DNA from: Streptomyces hygroscopicus | Lineage (GTDB): Bacteria; Actinomycetota; Actinomycetes; Streptomycetales; Streptomycetaceae | Direction of reading: 5' to 3' | Length of the DNA: 64,000 nt | NCBI GenBank assembly: GCA_002021875.1 | Contig: CP018627.1 | Span: 1,302,001-1,366,000 of the forward strand | In this document: in pieces, positions 1-64,000 of the stretch | How the letters are laid out: each line of letters starts with the position of its first letter | How positions within the stretch are numbered: position 1 is the stretch's first letter | Notes under the pieces: generated by a model | The model's database searches: none | The model's input: the letters and a program-made list of their open reading frames with translations, nothing else | What the model was told of the DNA's origin: nothing | Translations under genes and position numbers: made by a program

Positions 1-2464
1 GCGTCTCCAGCCCATCGGCAAAACGCACGGTCTCCCGCACATGACGCACCCAATACCCAGGCGAACACAACTCCTCACCCGCCACCACACCCGACACATT
101 CGACACCACCGGCACACTCGGAGCCCGGAACTCCACCGACCCCAGCACCTCACCAAACTCCGCCAACATTCCGTCCATACGCGACGAATGAAACGCATGA
201 CTCACCCGCAACCACCGCGTCCGCACCCCCCGACCAGCCAACACACCCGCGATCTCAGCAACCTCGTCCTTATCCCCCGAAATCACCACCGACTCGGGAC
301 CATTCACCGCCGCAACCGCCACACCCCCGGTCAGCAACGGCCGTACCTCATCCTCCGACGCCGCCACCGAAACCATCGCCCCACCCGACGGCAACGCCTG
401 CATCAAACGACCCCGAGCAGCCACCACCCGCGCGGCATCCTCCAACGACCACACACCCGCCACATACGCAGCAGCCAACTCACCAATCGAATGACCCAGC
501 AGATAGTCCGGCTTCACACCCCACGAGACCATCAGCCGATACAACGACACCTCAAGCGCGAACAAACCCGCCTGCGTATACGCCGTCTCCCCGATCAGGC
601 CCGCGTCATCACCCCACACCACCTCACCCAAAGACCGATCCAAATACCGATCCAGCTCCCCACACACCTCATCCCACACCCCCGCGAACACCGGATACGC
701 CTCATACAACCCACGCCCCATCCCCAACCGCTGCGACCCCTGACCCGCAAACACCACACCCAACCCACCACCAACAGGAGCCCCCACAACCACCGAACCC
801 AACCCACCCAACAACTCATCACGACCCGCACCCACCACCACCGCACGATGCGACAACGCAGAACGAGCAGCCACCAACGACCACCCCACATCCGCGAGAT
901 CCAACCCAGCATCACGCGCCACAAACCCCCGCAACCGCTCCGCCTGCGCCCGCACCGCCGCCTCACCCACACCCGAAACCACCCACGGCACAGCAGGCAG
1001 CCCCACACGCTCGCCCCCAGCCTCCACCACCCTGGGCGCCTGCTCCACAATCACATGCGCATTCGTCCCACTCACCCCGAACGCCGACACACCCACCCGA
1101 CGCGGCCGATCCACATCCGGCCACACCACCTGCTCAGTCAGCAACTCCACCGCACCGACCGACCAGTCCACATGCGGCGACGGCTCATCCACATGCAACG
1201 TCCGCGGCAACACCCCATACCGCAACGCCATCACCATCTTGATCACACCAGCCACACCCGCCGCCGCCTGCGTATGACCGATGTTCGACTTCACCGAGCC
1301 AAGCAGCAACGGCCGGCCCGGATCCCGATCCTGGCCATACGTGGCCAACAACGCCTGCGCCTCGATCGGATCACCCAGCGTCGTCCCCGTACCGTGCGCC
1401 TCCACCGCATCCACATCCACCGCCGACAAACGAGCATTCGCCAGCGCCTGCCGGATCACCCGCTGCTGCGACGGACCATTCGGCGCCGTCAACCCATTCG
1501 ACGCACCATCCTGATTCACCGCCGAACCCCGCACCACAGCCAACACCCGATGCCCAAGACGCTCAGCATCGGACAACCGCTCCACCACCAGCATCCCCAC
1601 ACCCTCGCCCCAGCCGGTGCCGTCCGCCGCCGCCGCGAACGCCTTGCACCGCCCATCGACGGCCAGGCCGCGCTGACGGGAGAACTGGACAAAGGTGCCC
1701 GGTGTCGCCATCACCGTGACACCGCCCGCAAGCGCCAGCGAACACTCACCGTTCCGCAGCGCCTGCACCGCCAAATGCAACGCCACCAGCGACGACGAAC
1801 ACGCCGTATCCACCGTCACCGCCGGACCCTCAAGCCCCAGCGTGTACGACACCCGGCCGGACGCGACGCTCGCCGCGCTGCCGATTCCGACATATCCCTC
1901 AAGCTCGTCCGGAACAGCCGACAGCCGCGAGACATAGTCGGAAGACATCAGTCCGGCGAACACCCCGGTCCGGCTGCCCTTCAGGGAGTCGGTCGGAATA
2001 CCCGCCCGCTCCAGAGCCTCCCATGACGCCTCCAGCAGCAGCCGCTGCTGCGGATCCATCGCCAGCGCCTCACGCGGCGAGATACCGAACAGGCCGGGGT
2101 CGAAGTGGCCGGCGTCAGGGAGAAACGCACCCTCTCGGGCGTACGACCGGCCCGCGCGATCCGGATCCGGGTCGTACAGGCCGTCCAGATCCCAGCCGCG
2201 GTCGGTGGGGAAACCGGAGACGGCGTCCACCGCCGACTCCGTCAGCCGCCACAAGTCTTCCGGCGAGCTGACTCCACCCGGAAAACGACAGCTCATACCA
2301 ACGATCGCGATGGGCTCGCGGCTCTTGGCCTCGACATCCGCCAGGCGCTGACGCGTCTGGCGCAGATCGGCGGTGAGCTTCTTGAGGTACTCGAGTACCT
2401 TTTCGTCGTTCGACATCCCCGTGCCAGTCCCCTCGATCCCCGGTCGGACGTTCTCGCTGCTCAT
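1..2464 (-). CDS. Modular type I PKS, N-terminal part (docking, KS, AT of module 8); continues beyond the left edge
   Basis: Third PKS gene of the operon; about 821 residues are visible. The ATG at 2464 overlaps the stop of the preceding PKS as ATGA, implying translational coupling. A second in-frame ATG at 2416 ([11 protein letters not shown]) begins the usual docking-domain sequence and is the alternative start. Order: coiled-coil docking helix (about residues 17-45), ketosynthase (about 46-475) with the active-site Cys in TACSSSL and both HGTGT and NIGH histidine motifs, then an acyltransferase from about residue 565. The AT has GHSIGE and HAFH (188-199), the malonyl-CoA signature. The window ends inside the AT, so the reductive domains and ACP of this module are not seen. 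The coiled coil should dock with the C-terminus of the 7100-aa PKS. Identity as a PKS is certain; the module number assumes colinear use. Confidence 0.96.
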
Positions 2465-5400
2465 GACCCATCGAGTTCCTGGTCGATGATTCCGAACATG
2501 TCGTCGAGCGAGGCCGATTCCAGGTCTCCCTCAACGTTGCTCGACCGCTCCGATCGGTGCAGGTCAGCCCACATCGAAACGATGGTCTCCATCCGCGAGG
2601 ACAACTGCTCGCGCATGGTGTCGTCCTCCGCCATCACCGAAATCATGGCGGCGACCTTGTCCAGCTCCCTGAGCCGGGCCGCGACCGGGTCGGCGGTCTC
2701 CGGCGCAATCTCGGCGAGCACATGCTCCGCCAGCGCCGCCGGGGTCGGATAGTCGAAGATCGCGGTCGCGGCCAGCCTGATTCCGGTGGTGGCACCCAGC
2801 CGGTTGCGCAGTTCCACCGCGGTCAGGGAGTCGAAGCCGATCTCCTGGAAGGTCCGCGCCGGATCGATCGCCGACGCGTCCGGGTGCCGCAGCACCGCGG
2901 CGACCTGCCCGCGTACCAACTCCAGTACGGTCTGGCTCCGTTCCGCATCCGCCATCTCGGCCAGGCTCTGCCGCAGGGCCACCCCGCCGTCACCTGCCTC
3001 GGCGGCCCGGCGCGGCGGAGTCGGTGCCAGCACGCTCAGCACGGGCGGCACCGTACCGGTGGCCACCACCGCCCGCAGGTGCAGCGGGGTGGCCACGAGG
3101 GTGGCTTCGCCGCTCCGGCACGCGGCGTCGAACAGCTCGAGACCACGCTCGTCGGACAAGGGAACGGCGCCCGTACGGGTCATCCGGGCCACGTCCTCCT
3201 CCGACAGGTGTGCGGTCAGGCCACTGCGCTGCTGCCACAGACCCCACGCCACCGACACCGCGGCGAGTCCCTGGGCCCGCCGGTGGGCGGCCAGCGCATC
3301 GAGGAAGGCGTTGGCCGCGGCGTAGTTGCCCTGCCCGGCGCTGCCCAGCACTCCGGTGGCGGAGGAGAACAGCACGAACGCGTCCAGGTCCAGCCGACGT
3401 GTCAGCTCGTGCAGGTGCCAGGCCGCGTTCGCCTTCGGCCGTAGGACGGTGTCCACGCGTTCGGCGGTCATCGAGCCGATGACACCGTCGTCCAGCACCC
3501 CGGCGGTGTGAACGACCGCGCGCAACGCCGGAATGGTGGCAAGCAGCGCGGTCAGCTGGGCACGATCGGCCACATCACAGGCGGCGACGCGGATTCGGGC
3601 GCCGAGCGCCTCCAGTTCGGCGGCCAGGTCGGCGGCGCCGGCCGCGGTGGCACCGCCGCGGCTGGCCAACACCAGGTCATTCGCCCCATGGGCGGTCACG
3701 AGGTGGCGTGCGACCAGACCGCCGAGGGTTCCCGTCCCGCCGGTGATCAGTACGGTGCCGGTGTCCCAGGCGGGGGCCTTCCCGTCCGGTACGGGTGCCT
3801 TGACCAGCCTGGGCACCAGTACCGTCCCGGTCCGGATGGCCGCTTCGGGTTCCCCTGTCGCGAGCACCGCGGGCAGCACCCCAAGGTCCGAATCGTCGTG
3901 GTCGATCACGACGAGACGGTCGGGGTTCTCCTGCTGCGCGGTGCGCAGGAGCCCTCGTACGGAGGCTGCCGCCAGATCCTCCACGTCGTCTCCGGTGGAT
4001 GTGGCCACCGCGCGGCGGGTGAGCACCACCAGGCGGGTATCGGTGAATCGCGCGTCCCCGAGCCAATCCCGCACCACCTCCAGCACTCGGCGCAGGGCGG
4101 ACGAGATCGCTTCCGGCGCCGGACCATCATCCGTCTCGGACCGAGACGGCAGGACCAGCACATCCGGCACCTGGCCGACGGAGGCGAGGTCCCGATGGCG
4201 TTGTGGCGACACACCGGCCGCGGTCAGCGCGGCGATCAGCCGCGGCTCGTCGTGACCGCCCAGCAGTGCCCAGGACAGCGCCTGCGAGCCGACGGCCTCC
4301 GTGGGGAGGGGAAGCTCCTTCCAGTCCAGCCGGAACAGCGCATCGCTCCGGCTGCCGCCGACCACTTCGAGCAGCCGACTCTCCGCCACCGGACGCATCG
4401 CCAGCGTGTCGATGGACAGCACGGGAGCCCCGGTGGTGTCCGCCATCCGAATGGCCACCGTATCCGGACCCGCCGGGCTGATCGCCACCCGGAGGGTGGT
4501 CGCACCCACCGCGTGCAGGGTCACTCCGCTCCAGGAGAAGGGGAGATGGGCCTGACCCGGCTCGCTCACAAAGGCGCCCAGGCCGATGCCCTGCAGGGCC
4601 GCGTCCAGCAGCGCGGGATGCACTCCGCATCGGGCGGCGTCGCCCGCTAGCTGCTCGGGCAACGCGACGTCCAGGAACACCTCGCTGTCATGGATCCATG
4701 CCGCCCGCAGACCGTGGAAGGCGGGGCCGTATTGGTAGCCCCGCTCGGCCATCGCCGAGTACAGCTCGGTGACGTCGACCGGCTGGGCACCGGCCGGTGG
4801 CCAGGCCGACAGGTTCGCGGGCGGATCGCCATGCTCGCCCGCGCGCAGCGTGCCGCCCGCGTGGCGTATCCAGTCGCCCTCACGACGGGAGAACACCGTG
4901 AGGGGCCGGTTGCCGAGGTGGTCCGGGCCTCCGATCGACACCTGGAGCTGCACGGTTTCCTGGTCGGGCACGACGAGCGGCTCGTGCAGCGTCAGCTCTT
5001 CCAGTGTGTCGCAGCCGAACCGCGCCCCCGCCTGGAGCGCGAGCTCCACGAACGCGGTGCCCGGAAGAAGCACCATGCCCAGGACGGCGTGGTCGGCCAG
5101 CCACGGCTGCCCGGCCAGCGACAACGCACCGGTCAGCACACAGCCGTCCGCGTCCGGGAGCGGCACCGCCGCGCCCAGCAGCGGATGGTCAACGGCTCCC
5201 AGGCCCAATCCGGATGCGTCGCCGGTGCGTGTGGATGGCGTCAGCCAGAACCGCTCACGCTGGAAGGCATACGTGGGCAAGTCGACGCGCCGAGCACCGG
5301 TGCCGGCGAAGACCGTCTGCCAGTTCACCTCGGCACCGCCGACGGACACCTCGGCCAGTGACGTCAGGAACCGATCCACGCCTCCCTCGTCACGGCGGAG

Positions 5401-8400
5401 GGAACCGGCGGCCACGATGGGGGTGCCCATCGCGTCGGCGGTGTCCTGGATGCCGATGGTCAGCACCGGGTGCGGGCTGGCCTCCACGAACACCGTGTGA
5501 CCCTGGCGAATGAGGGTCTCAACGGCGCCCTGGAACTCCACGGTCTCGCGCAGATTCCGATACCAGTACCCGGCATCCAGCTCCGCCGTGTCCATCAGCC
5601 GCCCGGTCACCGTCGAATAGAACGGAACCTCCCCGCCACGCGGCTCCACACCCGCCAGCGCCTCCGCCAACTCCCCCCGGATCTCCTCCACCTGCACCGA
5701 GTGCGAGGCGTAATCCACCGGAATCCGCTTGGCCTCCGGAAACTCCGCCAACACCGCATCCAGCACCTCAACCACACCAGACACCACCGTCGACGCCGGA
5801 CCATTCACCGCCGCCACCGACAACCCCGGACGATCCCGCAACCGATCAGCAGGCACCGGAACCGACACCATCCCACCCCGACCCGACAGAGCCAGCAACG
5901 CCTTACTCCGCAAAGCCACCACCCGCGCCCCATCCGCCAACGACAGACCACCCGCCACACACGCCGCCGCGATCTCGCCCTGTGAGTGACCCACCACCGC
6001 AGACGGCACCACACCAAACGAACGCCACAACTCCGCCAACGACACCATCACCGCCCACAACACCGGCTGCACCACATCCACCCGGCCCAACGCCGCCTCA
6101 TCACCCAGCACATCGAACAGCGACCACTCAGCGAACGGCGCCAACGCATCAGCACACTCGCCCATCCGCCCCGCGAACACCGGCGAGGACTCCATCAACT
6201 CCAACGCCATCCCGACCCACTGCGACCCCTGCCCCGGGAAGACGAACACCACCGAGCGTCCGGGCTGGGCAGCGCCGCCGGTCTCGATGGCGTCCAGCGC
6301 GCGCAGCAGTTCCGCGCGGTCCGCGCCCACGACGACGGCCCGGTGCGACAGGGCCGCGCGGGTGGCGGCCAGGGACCATCCCACATCCACGGGGTCGAGC
6401 TCGGGGTTCTGCCGCACGAAGGATGACAACCGCTGGGCCTGCGCCCGTAGCCCGGCCGCCCCAGCGCCCGACAGCACCCATGGCACCACGGGCAGCCCCG
6501 CCCGGCCGGTGTCCGGCTCACCGCTCTCGTCCGGCTTCGGTGCCTGTTCGAGAATCACATGGGCGTTGGTGCCGCTCACTCCGAACGCGGACACCCCGGC
6601 GCGACGTGGGCGGCCCTGGTCGGGCCACATGGTCTGCTCGGTCAGCAGCTCGATGGCCCCGGCGTTCCAGTCGACGTGCGGGGAGGGCTCATCGACGTGC
6701 AGGGTTCGTGGCAGCACACCGTTGCGCAGGGCCAGAACCATCTTGATGAGTCCGGCGGCACCCGCGGCGGCCTGGGTGTGTCCGATGTTGGACTTCACCG
6801 AACCCAGCAGCAGCGGCCGCTCCGGATCCCGGTCCTGACCGTAAGTGGCCAACAGGGCCTGCGCCTCAATCGGATCACCCAACGTGGTGCCCGTGCCGTG
6901 TGCCTCGACCGCATCGACATCCGCCGCCGACAAACGGGCATCCGCCAGCGCCTGCCGGATCACCCGCTGCTGCGACGGACCATTGGGCGCCGTCAGGCCG
7001 TTCGAGGCACCGTCCTGGTTGACCGCGGAACCCCGCACCACCGCCAGCACCCGGTGGCCGTTCCGCTCGGCGTCGGACAGCCGCTCCAGGACGAGCACCC
7101 CGGCGCCTTCGGCGAACCCGGTGCCGTCGGCGGCGGCGGCGAATGCCTTGCACCGCCCGTCCGGTGCGAGTCCGCGCTGGCGGGAGAACTCGACCAGCAG
7201 GTCCGGTGTCGTCATCACGGCCACACCACCCGCCAGCGCCAGTGTGCTTTCGCCACGGCGCAGGGATTCGCAGGCCCAGTGCACGCTGACCAGCGAGGAG
7301 GAGCACGCGGTGTCCACGGTGACGGCGGGGCCCTCGAGGCCGAGGGTGTAGGCCACCCGGCCGGAGATCACGGAGGTGGAGTTCCCGGTGAGCAGGTACC
7401 CCTCGGAGCCGTCCGGAGTGGCGGCCTGGCCCGCGCCGTACGTCGTCGAAGCGGCGCCCGCGAACACCCCGGTGCGGGTGCCCTTCAGGGCGAGGGGATC
7501 GATACCGGCGCGTTCGAAGGCTTCCCAGCACGCCTCGAGCCACAGCCGTTGCTGGGGATCGGCGGCCAGCGCCTCCCGGGGGGAGATGGTGAAGAATCCC
7601 GCGTCGAAGTCCGCCGCGTTCTCAAGGAAGCCGCCGGTCCTGGCGTAGGTCGTGCCGGGCCGGCTCCGGTCCTGGTCGTAGAGCGCGTCAAGGTCCCAGC
7701 CGCGGTCGGTCGGTAGCTCCGATATCGCGTCCGCGCCGCTCTCCAGCAGCCGCCACAGCGACTCCGGGGAGTCCACACCGCCCGGGAGCCGACAGCTCAT
7801 GCCGACGATGGCGATCGGTTCGTCGGCCGGGTGCGCAATCGCAGGTGCCGGTACGGACACCGCCACATCAGTGGAGCCGAACAGCTCGGTGTCGAGATGG
7901 CGGGCGAGCGCGGCCGGAGTGGGATGGTCGAATATCAGGGTGGCCTGCAACCGTCGTCCGGTCGCCGTGCGCAGCCTGTTGCGCAGTTCCACGGCGGAGA
8001 GCGAGTCGAAGCCGAGTTCCTTGAACGGCCGCTGCGGGGTCACCGATTCCGGACCGCCGTGGCCGAGCACGGCCGCCGCCTGCCGGCGGACCAGGTCGAG
8101 CAGAGCGCCGAGTCGTTCGTCCTCCGCCAGCCCCGCGAGACCGTCGTACCCACCGTTGTCCACCGCGTCGGCCGGGCCCGGAAGGGCGCGGGCGAGCGGA
8201 GCGCGTACGAGGCCGCGCAGCAGAGCGGGCACCGGCTCGGCGGCCGGTGAGGACGGTTCGTACCGCATCGGCACCAGCAGGGTGTCGCCGGTCGCCCGGG
8301 CGGCGTCGAAGAGGGCCAGCCCCTCATCGGTGGACAGCGGCCGGACGCCGGACCGGGCGAGCCGGTCGGTGGTCAGGTGTTCGGTCAGCCCGCTGCGCTG

Positions 8401-11400
8401 CTCCCAGAAGCCCCAGGCCAGAGAGGTCGCGGGCAGTCCCTGTGCCCGGCGGTGTGCGGCCAGCGCGTCCAGGAAGGCGTTGGCCGCCGCGTAATTGCCC
8501 TGTCCCGGGCCACCGAGCACCCCGGCCGCCGAGGAGAACAACACGAACTCGGCCAGGTCCCGGTCCCGGGTCAGTTCGTGCAGATGCCATGCGGCGTCCG
8601 CCTTGGGGCGCAGCACCGTCCGCAGCCGCTCCGGGGTGAGCGACCCGATCACGGCGTCGTCGAGGACACCGGCCGTGTGCACCACGCCCCGCAGATTCGG
8701 CAGCGAGTCGACCAACGCGGCGGTGGCGTCCCGGTCCGACACATCGCATGCGGCCACGCGTACGCGCGCCCCTGCGGCCTCCAGGTCGGCGACCAGCTCC
8801 GCCACGTCCGGAGCGGTGTTGCCGCGACGGCCGGCCAGCACCAGCTCCGTCACTCCGTGCTCGCGCACCAGATGGCGAGCCACCAGGCCACCCAGAGTCC
8901 CGGTGCCGCCGGTGATCAGTACGGTGCCGCCGGAGAGCGGTCGCGGGATGGTGAGGGCCAGCTTGCCGATGTGCCGCGCCTGGGAGAGATGGCGGAAGGC
9001 GTCATCCGCCTGACGTACGTCCTGGATCCGCAGCGGCAGCGGGGTGAACACGCCCTGTTGGAACAGGGAGAGCAGTTCGGTGAGCAGTCGGTGGATCCGG
9101 TCGGGGCCGGCGTCGAGGAGTTCAAAGGCCCGGTACGCCACGCCGTGACGCGCCAGCACCTGCTCGGCGTCCCGGAGATCGGTCCTGCCCATCTCGATCA
9201 GCCGCCCGCCGGGGCGCAGCAGTCCGAGTGAGGAGTCGAGGAGTTCGCCGGTCAGCGAGTTGAGTACGACATCCACCCCGTCCGGTGCGCCCGAGCGGAA
9301 GTGTTCCGCGAACTCCGTCGAGCGGGAGGACGCGATCCGCTGCGGGGCGACACCGCGTTCGCGCACCGCATCCCATTTGGCCGGGCTCGCGGTGGCGAAC
9401 ACCTCGGCGCCCAGCCAGTGGGCCACCTGCACTGCCGCCATCCCGACGCCACCTGCTGCCGCGTGCACCAGCACCGACTCGCCGCTCCGCACATCGGCCA
9501 GGTCGACCAACGCGTACATCGCGGTGAGGAAGGCGATCGGGGTGGCGGCGGCCCGTGGGAAGGACCAGTCGGCCGGGATCGGGGCCACCAGCCGGTGATC
9601 GGTGATCGCCACCGGCCCGAAGGCTCCGGAGAACAGACCCATCACCCGGTCTCCGGGTGCCATTCCGGCTACTCCGGAGCCGATCTCCAGCACCGTTCCG
9701 GCGCCTTCACTGCCCAGCAGACCGGCCTTGTCCGGGTACATCCCCAAGGCCAGGAGGACGTCACGGAAGTTGACCCCGGCCGCGTGCATGGCCACCCGGA
9801 CCTCGCCTGCGGCCAGTGGCCTGGACACCTCCGCGCAGGGCGCGAGGACCAGGTGCTCCAAAGTGCCCTCGCCGTCGGCCTCCAGCCGCCAGGTGTCCGT
9901 TTCCGCCGGGATCGGCAACGCCGGCGAGGTGGCCCGTACCAGCCTGGGTACCAGCGCCTTCCCGGCCCGGATGGCCACCTGCGGTTCGTCGGTGGTGAGC
10001 AATGCCGGGAGCACGGACCATGTGGACGGATCCTCGTCCGCCGTGTCCACGAGCACGAACCGGCCGGGGTTCTCGGTCTGTGCGGTGCGTATGAGGCCCC
10101 AGACCGCGGCAGCGGCGAGGCTCTCCGGATTCTCACCGGCCATGGTCGCGACCGCGCCCCGCGTCACCACGACGAGGCGGGCGTCCCCGTACCGGTCGTC
10201 CGCCAGCCACGCCTGCGCGACCTCGAGGACGTGGCTGCTGAGCGCGTACACGCCCTCCGGGCTCTCCTCAGCGGGGGAAAGCCTGAACACCACCGCCCTG
10301 GCTTGGTGCTGGACCGCCGCCGGCCCGGCCAGTTGGGCCGCGGACTCGATGGCGGGGAAGTCCTCTTCAGCCGAGCCGTCGGGCGAGCCGGGCAGGGCGA
10401 GCTCGGTCCAGTCCACTCGGAACAGCGAATCGTCGTGGGCATCGCCCAGCCCGCCCTCGGACACCGGACGCAGGACCAGAGACTCCGCCGACAGCACCGG
10501 TGCCCCCGTGCCGTCCATGACCAGGAGCGAGAGGGCGTCCGGGCCGGCCGGTGACAGCGCGACCCGCAAGGTGCCGGCACCGACGGCGTGCAGGGTGACA
10601 CCGGTCCAGGCGAACGGAAGGTGCGGTCGGCCTGGTTCGGTCACGAACGCGCCCAGTCCGGCGCCGTGCAGAGCGGCGTCCAGCAGGGCGGGATGGACGC
10701 CGAAGCGGCCCGCGTCGCGTGCGGCCGTCTCGTCCAAGGCCACCTCGGCGAACACCTCGTCGCCGCGCCGCCATGCGGTGTGCAGTCCCTGGAAGACGGG
10801 CCCGTACGCGTAACCGCGGGTGCTCATCTCGGCGTAGACATCGGTGAGGTCGACCCGTGTGGCGCCCTCCGGCGGCCACGCCATCCGGGCCACGGTAGCC
10901 GTGTCGTCGCCAGGGCTGACGCTGCCGGTGGCGTGCCGTACCCAGGCCCGGTCCCGGCCCGGCCTGGAGTACACCGTGACCGATCGGCGACCGCTCTCGT
11001 CCGGTCCGCCGACCGCCACCTGGATCTGTACGTCTCCGTGCGCGGGCAGCACGAGCGGTGCCTGCAGAGTCAGCTCGTCCAGCGTGCGGCAGTCCACGTG
11101 CAGCCCCGCTTGCACGGCCAGTTCCACGAATCCGGTGCCCGGCAGCAACACCTTGCCCAGCACGGCGTGATCGCGCAGCCAGGGGTGGGTGGCCGTGGAG
11201 AGCGAGCCGGTCAGCACACACCCGCCGGATTCGGGCAGTGGCAACACCGCGCTCACCAAGGGGTGATCGAGACCGACAAGGCCCGCGCCTCCGACATCGG
11301 TCGCGCCGCGCACCGGATCCAGCCAGAACCACTCATGCTGGAACGCATAGGTCGGGAGATCGACCCTCCGCGCCCCGGCCTCGGCGAACAGCGGCTGCCA

Positions 11401-14400
11401 GTCCACCGGCACACCCTCGGTGAACAGCCGGCCGACGGTGCTGAGGAAGGAGACCAGGCCGCCGTCGTCGCGGCGCAGCGATCCGGTGGTGATGATGGGG
11501 GTGTCGGTGGCGTCGGCGGTGTCCTGGACGCCGATGGTCAGTACCGGGTGCGGGCTGGCCTCGACGAACACCGTGTGTCCGAGCTCCAGCAGTCCCTCGA
11601 TCGTGGACCGGAACTCCACGGTCTCGCGCAGATTCCGGTACCAGTACCCGGCATCCAGCTCCGCGGTGTCCATCAGCCGCCCGGTCACCGTCGAATAGAA
11701 CGGAACCTGTCCGCCGCGCGGCTCCACACCCGCCAGCGCCTCCGCCAGCTCTCCTTGGATCTCCTCCACCTGCGGGGAGTGCGAGGCGTAGTCCACCGGG
11801 ATCCGCTTGGCCTCCGGGAACTCCGCCAGCACCACGTCCAGCACCTCAACCGACCCGGACACCACCGTCGACGCCGGACCATTCACCGCCGCCACCGACA
11901 ACCCCGGGCGGTCCCGCAACTGGTCGGCGGACATCGGGACGGACACCATCCCGCCCTGCCCCGACAAGGCAAGCAGCGCCTTACTCCGCAAAGCCACCAC
12001 CCGCGCGCCGTCCGCCAACGACAGACCACCCGCCACACACGCCGCCGCGATCTCGCCCTGTGAGTGACCCACCACCGCAGACGGCACCACACCGTACGAA
12101 CGCCACAGCTCGGCCAGCGACACCATCACCGCCCACAACACCGGCTGCACCACATCGACACGGCCCAGTGCTCGTTCATCCGCCAGCACATCGAACAGCG
12201 ACCACTCAGCGAACGGGGCCAGCGCATCGGCACATTCACGCATCCGCCCCGCGAACACCAGCGAGGACTCCATCAACTCCAACGCCATCCCGACCCACTG
12301 CGACCCCTGCCCCGGGAAGACGAACACCGCTCCGGAGTGCGTTCGGGCCTCGCCGATCGCGGCGCTGCCACTGGCCACGGCCGCCAGCTCACGGAGGAGG
12401 TCATCGCGGTCAGCACCGACGACCACGGCACGGTGTGGCAAGGCGGCGCGGGTCGACGCCAGGGACCAGCCGACATCCACCGGGCTCAGGTCCGGCCGGT
12501 CGCCGACAAAGGCCATGAGGCGCTCGGCCTGTGCGCGGACACCGGCTTCGCTCGCACCCGACACCACCCACGGGACGACCCCAGAGTGGTCGCGTTCCGG
12601 CGAGACCTCGGGCTCGGTGACCGGCTCGGGGGCCTGCTCCAAAATCACATGCGCGTTCGTGCCGCTCACTCCGAAGGCGGACACTCCGGCGCGGCGGAGC
12701 CGTGTGGTCTCCGGCCATGCCGTCCGCGCGCTGAGGAGTTCCACCGCGCCGGTGGACCAGTCCACATGGGGTGTCGGCTCATCGATGTGGAGGCTCTGCG
12801 GCAGCACACCGTGGCGCATCGCCATCACCATCTTGATCACACCGGCCACACCCGCCGCCGCCTGCGTATGACCGATGTTCGACTTGATGGAACCCAGGAG
12901 CACCGGCCGCTCCGGATCCCGGTCCTGACCGTAGGTGGCCAACAGGGCCTGCGCCTCGATCGGATCACCCAGCGTCGTCCCCGTACCGTGCGCCTCCACC
13001 GCATCCACATCCACCGTGGACAAACGGGCGTTCGCCAGCGCCTGCCGGATCACCCGCTGCTGCGACGGACCATTCGGCGCCGTCAACCCATTCGACGCAC
13101 CATCCTGGTTCACCGCCGAACCCCGCACCACCGCAAGGATCGGATGCCCATGGCGCTCGGCATCGGACAGCCGCTCCACCACCAGCATTCCGGCACCCTC
13201 ACCCCAGCCGGTGCCGTCCGCCCCCGCCGCGAACGCCTTGCAGCGTCCATCGGCCGCCAGTGCGCGCTGGCGGGAGAATTCCACGAAGATACCGGCGGTC
13301 GTCATGACGCTCGCGCCACCCGCCAGGGCCAGCGAGCACTCGCCGGACCGCAGGGCCCGTACCGCCAGGTGCAAGGCCACCAGCGACGACGAACACGCCG
13401 TATCCACGGTCAGTGCGGGGCCTTCGAGACCGAGGACGTAGGAGACCCGGCCGGACATGACCGATGCCGAGTTGCCCGTGCCCACCCGGCCCTCGAAGTC
13501 GCCCGTCTCGTCCGCCTTCAACAGGGCCGCGTAGTCCTGGCCGTTCGTCCCTGTGAACACGCCGGTCTCGCTGCCCCGCAGCGTCGTGGGGTCGATGCCG
13601 GCCCGTTCCAGCGCTTCCCACGACACCTCGAGCAGCAGGCGCTGCTGCGGGTCCATCGCCACCGCTTCACGCGGGGAGATCCCGAAGAATCCGGCGTCGA
13701 ACTCACCGGCTCCGGCGACGAACGCGGCCGCTCGGGTGGAGGAGGTGCCTCGGTGGTCGGGGTCCGGGTGGAAGAGGTTCGCGGTGTCCCAGCCCCGGTT
13801 CTCGGGAAACGGGCCGATGGCGTCGGAGCCGTCGGCGAGCAGGCGCCACAGATCCTCGGGAGACCTGACGTCCCCCGGGAAGCGGCAGCTCATCCCCACG
13901 ATCGCGATGGGCTCGTCGTCCACCGCGCCGATCGCCTGGACCGGGACGGCCGGGGCCGAGCGGTCCTGGCCACCGTGCAGCAGTTCGCCGCGGAGGTACT
14001 CCGCCATCGCCAGCGGGGTGGGCTGGTCATACGTCAGGGTGGCCGGCAGCCGAAGGCCGGTGGCCCGGTTGAGCCGGTTGCGCAGTTCGACCGCGGTGAC
14101 CGAGTCGAAGCCGCTCTCCTGGAAGGCCCGGCCGGGGTCGATCGCGTCCGGGCCGGTGTGCCCGAGCACGACCGCGACATGGCGCCGGACCAGATCCAGC
14201 ACCGCGCGATCCCGGTCGGCGTCGGCCATCCCGGCGATCCGCTCCGCGAATTCCGAGCGCTCGTGGCCCGGTTCGGCGCTCTCCTGACCGACTCCGGCGT
14301 CGATCAGCGCCCGCACCTCGGGGAGTTCGGACAGCAGCGGGCTGGGGCGGGTCGCGGTGAAGGCCACATAGTGCCGGTCCCAGTCGATCTCGGCGACCGT

Positions 14401-17400
14401 GACGACGGTGTCGTCCTGCTCGACGGCGCGTGCCATGGCGGCGACCGCCATCTCCGGCGCCATCTCCGGTACGCCGTGGCGGCGGGCCACCTCGCCCACC
14501 CCGCCCTCGCCCATGCCGTCACCGGCCCACAGACCCCAGGCGATGGAGGTGGCGACCAGGCCCTCGGCCCGGCGCTGCTCGGCCAGCGTGTCCACGAAGA
14601 CGTGGCCGGGTGCGTAGTTGCCCTGTCCGGGTGCGCCCAGTGTGCCCGACAGCGAGGAGAAGAGGACGAAGGCGGACAGGTCCATGTCCCGGGTCAGTTC
14701 GTGCAGATGCACCGCGCCGTCGGTCTTGACGCGCAGCACTCGTTGCAGTTGCTCGGTGGTGAGCGAGTTCAGGGTGCCGTCATCGAGCACCGCCGCGGTG
14801 TGCACCACAGCGGTCAGCGGTCCGACCTCGGCCAGCAACGCGGCCAGGGCTTCCCGGTCCCCGACGTCACACGCCGCCACCGTCACCCGGGCACCGAGCG
14901 TCTCCAGCTCTCCGGCCAGCCGCTCGGCGCCCGGCGCGGCCATGCCCCGGCGGCTGGTCAGCACCACATGTTCGGCACCCCGGTCGGCCAGCCACCGGGC
15001 GACATGGCCACCCAACGCTCCGGTGCCGCCGGTGACCAGTACGGTGCCGCGCGGTTGCCAGGCCCCGCCCCGCTCGCGGGTCGGCGCATGCGCCAGCCTC
15101 CGGCCGAAGAGCCCACTCGGGCGGATCGCCACCTGATCCTCGCCCGAGGTGCCGGCCAGCACACCGGCCAGGTAGTCCTGGGTACGCGGGTCCACGCACT
15201 CCGGCAGGTCGATCAAACCGCCCCAGCGCAACGGCTGTTCCAGGGCGATCACCTTGCCGAGGCCCCAGGTCAGGGCCTGCTTTCGGCGAACGGCCAGGTC
15301 GGCTTCGCCACCGCCTTCGCCACCGGTCTCAGCATCGCTATTGGCACCGCTTTTGGCACCGCTTTTGGCATCGCCACCGACGCCGTCGCCGTGGCCGAGC
15401 GAGACGCCACGCTGGGTGAGGCACCACATCGGCGCTTCCAGACCGGCGTCTCCGAGCGCCTGCGAAAGCAACAGCGTCATCGCGTATCCCTGGGGGACCG
15501 AGGGGTACGCGGGGTGCGGGCTTTCGTCCAGCGCGGTCAGCGACACCACACCGCTGATCCGGGGGGTGTCGGCCAGGACGGCGCCCAGCCGGTCGGCCAG
15601 CGTGGCACGGTCCAGTTCGGGCTCGCCGAGAACGACCATGATCGGCTCGGCACCGTGCCGGATCAGCGCACCGGTCACCCCCGCGACCCACTCGTGCTCG
15701 GCCTGCGCATGGGAGACCACGACCAGCCAGGTGCCGGCCGGCGACGTAGCGGGCGCGGTGAGCGGCTTCCAGCGGATCTTGTACCGCCATGAGTCGATGG
15801 TGGAGACGTCACGGCGTTCGCGCCGCCACTGGGACAGGGCGGGCACCACTTCGCGCAGCGACTGCCCGTCGACGCGCAGCGCCCCGGCGAGCGACTCGAG
15901 GTCCTCACGCTCGACGGTGTCCCAGAAGTCCGTGTCGACCGTGCCGGTGGAGGGCTCGGGCGGCGTGGCGTCCAGCCAGTAGCGCTCCCGCTGGAAGGCG
16001 TACGTCGGCAGGTCCACCCGGCGGGCGGCGGGGAACAGCGGCAGCCAGTCGACCACGACGCCATGTGCGTACGCCTCGGCCAACGCGCTGAGGAAGCGGA
16101 CGAGGCCACCGTCGTCCCGGCGCAGTGAGGCCAGTACGAGTCCGCCGCTCGTGCCCGCGTCGTCGAGCGTTTCGCGCAGGCCCGTGGTCAGGACCGGGTG
16201 GGGGCTGATTTCGATGAAGGTGTGGTGGCCGCCCTCCAGCGCCGCACGGGTGACCTGCTCGAGCTCGACTGTCTCGCGCAGATTGCGATACCAGTAGTCC
16301 GCGTCCAGTTGCGCGGTGTCGATGGGCCGTCCGGTCACCGTGGAGTGGAAGGGGGTCGCTCCGGTACGCGGCTCGATGGACGCCAGGGCGTTCAGCAGCT
16401 CATCACGGATCCCGTCGATCTGGGGCGAGTGGGAGGCGTAGTCCACCGGAATCCGCTTGGCTTCCGGGAACTCCGCGAGCACCGCGTCCAGCGCCTCATC
16501 CGCCCCGGACACCACCGTCGTCGCCGGACCATTCACCGCCGCCACCGACAACCCCGGGCGGTCCCGCAACTGGTCGGCGGACATCGGGACGGACACCATC
16601 CCGCCCTGCCCCGACAAGGCAAGCAGCGCCTTGCTGCGCAGCACCACCACCCGCGCGCCATCCGCCAACGACAGACCACCCGCCACACACGCCGCCGCGA
16701 TCTCGCCCTGTGAATGACCCACCACCGCAGACGGCACCACACCAAACGAACGCCACAACTCCGCCAACGACACCATCACCGCCCACAACACCGGCTGCAC
16801 CACATCGACACGAGCCAGCGCCCGTTCATCCGCCAGCACATCCGACAGCGACCACTCCACCAACGGGGCCAGCGCATCGGCACACTCGCCCATCCGCCGC
16901 GCGAACACCGGCGAGGACTCCATCAGCTCCAACGCCATCCCGACCCACTGCGACCCCTGACCCGGGAAGACGAACACCACCGAGCGTCCCGGCTCGGCCG
17001 CATCCGCTGCCTCCACCACGCCCGGTGCCGGTTCGTCCTGTGCCAGGGCCGTCAGCCCGGCCAGCAGTGCGGTGTGATCGCCGCCGAGCACCACCGCCCG
17101 ATGTTCCAGCATCGCGCGGCTGGTGGACAGCGAGAAGCCGATGTCCGCCACGCTCCCGTCAGGGTGGCTCATCAGGTGTGCGCGCAGCCGTTCCGCCTGT
17201 GCGCGAACAGCGCGCCGGTCCCGGCCCGAGATGATCCACGGGACCGCCACGCCTGGTTCGGCGTCGTCGGGCGCCTCCGCGGCCGTCGGCATCGGCGCCT
17301 GCTCGATAATCAGGTGTGCGTTCGTTCCACTGATGCCGAACGACGACACTCCGGCGCGGCGGGGCCGTCCGGCCTCCGGCCACGCCGTCTGCTCGCCCAG

Positions 17401-20400
17401 GAGTTCCACCGCGCCGGTGGACCAGTCCACATGGGGAGTGGGCTCGTCGATGTGGAGGCTCTGCGGCAGCACACCGTGGCGCATCGCCATCACCATCTTG
17501 ATCACACCGGCCACACCCGCCGCCGCCTGCGTATGACCAATGTTCGACTTCACCGAACCCAGCAACAACGGCCGCTCCGGGGCCCGGTCCTGACCGTAGG
17601 TGGCCAACAGGGCCTGCGCCTCGATCGGGTCGCCCAGCGTCGTCCCCGTACCGTGCGCCTCCACCGCATCGACGTCCTGGGTGGTGAGTCCGGCGCTGGC
17701 CAGCGCCTGGCGGATCACCCGCTGCTGCGACGGACCATTCGGCGCCGTCAACCCATTCGACGCACCATCCTGATTCACCGCCGAACCCCGCACCACAGCC
17801 AGGATGGGGTGCCCGTTGCGCCGCGCGTCCGACAGCCGCTCCACCAGGAGCATGCCGATGCCTTCCGCAAAGCCGGTGCCGTCCGCCGCTCCCGCGAACG
17901 CCTTGCAGGTGCCGTCCGGTGCGAGCCCACGCTGACGGGAGAATTCCACGAAGACGGTGGGGGTCGACATCACCGTCACGCCACCGGCCAGCGCGAGCGA
18001 GCACTCACCGAGGCGCAACGCCTGTATGGCGAGGTGCAGTGCCACCAGCGACGACGAGCAGGCCGTGTCCACGGTGACCGCCGGGCCCTCGAGTCCGAAG
18101 GTGTAGGCCACGCGGCCCGAGGCGACACCGGCCGCCGCCCCCGTGCCCAGATATCCCTCGACACCGTCGGGAGTGGTCGACAGGCGGGTGAGATAGTCGT
18201 GGTGCATCACGCCGGTGAACACACCGATCCGCTCGCCCTTGACGGAGGTGGCGGGGATCCCCGCGCGCTCGAACACCTCCCATGATGTCTCCAGGAGCAG
18301 CCGCTGCTGCGGGTCCATGGCCGCGGCCTCACGCGGCGAGATCCCGAAGAACCCGGCGTCGAACTCGGCCGCGTCGTAGACGAATCCACCACTGCGGGCA
18401 TACGACGTACCGGGACGATCCGGATCCGGATCGTAGAGACCGTCCAGATCCCAGCCGCGGTCGGTCGGCAGGACCGATATCGCGTCACCGCCCGAGCGCA
18501 CCAGGTCCCACAGCGCTTCCGGTGACGTGACCCCGCCGGGGTAGCGGCAGCTCATTCCGACGATCACGATCGGATCGTCGGCGACGAGGGAGCCTCCGGC
18601 CGGTGTGACGACGGCGCCGCTGTCCGTGCCGAGGACTTCGGCCAGCAGGTGCTCGGCGAGCGCACGCGGTGTCGGATAGTCGAACACGGCGGTGGCGGGC
18701 AGCCGTACGCCGGTGGCCGCACTGATCCGGTTGCGCAGTTCCACCGCGGTCAGCGAGTCGAAGCCGATTTCCTGGAAGGTCCGCGCGGTGTCGACCGATT
18801 CCGTGGACGCGTGGCGCAGCACCGCCGCGATGTGATTGCGCACGAGGTCGAGTACGGCCTGATCCCACTCGGCACGGTCCACGGCGGCCAGCCGGTGTCC
18901 GAGCGCGGAGGCCGAGTCAGGGGCGTCGACTGCCTGGGCAGCGCGCCGGATCCGGGGGCGGACCAGATCGCGCAGGACGGCGGGCAGGTTGTCGGCGCCC
19001 GCCCATGCCTGCGGGTCCAGCGGTGCGGCCAGCACCATCGCCTCATCGGCGACGAGCGCCGCATCGAACAGTTCCAGCGCCTGAGAGGTGGGCATCGGCA
19101 CCGCGTGGGAACGCGCCAGATCGTCGACCGACAGGTGCTCGGTCTGCTCGCTGCGTTCTTCCCAGAACCCCCACGCGATGGACACCCCCGGCAGCCCCTG
19201 CGCCCGCCGATGAGCAGCCAACGCATCCAGAAACCCATTCGCCGCCGCATAACTCCCCTGACCCGCATTCCCCAACACACCCGCCGCCGACGAAAACAAC
19301 ACAAACGCCGACAGATCCAACCCACACGTCAACTCATGCAAATACCAAGCCCCCAACGCCTTCGGCCCCAACACCCCAACCAACCGCCCCCCATCCAAAG
19401 AACCAACCACCCCGTCATCCACCACACCCGCCGCATGCACCACCACACCCAACCCCTCAACCGACCCCACCAACTCCGCCACCGCACCCCGATCCCCCAC
19501 ATCACACGCCACCACCCGCACCCGCGCACCCAACCCCTCCAACTCCCCAACCAAACCCCCAACACCCGGCGCACCCCACCCCCGACGACTCACCAACACC
19601 ACCTCACCCACCCCATACACCGACACCAAATGACGCGCCACCAAACCACCCAACAACCCCGTACCACCCGTCACCAACGCCACACCACCCAAACCGGCCA
19701 CCACACCACCACCGGCCGTACCACCACCCCCCACACCCACCAACCGCGGCACCCACACCCGACCCCCACGCACCGCAACCTCCGACTCACCCAGCCCCAC
19801 CACATCCGGAACCACACCCCCCACCCCCCCAACACCCACATCCCCATCAACATCCACCAACACAAACCGCCCCGGATGCTCCGACTGCGCCGACCGCACC
19901 CACCCCCACACCGCACCACCACCCACATCCTCCACACCCTCACCACCCACAGACACCGCACCCCGCGTCACCACCACCAACCGCGAACCCCCAAACCGCT
20001 CCTCCCCCACCCACAACCGCAAAACCTCCAACACACCCACCACATCAACCCCCGACAACACCACACACCCCGGCACCACACCACCCGAAACCACCTCACC
20101 CCACTCCACAAACGACCCCACCCCACACACACCCGCATCCACCCACTCCACCCGATACAACGCATCGGTCCTGTTCCCCCGCCCGTCGTTCAGCTGCTGA
20201 GCGGAGACCGGCCGCAGAGCCAGTGAGCGTGCCGACAGGACGGGCGCACCAGCGACGTCCGTGGCCCGGAGGGCGATCGCGTCGCGGCCGGCCGGGGTCA
20301 GGGTGACGCGCAGGACCGTCGCACCGACCGCGTGCAACGTGACGCCGCTCCAGGAGAACGGCACATAGGCCTGGCCGTCGTCGGTTACGAAATCGCCGAA

Positions 20401-23400
20401 TCGCACCCCGTGGAGCGCGGCATCAAGCAGCGCCGGATGGACCGCGCACCGGGCCGCGTCCCCCTGAGCCTCCTGAGCCACCGCCACCTCGACGAAGACC
20501 TCGTCTCCCCGGCGCCAGGCATCGCGCAACCCCTGGAACACCGGCCCATACGCATACCCCCGCTCCGCCAATGCCGAATAAGCCCCCTCCACCCCAACCC
20601 GCTCCGCACCCGCAGGCGGCCACACCTCCACAGCCGACACCCCACCATCCGCCACCCCCACCACACCCACCGCATGCCGGACCCACTCACCCTCCCGACA
20701 CGAAAACACCGACACCGATCGACGGCCCCCCTCACCGGCACCGCCCACCGATACCTGAACCTCCACCTCACCCCGCTCCGGAAGCACCAACGGCCCCTCC
20801 AACGTCAACTCCTCAACCACCCCACACCCCAACCGCAACCCCGCCTGCAACACCAACTCCACAAACCCCGTCCCCGGCAGCAACACCACACCGGAGAGGG
20901 CGTGATCAGCGAGCCAGGAGTGGGTGGCCAGGGACAGCCGACCGGTCAGCAGACAGCCGCCGGACTCGGGCAGCGCGACCGTGGCCCCGAGGAGGGGGTG
21001 GTCGAGCGCGCCCAGGCCCAGCGCGGAGGCGTCACCGTGGCCGGGCCGGGGCGTCAGCCAGTAACGCTCCCGCTGGAACGGGTAGGTCGGCAGTTCCACC
21101 CGACGCGCCTCGCCGAAGGCCGCGGGCCAGTCCACCCGTACGCCGTGCACCTGCAGCCGCGCCATGGCCGAGAAGAACTGGGCGAGCCCGCCCTGGCCAC
21201 GGCGCAGCGAGCCGGTGACCACCACGGACTCGCCGGAGGCGTCCGCCGTGTCCTGAATGCCCATGGTCAGGGCGGGGTGGGTGCTCGATTCCACGAAGAC
21301 GCGGTGGCCGTCGGAGAAGAGGGCCTGGAGCGCGCCCAGGAAGTCGATGGGCTTGCGGGCGTTCCAGAACCAGTAGTCCGCGTCGAGTTCGGTGGTGTCC
21401 AGGAGTCCGCCGGTCACCGTGGAGTAGAACGGAACGGTGGACTGGCGGGGCGCCACGTCGGCCAGCAGGGTGAGCAGTCGTTCGCGCAGCGGTTCCACCT
21501 GAGGGCCGTGGGACGCCACGGTGGCGGGCACGACACGGGCGCGTACGCCGTCCGTCTGGCATGCGGCCACGAACTCCTGGAGACTTTGCGGGTCGCCGGC
21601 CACTGTGGCCGCCGCGGGCCCGTTCACCCCGGCCACCGCGAGGCGTTCGCCCCACGGCTCGATCCGGGTGGCCAGTTGTTCCGCCGGCAGGGCGACCGAG
21701 GCGATCGCGCCGTTGCCCACCAGCGTTTCGGCGAACAGACGGCTGCGCAACACCACCACCTTGGCCGCGTCCTCCAGCGACAGCGCCCCGGCCACGCAGG
21801 CGGCCGCGATCTCGCCCTGGGAGTGGCCGACCACGGCGGAGGGGGCGATCCCGTAGGAGGACCACAGCTCGGCGAGGGACACCATCACGGTGAACAGAAC
21901 CGGCTGGACGACCTCGATGAGGTCGAGCGAGGGCGCACCGGGCGCGGATCGCACCACGTCCTCGATGGACCAGTCGAGATGGGTCTCCAGTGCACGGGCG
22001 CACTGGGCGAACCGGCGGGCGAAGGCCGGGGAGGAGTCCAGCAGTTCCACGGCCATACCGGCCCACTGCGAGCCCTGTCCCGGAAAGACGAACACCACGC
22101 CGGTGTCGGGACCGGCCACTCCCTCCACCACGTTCGGGGCCGGCTCTCCGGCGGCCACCGCGGCAAGACCGTTCAGCAGGTCCGATGGGGTGGATCCGAT
22201 CACCACCGCGCGGTGTGACAGCGCCGAGCGGGTGGTGGCAAGGGTCCACCCGAGGTCGCTGGGGTCCGCTTCCGTGGCCACGGTGGCGAGCCGCGCCGCG
22301 AACGCGCGCAGACCGGCCTCGCCCTGGCCCGAGAGCACCCAGGGCACCGCCACCGGCTCGGTCCGGGGCGGATCAGTGCGCTCGGCCTCCGGTGCCTGCT
22401 CCAGGATCGCGTGGGCGTTGGTGCCGCTCACGCCGAAGGCGGAGACTCCCGCCCTGCGCGGCCGGTCGTTCTCCGGCCAGGGAGTCCGCTCCGTGAGCAG
22501 GCGTACCGCGCCCGCGGACCAGTCCACATGCGGGGTCGGCTCGTCCACGTGCAGGGTGCGCGGCAGCACACCGTGCCGCATGGCGAGCACCATCTTGATG
22601 ACCCCGGCGACGCCGGCGGCGGCCTGGGTGTGGCCCAGGTTCGATTTGACCGATCCGAGCCACAACGGCAGGTCCCGATCCTGACCGTAGGTGTCCAGCA
22701 GGGCCTGTGCCTCGATCGGGTCCCCGAGCCTGGTGCCGGTGCCGTGCGCCTCCACCACGTCGACATCGCCGGTGGACAGCTGGGCGTCGGAGAGTGCCGC
22801 GCGGATGACCCGGCGCTGGGAGGGCCCGTTGGGCGCGGTCAGCCCGTTCGACGCGCCGTCCTGGTTGGCAGCGGTACCACGCACCACCGCCAGCACCGGG
22901 TGGCCGTGCCGTTCAGCGTCGGACAGCCGCTCCACCAGCAGCATCCCGGCGCCCTCACCCCAGCCGGTGCCGTCCGCGCCCGCGGCGAACGCCTTGGACC
23001 GGCCGTCCGGCGCCAGTCCGCCCTGCTTGGACAGCTCGACGAAGGTGTTCGTCGTCGTCATCACCGTGACGCCGCCCGCCAGCGCCAGTTCGCACTCCCC
23101 GTTGCGCAGCGCCCGGACGGCCAGATGCAACGCGATCAGAGAGGACGAGCACGCGGTGTCCACGGTGACCGTCGGCCCTTCGAGACCGAAGGCGTAGGCC
23201 ACCCGTCCCGAGAGAACGCTCGCCGCGCTGCCCGTGCCGAGGTGGCCTTGCACATCGTCCCGCGCCGCGCTGAGCAGCGTCGCGTAGTCCTGGCCGTTGG
23301 TACCGATGAACACCCCGGTCAGGCTGCCCCGCACGGCGTCACGGTTGACGCCGGCCCGCTCGAAGGCTTCCCAGGAAGTCTCCAGCATCAACCGCTGCTG

Positions 23401-23763
23401 CGGGTCCATCGCGATGGCCTCCCGGGGGGATATCCCGAAGAGCGCCGCGTCGAAATCGGCGATGCCGTGCAGGAATCCGCCGTAGCGGGTGACCGACTTC
23501 CCGGCCCCGCCTTCGGGGTCGTAGAGACCTTCCGTGTTCCAGCCACGGTCGACCGGGAATTCCGACACCGCGTCGCCACCGTCGCGCACCAGGTCCCACA
23601 ACGCTTCCGGCGTTGCGATGCCACCGGGGAAACGGCAGCTCATGCCGATGATCGCAATGGGCTCGTGGCTCTTCGCCTCGATGTCCTGCAGGCGCTGGCG
23701 GGTCTGCCGCAGATCCTTCGTGACCTCTTTGAGGTAATGACGAAGTTTCTCTTCATTCTCCAC
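2461..23763 (-). CDS. Modular type I PKS, four extension modules (modules 4-7), 7100 aa
   Basis: Giant cytoplasmic multienzyme extending a polyketide chain four times. Approximate residues: N-terminal coiled-coil docking (1-32); module 4 KS-AT-DH-KR-ACP (34-1705); module 5 KS-AT-KR-ACP (1728-3260); module 6 KS-AT-DH-ER-KR-ACP (3280-5298); module 7 KS-AT-DH-KR-ACP (5313-7021); C-terminal docking tail (7022-7100) ending in an acidic helix. Every KS has TACSSS and every ACP has GFDS. Start is GTG at 23763 with GAGAGGG seven bases upstream; the previous gene ends 57 bp earlier. The stop overlaps the next PKS start. Two oddities: the module-4 AT has VASH where YASH is usual, and the module-5 KR has His at the usual catalytic Asn position. 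Large stretches are nearly identical to parts of the neighbouring PKS. Probably a meridamycin-type FKBP-ligand synthase (inference). Confidence 0.97.
2700..7830 (-). other. PKS module 7: KS-AT(methylmalonyl)-DH-KR-ACP
   Basis: KS at about 7825-6550 with [13 protein letters not shown] at about 6250-5400 with GHSQGE and YASH, the methylmalonyl signature. DH at about 5190-4560 has the HxxxGxxxxP motif ([10 protein letters not shown]) and the [10 protein letters not shown] aspartate motif. KR at about 3760-3230 has LDD, indicating B-type, with Ser, Tyr and Asn present. ACP GFDSL lies near 2830-2842. Predicted outcome is an alpha-methyl, alpha,beta-unsaturated unit. Confidence 0.9.
7880..13925 (-). 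other. PKS module 6: KS-AT(methylmalonyl)-DH-ER-KR-ACP, fully reducing
   Basis: KS about 13925-12640; AT about 12330-11440 with YASH (methylmalonyl); DH about 11260-10600 with [12 protein letters not shown] about 9880-8935 with the nucleotide-binding [11 protein letters not shown] motif; B-type KR about 8930-8390 with LDD; ACP GFDSL near 8005. This is the only ER in the window. The ER has Tyr in LGMYPDKA (about 9730-9745); a Tyr there has been linked to 2S methyl products, whereas Val gives 2R. Predicted outcome is a saturated methylene next to a methyl branch. Confidence 0.9.
13980..18580 (-). other. PKS module 5: KS-AT(methylmalonyl)-KR-ACP with altered KR residue
   Basis: KS about 18580-17300; AT about 16990-16080 with GHSQGE and YASH (methylmalonyl). 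There is no DH: the post-AT segment is the short DFWDTVE-type structural linker. KR about 15060-14520 has LDD (B-type) and the catalytic Ser and Tyr, but the motif after Tyr reads NYAPGH where NYAPGN or SYAAAN is normal, so the fourth catalytic residue is His instead of Asn. ACP is GFDSV near 14105. The linker before the KR holds a lysine/serine repeat (15330-15375). Predicted unit is a methyl-branched beta-hydroxyl, or a beta-ketone if the KR is dead. Confidence 0.88.
18640..23670 (-). other. PKS module 4: KS-AT(unusual, VASH)-DH-KR-ACP
   Basis: KS about 23664-22400. AT about 22105-21190 has GHSQGE like methylmalonyl ATs, but the specificity tetrapeptide is VASH (21508-21519), and the sequence around it ([20 protein letters not shown]) differs from the five other branched-extender ATs in this cluster. 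DH about 21003-20400 has [10 protein letters not shown] and [12 protein letters not shown] about 19690-19150 is B-type (VDD) with Ser, Tyr and Asn. ACP GFDSL near 18755. Predicted outcome is an alkene bearing a larger branch (perhaps ethyl) if the AT is not methylmalonyl-specific. Confidence 0.85.
19200..20880 (-). repeat. Long near-identical block, copy A (DH N-half and KR of module 4)
   Basis: Bases 19202-20167 match 29021-29989 almost base for base, with one 3-bp length difference, and 20522-20878 match 30342-30699. The segment between (about 20168-20520) is clearly diverged. The identical parts encode the KR with its structural subdomain and the N-terminal half of the DH. They have a strongly G/T-skewed coding strand compared with flanking DNA. 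Confidence 0.9.
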
Positions 23764-23820
23764 AGGACGACCCTCTCAACGCGGTGCCGGACTCACTCGG
23801 AGTCGAACTCGACGGCAGGT

Positions 23821-26800
23821 TCACGAGATACCGAATTCCTTGCCGAGGAGGTCGAACATCTCCTCGTCCGTCGCGGAATCCAGTTCAATGTCACGGTCGG
23901 TGGCCGCGCCCCAGTGGGACAGCAGGCTCTTGATCTTCGCGGCGACCTCGGCGCCGGCCACGTCGCTCGGGGACAGGTCGGACAACACCGCTTCCAGTCG
24001 GCTCAGCTCGTCGAGCACGGACGTCGTATCGTCCTCGTTCTCGCCCTGGACGAGTTGGGCCCGGACATGGTCGGCGAGCGCCGCGGTGGTCGGATAGTCG
24101 AAGATGACCGACGCCGGGAACGGTACGCCGGTGGCGGTGGCCAGCCGGTTCCGCAGCTCCACCGCGGTGAGCGAGTCGAAGCCGACCTCCTGGAAGGTCC
24201 GCGAGGGGTCTACGGAGGCGGGCTTCGCATGTCCCAGCACGGCCGCCACGTGGGTACGGACCAGTTCCAGCACCGTCCGATCGCGCTCGATCCGCGACAT
24301 GCCCCGCAGCCGGGTGGCGAATTCCTCGACCGGTTCCATAGGAGGGGTGGCGATCGTGAGCAGTTCACTCAGCAGCGGGCTCGGCCGTACGGCGGTGAAC
24401 CGGGAGCCAAAGCTCGACCACTCCACGTCCGCGATCATCATCGTGGTCTCGTCCGCGACCAGTGACTGCTGAAGCGCGGCGATCGCCAGATCCGGGGGCA
24501 TACCGGGGAGCTGTCGCTGAGCCGCCCCCATGCCACTGTCGGCCCAGGCACCCCAGGCCAGAGACGTGGCCACCAGTCCCTCGGCTCGGCGCCGCTGGGC
24601 CAGTCCGTCCAGGACGGCGTTGGCCGCCGCATAGCTCCCCTGGCCCGCGTTACCCATCGTCCCCGCTGCCGACGAGAACAACACAAAGGCATCCAGATCC
24701 CGACCCCGCGTCAGCTCATCCAGATACCGCGCCGCCGCAACCTTGACCCGCATCACCTCCCGAATGCGCTCAGACGTCAACGACTCCAACACACCGTCAT
24801 CCAGCACACCCGCCGCATGAACCACCACACGCAAATCCGCAATCCCCTCCACCAACGCCGCAACCTCGCGCCGATCAGCCACATCACAGCCCACTACCGA
24901 CACCACCACACCCAGCGCCTCCAACGGCGCCACCAACTCCGCCACGCCGGGTGCCTCGGCCCCCCGACGACTCGCCAACACAATCCGCTCCACGCCGGCT
25001 CCCGCCAGCCAACGCGCCACATGACCGCCCAGCGCACCCGTACCCCCGGTGACCAAAGCAGCCCCACGACCGCGCCACTCGGCGGACGTGTCCGCCGCCG
25101 GTGTCACCCGGGTCAGCCGGGCACCCCAGGCCCCAGCGGCTCGGACCGCCACCTGGTCCTCCCCCGTCCCCCCACTCAGAACCCGACACAACCAGGCCCC
25201 GACACCCTCATCCACAACCGGCGGCAGATCGATCAATCCACCCCAACGATCCGGATGCTCCAAACCGATCACCCGACCAAGCCCCCACACGCCCGCCTGA
25301 TCCGGATCGACCACATCCCCGCCGACCACCGAGACCGCACCCCGAGTAACACACCACAACGGTGCAGTCGTACGAAGCGTCTGCAACAAGAGGACGGTCT
25401 CCTCAACGGGCAGCAGCGACACCACACCCGCCGTGGCAGGGATCGTCTCCGGCTCCGCGACCTCTGCTAGCTCCGCGACCTCTGCCACCGTCACCATCCG
25501 CACCTCGGCCCCTGCCGCGCGCATCGCACCTATCAGGTCATCGGCGCCGCCGCCCGGCTCGACCACCAGCAGCCATGTGCCGGTGAGGACGGACTCCTCG
25601 GAGACCCCCGGAATCGGCGCCCACCCGAGCCGGTAGCGCCAGCCGTCGATGACCGATTGCTCCTGCCGCACCCTTCGCCATGCCGCCAGGGCGGGCAGAG
25701 CCGCGTTGAGCGGCTGCCCGGCGTCGATACCGAACGAACCGAAATCCCCGCGCTCGACGGCGTCCCAGAACGCCGCGTCCACCGCACTCGTCGCAGGCTC
25801 AGCCGAGGACGGCTCCAGCCAGAACCGCTCACGCTGGAACGCGTACGTCGGCAAATCAACCTGCCGAGCACCCGGAAACACCGCCGCCCAATCGACCTGG
25901 ACGCCCCGGATATACAGCCCGCCCAGAGCGGCCATCGCGGTAAGGGGCTCCGGACGATCCGGACGCAGTACGGGCAGTCCGTCGCCATCGGCCAGAGCGG
26001 ACAGCGTGCCATCGGGACCCAGCTCCAGGAAGGAACCGACACCAAGCCCACGGAGTGTGTCCAGTCCATCGGCGAACCGGACGGTCTCCCGCACATGACG
26101 CACCCAGTACTCCAGTGAACACAACTCCTCACCCGCCACCACACCCGACACATTCGACACCACCGGCACACTCGGAGCCCGGAACTCCACCGACCCCAGC
26201 ACCTCACCGAACTCCGCCAGCATCCCGTCCATACGCGACGAATGAAACGCATGGCTCACCCGCAACCACCGCGTCCGCACCCCCCGACCGCTGAACTCCT
26301 CCTCGACGGCACGAACCGCCTCTTCATCACCGGAGATGACGATCGCCGCCGGGCCGTTGATCGCCGCCACGCTCACCCGGTCCTCGTAACCGGCCAGATG
26401 CGGAAGCACCTCGGCCTCCGCAGCCTGGAGGGAAACCATCGCGCCGCCCTCGGGCAACGCCTGCATCAGACGACCCCGAGCAGCCACCACCCTCGCCGCA
26501 TCCTCCAACGACCACACACCCGCCACATACGCAGCAGCCAACTCACCAATCGAATGACCCAGCAGATAGTCCGGCTTCACACCCCACGAGACCATCAGCC
26601 GATACAACGACACCTCAAGCGCGAACAAACCCGCCTGCGTATACGCCGTCTCCCCAATCAACTCAGCGTCATCACCCCACACCACCTCACCCAAAGACCG
26701 ATCCAAATACCGATCCAGCTCCCCACACACCTCATCCCACACCCCCGCGAACACCGGATACGCCTCATACAACCCACGCCCCATCCCCAACCGCTGCGAC

Positions 26801-29800
26801 CCCTGACCCGCAAACACCACACCCAACCCACCACCAACAGGAGCCCCCACAACCACCAAACCCTCCAAAGCCCCGAGCAACCCCGCACGATCCGCACCCA
26901 CCACCACCGCACGATGCGACAACGCAGAACGAGCAGCCACCAACGACCACCCCACATCCCCGAGATCCAGATCGGGATTCCGCTCCGCGAAGGCCCGTAG
27001 CCGTATGGCCTGCGCCTGCACGCCCGCCTCGTCCCGGGCCGAGAACACCCAGGGAATGGCCGGGAGTTCGATTCGCTCCGGCCCGTGTTCAGGTTCGCCC
27101 GTCGTGTCGGGGGCCTGCTCCAGAATCACATGGGCGTTGGTACCGCTCGCCCCGAACGAGGAGACTCCGGCGCGACGGGCCCGCCCGGCCTCCGGCCACG
27201 CCGTCTGCTCGCCCAGGAGTTCCACCGCGCCGGTGGACCAGTCCACATGCGGTGTCGGCTCATCGATGTGCAGGCTCTGCGGCAGCACGCCGTGGCGCAT
27301 CGCCATCACCATCTTGATCACACCGGCCACACCCGCCGCCGCCTGCGTATGACCAATGTTCGACTTCACCGAGCCAAGCAGCAACGGCCGACTCGGATCG
27401 CGATCCTGACCGTAGGTGGCCAACAGGGCCTGCGCCTCGATCGGGTCGCCCAGCGTCGTCCCCGTACCGTGCGCCTCCACCGCGTCCACATCCCGAGCAG
27501 CAAGCCCGGCGCTCGCCAACGCCTGCCGAATCACCCGCTGCTGCGACGGACCATTCGGCGCCGTCAACCCATTCGACGCACCATCCTGATTCACCGCCGA
27601 ACCCCGCACCACCGCCAACACCCGATGGCCATTGCGCTCAGCATCAGACAACCGCTCCACCAACAACAACCCCACGCCCTCGGACCAACCCGTCCCATCC
27701 GCACCAGCGGCAAAGGACTTGCACCGGCCATCGGCAGCCAGCCCGCCCTGGCGCGTGAACTCCACAAAAACCTGCGGAGTCGCCAGTACGGTGACTCCGC
27801 CCGCGAGCGCCAGCGAACACTCCCCGCGCCGTAGCGACTCGCTTGCCAGATGCAGCGCCACCAGCGACGACGAACACGCCGTGTCCACCGTCAGGGCAGG
27901 TCCCTCCAGACCGAACGTATAGGCCAGCCGCCCCGACGCCACGCTGCCCGCGATGCCCGTGCCCCGATAGCCCTCGATGTCCTCCGGGACATCGGCGAGC
28001 CACGAGCCGTAGTCGTGGTACATCACGCCCGTGAAGACCCCGGTCCGGCTGCCTTTGAGCGTGTCGGGGGCGATTCCGGCCCGCTCGAACACCTCCCAGG
28101 CCGCCTCCAGCAGCAGCCGCTGCTGGGGATCCATCGCCAACGCCTCACGCGGCGAGATGCCGAAGAACCCGGCGTCGAACTCAGTGGCGTCATAGAGGAA
28201 TCCGCCGTCTCCGGCGTACGAGGCACCAGCGCCGTCCTTGGCTCCGGCCAAGGTCGCCAGATCCCAACCCCGGTCCGTGGGCAGCGCGGAGACCGCGTCA
28301 GTGGCCGAGTCGACCAGGCGCCACAGATCCTCGGGAGACTCGACACCCCCGGGGAAGCGGCAGCTCATGCCCACGATCACAATCGGATCGTCGTCGACGG
28401 CCGACACGGGCGCGGTCGGTGCGACGGCGGGCAGGGAGCCCCATACCTCCGCCAGCACACGCTCGGCCAGCAGCCGGGGGGTGGGGTGATCGAAGACGGC
28501 GGTGGCGGGCAGCCGTACGCCGGTGGCCGCGCTGATCCGGTTGCGCAGTTCCACCGCGGTCAGCGAGTCGAAGCCGATTTCCTGGAAGGTCCTCGAAGTA
28601 TCGATGGACTCCGCGGAGACGTGGCCGAGGACACCGGCGACATGTTCCTGCACCAGGCCGACGACCCGGTGTTCCCTTTCGGCCTCCGTCGCTCCGGCGA
28701 GTTGGTGCCGCAGTCCGGCCGGAGTGCCTCCGGTCCCGACTGCCCTACGGACGGGGGCGGTGACCAGGCCGCTCAGGATCGACGGCAATGTGCCCGCGGC
28801 AGCCTGTTCCCGCAACGCCGGCATGTTCAGGGGCGTGGCCAGCACCATCGCCTCATCGGCGACGAGCGCCGCATCGAACAGGTCCAGTCCTTGTTGGCTG
28901 CTGATGCTCGTCCCCACGGACCGGGAGATCCTCGACAGCTGCACCTCGGCCAGATCGGTGGTCAGTTCGCTGCGTTCTTCCCAGAACCCCCACGCGATCG
29001 ACACCCCCGGCAGCCCCCGCGCCCGCCGATGAGCAGCCAACGCATCCAGAAACCCATTCGCCGCCGCATAACTCCCCTGACCCGCATTCCCCAACACACC
29101 CGCCGCCGACGAAAACAACACAAACGCCGACAGATCCAACCCACACGTCAACTCATGCAAATACCAAGCCCCCAACGCCTTCGGCCCCAACACCCCAACC
29201 AACCGCCCCCCATCCAAAGAACCAACCACCCCGTCATCCACCACACCCGCCGCATGCACCACCACACCCAACCCCTCAACCGACCCCACCAACTCCGCCA
29301 CCGCACCCCGATCCCCCACATCACACGCCACCACCCGCACCCGCGCACCCAACCCCTCCAACTCCCCAACCAAACCCCCAACACCCGGCGCACCCCACCC
29401 CCGACGACTCACCAACACCACCTCACCCACCCCATACACCGACACCAAATGACGCGCCACCAAACCACCCAACAACCCCGTACCACCCGTCACCAACGCC
29501 ACACCACCACCCAAACCGGCCACCACACCACCACCGGCCGTACCACCACCCCCCACACCCACCAACCGCGGCACCCACACCCGACCCCCACGCACCGCAA
29601 CCTCCGACTCACCCAGCCCCACCACATCCGGAACCACACCCCCAACCCCACCAACACCCACATCCCCATCAACATCCACCAACACAAACCGCCCCGGATG
29701 CTCCGACTGCGCCGACCTCACCAACCCCCACACCGCACCACCACCCACATCCTCCACACCCTCACCACCCACAGACACCGCACCCCGCGTCACCACCACC

Positions 29801-32800
29801 AACCGCGAACCCCCAAACCGCTCCTCCCCCACCCACAACCCCAAAACCTCCAACACACCCACCACATCAACCCCCGACAACACCCCACACCCCGGCACCA
29901 CACCACCCGAAACCACCTCACCCCACTCCACAAACGACCCCACCCCACACACACCCGCATCCACCCACTCCACCCGATACAACGCATCGCGGCTGCCTAC
30001 CCGGGCGTCGGCGAGCTGTCCCTCCGGGACGGGTCGGAGTACCAGGGAGTCCACCGACAGGACCGCCTCACCCGTCTCATCGGCCACCCTCAGCGACACC
30101 GCGTCCGGCCCGACGGGCGCCAGCGCCATCCGGACAGCGGACGCGCCGACCGCGTGCAGCCTGACTCCGCTCCAGGAGAACGGGAGATACGCCCCGCCGT
30201 CGTCGGTGATCAGGCCCCCCAGTCCGACCCCGTGCAGCCCGGCGTCGAGCAGAGCCGGATGTATCGCGCAGCGAGCCGCATCACCTCTCGCCTCCTCCGG
30301 TAGCACCGCCTCGACGAAGACCTCGTCTCCCCGGCGCCAGGCATCCCGCAACCCCTGGAACACCGGCCCATACGCATACCCCCGCTCCGCCAACGCCGCA
30401 TAAACCCCCTCCACCCCAACCCGCTCCGCACCCGCAGGCGGCCACACCTCCACAGCCGACACCCCACCATCCGCCACCCCCACCACACCCACCGCATGCC
30501 GGACCCACTCACCCTCCCGACACGAAAACACCGACACCGACCGACGGCCCCCCTCACCAGCACCGCCCACCGAAACCTGAACCTCCACCTCACCCCGCTC
30601 CGGAAGCACCAACGGCCCCTCCAACGTCAACTCCTCAACCACCCCACACCCCAACCGCAACCCCGCCTGCAACACCAACTCCACAAACCCCGTCCCCGGG
30701 AACAGGACCACACCGGATACCGAGTGTTCGGCCAGCCACGGCTGACCGGCCGACGAGAGCACGCCGGTGAGCAGAGCACCTCCCGAATCGGGCAAGGGCA
30801 CCACCGCACCCACGAGAGGGTGGTCAACCTCGGCCGAGCCGGGTGTCGACCGGAGGGAGGCCGCCCAGAAGCGCCGACGCTGGAAGGCATAGGTCGGCAG
30901 GTCGATCGCGCGCGCGTCGAGCCCGGTGAACGCCGCCGGCCACTCGACCGCGACGCCCCGGACATGCAACCGGGCCAGCGCGGTGAGGAAGGAGACCAGG
31001 CCGCCGTCATCGCGGCGCAGCGATCCGGTCAACACGATGTCGGTGTCAACGACGTCGGCAGTGTCCTGAATGCCGATGGTCAGCACCGGATGCGGACTGG
31101 CCTCGACAAACGCCGTATGCCCAAGCTCCAGCAGCCCCTCGATCGCGCCCTGGAACTCGACGGTCTCGCGCAGATTCCGATACCAGTACCCGGCATCAAG
31201 CTCCGCGGTGTCCATCAGCCGCCCGGTCACCGTCGAATAGAACGGCACCTCCCCGCCACGCGGCTCCACCCCCGCCAGCGCCTCCGCCAGCTCCCCCCGG
31301 ATCTCCTCCACCTGCATCGAATGCGAGGCGTAATCCACCGGAATCCGCTTGGCCTCCGGAAACTCCACCAACACCGCATCCAGCACCTCAACCACACCAG
31401 ACACCACCGTCGACGCCGGACCATTCACCGCCGCCACCGACAACCCCGGACGATCCCGCAACCGATCAGCAGGCACCGGAACCGACACCATCCCGCCCTG
31501 GCCCGACAGAGCCAGCAACGCCTTACTCCGCAGCACCACCACCCGCGCCCCATCCGCCAACGACAGACCACCCGCCACACACGCCGCCGCGATCTCACCC
31601 TGTGAATGACCCACCACCGCCGACGGCACCACACCAAACGAACGCCACAACTCCGCCAACGACACCATCACCGCCCACAACACCGGCTGCACCACATCCA
31701 CCCGACCCAACGCCACCTCATCACCCAACACATCCCACAACGACCACTCCACCAACGGAGCCAGCACATCCGCACACTCACCCAACCGCCCCGCGAACAC
31801 CGCCGAAGACTCAGCCAACTCCAACGCCATCCCCACCCACTGCGACCCCTGACCCGGGAAGACGAACACCACGCCACGATCCGCCCCGACCGCGCCCGTG
31901 ACCTCCACCGCGTCCAACCCACGTCGCAGTGCGGCGAGGTCCGTGCCCACGACGACGGTGCGATGTGGCAGCAGCGCACGCGTAGATGCCAGCGACCAGC
32001 CCACGTCCGCCGGGGCAAGCGCGGGATTGTCGTCGACGAAGGTCCGCAATTGTTCGATCTGCGCCCGCAGACCCGCCTCGCTCGCGCCCGAAAGCACCCA
32101 GGGCACCGCCACCGGCGCCACGCGATCCTGCCTGCTCTCGGCAGGCGCCTCCGGTGCCTGCTCCAGGATGACATGGGCGTTGGTGCCACTCACTCCGAAC
32201 GCCGACACCGCGGCGCGACGCGGTCGGTCTTCCCACGGCCACTCGGCCGACTCGGTGAGCAACTCCACCGCGCCGGTGGACCAATCCACCTTCGGTGTCG
32301 GCTCATCCACATGCAGCGTTCGCGGCAGCACCCCGTGCCGCAGCGCCATCACCATCTTGATCACACCGGCCACACCCGCCGCCGCCTGCGTATGACCAAT
32401 GTTCGACTTCAACGACCCCAACCACAGGGGGCGCTCCGGATCCCGGTCCTGACCGTAGGTGGCCAACAACGCCTGCGCCTCGATCGGATCACCCAGCGTC
32501 GTCCCCGTACCGTGCGCCTCCACCGCATCCACATCCACCGCCGACAAACGGGCGTTCGCCAGCGCCTGCCGGATCACCCGCTGCTGCGACGGACCATTCG
32601 GCGCCGTCAACCCATTCGACGCACCATCCTGATTCACCGCCGAACCCCGCACCACAGCCAACACCCGATGCCCAAGACGCTCCGCGTCGGACAACCGCTC
32701 CACCAGCAGCATGCCCACGCCCTCGCCCCACCCCGTGCCGTCCGCCGCCCCGGCGAACGCCTTGCACCGCCCGTCCGGGGCCAGCCCGCGCTGGCGCGAG

Positions 32801-35800
32801 AATTCCACGAAAGTGCTGGGCGTCGCCATCACCGTCACGCCGCCCGCGAGCGCCAGCGAGCACTCGCCCCGCCGCAGCGCCTCACTCGCCAGATGCAACG
32901 CCACCAGCGAGGACGAACACGCCGTGTCCACGGTCAGGGCGGGGCCCTCCAGACCCAGCGCGTAGGCGATACGACCGGACATCACGCTGGTCGCGCCACC
33001 GGTCAGGGCATAGCCCTCGTCCGATGCCGAGGGATAGCCCTGGGCCCAGCCGCCGATGAAGACGCCGGTCCTGCTGGATCGCAGGGAGGTCGGCGCCATC
33101 CTGGCGCGCTCGAGGACCTGCCACGCCGACTCCAGCAGCAGTCGCTGCTGGGGGTCCATCGCCAGCGCCTCACGCGGGGAGATGCCGAAGAGTTCCGGGT
33201 CGAACTCCGCGGCGTCGTAGAGGAATCCGCCGGTACGCGCATAGCTGGTGCCGGGCCGGTCCGGATCCGGGTCGTACAGCGCGTCCGTGTTCCAGCCGCG
33301 GTCGTCGGGGAAGTCGCAGAGCACTTCCCGGCCCTCGCTGACGACCCGCCACAAGTCCTCGGGGGACTGGATGTCTCCCGGGAAACGGCAGCTCATCGCG
33401 ATGATGGCGATCGGCTCGTCGAAGGCCACCGCGCCGACGGGCACAGCCGCCTCGGCGGAGGGCACCGCGAGGGAGCCCGACCGGTCGCCGAGCAGTTCCG
33501 AGCACAGCAGGTCGGCAACGGCCCGACAGCTCGGGTGGTCGAACAACAAGGTGGTCGGGAGACGCAGTCCCGTGCTCGTGTTCAGCCGAGTCCGCAGCTC
33601 GACCGCCGTCAGCGAGTCGAAGCCCAGTTGCCGGAAGGGCACCGTCGGGTCGATGGCCGCCGGGTCGCGATGCCCCAGGAGTTCGGCCGCTTGTTCCCGT
33701 ACCAGATCCACCAGCATCCGGTCCTGATCGGCCGCGGGCACCCCGGCCAGTCGCCTCCGCAATCCGGCACGGTCGCCCCGCACCGCCAGGGCGCCGGAGT
33801 TCTTCCGCAGCTGTGGCAGTTCGCTCAGCAGGGGGCTGGGCCGACCGGCCGTGAAGGCCGGGCCGAAGGTCTCCCAGTCCACGTCCGCGATGACCGGGCA
33901 GGGCTCGTCCGGTCCGACGACGTGGCGCAGCGCGGCGACGGCCGACTCCGGCCGCATCGGGCGCAGGCCGATACGGTTCAGCCGCTCCTCGTCCTCGGGC
34001 GCGAGGCTGCCGCCCCAGGTGCCCCATCCGATCGAGGTGGCCGGTAGGCCGCGTGCGCGGCGCCGCTGTGCAAGACCGTCGAGCAGGGCGTTCGCCGCCG
34101 CGTAACCGGCCTGGCCGGCGCCGCCCCAGACCGCCGCTGCCGAGGAGAAGAGGACGAACGCCTCCAGCGACGCGTGGTCGAGCAGCTCGTCCAGGTGCAG
34201 GGCGCCGGTGACCTTGGCGTCGAAGACGGCGGCGTACTCGTCGAGTTCCGCGTCGATCGAACCGCCGAACCGCACGGTTCCCGCGAGATGGACCACGGCG
34301 GTGAGGTCCGGCACCGACGCCAGCACTTCGGCGAGAGCGGCCCGGTCGGTCACATCGCAGGCCGTCATGGTCACTCGGATGCCGAGCGCGGTCAGTTCGT
34401 CTTCCAGCGCGGCAGCCCCCGGGGCCTGCGGGCCGCGGCGGCCCAGCAGCACCAGGTGCTCCGCGCCGGCCTGGGCCAGCCACCGTGCCACGTGTGCGCC
34501 CAGCGCACCGGTACCTCCGGTGATCAGAACCGTGCCGTGCGGGCGCCATGCGTCGGCCGGTCCGGTCGTGGACGCCGGTTCCAGCCGTCGGCCCAGGGTC
34601 GCCGAAGGCCGCACCGCGACCTGGTCCTCGCCGACCGTCTCGGCGAGCACGGCGACGAACCTCCGCAGTACCTGTGCGTCCCAGTGTGTGGGCAGGTCGA
34701 TCAGCCCGCCCCAGTGCCCGGATCGCTCCAGTCCGGCCACCCGTCCGAATCCCCAGACCGCCGCCTGGGTGGGGTTCGGTTCCGGATCCCCCGGCAGGGC
34801 CGCGACGGCCGACCGGGTGACACACCACACCGGAGCCTCGACCTCGGCGGCGGTGACCGCACACAGCAGCTCGACGGTGTGCGCCATCCCCTGGGACAGG
34901 GCCCGATGGGTCGGATGCGGACGCTCGTCGAGGGCCAGGAACGAGACGACACCGGAGATGTCATCGGCTCCCACCACATCCGTCAGCAGCCCGGTCAGGC
35001 CCTGACGCTCCGCGTCGTACGGCACCTGAAGGGTACGGACTCGCGCGCCGCCCTGCTCGCCCAGAGCCCGGGCGCCGGCCATGGCCCATTCGTCTCCTTC
35101 GGGGACCACCGCCAGCCATGTGCCCTGCAGGGTCGGGGTGTCCACCCCGGACAGTGGCTTCCAGGCGATCCGGTATCGCCACGCGGCCACGGCGGACTCG
35201 GCCGTGTCCGCTCCAAGCCAGAACCGTTCCCGCTGGAAGGCGTACGTCGGCAGCTCGACGGCCGAGACACCGGCGAAGAGCGGTCGCCAGTCGATCCGGA
35301 CACCGCGCACATGGAGCTCGGCCAGGTGACTCAGAAAACGCTGGATCGTGCCATCGTCACGACGAAGGGACCCCGTGACGACGGTGTCGGTGGCGGTATC
35401 AGTGGTGGTGGCGTCGGCGGTGTCCTGGATGCCGATGGTCAGCACCGGATGCGGGCTGGCCTCGACAAACACCGTGTGACCCCGGCGAATGAGGGTCTCA
35501 ACGGCGCCCTGGAACTCCACGGTCTCGCGCAGATTCCGGTACCAGTACCCGGCATCCAGCTCCGCCGTGTCCATCAGCCGCCCGGTCACCGTCGAATAGA
35601 ACGGAACCTCCCCGCCACGCGGCTCCACACCCGCCAGCGCCTCCGCCAACTCCCCCCGGATCTCCTCCACCTGCACCGAGTGCGAGGCGTAATCCACCGG
35701 AATCCGCTTGGCCTCCGGGAACTCCGCCAGCACCACGTCCAGCACCTCAACCGACCCGGACACCACCGTCGACGCCGGACCATTCACCGCCGCCACCGAC

Positions 35801-38800
35801 AACCCCGGGCGGTCCCGCAACCGATCAGCAGGCACCGGGACGGACACCATCCCGCCCTGGCCCGACAGAGCCAGCAACGCCTTACTCCGCAGCACCACCA
35901 CCCGCGCGCCATCCGCCAACGACAGACCACCCGCCACACACGCCGCCGCGATCTCGCCCTGCGAATGACCCACCACCGCAGACGGCACCACACCAAACGA
36001 ACGCCACAACTCGGCCAGCGACACCATCACCGCCCACAACACCGGCTGCACCACATCGACACGGCCCAGCGCCCGCTCATCCGCCAGCACATCCGACAGC
36101 GACCACTCCACCAACGGCGCCAACGCATCGGCACATTCACGCATCCGCCCCGCGAACACCGGCGAGGACTCCATCAACTCCAACGCCATCCCGACCCACT
36201 GCGACCCCTGCCCCGGGAAGACGAACACCACGTCTCCGGGTGCTCCGGTGCCCCGTACCACTCCGGACGCGGGTATCCCATCGGCCACCGCGTCCAGACC
36301 GCGCAGCAACTCGTCGCAGTCAGCGCCCACGACCACCGCACGGTGCGACAACGTCGTACGTGTCGATGCCAGCGACCATCCCACCTCTGCCGGGGTGGGA
36401 CGGGGACTGCGCGCCAGGAAGGCGCGGAGGCGCTCGGCCTGCGCCCGTAGCCCCGCCTCGCCCTGACCCGACAACACCCAGGCGACCGCCGTGGCTTCGG
36501 GGCCACCTTCCCCGATGGGATCGGTCGGCCGGGCCGTCTCCGGGGCTTGTTCCAGGATGACGTGCGCGTTGGTGCCACTCACTCCGAACGACGAGACGCC
36601 CGCGCGGCGCAGACCACCGGTCGTGGGCCACGGCATTGCCTCCGTGAGCAGTTCGACCCGGCCGCCGGACCAGTCGACGTGTGGCGACGGCGCATCCACA
36701 TGCAGCGTCTTGGGCAGTGCGGCATGCCGGATCGCCATCACCATCTTGATCACACCGGCCACACCAGCCGCCGCCTGCGTATGACCGATATTGGACTTCA
36801 CCGAGCCCAGCAGCAGTGGCCGATCCGGCACCCGATCCTGGCCGTAGGTGGCCAGCAACGCCTGCGCCTCGATCGGGTCACCCAGCGTCGTCCCCGTACC
36901 GTGCGCCTCCACGGCGTCCACATCCGACGCCACAAGCCCCGCGCCGGCCAGCGCCTGGCGGATCACTCGCTGCTGCGAGGGACCATTCGGCGCCGTCAAC
37001 CCATTCGACGCACCATCCTGATTCACCGCCGAACCCCGCACCACAGCCAACACCCGATGCCCATTGCGCTCAGCATCGGACAACCGCTCGACCACCAGCA
37101 TCCCGACGCCTTCGGCCCACCCTGTGCCGTCCGCCGCCGCCGCGAACGCCTTGCACCGCCCGTCCGCGGCCAGCCCCCGCTGACGGGAGAACTCCACGAA
37201 CATCGCCGGTGTGGCCATCACCGTCACTCCGCCCGCCAAGGCAAGCGAGCACTCGCCCGCCCTCAGCGACTGCGCTGCCAGATGCAATGCCACCAGCGAC
37301 GATGAGCATGCCGTGTCCACGGTGACCGCCGGACCTTCGAGGCCCAGGGTGTAGGACACCCGGCCCGAGGCCACGCTCGCCGCGGTGCCGGTCAGCCGAT
37401 AGCCCTCGGCCGCCTCTCCGGCATCCGCCGCGTAGCCGGCCGACGAGGCTCCGATGAACACACCTGTGCCACTGCCCTTGAGGTGCCCCGCGGGAATCCC
37501 CGCCTGTTCCAACGCCTCCCAGGCTGTCTCCAGCAGCAGCCGCTGCTGCGGGTCCATCGCCGCGGCCTCGCGCGGGGAGATGCCGAAGAACCCCGAGTCG
37601 AACTCGGCGGCGTCGTAAAGGAATCCGCCGTCGCGTGCGTACGAGGTACCGGGGTGGTCGGGGTCGGGATGGTAGAGGCCATCGAGGTCCCAACCCCGGT
37701 CGGACGGAAATCCGGAGATGGCGTCTTCGCCGTCGGCCACCATTCGCCAGAGATCCTCCGGCGAGTGCACCCGGCCGGGGAACCGGCAGCCCATCCCCAC
37801 GATCACCACCGGATCGCCACTGTCGGGCGCCGACTCCGTCGCGGGCACGGTCCGCTCATCCACCCCGCCGTGGAGCCTGCGGTGCAGATGCTCGGCGAGT
37901 GCGGCGGGCGTCGGATAGTCGAACAACAAGGTGCTGGGCAGAGGGAGGGCGGTCGCCTCGCCGAGCCGTTCGCACAGCTCGACGGCGGTGATCGAGTCGA
38001 ACCCCAGTTGCTTGAAGGTTCGCTCGGCGCCGATGGCCGCCACCGACTCGTACCCGAGCACGACGGCCGCGTGCGCCCGGACCATGCCGAGCACCTCGCC
38101 ACCGCTCCGGCCCAGGTCCGAACCCTCAGGCCCGGAGGTGTCCTCAGGCCCCGAAGTATCCTCAGGCTCGGAGACAACCGCAGGTCCGGAGGTGACCGCA
38201 GGTCCGAGCGTGGCCCGGCCCTCGGGGCCGGACGCGGAGATCCAGTACGACTGCCGCTGGAAGGCGTACGTGGGCAGCGGAATCCGCCGTCCACCGGACA
38301 CCAGCGGGTCCCATACCACCTCGGCGCCCGAGACATACAGCTCGGCCAGCGCGGTGACCAGGGCCAGTGGCTCGGACCGGTCGCGGCGGAGCGTGCCCAC
38401 CAGCGTCCCGGGCCTGGTCAGGCAGTCGCGGGCCAGGGTGGTGAGCGCCTTGTCCGGGCCCAGCTCCACGATGGTGGTGACGCCTTCGCCTTCCAGAGCC
38501 CGAATGCCGTCCAGGAACCGTACGGTCCGACGGACATGCCGCACCCAGTACTCCGGGGAACACAGCTCTTCCGCCGTGGCACGGCTGCCGGTCACATTCG
38601 ATATGAGCGGTATCCGCGGCGGCCGGTACGTGAGGCTCTCGGCGATATGCCGAAGCTCGTCGAGGACGGGGTCCAGATGCGGTGAATGGAAGGCGTGGCT
38701 GGTCCGGAGCCGCTTCGTTCTGCGTCCGCGGTGGGTCCACTGCGCCGCGAGGTCGAGTACGGCCCGCTCATCCCCCGAGATCACCGTGGCGGTCGGCCCG

Positions 38801-40905
38801 TTGACCGCCGCCACGCAGATCCGAGCGCTGTCGTCCGCTGCCGCGCCCGTCATGAGCGTCCGGGTGACCTCGTCCTCGCTCGCTTCGAGCAGGACCATGG
38901 CGCCCGGTTCCGTCACGGCCTGCATCAGCCGGCCGCGGGCGGCGACGAAGGCGGCGGCGTCCGCCAGCGACAGCACACCGGCGACATGGGCGGCGCTCAC
39001 TTCGCCGAGGGAGTGGCCGATCAGCACGTCCGGTACGAGCCCGAAGTCCTCGAGCAGCCGGAAGAGCGCCACCTCCACCGCGAAGAGTCCGGCCTGGGCG
39101 TACACCGTCTGATCGAGCAGCTCGGCGTCGTCGCCGTGGATGACGTCCCGAAGGGGCCGGTCCAGGTGTGCGTCCAGCGCCGTGCACACGATGTCGAGAG
39201 CGTCGGCGAACACGGGGAAGACGGCACTGAGTTCGCGTCCCATGCCGAGACGCTGGGATCCCTGGCCGGCGAAGGCGAAGGCGAGCCTTCCCGTCCTCGC
39301 CGTGCCGGTCACCAGGCGGGGTGCCGTGCCGCCTTCGGCGAGGGTGTCCAGGCCGGGTGCCGCGTCGGTGGCCGCCCCGGCGATGAGCACCGCGCGGTGT
39401 TCGAAGGTGGTTCGGGTGGTGGCGAGGGAGAAGGCGAGGTCGGTGAGGTTCGGCGACCGCTCCACATACGGCCGTAGCCGCATCGCCTGGCCCCGGAGCC
39501 CGGCCGCGGTCGTCGCCGACAGCGCGAGCGGGACCGGGATGGAGACAGGGAGCGGAGCCGGGGCCGGGGCCGGGAGGGCCCCGGGCTCCGGGTGTGCGGA
39601 GGCGTGGGAGGGGACCTGGGCGGGTGGTTCCGCAAGCACCACATGGCAGTTGGTGCCGCCCATCCCGAACGAGCTGACGCCGGCGACCAGGCGCTTGTCC
39701 GCCTTCGGCCACTCCCCCGGTGCCAGGCGCATTTCCAGGTTGAGCTCGCCCAGGGGGATGCGGGGATTCGGCGTGCGGTGATGGAGACTGGCCGGTAGCT
39801 GACGGTGGTGGATGGCCAGTGCCGTCTTCAGCAGTCCGGCGATACCGGCGGCGGCTTCAAGGTGGCCGATGTTGGTCTTCACCGAACCAAGCTGCACCGG
39901 CCCCGTGCCGGTCCGGCCGAAGACGGCACCCAGGGCCGCCGCCTCGGCCGGGTCGCCGAGCGCCGTTCCGGTGCCGTGCAGCTCCACGTACTGCACGGAG
40001 CCGGGTGAGACCGCGGCCCGCCGCTGGGCCAGCCGGAGGACCTCTTGCTGACCGCGGGAGTCGGGGGCGGTGAGCGACGTACCGCCGCCGTCGTTGTTGA
40101 CCGCGCTGCCCTCGATCACGCAGTAGACGGTGTCGCCGTCGGCGAGGGCGTCGGACAGCGGTTTCAGGACGACGATTCCACCGCCCTCGCCCCGCACATA
40201 GCCATTGGCGCGGGCGTCGAAGGTGAAGCAGCGGCCGTCCGGGGAGAGCGCGCCGAACGCGGCGATATCGGCGGCGGTTTCCGCGGAGAGGTTCAGGTTC
40301 ACTCCGCCCGCCAGCGCGAGCCTCGACTCGCCGCGCCGCAGGCTCTCCACGGCCATATGCACCGCGACCAGGGAGGACGCCTGGGCCGCGTCGACGGTCA
40401 CGCTGGGACCGCTCAGGCCGAGCACATGGGAGAGCCGGTTCGCGATCATGGCGCGCTGGGTGCCGGTCAGCGTGTGGTGCGAGCGGCCGCGGGCGCTGAT
40501 CAGCGAGGCGTAGTCGGCGGACCCGGCGCCGATGAACGCGCCGACGGTGGCTCCCCGCAGAGTGGCCGGCACGATGCCCGCGTCCTCCAGCCCTTCCCAT
40601 CCCAGCTCCAGTATCAGCCGCTGCTGGGGGTCCATCGTCACGGCCTCGCGTGGCGAGATGCCGAAGAACGCGGGGTCGAAACGGTCGACGTCGTCGATGA
40701 AGCCGCCATGGCGGATGGCGGGCGGCATGGACGGGTCGTCGGCCCACCGCCCGGCGGGCACCTCGCCGATCGCCGAGACGCCCTCGCTCAGCAGCCGCCA
40801 GAACGCCTCGGGGTCGGGTGCCTGCGGAAAGCGGCAGGACATTCCGACAACGGCGATGGCCTCGTCCGGTTCCATGCTGTTCCTCGGGGCGGGATCGTCG
40901 TTCAC
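23821..40905 (-). CDS. Modular type I PKS with KSQ loading module and extension modules 1-3, 5694 aa
   Basis: First PKS of the operon. The GTG at 40905 overlaps the NRPS stop as GTGA and has GAGGT eight bases upstream; I prefer it over an upstream in-frame start at 40929 inside the NRPS gene. Loading module: a KS whose active-site Cys is replaced by Gln (residue 175, codon 40381-40383, context DAAQASS), a malonyl-type AT (GHSLGE, HAFH) and an ACP with GFDSI. Such KSQ domains decarboxylate malonyl-ACP to give an acetyl starter. Then module 1 KS-AT-KR-ACP (about 1025-2468), module 2 KS-AT-DH-KR-ACP (2494-4152), module 3 KS-AT-KR-ACP (4168-5615), and an acidic C-terminal docking tail (5618-5694). 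Loading-to-module-3 chemistry predicts a CH3-CH(OH)-CH(CH3)-CH=C(CH3)-CH(OH)- start, which fits a meridamycin-type side chain (from memory). Confidence 0.97.
24055..28400 (-). other. PKS module 3: KS-AT(malonyl)-KR-ACP
   Basis: KS about 28400-27110; AT about 26830-25960 with GHSIGE and HAFH, hence malonyl-CoA. A short FWDAVE-type linker replaces a DH. KR about 25070-24530 has LDD (B-type) with Ser, Tyr and Asn present; ACP GFDSL near 24175. Predicted unit is an unbranched beta-hydroxyl, a plausible lactone oxygen. The AT is nearly identical to the module-8 AT apart from an internal patch. Confidence 0.9.
28440..33425 (-). other. PKS module 2: KS-AT(methylmalonyl)-DH-KR-ACP
   Basis: KS about 33425-32150; AT about 31870-31000 with YASH; DH about 30810-30210 with [10 protein letters not shown] and [12 protein letters not shown] about 29510-28965 with VDD (B-type); ACP GFDSL near 28575. 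Predicted unit is a methyl-branched alkene. KR and half of the DH are in the duplicated block shared with module 4. Confidence 0.9.
29020..30700 (-). repeat. Long near-identical block, copy B (DH N-half and KR of module 2)
   Basis: Partner of the block at 19200-20880. The two flanks of each copy differ, and a patch inside (about 29990-30340) is diverged. This pattern argues against a simple assembly collapse and for recombination or gene conversion between the two PKS genes. Confidence 0.9.
33485..37835 (-). other. PKS module 1: KS-AT(methylmalonyl)-KR(A-type)-ACP
   Basis: KS about 37815-36540; AT about 36230-35390 with YASH; KR about 34540-33990; ACP GFDSL near 33625. The KR lacks the LDD motif (it reads LAGTVRFGG) and has Trp in AAVWGGAGQ, the marks of an A-type ketoreductase giving an L-configured hydroxyl. 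It is the only A-type KR visible in the cluster. Predicted unit is a methyl-branched beta-hydroxyl on the acetyl starter. Confidence 0.88.
35520..36235 (-). repeat. Homogenised methylmalonyl AT segment (one of five copies)
   Basis: This AT core, including GHSQGE and YASH, recurs at about 5560-6240, 11630-12310, 16440-16985 and 31170-31870 with long runs of nearly identical bases. The KS and linker sequences around each copy are less alike. Confidence 0.85.
37860..40872 (-). other. PKS loading module: KSQ-AT(malonyl)-ACP
   Basis: KSQ about 40860-39620 with Gln for Cys at 40381-40383 while both catalytic histidine motifs ([15 protein letters not shown]) remain, as expected for a decarboxylase. 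AT about 39290-38390 with GHSLGEVS and HAFH. ACP about 38100-37870 with GFDSI. The AT-ACP linker contains an 18-bp tandem repeat. Predicted starter is acetyl from malonyl-CoA. Confidence 0.93.
38125..38214 (-). repeat. 18-bp tandem repeat, five units, in the loading AT-ACP linker
   Basis: Units begin at 38125, 38143, 38161, 38179 and 38197. The top-strand unit is CTCAGGCCCGGAGGTGTC with drift to the right. It encodes a Gly-Pro-Glu-Asp-Thr-Ser type hexapeptide repeat, so it keeps the frame. Confidence 0.9.
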
Positions 40906-43900
40906 TGATCGCGACCTCGGACCTGCCACACCTGCGAGACCGACCGACCGGGGTCCCCGGCGGCTGTGGAGACCACCGCCACCACGTCGTCGCAGAACCG
41001 CTCGATGGTGGCGCGGTCGAAGAGGGACGTGCTGAACAGCACGGTGCCGGCGAGGCCGCCGTCCTCCGCGTTCTCGTACAGGTCGATCTCCATGTCCACG
41101 TTGACGGTCACCGGTGGGTGGGTCATCAGGAACGGCTCGGCGGTAAGCCCGGTGAGCATGAGGGGCCGCTGTGGGGTGTTGACGATCTGGAAGATCACCT
41201 TTACCGGCGGATCGTCCGACAGCCGTGTCCCGGCGTGGCCGCCGGTGGGTTCGTCCGAGTGCTTGAGATCCGAGCGCTTGAGAACCGAGTGCTTGAGAAC
41301 GGAGACGAACGGCACGTCCTGGTGGGTAAAGGCGTCCGACATCGCATCGCGCACCGTGGCCAGCAGTGTGCCGAAGTCCGTGGCGCCGGAGACCTCGGTG
41401 CGCAGCGCCAGCATCTTGGAGACGAGGCCCACCACGTTCTCCAGTTCGTCCCGGCCACGGTTGGCCATGGGCACGCCGACGAGGACGTCCTGGTTGTCCG
41501 AGCGGGCGGACATGACCACCTTCAGCGCGGTCAGCAGCGTCATGTACAAGGTGGCGCTGGACGATTCGCCCAGTCGCCGGGCCGCCTCCACGGCGTCCTT
41601 CGGCAGTCGCCAGTGGTAGATGCCGCTCTCGTATCGGGCCGACGTGGCGCGGGGCCGGTCAGTGGGCAGTTCGGCGGGTGTCATTCCATCGAAGTGCCGC
41701 TGCCAGTAGTCGAGTTGGCGTCGCAGCAGATCCCCGCGCAACCACTCGCGCTCCCAGTTCGCGACATCGGCGTACTGGACGGGCACGGGCGGCAGATCGG
41801 GTTCGGCGCCGCGCAGCAGGGCCGAGTACACGAGGGACAGATCGCGGACCAGCACACCTTGGGACCAGCCGTCGGTGACCAGATGGTGCAGGGTGAGCAC
41901 CAGCACATGGTCGAGCTCGGCCAGGCGCAGCACGCGCAGCCTCGCCAGTGGGCCGCTCGTGAGGTCGAAGGGCCGTGCCGCCTCCTGTCCGGCCAGTACG
42001 GAGGCTTCGGCCTCGTCGTCCGCCTCGGCCACCTCCACCTGGACCGGCACATTCGGCCGGATCACCTGGACGTATCCGTCGGCTTCCCTGACGAAGGTGG
42101 TGCGCAGGGCCTCGTGCCGGTCGATCAGCAGGGCCATCGCCCGCCGCAGGCAGTCGAGGTCCAGTTCGCCCGAGACCCGCACGGCCATGGGGATGTTCCA
42201 GTGCCCGGCGTCGAGGACATCGCCGAAGAAGAGGTCCGTCTGCTGCTGTGCGAAGGTGAGGGGTACGGGCTGATCGCGCCGCGTGGGGACCAGCGGCGGC
42301 AGCTCGGGCCCGGGAACGGACCGGGCGGCGGCGCTGAGGGTGGCCGCCAGCTCCCTGGGGGTGCGTTGCTGGAAAACGGTCTTCAGCGGTACGTCGACGC
42401 CAAGGGCGGTCCGGAGCCTGGCGACCACCCTGGTGGCGATGAGGGAATGGCCGCCCAGTGCGAAGAAGTCGTCGTCGATACCGACCCTGGTGGCGCCGAG
42501 CAGATCCGCGTAGACCCGGCAGACGGCCTCTTCCCCGGGGGTGCGGGGGGCGACGTAGCCGACCTCCAGCACGGTGCGCAGGTCGGGGGCGGGCAGCGCC
42601 TTCCGGTCGATCTTGCCGCCGGAGGTCAGGGGCATGGTGTCCAGCAGGACGAAAGCGGAGGGCACCATGTATTCGGGCACCGCGGACTCGACGTGCCGGC
42701 GCAGGGTTTCGGTCAGCCGGTCGTGCCGGTCCGCGGCGGTGGCATCGGCCACCACATAGGCCACCAGCCGCTTGTCCCCCGGGGTGTCCTCACGCACCAT
42801 CACGGCCGTGTGCAGCACATCCTGGTGCCTGGCGAGGATCGCCTCGATCTCGCCCGGTTCGATCCGGAAGCCACGGATCTTCACCTGGTCGTCGATCCGG
42901 CCGAGGTATTCCAGGTTGCCGTCGGGCAGCCAGCGCACCAGGTCGCCGGAGCGGTACATCCGCGATCCATCGCCGTGGAACGGGTTCGCCACGAACCGGG
43001 AGGCGGTCAGATCCGGACGGCCGAGATAGCCTCTGGCCAGGCCCGCTCCGGCCACGCACAGCTCACCGGGCACCCCCACGGGGACGGGCCGGAGCCGCCG
43101 GTCGACGACGTACACCCGGGTGTTGCCGATCGGGCGGCCGATGGGGGCGGTGAGCGGCCACTCGGCCACCTCGGCGGGGAGCGAGTAGGAGGTCACCACA
43201 TGGGCTTCGCTGGGACCGTAGTGGTTGTGCAGCCGCAGCTCGGGGCGGCGGGCACACAGCTCGCGCAGATCGTGGTGGAGGGAGAGGGGTTCACCGGCCT
43301 GTGAGAGATGGCGCAGCGCGGCCAGCTCGGTGCCGTGCGGATCCACTTCCTCGGAGATCGCCCGCAGCATCACATTCGGTACGAAGAGCTGGTCGATCTC
43401 GTGGGCGTGGATCCATCGGGCGAACTCGACGGGGTCCATGCGCAGTTCCTCGCCGGGGATGACGATCGTCTCGCCGTACAGCAGCGCCGAGAAGATCTCC
43501 TGGAGCGAGATGTCGAAGGTCAGCGTGGCGAATTGGGCCGTCTTTGCGTCGGGGCCGATCGGCAGGGCCTTCTTCTGCCAGGCCACCAGGTTGAGCACAC
43601 AGGAGGCGGGCATGAGGATGCCCTTGGGGACTCCGGTGGAGCCGGAGGTGTAGATGACATAGGCGAGGTTCTGGGCGCTGGGCCGTGCCGTGGGCGGGGT
43701 CCGGGGCCGGCTGGTGAGCGATTCGCGCTCGGCGTCGAGCAGGATGAGCCGGACCCCGGCCGTCCCGGATGGCTCACTCTCCCCGGATGTCTCAAGTGCC
43801 CCGGCTGTCCCGGGTGTCTCCGGCCCTTCGGTGATCCGCGATGTCCCGGCGGGCTCCTCCGCTTCGGAGGGTTTTTCGAGCAGGCTGCTGAAGCGCTGCT

Positions 43901-45701
43901 GGGTGACGGCGACGGTCACCCCGGCGTCGGCCAGTACGAACTGGATACGGTCCCGGGGGTGGTTCGGGTCGATCGGCACATAGGCCGCTCCGAGCTTGAG
44001 GATCGCGAGAATCGCCACGATCATCTCGGCGCCGCGGTCGACACACAGCCCGACCAGGGTCTCGGGGCCGATCCCCCGGCTCTCCAGGAGGTGGGCGAGC
44101 TGGTTCGAGCGCTGGTCCAGCTCGGCGTAGGTGATGCGGTCGGCGCCGCTGATCACGGCCACCGCGCCGGGGCGGCGTTCGGCCTGGGCGGTGAAGAGCG
44201 CGGGCAGCGATCCGGCCGGTACGGGGCCCGTGGTGTGGTTGAACTCCTCCAGGACCTTCGCCCGCTCGGCGTCGTCGAGCGGGGAGATCTCGGAGAGGGG
44301 CCGGTCCGGCTCGGCCAGAACACCTCGCAGGACGACGGTGACATGGTGCAGCAGCCGTTCGACGGTGCTCCTGTCGAACAGGGCCTTGCTGAAGACGATA
44401 TGACCGAGCACTCCGTCCTCGGCCTCGACGAGATGGACCTCCAGGTCCATCCGCGTGAGGATCCGGCCGTGGTCGTAGGGCTCGGTCTCCGCGCCGGGCA
44501 GGGCGAGCCGCTCCCCCGGCACGTTGATCATCTGGAAGAGCACCTGTACCAGCGGGTTCCGGGACAGGTCCCGCTCGGGGTGCACCTGCTCCACCAGATA
44601 CTCGAAGGGCAGGTCGCCATGGGCGAAGGCACCGGCCGCCATGTCCCGGACCCGTGCCAGCAGTTGGCGGAAGGTGGGGTCGCCGGACAGGTCGGTCCGC
44701 AGCACCACGGTATTGACGAAGAACCCGATGAGGCCCTCGACCTCGGCGCGCCCCCGGTTGGCCACGGGGGTGCCCACCGTGATGTCGTCGCTGTCCACAT
44801 ACCGGCCCAGGACCAGTTGGAAGGCGGCCAGCAAGGTCATGTAGAGGGTCGCGTTCTCACCGGCGCCCAGCCGGCGGGCGGCCTGGATCAGTTCGGCGGG
44901 CAGCTCCCAGCGCACCGCGTCGCCTTCCTGGCGGGCGACCGAGGGCCGGGGCCGGTCGGTGGGCAGCTCCAGCGCGGGGGCCATACCGTCGAGCCGCTTC
45001 GTCCAGTAGTCCAACTGGCGGCGCAGGGTCGGACCGGACAGCCAGTCGCGCTCCCACTCCGCGTAGTCGGCGTACTGCACGGGCAGCGGCGGCAGTACGG
45101 GCTCCCGCCCGGCGTCGAACGCCTCGTACGCGGCGGACAGCTCACCCACCAGAATGCCCTGTGACCAGGCGTCCGTGGCCACATGGTGCACCGTCAGCAG
45201 CAGGACGTGGTCGTGGTCGTCCAGCCGCAGCACCTTGGCCCGCAGCAAGGGGCCGGTGCTCAGGTCGAAGGGCTCGGTGATCTCCGCTCCGGCCAGCCGC
45301 CGGACCGCGGCGAGCCGCTCCTCCTCCGGGCCTTCGGGCACCGATTCGATCCGCACCGGAACGGGGGCGGGGGGCTGGATCGACTGCACCGGTTGTCCGC
45401 CGGTCTCGGTGAAGGTGGTGCGCAGCGCCTCGTGCCGGGCGGCCACCAGCGAAAGGGCCCGGGAGAGATGGGCGACGTCCAGGCGGCCGCGCACCCGCAC
45501 CGCGAAGGGGAGGTTGTACGAGGCGTTGCCGGGCTCCAACTGGTCCAGAAACCACAGTCGTCGCTGGGCGAATGACGCCCTCAGCTCCCGGTCCCTGGCG
45601 ACCGGCACCACACCCGTGGATTCCTTTCGCCTGGTGCGCTCGAAGAGATTGCTCATGGCCGCGCTGAGACCTTGGGATTTGGGCGCGCCTGATTGCCCCA
45701 C
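40902..45701 (-). CDS. NRPS, C-A-PCP-C, imino-acid (proline/pipecolate) type, RapP/FkbP-like, 1599 aa
   Basis: Activates one amino acid and probably couples it to the polyketide chain. Domains: condensation (about residues 25-450, HHVATDAW near 172), adenylation (about 495-1010, with [11 protein letters not shown] and [11 protein letters not shown]), carrier protein (GGHSL, Ser near 1085), second condensation (about 1120-1590, HHLVTDGW). My reading of the pocket residues is D-I-Q-F-S-A-H-V-V-K, close to the DVQxxAHVVK code of proline domains, so proline or pipecolate is likely. C-A-PCP-C at about 1.5-1.6 kb residues is the architecture of RapP and FkbP, whose terminal C domain closes the macrocycle. 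Start is GTG at 45701 with GGGGAAGG seven bases before it. The stop overlaps the next PKS (GTGA). The A domain carries a low-complexity insert between A2 and A3 (about 43740-43870). Confidence 0.93.
41255..41299 (-). repeat. 15-bp tandem repeat, three units, in the second C domain of the NRPS
   Basis: Units start at 41255, 41270 and 41285 (top strand CCGAGTGCTTGAGAT and variants). They encode the pentapeptide pattern [15 protein letters not shown], a charged insertion in the condensation domain. Confidence 0.9.
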
Positions 45702-45808
45702 AACACAGCCTTCCCCGACGACTGATGGAAATGGTTTTGCGCGATTATTTCGCTGATACTGCCACTGATGCTTGCCCAGCTATGGCGCGGACGCCGTTTA
45801 AAGGGAAC
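45702..45808 (-). promoter_or_regulatory. Leader region of the NRPS-PKS operon
   Basis: Non-coding, noticeably AT-richer than its surroundings, directly upstream of the NRPS start. The ribosome-binding site GGGGAAGG lies at about 45709-45716. On the minus strand a weak TTGTGC / TTTAAA pair 16 bp apart (around 45795-45830) could be a promoter. I cannot place the start site with confidence. Confidence 0.4.
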
Positions 45809-46261
45809 TCAGCACGGTGCACAAGTCAGCACCGGCGCACCATCGCCCCGGCCCGCGCCGGTATTCGACGCGCGACACATGGGGATCCGGAGTCCGGAGA
45901 AGCCGACCCGTCGGCTGAAACTCACCGGGTGAGCGGCGTCGATATCCGAGACGAACATCCGGCGCACTTCGAACTCTTCCGAGCGGACAGCCGGTTGAGC
46001 GACAGCCCGCGCACCGGCGCCCACCAGGCTCTTACCGGATTCATAAGGCGGCAGCCAGGCGGTGACGCCAGGGCCGGACAGGGAATTTCCGCGAAATCCG
46101 CCACGCTGCGGTGAGATGTCGTTTTCCTCGCGATCCTCGCGATCCAAGACAGCATTTCCTGAGGTCGACCGGTCGGTCATTCGGTCCATTAAGACATCAC
46201 GCGCGACCAGTCGCGCGATCCCGGTGATATCGGATGCGCGCAACACCAAAACACTCACCAC
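45809..46261 (-). pseudogene. Remnant of an ornithine/lysine cyclodeaminase family gene
   Basis: A 150-codon reading frame whose translation looks like pieces of the ornithine cyclodeaminase / RapL-FkbL family. The N-terminal part (VLVLRASDITGIARLV, VLMDRM) and a PQRGGF-PG-LPPYESGK stretch resemble the family's first 80 residues. It then jumps directly to the nucleotide-binding segment GAGARAVAQ and FVSDIDAAHPVSFSRRVGF. About 60 residues between them and the C-terminal 200 or so are missing, so it cannot be a working enzyme. Third-codon positions are less GC-biased than in neighbouring genes, and one TTA codon is present, as in decaying DNA. Family members make proline from ornithine or pipecolate from lysine, matching the substrate expected for the NRPS next door. 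The identification rests on motif memory, without an alignment. Confidence 0.6.
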
Positions 46262-46424
46262 AGCCCCCGTTCGCCGTCCAGCGAGTCCCCTGAGGTGAAC
46301 CTAGATCGTTGGCTGATCCGCTGTCAACCCGCACCTTTTCGGCGATAAATAGCGGGAGTTGCCGACCTGCGCGAACTCACCGGCCCGCATGATCCGCCAG
46401 TCGGCGGTGACGCGGTGATTTCGG
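46262..46424. other. Spacer between the cyclodeaminase remnant and the LysR gene
   Basis: 163 bp with no convincing gene, AT-richer than average; it lies just downstream of the LysR stop. I see no clear terminator or promoter here. Confidence 0.5.
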
Positions 46425-47354
46425 TCACCACGCCCATTTCGGCGTCCAGGCACCGGCGTCGCGGTGGCCGGGCGGCGCGGCGGCGAGGTGGTCGCGGAGC
46501 GCGGTGAGGGCGGGGTGCGGGTTGTCGCGGTGCCAGATCAGCGAATGCGGGTAGACCGGGGTCGGGTGGTGCACCTCGATGCGCCGCAGCCCGTAGTCGG
46601 CGGGCCAGACCAGGCGGGTCCGTTCGCCGACGAAGGTCGCCAGCGTCGAGGAGTCGGCGATCGTGTCGAGGAGCGGCTCGGGCCCGAAGTACGGGCCGAT
46701 CGCGTCGATGGTGATCCCGAACGCGGCGGCGAGGTCGTCGTAGTAGGCGGCCCATTCGGTACCGGGGACGATGCCCGGCATCCAGATCCGGTGCCCGGCG
46801 AGCTCGGCGGGGGTGACCTCGCGGGCGGCGGCGAGCTCATGGGACGGTCCGGTGAGGAGCTGGATGGGCTCGTCGTGGACCCGGGTGGCCTCGATGCCGC
46901 CGGGGAGCCGCCGGGCGGGCACGGTGACCGCCCGGAACGACGCGTCGATCGTGCCGGTGCGCACGGCGGCGATGGCCGCGTCGGCGTCGAAGAGCGTCAC
47001 CACATCGAGTTCGACCCCGGGGTGCGCCCGGTGGAAGCCGCGGAGCAGATCGGCCGGTGCGAGCCGCCGCCCGATCACATCGACGCGCAGCGCGCGGCGG
47101 CCGGGGCGTACGGAGGCGGCGGCCCGTTCCTCGGCCCGCAGAAGTTCGCGGGCGTGGGGCAGGAACGCCTGCCCGTCGATGGTGAGCAGGGCTCCGCGCG
47201 CGGTACGGGTGAACAGCCGCACGCCGAGTTCCTTCTCCAGCGCGGCGATGCGCTTGGAGACGGCCTGCTGGGTGATGGACAGATCGCCGGCCGCCTCCTG
47301 GAACTGGCCCGCGTCCGCGACGGCGACGAAGGTGCGCACGGCCTTGAGGTCCAC
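46425..47354 (-). CDS. LysR-family transcriptional regulator, 309 aa
   Basis: DNA-binding regulator with the LysR layout: N-terminal winged helix-turn-helix (about residues 1-60, with SITQQAVSKRIAALEKELG and LFTRTARG) and a C-terminal substrate-binding domain of the periplasmic-protein fold, about 85-295. Length is typical. I place the start at the GTG at 47354 because the homologous sequence begins there (VDLKAVRTFV) and AAGGTGG sits just upstream; the open frame itself extends much further but is antisense to other genes. It diverges from the MFS transporter at 47493, with a perfect inverted repeat between them, so it most likely controls that transporter and itself. The effector is unknown. 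Whether it belongs to the PKS cluster or only flanks it cannot be told. Confidence 0.93.
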   Translation of the reverse strand: MDLKAVRTFVAVADAGQFQEAAGDLSITQQAVSKRIAALEKELGVRLFTRTARGALLTIDGQAFLPHARELLRAEERAAASVRPGRRALRVDVIGRRLAPADLLRGFHRAHPGVELDVVTLFDADAAIAAVRTGTIDASFRAVTVPARRLPGGIEATRVHDEPIQLLTGPSHELAAAREVTPAELAGHRIWMPGIVPGTEWAAYYDDLAAAFGITIDAIGPYFGPEPLLDTIADSSTLATFVGERTRLVWPADYGLRRIEVHHPTPVYPHSLIWHRDNPHPALTALRDHLAAAPPGHRDAGAWTPKWAW

Positions 47355-47371
47355 GTCGGCCACCTTAGTCG

Positions 47372-47388
47372 CACAACGTCTGGTTGTG
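47372..47388. promoter_or_regulatory. Inverted repeat, candidate LysR operator
   Basis: CACAAC-GTCTG-GTTGTG: perfect 6-bp arms with a 5-bp spacer, in the 138-bp divergent gap between the LysR and MFS starts, 18 bp from the LysR start codon. The position fits autoregulation. Confidence 0.55.
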
Positions 47389-47492
47389 GCATGTCGAGGG
47401 CGTTGTTTGAACCGCCCGCCCAGGCTCGCTTGGATATCGCCCGTTCTATGTGAGGTTCTTCGGGCGGGACGGCGAGGAGGGGTGCGCTGCAC

Positions 47493-48743
47493 ATGGGGGC
47501 GAGGCGGAAGCTGGGGCGGCAGTTCGGATGGCTCTGGGGGGCGTACGCGGTCAGCGCGTTCGGCACCTGGCTCGCGTTCGACGCGTTCCCGATGATCGCG
47601 ATCATTGTTCTCCATGCCGGGGCGGCCCAGGTGTCGCTGCTGGCGGCCGCGGGGCTCGCGGTGGGCGCGGCGGTGGCGCTGCCGCTCGGGCCATGGATGG
47701 AGTTCCGCCGCAAGCGGCCGGTGATGATCGCGATGGATGTGGTCCGGTTCGCGGCCCTGATGACCGTCCCCGTCCTGTTTCTGCTCGGCCGGCTCACCTT
47801 CGCCCAGCTCGTGGTCGTGTCGATCGTCGTCTCCGCGGCCGACATCGCCTTCACCGCGGCCAGTGGGGCGTGCCTGAAGGCGCTGGTGCCGCGGGAGGAC
47901 CTGCTGGTGGCGAACGCGCGGTTCGAGTCCACGGCCTGGACCGCCACCATGCTCGGACCGCAGATCGGCGGGGCCGCGATCGGGCTCTTCGGTCCGGTGA
48001 TGACCGTGGCGGCCAATGCGGTCAGCTTTCTGCTCTCGGCGGCGGGGATCCGTGCGATCGGCGGCACGGAGCCACGCCCCGCGCGCACCGGCCCGCCGCC
48101 ACGGCTCCGGGCCGGTGAGCTGCTGGAGGGCTGGCGGTGCATTCTGACCAACCCGGCGCTGCGTCCGCTGTTCTTCAACCAGGTCCTGGTGGGCGGGCTG
48201 ATCATGGCGACCGCGCCGCTGCTCGCCGTCCTCATGCTGGGCAGCCTGGGGTTCGCGCCCTGGCAGTACGCCATGGCCTTCACACTGCCCTGCATCGGCG
48301 GTCTGATCGGCTCCCGGCTGGCTCCCCGGCTGGCGGAACGGTTCGGGCGGCACCGGGTCATGCTGATCTCGGGGGCGCTGCGGGCGTGCTGGTTGCCGGG
48401 GTTGGCCTTCGTCCGCCCGGGTACGGCGGGACTGGTGCTGGTCATGGCGGTCGAGCTGGGGCTGATCTGCTGCATGGGCGTGTTCACCCCGCTGTACGCC
48501 ACCTATCGGCTCGACCGGACCCCGGCGGACCGGGTCGCCCGCACCCTCTCCGCGTGGTCGGTCTCCAGCAAGGCCACCGTCGCGACCCTGACCGCCCTGT
48601 GGGGCCTGCTGGCCGCTGTCACCGGCCCCCGGATCGCGATCGCCACAGCCGGACTCCTCAGCCTGGCGACCCCGCTCCTCCTCCCCCGGCACGAGCACGG
48701 CGCGCCCCGTCCTGAGCAGGAACCGGTGCCGAGCCACACCTGA
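47493..48743 (+). CDS. MFS transporter, putative drug/small-molecule exporter, 416 aa
   Basis: Integral membrane protein with about 12 hydrophobic segments, beginning with WGAYAVSAFGTWLAFDAFPM. The MFS signature loop between helices 2 and 3 is present in degenerate form (GPWMEFRRKRPVM), and a second such loop (SRLAPRLAERFGRHRVM) follows the midpoint. Length and layout fit the proton-driven efflux branch of the superfamily. ATG start at 47493 with GAGGAGGGG about ten bases upstream. The divergent LysR neighbour suggests inducible expression. Its substrate cannot be read from sequence; export of the adjacent cluster's product is possible but unproven. Confidence 0.92.
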   Translation: MGARRKLGRQFGWLWGAYAVSAFGTWLAFDAFPMIAIIVLHAGAAQVSLLAAAGLAVGAAVALPLGPWMEFRRKRPVMIAMDVVRFAALMTVPVLFLLGRLTFAQLVVVSIVVSAADIAFTAASGACLKALVPREDLLVANARFESTAWTATMLGPQIGGAAIGLFGPVMTVAANAVSFLLSAAGIRAIGGTEPRPARTGPPPRLRAGELLEGWRCILTNPALRPLFFNQVLVGGLIMATAPLLAVLMLGSLGFAPWQYAMAFTLPCIGGLIGSRLAPRLAERFGRHRVMLISGALRACWLPGLAFVRPGTAGLVLVMAVELGLICCMGVFTPLYATYRLDRTPADRVARTLSAWSVSSKATVATLTALWGLLAAVTGPRIAIATAGLLSLATPLLLPRHEHGAPRPEQEPVPSHT

Positions 48744-48778
48744 TCCGCGGGCTGGGCGAGTGTTCGGACTCAACGTTC

Positions 48779-48843
48779 TGAACGCCCGTCCTGAACGATC
48801 GTTCTGAACGATCGTTCTGAACGCCCGTTCTGAACGATCGTTC
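48779..48843. promoter_or_regulatory. Five tandem 13-bp palindromic repeats, candidate TetR operator array
   Basis: Units at 48779, 48792, 48805, 48818 and 48831. Three read TGAACGATCGTTC, which holds the perfect 12-bp palindrome GAACGATCGTTC; the other two are TGAACGCCCGTCC and TGAACGCCCGTTC. The array abuts without gaps and ends 23 bp before the TetR start codon. Most TetR regulators have one or two operator palindromes, so five is unusual. Confidence 0.85.
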
Positions 48844-48866
48844 AAGGTTGGGGTAGGGTGGTCGGC

Positions 48867-49448
48867 ATGGGACATCGGGAACAGTTGATGGCCGGGGCGA
48901 AGCGGTGCCTGGAGGAGCGGGGATTCGCCCGTACGACCTCGCGTGACATCGCCGCCGCCGCCAACGCGCCGCTCGGCACGATCAATTACCACTACGGCTC
49001 GAAGGAGCAACTGCTCAACGCGGCGCTCCTGGAATCGCTCGACGAGTGGAGCGAGAAGGTGCGGTCCGGGTCGACGGAGGCCGCCCCGGACTCCGATGCC
49101 GGAACGCGAGCGGAGTCGATGTGGGCCCGGATCATCGAGTCCGGGACCACGGACCGGCCGCTGGTGGTGGCCGGCGTGGAAGCCCTCGCCCAGGCCGAAC
49201 GTTCCGCCGACGTCCGGCAGCAGCTCGCCGAGGCGTTCGAACGGGCCCGTACGGCGCTGGCGGCCGATCTGCACGGCATCGAGGGCACGGAGGAGGGCGA
49301 GGTGGCCCGTGCGGTCGGGTCGGTGCACATGGCCCTGGTCGCCGGGCTGACCCAGCAGTGGCTGGTCGATCCCGAGCGCGCCCCCTCGGCGCGGGAGGTG
49401 GCCACGGGTCTGCGGAGGATCGCCCAGGCCCTCGAGTCCGACGCCTGA
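48867..49448 (+). CDS. TetR-family transcriptional regulator, 193 aa
   Basis: Repressor with an N-terminal helix-turn-helix (about residues 8-52: GFARTTSRDIAAAANAPLG then INYHYGSKEQLL, the hallmark of the family) and an alpha-helical ligand-binding C-terminal domain containing a run typical of TetR_C, including the MALVAGLTQQWLVDP helix. ATG at 48867 is preferred over the in-frame GTG at 48858 because AGGGTGG lies five bases before it. The gene sits between the operator-like array and a dnaE-type gene whose start is only 13 bp after the TetR stop, so the two are almost certainly one transcript. Autorepression through the array would make the polymerase gene inducible. The ligand is unknown. 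Confidence 0.94.
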   Translation: MGHREQLMAGAKRCLEERGFARTTSRDIAAAANAPLGTINYHYGSKEQLLNAALLESLDEWSEKVRSGSTEAAPDSDAGTRAESMWARIIESGTTDRPLVVAGVEALAQAERSADVRQQLAEAFERARTALAADLHGIEGTEEGEVARAVGSVHMALVAGLTQQWLVDPERAPSAREVATGLRRIAQALESDA

Positions 49449-49461
49449 TCCGGGGAAAGGA

Positions 49462-52400
49462 GTGGCACCGCCTTTCACCCATCTGCATGTGCACACGCAG
49501 TACTCGCTCCTGGACGGCGCGGCCCGGCTGAAGGATCTCTTCGCGGCCTGCCAGGAGATGGGCATGTCGCACCTCGCCCTGACGGACCACGGCAATCTGC
49601 ACGGCGCGTACGACTTCTTCCAGCAGGCCATGGCCTCGGGCGTGACGCCGATCATCGGGATCGAGGCGTATGTCGCCCCGGAGTCGCGGCGCACCAAGCG
49701 CAAGATCCAGTGGGGGCAGCCCCACCAGAAGCGCGATGACGTCTCCGGCTCGGGCGGCTACACCCACAAGACGATCTGGGCGGCGGACACCACCGGGCTG
49801 CACCATCTGTTCCGGCTGTCGTCGGACGCGTATGCGCACGGCTGGCTGCAGAAGTGGCCGCGGATGGACAAGGAGGTCATCGCCGAGCACGCCGAGGGGC
49901 TGATCGCGTCGACCGGCTGCCCGTCCGGTGAGCTGCAGACCCGGCTGCGCCTGGGCCAGTTCGACGAGGCGCTGAAGGCCGCCTCCGAGTACCAGGACAT
50001 CTTCGGCAAGGACCGGTACTTCCTGGAGTTGATGGACCACGGCATCGAGATCGAGCGCCGGGTCCGGGACGGGCTGCTGGAGATCGGCAAGAAGCTGGAC
50101 ATCCCGCCGCTGGTGACGAACGACTCGCACTACACCTACGCGGACGAGGCCGCGGCACACGATGCGCTGCTGTGCATCCAGACCGGCAAGAGCCTCTCCG
50201 ACCTGGACCGCTTCCGCTTCGACGGCACCGGCTACTACCTCAAATCCGCCGCCGAGATGTACGCCGTCGACTCCTCGGACGCCTGGCAGGAGGGCTGCCG
50301 CAACACCCTGCTGGTCGCCGAGCAGATCGACACCACCGGCATGTTCGACAAGCGCGACCTCATGCCGCGGTTCGAGGTGCCCGAGGGCCACACCGAGGTC
50401 ACGTGGTTCCGCGAGGAGGTCCGGCGCGGGATGGCCCGGCGCTATCCGGGTGGCGTACCGCAGGACCGCCAGAAGCTGGCCGAGTACGAGATGGACATCA
50501 TCATCCAGATGGGGTTCCCGGGCTACTTCCTCGTGGTCGCCGACTTCATCATGTGGGCCAAGCAGCAGGGCATCGCCGTCGGGCCGGGCCGTGGCTCGGC
50601 GGCCGGTTCGATCGTCTCGTACGCCATGGGCATCACCGACCTCGACCCGGTCGAGCACGGGCTGATCTTCGAGCGGTTCCTCAACCCCGAGCGCGTGTCC
50701 ATGCCGGACGTCGACATCGACTTCGACGAGCGCCGGCGGGTCGAGGTGATCCGCTATGTGACGGAGAAGTACGGCGCCGACAAGGTCGCCATGATCGGCA
50801 CCTACGGCACCATCAAGGCCAAGAACGCCATCAAGGACTCCGCCCGGGTGCTGGGCTATCCGTACGCGATGGGCGACCGCATCACCAAGGCCATGCCCGC
50901 CGACGTCGGCGGCAAGGGCATCCCGCTGTCCGGCATCACCGACCCGGAACACCCGCGGTACTCCGAGGCGGGCGAGGTGCGGGCGATGTATGAGAACGAG
51001 CCGGATGCGCGGAAGGTCATCGACACCGCCAAGGGTGTCGAGGGCCTGGTGCGGCAGATGGGTGTGCACGCCGCCGGCGTGATCATGTCGAGCGAGCCGA
51101 TCGTGGACCATGTCCCGGTCTGGGTGCGGCACACCGACGGCGTCACGATCACGCAGTGGGACTACCCCACCTGTGAGTCGCTGGGCCTGCTGAAGATGGA
51201 CTTCCTGGGCCTGCGCAACCTCACCATCATGGACGACGCCGTCAAGATGGTGCGCGCCAACAAGGGCATCGACCTGAAGCTGCTCGATCTGCCACTGGAC
51301 GACCGCAGGACCTTCGAGATGCTCGGCGGTGGCCACACCCTCGGCGTGTTCCAGTTCGACGGCAGCGCGATGCGCTCGCTCCTGCGGCTGATGAAACCCA
51401 ACCAGTTCGAGGACATCACCGCCGTCACCGCCCTGTACCGGCCCGGCCCGATGGGCATGAACTCGCATATCAACTACGCGCTGCGGAAGAACGGCCAGCA
51501 GGAGATCACCCCGATCCACCCGGAGCTGGCGGAGCCGCTCCGGGAGGTCCTCGACATCACCTACGGCCTGGTCGTCTACCAGGAGCAGGTGCAGAAGGCC
51601 GCCCAGGCCCTCGCGGGCTACTCACTCGGCCAGGCCGACCTGCTGCGCCGGGCGATGGGCAAGAAGAAGCAGGAGGTCCTGGACAAGGAGTTCATCCCGT
51701 TCCGGGACGGCTGCCGGGAGCGCGGCTACTCCGACGAGGCCGTGCGGGCGGTCTGGGACGTACTGGTGCCCTTCGCGGGCTACGCCTACAACAAGGCGCA
51801 TGCGGCCGCCTACGCGCTCGTCTCGTACTGGACCGCGTATCTCAAGGCCAACTACCCCGCCGAGTACATGGCGGCGCTGCTCACCTCGGTGCGTGACGAC
51901 AAGGACAAGTCGGCGGTCTATCTGAACGAGTGCCGTCGTATGGGCATCAAGGTGCTGCCGCCGAACGTCAATGAGTCCGAGGCCAACTTCACCGCTCAGG
52001 GTGATGATGTGATCCTCTTCGGTCTCACGGCGGTCCGGAACGTCGGTCAGAACGTGGTGGAAGCGATCATCCGTGGCCGTAAGGCCAAGGGGAAGTACGC
52101 CTCGTTCCCGGACTACCTGGACAAGGTCGAGGCGGTCGTGTGCAACAAGCGCACCACGGAATCGCTGATCAAGGCGGGCGCGTTCGACGAGATGGGCCAC
52201 ACCCGTAAGGGGCTCACGGCGCACTACGAGGCGCTGATCGACAATGTGGTCGCGGTCAAGCGCAAGGAGGCCGAGGGGCAGTTCGACCTCTTCGGCGGCA
52301 TGGCCGGTGACGGCGGGGACGGCGAAGGGCCGGGCTTCGGCCTCGACGTCGAGTTCTCGGACATCGAATGGGACAAGCCGTATCTGCTCGCCCAGGAGCG

Positions 52401-52992
52401 GGAGATGCTCGGTCTCTACGTCTCCGACCACCCGCTCCTCGGTCTGGAACGGTTGCTGGCCGGCACGGCGGACGCCACCGTCGCGCAGCTCACCGGCGGT
52501 GACTTCGCGGACGGCGCGGTCGTCACGGTCGGCGGGATCATCTCCGGTCTGCAGCGCAAGATGACCAAACAGGGCAACGCCTGGGCCATCGCCACCGTGG
52601 AGGACCTGGCCGGCTCCATCGAGTGCATGTTCTTCCCGGCCACCTACCAGCTCGTGTCGGCCCAACTCGTCGAGGACACGGTGGTGTTCGTCAAGGGCCG
52701 TCTCGACAGACGCGAGGACGTGCCCCGGCTGGTGGCGATGGAACTGGCGGTCCCCGACCTGAGCGCCCGCCATGCCCCGCTGCGCCTGGAGATGCTCGAA
52801 GCGCGGGTGACGCCGCGCTCCGTCCAGCAGCTCAAGGAGATCCTCCAGGCCCACCCGGGACCGACCGAGGTACATCTGCTGGTGCGTGGCCGGGCCAGGA
52901 CCACGGTCTACCGGCTGGGCTACCGTATCGGCATCCGGCCCGAGTTCTGGGCGGATCTCAAAGCGGCGGTGGCCGTCACCCGGGCGACATGA
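49462..52992 (+). CDS. dnaE: DNA polymerase III alpha subunit, DnaE1-type paralogue, 1176 aa
   Basis: Full-length C-family polymerase. The N-terminal PHP domain keeps all metal-site motifs (HLHVH, LTDHGN, IGIEAY, YTHKTIW, STGCPSGE, TNDSHY), so 3'-5' proofreading activity is plausible. The palm has GPGRGSAAGS and the catalytic aspartates in PDVDIDFDERRR. A clamp-binding-like QFDLFGG lies near residue 934, and an OB fold follows (VTVGGIISGLQRKMTKQG). These are features of replicative DnaE1 more than of error-prone DnaE2. Start GTG at 49462 has GGGGAAAGGA unusually close, and translation probably couples to TetR. Compared with the housekeeping Streptomyces DnaE as I remember it, this copy differs at otherwise fixed places (FDGSAMRSL for FDGGPMRSL, and an unrelated C-terminal 40 residues). 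It is therefore probably a second, regulated copy. The context differs from the usual dnaE locus. Confidence 0.95.
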   Translation: MAPPFTHLHVHTQYSLLDGAARLKDLFAACQEMGMSHLALTDHGNLHGAYDFFQQAMASGVTPIIGIEAYVAPESRRTKRKIQWGQPHQKRDDVSGSGGYTHKTIWAADTTGLHHLFRLSSDAYAHGWLQKWPRMDKEVIAEHAEGLIASTGCPSGELQTRLRLGQFDEALKAASEYQDIFGKDRYFLELMDHGIEIERRVRDGLLEIGKKLDIPPLVTNDSHYTYADEAAAHDALLCIQTGKSLSDLDRFRFDGTGYYLKSAAEMYAVDSSDAWQEGCRNTLLVAEQIDTTGMFDKRDLMPRFEVPEGHTEVTWFREEVRRGMARRYPGGVPQDRQKLAEYEMDIIIQMGFPGYFLVVADFIMWAKQQGIAVGPGRGSAAGSIVSYAMGITDLDPVEHGLIFERFLNPERVSMPDVDIDFDERRRVEVIRYVTEKYGADKVAMIGTYGTIKAKNAIKDSARVLGYPYAMGDRITKAMPADVGGKGIPLSGITDPEHPRYSEAGEVRAMYENEPDARKVIDTAKGVEGLVRQMGVHAAGVIMSSEPIVDHVPVWVRHTDGVTITQWDYPTCESLGLLKMDFLGLRNLTIMDDAVKMVRANKGIDLKLLDLPLDDRRTFEMLGGGHTLGVFQFDGSAMRSLLRLMKPNQFEDITAVTALYRPGPMGMNSHINYALRKNGQQEITPIHPELAEPLREVLDITYGLVVYQEQVQKAAQALAGYSLGQADLLRRAMGKKKQEVLDKEFIPFRDGCRERGYSDEAVRAVWDVLVPFAGYAYNKAHAAAYALVSYWTAYLKANYPAEYMAALLTSVRDDKDKSAVYLNECRRMGIKVLPPNVNESEANFTAQGDDVILFGLTAVRNVGQNVVEAIIRGRKAKGKYASFPDYLDKVEAVVCNKRTTESLIKAGAFDEMGHTRKGLTAHYEALIDNVVAVKRKEAEGQFDLFGGMAGDGGDGEGPGFGLDVEFSDIEWDKPYLLAQEREMLGLYVSDHPLLGLERLLAGTADATVAQLTGGDFADGAVVTVGGIISGLQRKMTKQGNAWAIATVEDLAGSIECMFFPATYQLVSAQLVEDTVVFVKGRLDRREDVPRLVAMELAVPDLSARHAPLRLEMLEARVTPRSVQQLKEILQAHPGPTEVHLLVRGRARTTVYRLGYRIGIRPEFWADLKAAVAVTRAT

Positions 52993-53032
52993 GCCGGGCC
53001 ACCACCGGGGTCGTACGATCTACTCCCCCATT

Positions 53033-53069
53033 ACGCAAGCGACTTGCAATTCTTGCGCTACGCTTGCGT
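53033..53069. promoter_or_regulatory. Candidate LacI/MalR-type operator with CTTGC repeats
   Basis: ACGCAAGCG (53033-53041) and its exact reverse complement CGCTTGCGT (53061-53069) flank two more CTTGC motifs at 53043 and 53052. CTTGC-based repeats are typical of MalR-like LacI repressors in Streptomyces. The second arm ends two bases before the LacI start codon, so binding would block its own expression. Confidence 0.6.
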
Positions 53070-53071
53070 GC

Positions 53072-54070
53072 ATGACGCGACGACTTGCTGAAGTGGCGAA
53101 GAAGGTCGGTGTCAGCGAGGCCACGGTCAGCCGGGTGCTCAATGGCAAGCCCGGAGTCTCCGAAGCCACCCGGCAGGCGGTGCTGTCCGCGCTGGACGTC
53201 CTCGGCTACGAGCGGCCCACCCAGCTGCGGGGCGACCGGGCGCGGCTGGTCGGGCTGGTCCTGCCCGAGCTGCAGAACCCCATCTTCCCCGCGTTCGCCG
53301 AGGTCATCGGCGGGGCGCTGGCGCAACTGGGGCTGACTCCGGTGCTGTGCACGCAGACCAAGGGCGGGGTCTCCGAGGCCGATTACGTGGACCTGCTGCT
53401 GCAACAGCAGGTCTCCGGGGTGGTGTTCGCGGGCGGGCTCTTCGCGCAGGCCGACGCGCCGCATGACCACTACCGGCTGCTCGCCGAGCGCAATATCCCG
53501 GTGGTGCTGATCAACGCGGCCATAGAGCATCTCGGCTTCCCGGGTGTCTCCTGCGACGACGCCGTGGCCGTGGAGCAGGCGTGGCGGCATCTGGCCTCCC
53601 TCGGCCACGAGCGGATCGGGCTCGTGCTCGGCCCCGGTGACCATATGCCGTCGGCGCGCAAGCTGGCCGCCGCGCGCGCGGTCGCCGGCCGGCTGCCGGA
53701 CGAGTTCGTGGCCCGGGCGATCTTCTCGATCGAGGGCGGCCACGCGGCGGCCTCCCGGCTGATCGACCGGGGGGTCACGGGCATCATCTGCGCCAGTGAC
53801 CCGCTGGCCCTGGGGGCGATCCGGGCGGCGCGGCGCAAGGGGTTCGGCGTGCCGTCGCAGGTGTCCGTGGTCGGCTACGACGACTCCGCGTTCATGAACT
53901 GCACGGAGCCGCCACTGACCACCGTCCGCCAGCCCATCGAGGCCATGGGAAGGGCGGCCGTGGAGCTGCTGAACGCACAGATCGGCGGCGCGGCCGTACC
54001 GTCCGAGGAGCTGTTGTTCGAACCGGAGCTGGTGGTGCGCGGCTCCACCGCGCAGGCGCCACGGGAGTGA
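53072..54070 (+). CDS. LacI-family sugar-responsive repressor, 332 aa
   Basis: Helix-turn-helix at the extreme N-terminus (RRLAEVAKKVGVSEATVSRV, then the LNGKPGVSEATR hinge entry) and a periplasmic-binding-protein-like sugar domain from about residue 60 to 320, including VSVVGYDDSAFMNCTEPPLTT-type sequence where LacI members bind ligand. Length is standard. The ATG at 53072 is chosen because the HTH starts immediately after it; the frame is open further upstream, overlapping the dnaE end. It precedes a lipoprotein-permease-permease-glucosidase operon and is the obvious repressor of it. The inducer is probably an alpha-glucan oligosaccharide (inference from neighbours). A hairpin follows the gene, so it is probably transcribed separately. 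Confidence 0.95.
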   Translation: MTRRLAEVAKKVGVSEATVSRVLNGKPGVSEATRQAVLSALDVLGYERPTQLRGDRARLVGLVLPELQNPIFPAFAEVIGGALAQLGLTPVLCTQTKGGVSEADYVDLLLQQQVSGVVFAGGLFAQADAPHDHYRLLAERNIPVVLINAAIEHLGFPGVSCDDAVAVEQAWRHLASLGHERIGLVLGPGDHMPSARKLAAARAVAGRLPDEFVARAIFSIEGGHAAASRLIDRGVTGIICASDPLALGAIRAARRKGFGVPSQVSVVGYDDSAFMNCTEPPLTTVRQPIEAMGRAAVELLNAQIGGAAVPSEELLFEPELVVRGSTAQAPRE

Positions 54071-54078
54071 GCGCGGGG

Positions 54079-54101
54079 CCTGTCGAGATGCGGTCGACAG
54101 G
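54079..54101 (+). terminator. Hairpin after the LacI gene
   Basis: CCTGTCGA (54079-54086) pairs perfectly with TCGACAGG (54094-54101) across a 7-base loop, beginning 8 bp after the LacI stop. No U-tract follows, as usual in this genus. Confidence 0.55.
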
Positions 54102-54295
54102 GGGCGACAGGTGGTCGGCAGCCGCGCGACAGGCTCAATCCACTTGATCCACAGTCCAGTTGAATAATTACAGAATCTACGCGACATCTTGCGGCCTGTT
54201 GTCGACGGTGCTTGAGTGTGCGGCGCACTCACGGTTGTGTGCGCCCCGCTCGCGGCCGTGGGGGCTTCCCTGCTCCTGTACAGAGGGGTCCACCC
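54102..54295 (+). promoter_or_regulatory. Upstream region of the sugar importer operon
   Basis: Contains a locally AT-rich stretch (about 54140-54180, with TTGATC and GAATAATTA) that is the likeliest promoter, and one CTTGC motif (about 54188) like those in the LacI operator. CGACAGG occurs three times at 54095-54133. Exact promoter elements are uncertain. Confidence 0.4.
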
Positions 54296-55639
54296 ATGAG
54301 AAGCACCGGGTTCCGCCGTACGCTCATCGCGCTCAGCGCCTGCTCCCTCGCCCTCACCGCCTGCGGAGGGTCGAACGGCGACTCGGCGGGCGGAAAGACG
54401 CGTATCACCGTCAACTGCATGCCGCCCAAGAGCGCCAAGGTCGACCGCAAGTTCTTCGAGGAGGACATCGCCTCCTTCGAGAAGCAGAACCCGGACATCG
54501 ACGTCGTCGCGCATGACGCGTTCCCCTGCCAGGACCCGAAGACCTTCGACGCCAAGCTGGCCGGCGGCCAGATGGAGAACGTGTTCTACACGTACTTCAC
54601 CGACGCCCGGCACGTCGTCGACATCAACCAGGCGGCCGATCTCACTCCGTACGTCGAGGAGTTGAAGAGCTACCCCACCCTCCAGAAGCAGTTACGCGAC
54701 ATCTACACGGTCGACGGCAAGGTCTACGGCATCCCGCGCACCGGCTACTCGATGGGCCTGATCTACAACCGCGAGCTCTTCGAGAAGGCCGGACTCGACC
54801 CCGACAAGCCGCCGATGACCTGGGAAGAGGTCCGCGCCGATGCCAAGAAGATCGCCGCGCTGGGCGCCGGCACGGTCGGCTACGCGGACTACAGCGCACA
54901 GAACCAGGGCGGCTGGCACTTCACGGCGGAGCTGTACGCACAGGGCGGCGACGTCATCAGCGCCGACGGCAAGAAGGCCACCATCGACACCCCCGAGGCG
55001 CGCGCCGTCCTGCGGAATCTGCATGACATGCGCTGGGTGGACGACTCGATGGGCAGCAAGCAGCTCCTCGTCATCAACGACGCCCAGCAGATGATGGGCT
55101 CGGGCAAGCTGGGCATGTACCTCGCCGCGCCCGACAACATCCCGATCCTGGTGAAGGAGAAGGGCGGCAACTACAAGGACCTCGCCATCGCCCCCATGCC
55201 CGGAGGCAAGGGCACGCTCATCGGCGGCGACGGCTATATGTTCCAGAAGAAGGACACCCCCGCCCAGATCCGGGCCGGCCTCAAGTGGCTCGACCATATG
55301 TTCCTGACCCCCGGCAAGGGTTACCTCGGCGACTACGTCCGCGCCAAGAAGAACGACGCCCCGGTGGGCCTGCCCGAGCCGCGGCTGTTCACCGGCGCCG
55401 CCGACGCCAAGGACCAGCAGGTCAAGAAGGCCAACGCCAATGTCCCCGTGGACAACTACCAGACCTTCCTGGACGGCAATCAGAAGCTGCGGATGAAGAT
55501 CGAGCCGCCGCACGCCCAGCAGATCTACTCCGTGCTCGACGGAACCGTCTCCGCCGTCCTGACCAAGAAGGACGCCGACATCGACCAGCTCATCGAGGAC
55601 GCCTCCGGAAAGATCGACAGCATCCTGGCCCGGGGCTGA
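54296..55639 (+). CDS. ABC sugar importer, extracellular solute-binding lipoprotein, 447 aa
   Basis: Lipid-anchored binding protein delivering oligosaccharide to the permeases. The N-terminus has a basic start, a hydrophobic stretch and the lipobox LTAC with the acylated Cys at residue 23. The mature part is a family 1 solute-binding fold, with aromatic-rich sugar-site sequence such as YGIPRTGYSMGLIYNRELF. ATG at 54296 with GAGGGG eight bases upstream. It heads an operon with two permeases (next start 4 bp after this stop), an alpha-glucosidase and a GH87-type glucanase. Substrate is inferred to be alpha-1,3-linked or mixed alpha-glucooligosaccharides. No ATP-binding subunit is encoded in this window; Streptomyces importers of this class commonly share the MsiK ATPase encoded elsewhere. 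Confidence 0.95.
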   Translation: MRSTGFRRTLIALSACSLALTACGGSNGDSAGGKTRITVNCMPPKSAKVDRKFFEEDIASFEKQNPDIDVVAHDAFPCQDPKTFDAKLAGGQMENVFYTYFTDARHVVDINQAADLTPYVEELKSYPTLQKQLRDIYTVDGKVYGIPRTGYSMGLIYNRELFEKAGLDPDKPPMTWEEVRADAKKIAALGAGTVGYADYSAQNQGGWHFTAELYAQGGDVISADGKKATIDTPEARAVLRNLHDMRWVDDSMGSKQLLVINDAQQMMGSGKLGMYLAAPDNIPILVKEKGGNYKDLAIAPMPGGKGTLIGGDGYMFQKKDTPAQIRAGLKWLDHMFLTPGKGYLGDYVRAKKNDAPVGLPEPRLFTGAADAKDQQVKKANANVPVDNYQTFLDGNQKLRMKIEPPHAQQIYSVLDGTVSAVLTKKDADIDQLIEDASGKIDSILARG

Positions 55640-55643
55640 CCCG

Positions 55644-56600
55644 ATGACCAAGACCGCTGCGCGGCCGCCCGCCGAGGCGATCGCCGTCCACCCAGTGCAG
55701 GCGCCGCCCCCGGCGGGGGGTCGGGGGCGGCGCCGCCTCGCCGACCAGGCCCGCGCCTACGGCTTCCTCCTCGGCGGTCTCGTCTGCTTCGCGCTGTTCT
55801 CCTGGTACCCGGCGATCCGCGCGGTCGTGATCGCCTTCCAGAAGTACACGCCCGGCTCGTCCCCCGAATGGGTCGGCACCGCCAACTTCACCCGGGTCCT
55901 GCACGATCCGGAGTTCACCGCGGCGTGGCGGAACACCCTCACCTTCACGCTGCTGGCGCTGGTCATCGGCTTCGCGATCCCGTTCCTGCTCGCCCTCGTC
56001 CTCAATGAACTCCGGCACGCCAAGGCGTTCTTCCGGGTCGTGGTCTATCTGCCGGTGATGATCCCGCCGGTGGTCAGCGCCCTGCTGTGGAAGTGGTTCT
56101 ACGACCCCGGCGCCGGGCTGGCCAACGAGGCGCTGCGCTTCGCGCATCTGCCCACCTCGAACTGGTCCAACGGCGCCGACACCGCCCTGGTCTCCCTCGT
56201 CATCGTCGCCACCTGGGCCAATATGGGCGGCACCGTCCTGATCTATCTGGCGGCCCTGCAGTCCATCCCCGGTGAGCTGTACGAGGCGGCCGAGCTGGAC
56301 GGCGCGAGCCTGCTGCAACGCGTCCGCCATGTCACGATCCCCCAGACGCGGTTCGTCATCCTGATGCTGATGCTGCTGCAGATCATCGCGACGATGCAGG
56401 TCTTCACCGAGCCCTTCGTGATCACCGGCGGCGGCCCGGAGAACGCCACGGTCACCGTCCTCTACCTCATCTACAAGTACGCCTTCCTCTACAACGACTT
56501 CGGTGGCGCGTGTGCGCTGAGCGTGATGCTGCTCGTGCTGCTCGGCGCCTTCTCCGCCCTCTATCTGCGGCTGACCCGCTCCGGGGAGGACGAAGCGTGA
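55644..56600 (+). CDS. ABC sugar importer permease, MalF/UgpA-type, 318 aa
   Basis: Inner-membrane channel subunit with about six hydrophobic helices after a 35-residue proline/arginine-rich cytoplasmic N-terminus. The EAA loop that contacts the ATPase is present (YEAAELDGASLLQRVRHVTI, about residues 213-232). ATG at 55644 is four bases after the binding-protein stop, and the last bases overlap the next permease as GTGA. It pairs with that permease to form the transmembrane heterodimer. Confidence 0.95.
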   Translation: MTKTAARPPAEAIAVHPVQAPPPAGGRGRRRLADQARAYGFLLGGLVCFALFSWYPAIRAVVIAFQKYTPGSSPEWVGTANFTRVLHDPEFTAAWRNTLTFTLLALVIGFAIPFLLALVLNELRHAKAFFRVVVYLPVMIPPVVSALLWKWFYDPGAGLANEALRFAHLPTSNWSNGADTALVSLVIVATWANMGGTVLIYLAALQSIPGELYEAAELDGASLLQRVRHVTIPQTRFVILMLMLLQIIATMQVFTEPFVITGGGPENATVTVLYLIYKYAFLYNDFGGACALSVMLLVLLGAFSALYLRLTRSGEDEA

Positions 56601-57472
56601 GCACCCGGACCCTCGTCTCCCCCGCCGCCCTGGCCCGCCCCCGCGGCCGGGCCGTCTACTGGACGGTCTTCACGGCCGTGGTGGTGCTGTTCGCGATCGC
56701 CTTCCTCTTCCCCGTCTACTGGATGGTGACCGGTGCGATGAAGTCGCCGGACGAGGTGGCGCAGACCCCGCCCAGCCTCGTCCCGAAGCAGTGGCACTCC
56801 ACCGGCTACACCGACGCCTGGGACCTGATGCAGCTTCCGCAGCATCTGTGGAACACGGTGGTGCAGGCGACCGGTGCCTGGCTGTTCCAGCTCGTCTTCT
56901 GTACGGCCGCCGCCTACGCCCTGTCCAAACTGAAGCCCGCCTTCGGCAAGGTGATCCTCGGTGGCATCCTCGCCACGCTGATGGTCCCGGCCCAGGCGCT
57001 GGTCGTGCCGAAGTATCTGACCGTCGCCGATCTGCCGCTGATCCACACCAGCCTGCTCAACGACCCGCTCGCGATCTGGCTGCCGGCCGTGGCCAACGCC
57101 TTCAACCTCTACCTCCTCAAGCGATTCTTCGACCAGATCCCGCGCGACGTCCTGGAGGCCGCCGAGATCGACGGCGCCGGAAAGCTGCGCACCCTGTGGT
57201 CGATCGTGCTGCCCATGTCGCGTCCGGTGCTCGGCGTTGTGTCGATCTTCGCGCTGGTCGCGGTGTGGCAGGACTTCCTGTGGCCGCTGATGGTCTTCTC
57301 CGACACCGGCAAGCAGCCGATCAGCGTCGCACTCGTCCAGCTGTCGCAGAACATCCAGCTGACCGTGCTCATCGCCGCGATGGTCATCGCCAGCATCCCG
57401 ATGGTCGCGCTGTTCCTCGTCTTCCAGCGGCACATCATCGCCGGGATCAGCGCGGGCAGCACGAAGGGCTGA
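56597..57472 (+). CDS. ABC sugar importer permease, MalG/UgpE-type, 291 aa
   Basis: Second channel subunit. Start is the GTG at 56597, overlapping the previous stop (GTGA), which indicates coupling. It has about six hydrophobic segments, and the EAA loop reads VLEAAEIDGAGKLRTLWSIV near residues 188-207, followed by LPMSRP. The C-terminus FQRHIIAGISAGSTKG is typical of this subunit. It works with the upstream permease and the lipoprotein; energy must come from an ATPase encoded elsewhere. Confidence 0.95.
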   Translation: MSTRTLVSPAALARPRGRAVYWTVFTAVVVLFAIAFLFPVYWMVTGAMKSPDEVAQTPPSLVPKQWHSTGYTDAWDLMQLPQHLWNTVVQATGAWLFQLVFCTAAAYALSKLKPAFGKVILGGILATLMVPAQALVVPKYLTVADLPLIHTSLLNDPLAIWLPAVANAFNLYLLKRFFDQIPRDVLEAAEIDGAGKLRTLWSIVLPMSRPVLGVVSIFALVAVWQDFLWPLMVFSDTGKQPISVALVQLSQNIQLTVLIAAMVIASIPMVALFLVFQRHIIAGISAGSTKG

Positions 57473-57502
57473 TATCGCCCCCTCGACAGAAAGGCATCCA
57501 CC

Positions 57503-59101
57503 GTGGCCCAGCCCACCCCTGCCCGGACGCCCCACGACTGGTGGCGCTCCGCCGTCATCTACCAGGTGTATGTGCGCAGCTTCGCCGACGGGGACGGCGA
57601 CGGCACCGGCGACCTCGCGGGCGTCCGCGCCAGGCTGCCGTACCTCGCCGAACTCGGCGTCGACGCGCTGTGGTTCAGCCCCTGGTACCAGTCGCCCATG
57701 AAGGACGGCGGCTATGACGTCGCCGACTACCGCGCCATCGACCCGGCCTTCGGCACCCTGGCCGAGGCGGAGAAGCTCATCGCCGAGGCCCGGGAGCTGG
57801 GCATCCGCACGATCGTCGACATCGTGCCGAACCACGTCTCCGACCAGCACCCCTGGTGGCGTGCCGCCCTCGCCGGCGGCCCCGAGCGCGAGCTCTTCCA
57901 CTTCCGCCCGGGCCGCGGCGACCACGGTGAACTGCCGCCGAACGACTGGAAGTCGGAGTTCGGCGGCCCGGCGTGGACCCGGCTGCCCGACGGCCACTGG
58001 TATCTGCATCTGTTCGCCCCCGAGCAGCCGGACCTCAACTGGGCGCACCCTGCCGTACGCCAGGAACACGAGGACATCCTGCGCTTCTGGTTCGACCGGG
58101 GCGTCGCGGGCGTCCGCATCGACTCGGCCGCCCTCCTGGCCAAGGATCCCCGGCTGCCCGACTTCGTCGAGGGCCGCGATCCGCATCCGTACGTCGACCG
58201 CGACGAACTCCATGACATCTACCGCTCCTGGCGCGGGGTGGCCGACGAGCACGGAGGTGTGTTCGTCGGTGAGGTGTGGCTGCCCGACAGCGAGCGCTTC
58301 GCCCGCTATCTGCGCCCGGACGAGCTGCACACCGCCTTCAACTTCTCCTTTCTGGCGTGCCCCTGGGAGCCCCGGCGGCTGCGGGCGTCGATCGACGAGA
58401 CGCTCGCCGAACACGCTCCGGTGGGCGCGCCCGCCACGTGGGTGCTGTGCAACCACGATGTGACCCGCACGGTCACCCGCTACGGGCGCGAGGACACCGG
58501 TTTCGACTTCGCCACCAAGGTCTTCGGCACCCCCACCGACCTCGCCCTCGGCACCCGGCGGGCGCGGGCCGCCGCCCTGCTGTCGCTGGCCCTGCCCGGC
58601 GCCGTCTACGTCTACCAGGGGGAGGAACTGGGCCTGCCCGAGGCCGACATCCCCCGCGACCGCATCCAGGACCCGATGCACTTCCGCTCAGGCGGCATCG
58701 ACCCGGGCCGCGACGGCTGCCGGGTGCCGCTGCCGTGGGGGGCCAAGGCGCCGTACGCCGGTTTCGGCTCGCACCAGGAGCCGTGGCTGCCGCAGCCCGC
58801 GCACTGGCCTGCGTACGCGGCCGATGCGCAGGAGGCGGACCCGGGGTCGATGCTCGCCCTCTACCGCGAGGCGATCCGCATCCGCCGCGCCACCCCCGGT
58901 TTCGGCGACGGGCCGCTGACCTGGCTCCCCTCGGCCGACGGTGTCCTGGCCTTCGCCCGTGACAACGGTCTGATCTGCATGGTCAACCTCGCGGACACCC
59001 CCGCCGAGCTGCACGGCACCTCCCGGCTGCTGCTCAGCAGCGGCCCACTGGACGACCAGGGCCGCCTTCCGCAGGACACGGCGGCCTGGCTGCTCGCCTG
59101 A
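57503..59101 (+). CDS. GH13 alpha-glucosidase (oligo-1,6/alpha-glucosidase type), cytoplasmic, 532 aa
   Basis: Hydrolyses imported alpha-glucooligosaccharides to glucose. The GH13 barrel starts at once with WWRSAVIYQVYVRSFADGDG and carries the usual regions: DIVPNH, GVRIDSA with the nucleophile Asp207, VGEVW with the acid/base Glu257, and NHDVTR with Asp319. There is no signal peptide, so it is intracellular. Start GTG at 57503 has AGAAAGG eight bases upstream, 30 bp after the permease stop, so it is in the same operon. Bond specificity (alpha-1,4, 1,6 or 1,3) cannot be read with certainty; the neighbouring alpha-1,3-glucanase suggests nigerooligosaccharides. Confidence 0.93.
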   Translation: MAQPTPARTPHDWWRSAVIYQVYVRSFADGDGDGTGDLAGVRARLPYLAELGVDALWFSPWYQSPMKDGGYDVADYRAIDPAFGTLAEAEKLIAEARELGIRTIVDIVPNHVSDQHPWWRAALAGGPERELFHFRPGRGDHGELPPNDWKSEFGGPAWTRLPDGHWYLHLFAPEQPDLNWAHPAVRQEHEDILRFWFDRGVAGVRIDSAALLAKDPRLPDFVEGRDPHPYVDRDELHDIYRSWRGVADEHGGVFVGEVWLPDSERFARYLRPDELHTAFNFSFLACPWEPRRLRASIDETLAEHAPVGAPATWVLCNHDVTRTVTRYGREDTGFDFATKVFGTPTDLALGTRRARAAALLSLALPGAVYVYQGEELGLPEADIPRDRIQDPMHFRSGGIDPGRDGCRVPLPWGAKAPYAGFGSHQEPWLPQPAHWPAYAADAQEADPGSMLALYREAIRIRRATPGFGDGPLTWLPSADGVLAFARDNGLICMVNLADTPAELHGTSRLLLSSGPLDDQGRLPQDTAAWLLA

Positions 59102-59154
59102 ACCACCCCCACCGCACCGCGCTATCCCCACCCCCACCACGAAGGGATCAGCAC

Positions 59155-61338
59155 ATGCACAGCAGCATCGCATCGGCATCCGCCAGGCGCTTGTCGGCGA
59201 TCGGCGTGGCCGTCGCCCTGGCGGCCGGCATGCTCGTCACCCTGACCCCCACGGCCGCACACGCGGCGGCGGGCGCCGCCCTGCCCTTCACCTCGGTCGA
59301 GGCCGAGTCGGCCACCACCACGGGTACGAAGATCGGCCCCGACTTCACCCAGGGCACCCTCGCCTCCGAGGCGTCCGGGCGCCAGGCCGTCCGCCTCGCC
59401 ACCGGCCAGCGCGTCGAGTTCACCGCACCGCGCGCCGCCAACGCGGTGAACGTCTCCTACAGCGTGCCCGACGGCCAGTCGGGCGCGCTCAACGTCTATG
59501 TCAACGGCACCAAGCTGGCCAAGACCCTCACGGTCACGTCCAAGTACTCGTATGTGGACACCGGCTGGATCATGGGCTCGAAGACCCACCACTTCTACGA
59601 CAACGCCCGGCTGCTGCTCGGCCAGAACGTCCAGGCCGGTGACAAGATCGCCTTCGAGGCGGCGAATGCCCAGGTCACCGTCGATGTGGCCGATTTCGAG
59701 CAGGTCGCGGCGGCGGCGAGCCAGCCCGCCGGATCGGTCTCGGTCACCTCCAAGGGCGCCGACCCCAGCGGGCAGGGCGACTCCACCCAGGCGTTCCGGG
59801 ACGCCATCGCCGCCGCCCAGGGCGGCGTGGTCTGGATCCCGCCGGGTGACTACAAGCTGACCTCCTCCCTGAGCGGTGTCCAGAACGTCACCCTGCAGGG
59901 CGCCGGCGGCTGGCACTCCGTCGTGCACAGCTCGCGGTTCATCGACCAGACCAGTTCCTCCGGCAACGTCCACATCAAGGACTTCGCGGTCATCGGCGAG
60001 GTCACCGAGCGCGTCGACTCCAACCCGGACAACTTCGTCAACGGCTCGCTCGGCCCGGGCTCCAGTGTGTCGGGCATGTGGATCCAGCATCTGAAGGTCG
60101 GTCTCTGGCTGACCGGCAACAACGACAACCTCGTGATCGAGAACAACCGCATCCTGGATACCACCGCCGACGGCCTCAACCTCAACGGCAGCGCCAAGGA
60201 GGTGAGGGTCCGGAACAACTTCCTGCGCAACCAGGGCGACGACTCGCTCGCCATGTGGTCGCTGAACTCCCCGGACGTGAGCAGCAGCTTCGAGAACAAC
60301 ACCATCTCGCAGCCGAACCTCGCCAATGGCATCGCGATCTACGGCGGCAGGGACATCACGGTCAAGAACAACCTGATCTCCGACACCAACGCGCTGGGCA
60401 GCGGCATCGCCATCTCCAACCAGAAGTTCCTCGACCCGTTCCACCCGCTGGCCGGCACCATCACGGTCGACGGCAACACGCTCGTGCGCGCGGGCGCCAT
60501 GAACCCCAACTGGAACCACCCGATGGGCGCCCTGCGCGTCGACTCCTACGACAGCGCGATCGACGCCACCGTCAACATCACCAACACGACCATCACGGAC
60601 AGCCCGTACAGCGCCTTCGAGTTCGTCTCCGGCGGCGGCCGGGGCTACGCGGTCAAGAACGTCAATGTGACCGGCGCGACCGTGAGCAACCCCGGAACGG
60701 TCGTCGTCCAGGCCGAGGCGCAGGGAGCGGCGAAGTTCAGCAATGTCACCGCCTCCAGCGTCGGCGTCGCGGGCGTCTACAACTGCCCGTTCCCGGCCGG
60801 TTCGGGCACCTTCGAGGTCGCCGACGGCGGCGGCAACTCCGGCTGGAGCAGCACCTGGTCGGACTGCTCCACCTGGCCCCAGCCCGGCCAGGGCAACCCG
60901 GACCCCGACCCGGGCCGCAACCTCGCCAAGGGCCGCCCGGCCACCGCGACCGGCTCCCAGGACGTCTACACCCCCGCCAAGGCGGTCGACGGCGACGCCG
61001 GGACCTACTGGGAGTCGGCCAACAACGCCTTTCCGCAGGCCCTGACCGTGGACCTGGGCTCCAGCCAGGCCGTCCGCCGGCTGGTGCTGAAGCTGCCGCC
61101 CTCCTCGGCGTGGGGTGCCCGTACCCAGACCCTGTCCGTGCTGGGCAGCGCCGATGGCTCCGCGTACTCGACGGTGGTGGGCTCGCAGGGCTACCGCTTC
61201 GACCCGGCGACCGGCAACAAGGTCACCGTCGACCTGCCCGGCACCACGCAGGTGCGCTACCTGAAGCTCAATGTCACCGGCAACACGGGCTGGCCGGCGG
61301 CCCAGCTCAGTGAGGTGGAGGCGTACCTGACCTCGTGA
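59155..61338 (+). CDS. Secreted GH87-type alpha-1,3-glucanase with discoidin domain, 727 aa
   Basis: Signal peptide with a cleavage site near residue 36 (TAAHAAA). It is followed by a carbohydrate-binding-like beta-sandwich (about 45-185, starting FTSVEAESATT), a right-handed beta-helix (about 195-560), a Pro/Asp linker (NPDPDPGRN) and a C-terminal F5/8 type C (CBM32-like) domain (about 585-727). The helix carries TADGLNLNG with Asp339 and QGDDSLAMWS with Asp362-Asp363. The spacing of 23 and 1 residues matches the three catalytic aspartates I recall for GH87 alpha-1,3-glucanases. ATG at 59155 with GAAGGGAT before it, 53 bp after the glucosidase. It likely cuts alpha-1,3-glucan (fungal wall or dextran-type polymers) outside the cell to feed the importer. 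Pectate lyase-like annotation is the alternative for the fold. Confidence 0.85.
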   Translation: MHSSIASASARRLSAIGVAVALAAGMLVTLTPTAAHAAAGAALPFTSVEAESATTTGTKIGPDFTQGTLASEASGRQAVRLATGQRVEFTAPRAANAVNVSYSVPDGQSGALNVYVNGTKLAKTLTVTSKYSYVDTGWIMGSKTHHFYDNARLLLGQNVQAGDKIAFEAANAQVTVDVADFEQVAAAASQPAGSVSVTSKGADPSGQGDSTQAFRDAIAAAQGGVVWIPPGDYKLTSSLSGVQNVTLQGAGGWHSVVHSSRFIDQTSSSGNVHIKDFAVIGEVTERVDSNPDNFVNGSLGPGSSVSGMWIQHLKVGLWLTGNNDNLVIENNRILDTTADGLNLNGSAKEVRVRNNFLRNQGDDSLAMWSLNSPDVSSSFENNTISQPNLANGIAIYGGRDITVKNNLISDTNALGSGIAISNQKFLDPFHPLAGTITVDGNTLVRAGAMNPNWNHPMGALRVDSYDSAIDATVNITNTTITDSPYSAFEFVSGGGRGYAVKNVNVTGATVSNPGTVVVQAEAQGAAKFSNVTASSVGVAGVYNCPFPAGSGTFEVADGGGNSGWSSTWSDCSTWPQPGQGNPDPDPGRNLAKGRPATATGSQDVYTPAKAVDGDAGTYWESANNAFPQALTVDLGSSQAVRRLVLKLPPSSAWGARTQTLSVLGSADGSAYSTVVGSQGYRFDPATGNKVTVDLPGTTQVRYLKLNVTGNTGWPAAQLSEVEAYLTS

Positions 61339-61346
61339 CCCTCGCC

Positions 61347-61427
61347 CCCGCGCTTCGCCGCCCGAAGCCGCCCGAAGCCGCCCGGAGCCACTCGGACGCC
61401 CCGGTTCCCGGCCCGGCGAAGCGCGGG
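61347..61427 (+). terminator. Long hairpin after the GH87 gene
   Basis: CCCGCGCTTCGCCG (61347-61360) is the exact reverse complement of 61414-61427, separated by 53 bases that include three copies of a CGCCCGAAGC-like decamer. It probably ends the catabolic operon and insulates argG. Confidence 0.6.
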
Positions 61428-61462
61428 ACGCGGCGCTGGATCACGAGCATTACCAGGGGCGC

Positions 61463-62946
<1,484 letters not shown>

Positions 62947-62970
62947 GTCTTCGCTCCAGCGCGCGACAAC

Positions 62971-63003
62971 GGCCAGGACACCCCTCGACGGGGCGTCCTG
63001 GCC
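62971..63003 (+). terminator. Strong terminator hairpin after argG
   Basis: GGCCAGGACACCCC (62971-62984) pairs with GGGGCGTCCTGGCC (62990-63003) over a 5-base loop, with a single A-C mismatch. It lies 24 bp after the argG stop and has no U-tract. Confidence 0.85.
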
Positions 63004-63032
63004 GTGCGCTTTCCCTGGTGGCACGAGAGGTA

Positions 63033-63060
63033 TTGACGCCCCGGGTGAGTCCTCTATCAT
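63033..63060 (+). promoter_or_regulatory. Housekeeping-type promoter upstream of the GH62 gene
   Basis: TTGACG (63033-63038), 16-bp spacer, TATCAT (63055-63060). This is close to the HrdB consensus. Transcription would start near 63067 and give a leader of about 185 nt. The stretch from 62947 to 63250 holds otherwise only the argG terminator and the palindrome noted below. Confidence 0.65.
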
Positions 63061-63087
63061 CCAGGGCGTCCGAAAGACCGGGCAGCA

Positions 63088-63101
63088 TTCGATATATCGA
63101 A
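63088..63101. promoter_or_regulatory. 14-bp perfect palindrome, candidate operator
   Basis: TTCGATATATCGAA lies about 20 bp downstream of the predicted start of transcription for the GH62 gene. It is AT-rich in a GC-rich setting, as repressor sites often are. The protein that would bind it is not known. Confidence 0.5.
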
Positions 63102-63250
63102 CGCACGCGCCGTACGCACCCAGCACGACAGCACCCGCACCCCGCACCATCCGTTCCGGTAAGGCCCTCCCCACGCGCCACCGTGCCGGATCCACGAAGG
63201 CGCCCGCGGTGCTCGTGCGGCGGGCCTCCGACCGCCCCTTGGAGCCCCGC

Positions 63251-64000
63251 ATGCTTCCACCCGGACGACGTCCTCATCCCCGCCCCTGCCACGCGGCGGT
63301 GGTGTTCCTGTTAGGTCTGGCGATGTCGCTGTTCGCCCTCCCCTGGGGCCGGCCGCCGCCCAGGACGCGAGCGCACCGGCCGCCGAGAGAGCCACCGCCC
63401 AGCTGCCCGGCAGCTTCCAGTGGTCCTCCAGCGGCCAGCTGATCGCCCCCAAACCCGATGCGAGCCATCCCGTGGTCTCCGTCAAGGACCCGACCGTGAT
63501 CCAGGCGGGCGCCAATACGCTCGACTACTGGGTCATCTGCGACGACGCCAAGTGCTATCTGTTCTCCTCGGACGACAACGGCCACCTCTTCCGCTCGGAG
63601 ACCACCGTCGGCGAGTTCCCGGGCGGCTTCCGTAACACCCAACTCGTCCTGGAAGACTCCAAGTTCGCCCTGTTCGAGGGCGATGCCGTCTACCGCGTAC
63701 AGGGGACCGACACCTATCTGCTGATGATGGAGGCCATCGGCAGCGACGGCAGGCGCTACTACCGCTCCTTCACCGCCCAGGGGCTCACCGGCCAGTGGCA
63801 GCCCCTGGCGGCCACCGAGTCCAACCCCTTCGCGCGCAGCAACAACGTGTCCTTCCCGGCCGGGGCCTGGACCCGCGACATCAGCCACGGTGAGCTCATC
63901 CGGACCGGAAACGACCAGACCATGACCATCAACCCGTGTCGTCTCCAATTCCTCTACCAGGGCATGAACCCCTCGGCCGGCGGGGACTACTCGCAACTCC
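63251..64000 (+). pseudogene. Secreted GH62 alpha-L-arabinofuranosidase gene, frameshifted and internally deleted; cut by the right edge
   Basis: The start ATG at 63251 (GGAG seven bases upstream) opens a signal-peptide-like sequence that includes one TTA codon (63311-63313), so it would depend on bldA. The frame breaks at the C-run 63340-63343. One extra C would restore a natural ending LGPAAAQD and join it to the GH62 frame, which then runs open to the window end. The GH62 part begins LPGSFQWSSSG and keeps the putative base Asp in VKDPT (63487-63489) and acid Glu in MEAIGSDG (63730-63732). It goes directly from KDPTV to DYWVICDD, however, omitting about 100 residues of the five-bladed propeller present in the family. 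Two independent lesions suggest a dead gene; a sequencing error could explain only the frameshift. Confidence 0.75.

Follow-up and report, generated by a model that had tools for sequence, protein, structure and literature searches.

Why should a streptomycete carry a second, complete gene for a replicative-type DNA polymerase, and why should that gene lie behind a TetR regulator and an array of palindromes? These questions are raised by a 64,000-nucleotide stretch of the Streptomyces hygroscopicus genome (hereafter, the window), for which an earlier note described five abutting 13-bp units followed by a tetR gene and, 13 bp further on, by a complete dnaE. This arrangement was confirmed at 48780-52992.

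The tetR-dnaE pair and its palindromic array

The accessory dnaE (49462..52992, forward strand) begins with a GTG codon and encodes a complete PolIII alpha subunit of the DnaE1 type, 1176 aa in length. Its class is given by NCBIfam models: the replicative alpha model NF004226 matches residues 3-1172 with 1461.9 bits (cut-off 1002) and the error-prone model NF004225 reaches 581.4 bits, below its cut-off of 939. On these scores, a DnaE2/ImuC identity was rejected. The window protein keeps Asp416/418, the PHP metal ligands and a QFDLF motif, as do nearly all of its counterparts in the cassettes described below (Asp416/418 in 15/15, PHP ligands in 14/15, these being all of the rows that cover them, and QFDLF in 13/15); the PHP ligand positions and the role of QFDLF in clamp binding are presumed here by transfer through alignment. 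A second dnaE1, 85% identical to the window protein, resides at 4.40 Mb of the same genome and, taken as the housekeeping gene, makes the window dnaE a spare. The DnaE2-like protein of this genome is only 30% identical to the window DnaE. The housekeeping dnaE1 elsewhere, mobility between genera and substitutions in the active site are observations that go beyond the earlier note.

Upstream lies tetR (48867..49448, forward strand; Pfam TetR_N and TetR_C_6), coding for a one-component repressor of 193 aa with the TetR_N helix-turn-helix and the all-helical ligand domain typical of the family. The predicted fold (pLDDT 88.8) finds among its best structural matches SCO7518 and the multidrug-binding EbrR. 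Exactly 13 bp separate tetR from dnaE, so the two genes are probably co-transcribed.

The tandem operator occupies 48780..48844 (forward strand) and was delimited by repeat and palindrome scans together with the register seen in relatives. It comprises five 13-bp units of the form GAACGNNCGTTC(T/A), written together as GAACGNNCGTTCT, and the units start at 48780, 48793, 48806, 48819 and 48832; three of them hold perfect 12-bp palindromes, one pairs at 10/12 positions and the first at 8/12. Tandem Repeats Finder reports period 13, 5.4 copies and a score of 98 at 48774-48843. With one mismatch allowed, the palindrome pattern occurs seven times in the window, five of these in the array, against 2.68 expected, and one of 100 shuffles reached seven. 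A putative -10 element, TAGGGT (48854..48859, forward strand), was recognized from the sequence just 7 nt upstream of the tetR ATG, suggesting that the mRNA is leaderless; most relatives have a similar element, TA(G/C)G(G/C)T. The last operator unit of the window overlaps the -35/spacer region, so that, by comparison of sequences, a palindromic operator covers the regulator's own promoter.

The earlier note had held that a 13-bp period places successive sites on different faces of the helix. Numerically this is correct (86 degrees per unit at 10.5 bp per turn). Near-dyads, CGTTC-T-GAACG, also arise where the half-sites of neighbouring units meet, matching at 10/11 positions in three of the four junctions, and the units therefore need not be bound independently. 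Its proposal that a five-fold array affords graded repression finds no support in that form, since relatives carry anywhere from one to five units and five are thus not essential.

Recurrence and transfer of the cassette

A search of other genomes for the gene pair and its array, as the earlier note had proposed, showed both to recur in several genera with a near-fixed register: a cassette made up of TetR, operator and dnaE is conserved across Streptomyces, Jiangella, Actinomadura, Allonocardiopsis and Rhizohabitans. The TetR relatives considered are 17 named proteins among 37 matches, the other 20 being remote matches confined to the DNA-binding part, which were dropped. A dnaE adjoins tetR in 13 of the 17 (three of these 13 loci end at a contig edge, and L043 keeps only 8 residues); the remaining four comprise two with dnaE remnants, one whose dnaE is elsewhere in the genome, and one, the most distant, with no dnaE. 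Among 25 promoter rows, two of which duplicate others, the last unit starts 35-37 bp upstream of the ATG in 22, the exceptions in register being L050, L053 and the tetR promoter of L046. Across these promoters, position 1 of the unit is T in 57/58 and position 2 is G in 58/58. A 27-bp two-unit pattern, with up to three mismatches, was found in 14 of 15 cassette genomes scanned in full, at cassette promoters only, and control matches numbered zero. In one genome (G208), in which tetR and dnaE are unlinked and approximately 2.9 Mb apart, the pattern stands before both. None of the 48 paralogous TetR loci fetched has a dnaE, and the best match to the two-unit operator at these loci, on either strand and with mismatches allowed, had at least six mismatches.

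The unit core, GAAC-N4-GTTC, does resemble actinobacterial SOS boxes, and the array might be read as a set of LexA boxes that bring dnaE into the SOS response in the manner of dnaE2, a gene described as LexA-controlled in S. venezuelae, where the boxes of recA, lexA and dnaE2 are given as starting with TCG (PMC9380542). We find this scarcely credible. The base directly 5' of GAAC in the array units is T in 57/58 and never C, the window protein is a DnaE1 rather than a DnaE2, and in Actinomadura rudentiformis, whose TetR has diverged (52%), the promoter palindrome is a different one, AACCA..TGGTT, as expected if TetR is the binding protein. The near-fixed register across genera, the restriction of the two-unit form to cassettes and its presence before an unlinked dnaE argue that this array very probably serves the cassette TetR as operator, with tetR and dnaE as its outputs.

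The cassette is rare, occurring in 6/392 Streptomyces genomes and 5/394 genomes of the class, and its dnaE is broken in three loci (L010, L041 and L052). Phylogenetically, 14 of 15 cassette DnaEs constitute one clade (support 100/99), with that of A. rudentiformis falling outside. The Jiangella, Allonocardiopsis and Actinomadura hosts have DnaE1 proteins of their own that are only 61-66% identical to the cassette DnaE; a single clade in spite of such diverged host proteins marks the cassette, as judged from these trees and identities, as horizontally transferred. Rhizohabitans yielded no ordinary housekeeping dnaE1 besides the cassette gene, the other copy being a duplicate of a different type, and 'spare' is thus an unproven description there. 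The cassette dnaE is, by codon comparison, under purifying selection, with dN/dS of 0.16-0.22 versus 0.096 for a housekeeping pair.

Large modular PKS and NRPS genes fill 2461-45701 of the window, beyond the LysR gene, and the same NRPS adjoins the cassette in S. niphimycinicus and in genome G055, which invites the reading that this biosynthetic cluster has the spare dnaE as its self-resistance gene, akin to NarR/NgnU. We judge that to be very unlikely. G055 retains the NRPS (95%) and PKS (94%, in a comparison of the first 1500 residues), yet residues 41-768 are missing from its dnaE, which has also lost the frame; S. samsunensis has tetR-dnaE at the same place with no NRPS in the 10 kb upstream; and the sampled neighbours at the loci inspected in other genera are unrelated genes. 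When 14 loci and the window are compared, families of neighbouring genes are shared by two loci at most, mainly by the Jiangella pair and by the window with S. samsunensis, along with a few single genes. The cassette is thus not kept with one biosynthetic cluster, the linkage typical of NarR/NgnU. As a main reading, NRPS/PKS self-resistance was rejected, cluster and dnaE dissociating in both directions.

Pocket substitutions and a probable role for the spare polymerase

Alignment revealed class-specific substitutions, P636A, S653T, I704V, S781A and G785A (codons 51367..51816, forward strand), that set the spare polymerases apart. T653, V704, A781 and A785 are present in 15/15 cassette DnaEs, while rows classed as housekeeping have I704 and G785 in 26/26 and S653 in 25/26. 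Among 14 rows of other DnaE1 duplicates the set is mostly absent, although L203 has A636, V704, A781 and A785. The four substitutions found in all cassette DnaEs lie mostly beside residues known to contact nargenicin in DnaE (PMC8922275), mapped here as Q631, R660 and H780; the clustering of class-specific sites around these contacts is of only moderate significance (hypergeometric P 0.0009 to 0.053, uncorrected and dependent on the cut-off), and a further group of such sites is located in the C-terminal tail. None of the three residues hydrogen-bonded to nargenicin has changed in cassette DnaEs. The substitutions are mild rather than exotic, position 785 being Ala in E. coli and Ser in Thermus. 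S765, a nargenicin-resistance position in S. aureus that corresponds to M. tuberculosis 860 (PMC8922275), aligns by eye with Gly in both the spare and housekeeping proteins and so lends no support. Taken together, the pocket substitutions are suggestive only, hinting at insensitivity to an inhibitor.

The reading that we favour, and consider probable, sees in the locus a replacement replicase that stands alone, is mobile and ligand-inducible, and confers resistance by target substitution. The following course is one that we infer. TetR, bound to the tandem operator over the -35/spacer, would silence the tetR-dnaE operon until the operator is freed by a small-molecule inhibitor of the housekeeping DnaE1, or by the chemical signature of such an inhibitor; the likeliest inducer would be a nargenicin-type natural product that occupies the nucleotide/template pocket. 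The spare DnaE1, with its catalytic, PHP-exonuclease and clamp-binding parts intact and its pocket altered, could then take over DNA synthesis at the fork. The earlier note's alternative polymerase for a specific chemical stress survives as the best reading by comparison, with induction and ligand as presumptive elements.

TetR repressors are often metabolite sensors, and the active-site differences are mild; the spare DnaE1 could accordingly be a polymerase called upon for replication or repair in some physiological state, signalled by an endogenous metabolite with no antibiotic involved. This is unlikely, as the rarity and patchiness of the cassette, its broken dnaE copies and its transfer between families point to accessory resistance more readily than to a core physiological function. 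Equally, the spare protein might be a decoy that soaks up inhibitor instead of a working substitute, a role proposed for NarR/NgnU (PMC8922275). Little credence can be given to this, for every covering row retains the catalytic Asp and the PHP residues, QFDLF is nearly as constant, and selection is purifying; in addition, nargenicin binding is described as requiring DNA, and overexpression of DnaE1 as giving no protection (PMC8922275).

Next to the replacement-replicase cassette, the window holds a LysR regulator of a common family (46425..47363, reverse strand), assigned by family comparison, and, divergent from it, an MFS exporter of 416 aa (47493..48743, forward strand; Pfam MFS_1/MFS_3) that may serve as an efflux arm. 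The shared promoter region (47364..47492) contains ACAACG..GGTTGT and GTTGTTTGA elements which, compared by eye, resemble those of LysR-dnaE gaps. Elsewhere, members of this LysR family face an MFS gene in divergent orientation or, more rarely, a spare dnaE: in the best-scoring 30 loci fetched, 24 are beside MFS (three of them the window locus in close relatives), one beside a spare dnaE and five beside neither. LysR is a second regulator type, unrelated to TetR, that accompanies spare dnaE genes elsewhere. The family is present in 135/199 Streptomyces genomes, an abundance that makes LysR weaker evidence for a joint module, and the window pair may owe its position to chance. Tentatively, and with rather less confidence than in the cassette itself, we suggest that actinomycetes share a transferable defence against replicase poisons, in which pocket-remodelled spare DnaE1s have been recruited at least twice by unrelated sensors (TetR with a tandem operator of its own, and LysR by way of a promoter that in other settings serves an MFS exporter) and the widespread Streptomyces LysR-MFS pair is the efflux arm, both arms being side by side in the window. 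If so, soil inhibitors of DnaE1 would be common and mostly undiscovered, with TetR a ready biosensor.

Comparison with known systems

As a means of drug resistance, an on-demand swap of the replicative polymerase would be unusual, in that an essential multi-protein machine receives an inducible second catalytic subunit. Few natural inhibitors are known for DnaE1 as an antibiotic target, so a conserved cassette of sensor and altered target would suggest that such inhibitors are frequent enough in soil to select it. The cassette may offer a handle for inhibitor discovery, through the TetR as biosensor and cassette-guided choice of strains, and predicts a resistance route ahead of any DnaE drug in use. 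A search by title and start of abstract, within open-licence literature, found no paper describing the TetR-dnaE cassette, which is a weak negative.

The cassette TetR is similar in fold, profile and palindromic operator to the drug-sensing TetRs EbrR and TtgR. Those known regulators control efflux pumps; the cassette TetR differs in its tandem array and its predicted control of a replicative-type polymerase. DnaE2/ImuC, including the Streptomyces dnaE2-dinP pair, is likewise a second, inducible C-family polymerase, but is described as LexA-controlled and translesion (PMC9380542, PMC12926913), whereas the window gene encodes a DnaE1 with intact PHP residues. The extra dnaN of the griselimycin cluster, griR, is also a duplicated replisome target and gives self-resistance, yet it codes for a beta clamp within a biosynthetic cluster and not for a polymerase (PMC6022970). 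Closest is NarR/NgnU, a dnaE homologue adjoining the nargenicin cluster of Nocardia sp. CS682, which is similarly an extra actinomycete DnaE with a proposed role in protection against a DnaE inhibitor (PMC8922275). Compared by description rather than by sequence, NarR/NgnU adjoins its producer's cluster, whereas the window dnaE belongs to a multi-genus TetR cassette with an operator of its own.

The tetR-dnaE cassette and its operator

The window occupies 1.302-1.366 Mb of a 12.0-Mb single contig, and all the parts of the arrangement proposed in the earlier note, five 13-bp units followed by tetR and, 13 bp on, by dnaE, were located in it. The operator units start at 48780, 48793, 48806, 48819 and 48832, the tetR ATG lies at 48867, 22 bp beyond the end of the fifth unit, and dnaE (49462-52992) begins 13 bp after the end of tetR (49448). 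Its product is complete, as had been claimed, at 1176 aa, and curated models type it as DnaE1, not DnaE2. Since TAGGGT (48854-48859), a plausible putative -10 element, stands 7 nt before the ATG, the tetR mRNA is probably leaderless and the fifth unit would cover the -35/spacer region. Two other C-family genes are carried by the host: a second DnaE1 gene at 4.396-4.399 Mb, 85% identical to the window DnaE and placed within the Streptomyces housekeeping clade of the DnaE tree, and a DnaE2-like gene at 4.04 Mb (30% identity).

Among relatives the operator unit TGAACGNNCGTTC repeats in 13-bp steps, with 1 to 5 units per promoter, so that the five-fold array of the earlier note holds for the window while unit number varies elsewhere. 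In 22 of 25 promoter rows the last unit begins 35-37 bp upstream of the ATG (two rows duplicate others; loci L050 and L053 and the L046 tetR promoter depart from this), and the array precedes dnaE where that gene comes first (L046, L048) or stands alone (L099). A 27-bp two-unit pattern, allowing at most 3 mismatches, was searched for in 15 cassette-bearing genomes (about 141 Mb; genomes G150/G199, G203, G210, G211 and G213 lay outside the search), a pattern that would miss single-unit sites elsewhere. It is present in 14 of the 15, with every match at a cassette promoter by coordinates; the reversed control pattern gave 0 matches across the 15 genomes. The whole genome of S. endocoffeicus, whose dnaE is broken, yielded no two-unit match, and in Streptomyces sp. 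MP131-18 the pattern occurs at tetR (1.13 Mb) and also at the unlinked dnaE (3.99 Mb). Orthologous TetR loci carry the two-unit operator with 0-1 mismatches in eight of nine cases, the ninth (L158) having one unit at tetR and an array at dnaE; at 48 fetched paralogous TetR loci the best match has at least 6 mismatches. In A. rudentiformis (L053, 9900-14096), whose TetR is 52% identical, a different tandem palindrome, AACCA..TGGTT, occupies the same place. Operator conservation, the restriction of matches to cassettes and this palindrome together provide strong comparative evidence that TetR represses its own gene and dnaE, and little else.

The A. rudentiformis pair amounts to a natural test of TetR-operator co-variation. 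Furthermore, in L046 and L099 dnaE has its own operator and shares its first codons (MGH) with tetR, a pattern suggestive of a promoter and start copied from the latter.

Distribution, transfer and selection

The earlier note had also suggested a search for the gene pair in other genomes, and the pair proved to recur. The window TetR matched 37 loci in a scan of species genomes; 20 remote matches to the DNA-binding part were dropped, and in 13 of the 17 kept loci dnaE adjoins tetR. It is complete in ten (L040, L042, L044, L045, L046, L048, L049, L051, L053, L054) and truncated at the edge of a contig in three (L039, L047 and L043, the last with just residues 4-11). Remnants persist in L041 (residues 2-152; its TetR itself matches from residue 8 onward only) and L052 (residues 1088-1174), MP131-18 (L050/L099) carries dnaE apart from tetR, and no dnaE was found at L055 (TetR 40% identical). 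Gene order is reversed in L046 and L048. The hosts belong to five genera: Streptomyces, Jiangella, Rhizohabitans, Allonocardiopsis and Actinomadura. At a threshold above 310 bits (next TetRs at most 212 bits), orthologues occur in 6 of 392 sampled Streptomyces genomes and 5 of 394 genomes sampled from the class (counting the one that holds the window); no dnaE lies near the 48 paralogous loci (at most 212 bits; flanks up to 1.5 kb).

A tree built from 30 DnaE proteins places 14 of the 15 cassette-encoded ones in a single clade (support 100/99) beside the Streptomyces housekeeping clade, and the native DnaE1 proteins of the Jiangella, Allonocardiopsis and Actinomadura hosts are only 61-66% identical to the window protein. 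As far as comparison shows, the cassette moves between hosts. The A. rudentiformis protein lies on a long branch outside the clade of the other 14, so the tree does not support a single origin of all 15. No neighbouring gene family is common to more than two loci (14 loci and the window compared), and sampled neighbours are of unrelated kinds. Because dN/dS is 0.16 for close cassette dnaE pairs and 0.22 for a more distant pair, against 0.096 for one housekeeping pair, the spare polymerase is judged from these ratios to be under purifying, somewhat relaxed selection.

At least two DnaE1-like genes occur in 17 of the 394 class genomes. Rhizohabitans arisaemae (G206) has a cassette dnaE (L046) 77% identical to that of the window, a second dnaE (L250, G206:C33:80000-90000) about 25 kb away with 57% identity, and a DnaE2-like gene. 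The second dnaE shares 78% identity with L200, itself among the other duplicates, and is therefore not an ordinary housekeeping gene; a dnaE search of the G206 sequence found no ordinary housekeeping dnaE1. The G206 sequence may lack that gene, or else the cassette dnaE has a role beyond that of a reserve copy. Large Streptomyces plasmids (CP109208, CP109185 and others) encode a DnaE that shares about 56% identity with the window protein across 98% of its length.

Class-specific residues and the nargenicin pocket

Catalytic and PHP residues are retained in all cassette DnaE rows covering them, and 13 of 15 have the QFDLF clamp motif. The 15 cassette proteins were compared with 26 rows classed as housekeeping, a split from other duplicates that we made by score (both rows of genome G297 counting as duplicates). 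T653 (housekeeping S in 25, V in 1), V704 (I in 26/26), A781 (S 18, T 6, A 2) and A785 (G in 26/26) are invariant in the cassette proteins, and A636 (P 20, G 5, A 1) is found in 14 of 15; the outlying A. rudentiformis protein has all five. Among 14 other-duplicate rows, from 12 of the 17 multi-DnaE1 genomes after the five with a TetR cassette were excluded, no row has T653, and L203 is the single one with A785. The gene of that locus (L214:123-3701) is an independent duplicate that has A636, V704, A781 and A785 in common with the TetR cassettes, and the gene upstream of it resembles, by eye, a helix-turn-helix regulator.

Nargenicin, a DnaE inhibitor, is reported to contact Q638, R667 and H787 of M. 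tuberculosis DnaE1 and to push the template base out against P668 (PMC8922275). By alignment these are Q631, R660, H780 and P661 of the window protein, all unchanged, and H780 also aligns with H760, the steric gate in E. coli (PMC8485763). Of the five substitutions, all but I704V are at most 8 residues away from a contact; enrichment near contacts among conserved columns has an uncorrected P of 0.0009 to 0.053, varying with cut-off and window, and the C-terminal tail holds more class-specific sites. Residue 785 is Ala in E. coli and Ser in Thermus, so normal replication tolerates such residues.

Neighbouring genes and known systems

Large PKS genes (2461-40929; domain scan made without the first, 2461-23763) and an NRPS (40902-45701) precede the cassette. 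Several tandem-repeat rows within 2461-45701 return about 9.8 kb apart, as if the modules were near-copies of each other. In genome G055 the NRPS and the start of the PKS still lie next to tetR, but dnaE has a disrupted reading frame and lacks residues 41-768; S. samsunensis retains LysR-MFS-tetR-dnaE-lacI, with no NRPS within the 10 kb examined. These gene contents argue against the cassette as a part of the adjoining cluster.

The LysR gene (46425-47363) is divergent to an MFS exporter directly upstream of tetR (pair 46425-48743). Its family includes regulators divergent to a second spare dnaE type, 53-59% identical to the window's (L212:7002-11680; L215:7046-11655; L216:6564-11158; L217:6372-11329; L239:1501-3933), with similar palindromic elements in the gaps; the window LysR is 76% identical to that of L217 and 41-44% to three others. 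Of the best-scoring 30 LysR loci fetched, 24 lie beside an MFS gene, one beside a spare dnaE and five beside neither. By eye, GGTTGTTTGA and a GCTTTGATG-like stretch occur both in LysR-MFS gaps and between LysR and dnaE at L217 and L239, and genomes G566 and G019 have this family with similar promoter elements ahead of a spare dnaE. A single LysR family thus seems to drive either exporter or spare polymerase, two outputs that fit one kind of inducer. As the family is so common (135 of 199 Streptomyces genomes), its presence beside the window cassette may be due to chance.

Comparison between genomes establishes the gene pair, the operator and its specificity, transfer, substitutions and selection, and the most economical account of the locus would be an inducible, inhibitor-insensitive replacement replicase: TetR would repress the cassette, a ligand would act on it, and a spare DnaE1 insensitive to the inhibitor would take over. 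Its known kin, NarR/NgnU, the dnaE homologue beside the nargenicin cluster of Nocardia sp. CS682 (PMC8922275), and griR (PMC6022970), are described as cluster-linked self-resistance. Because these kin are cluster-linked and no regulated, mobile, cluster-free DnaE1 cassette was found in searches of open-access papers, the cassette would represent a new form of target-duplication resistance, that function being the main uncertainty; unlike NarR/NgnU and griR, the window dnaE is not tied to one biosynthetic cluster.
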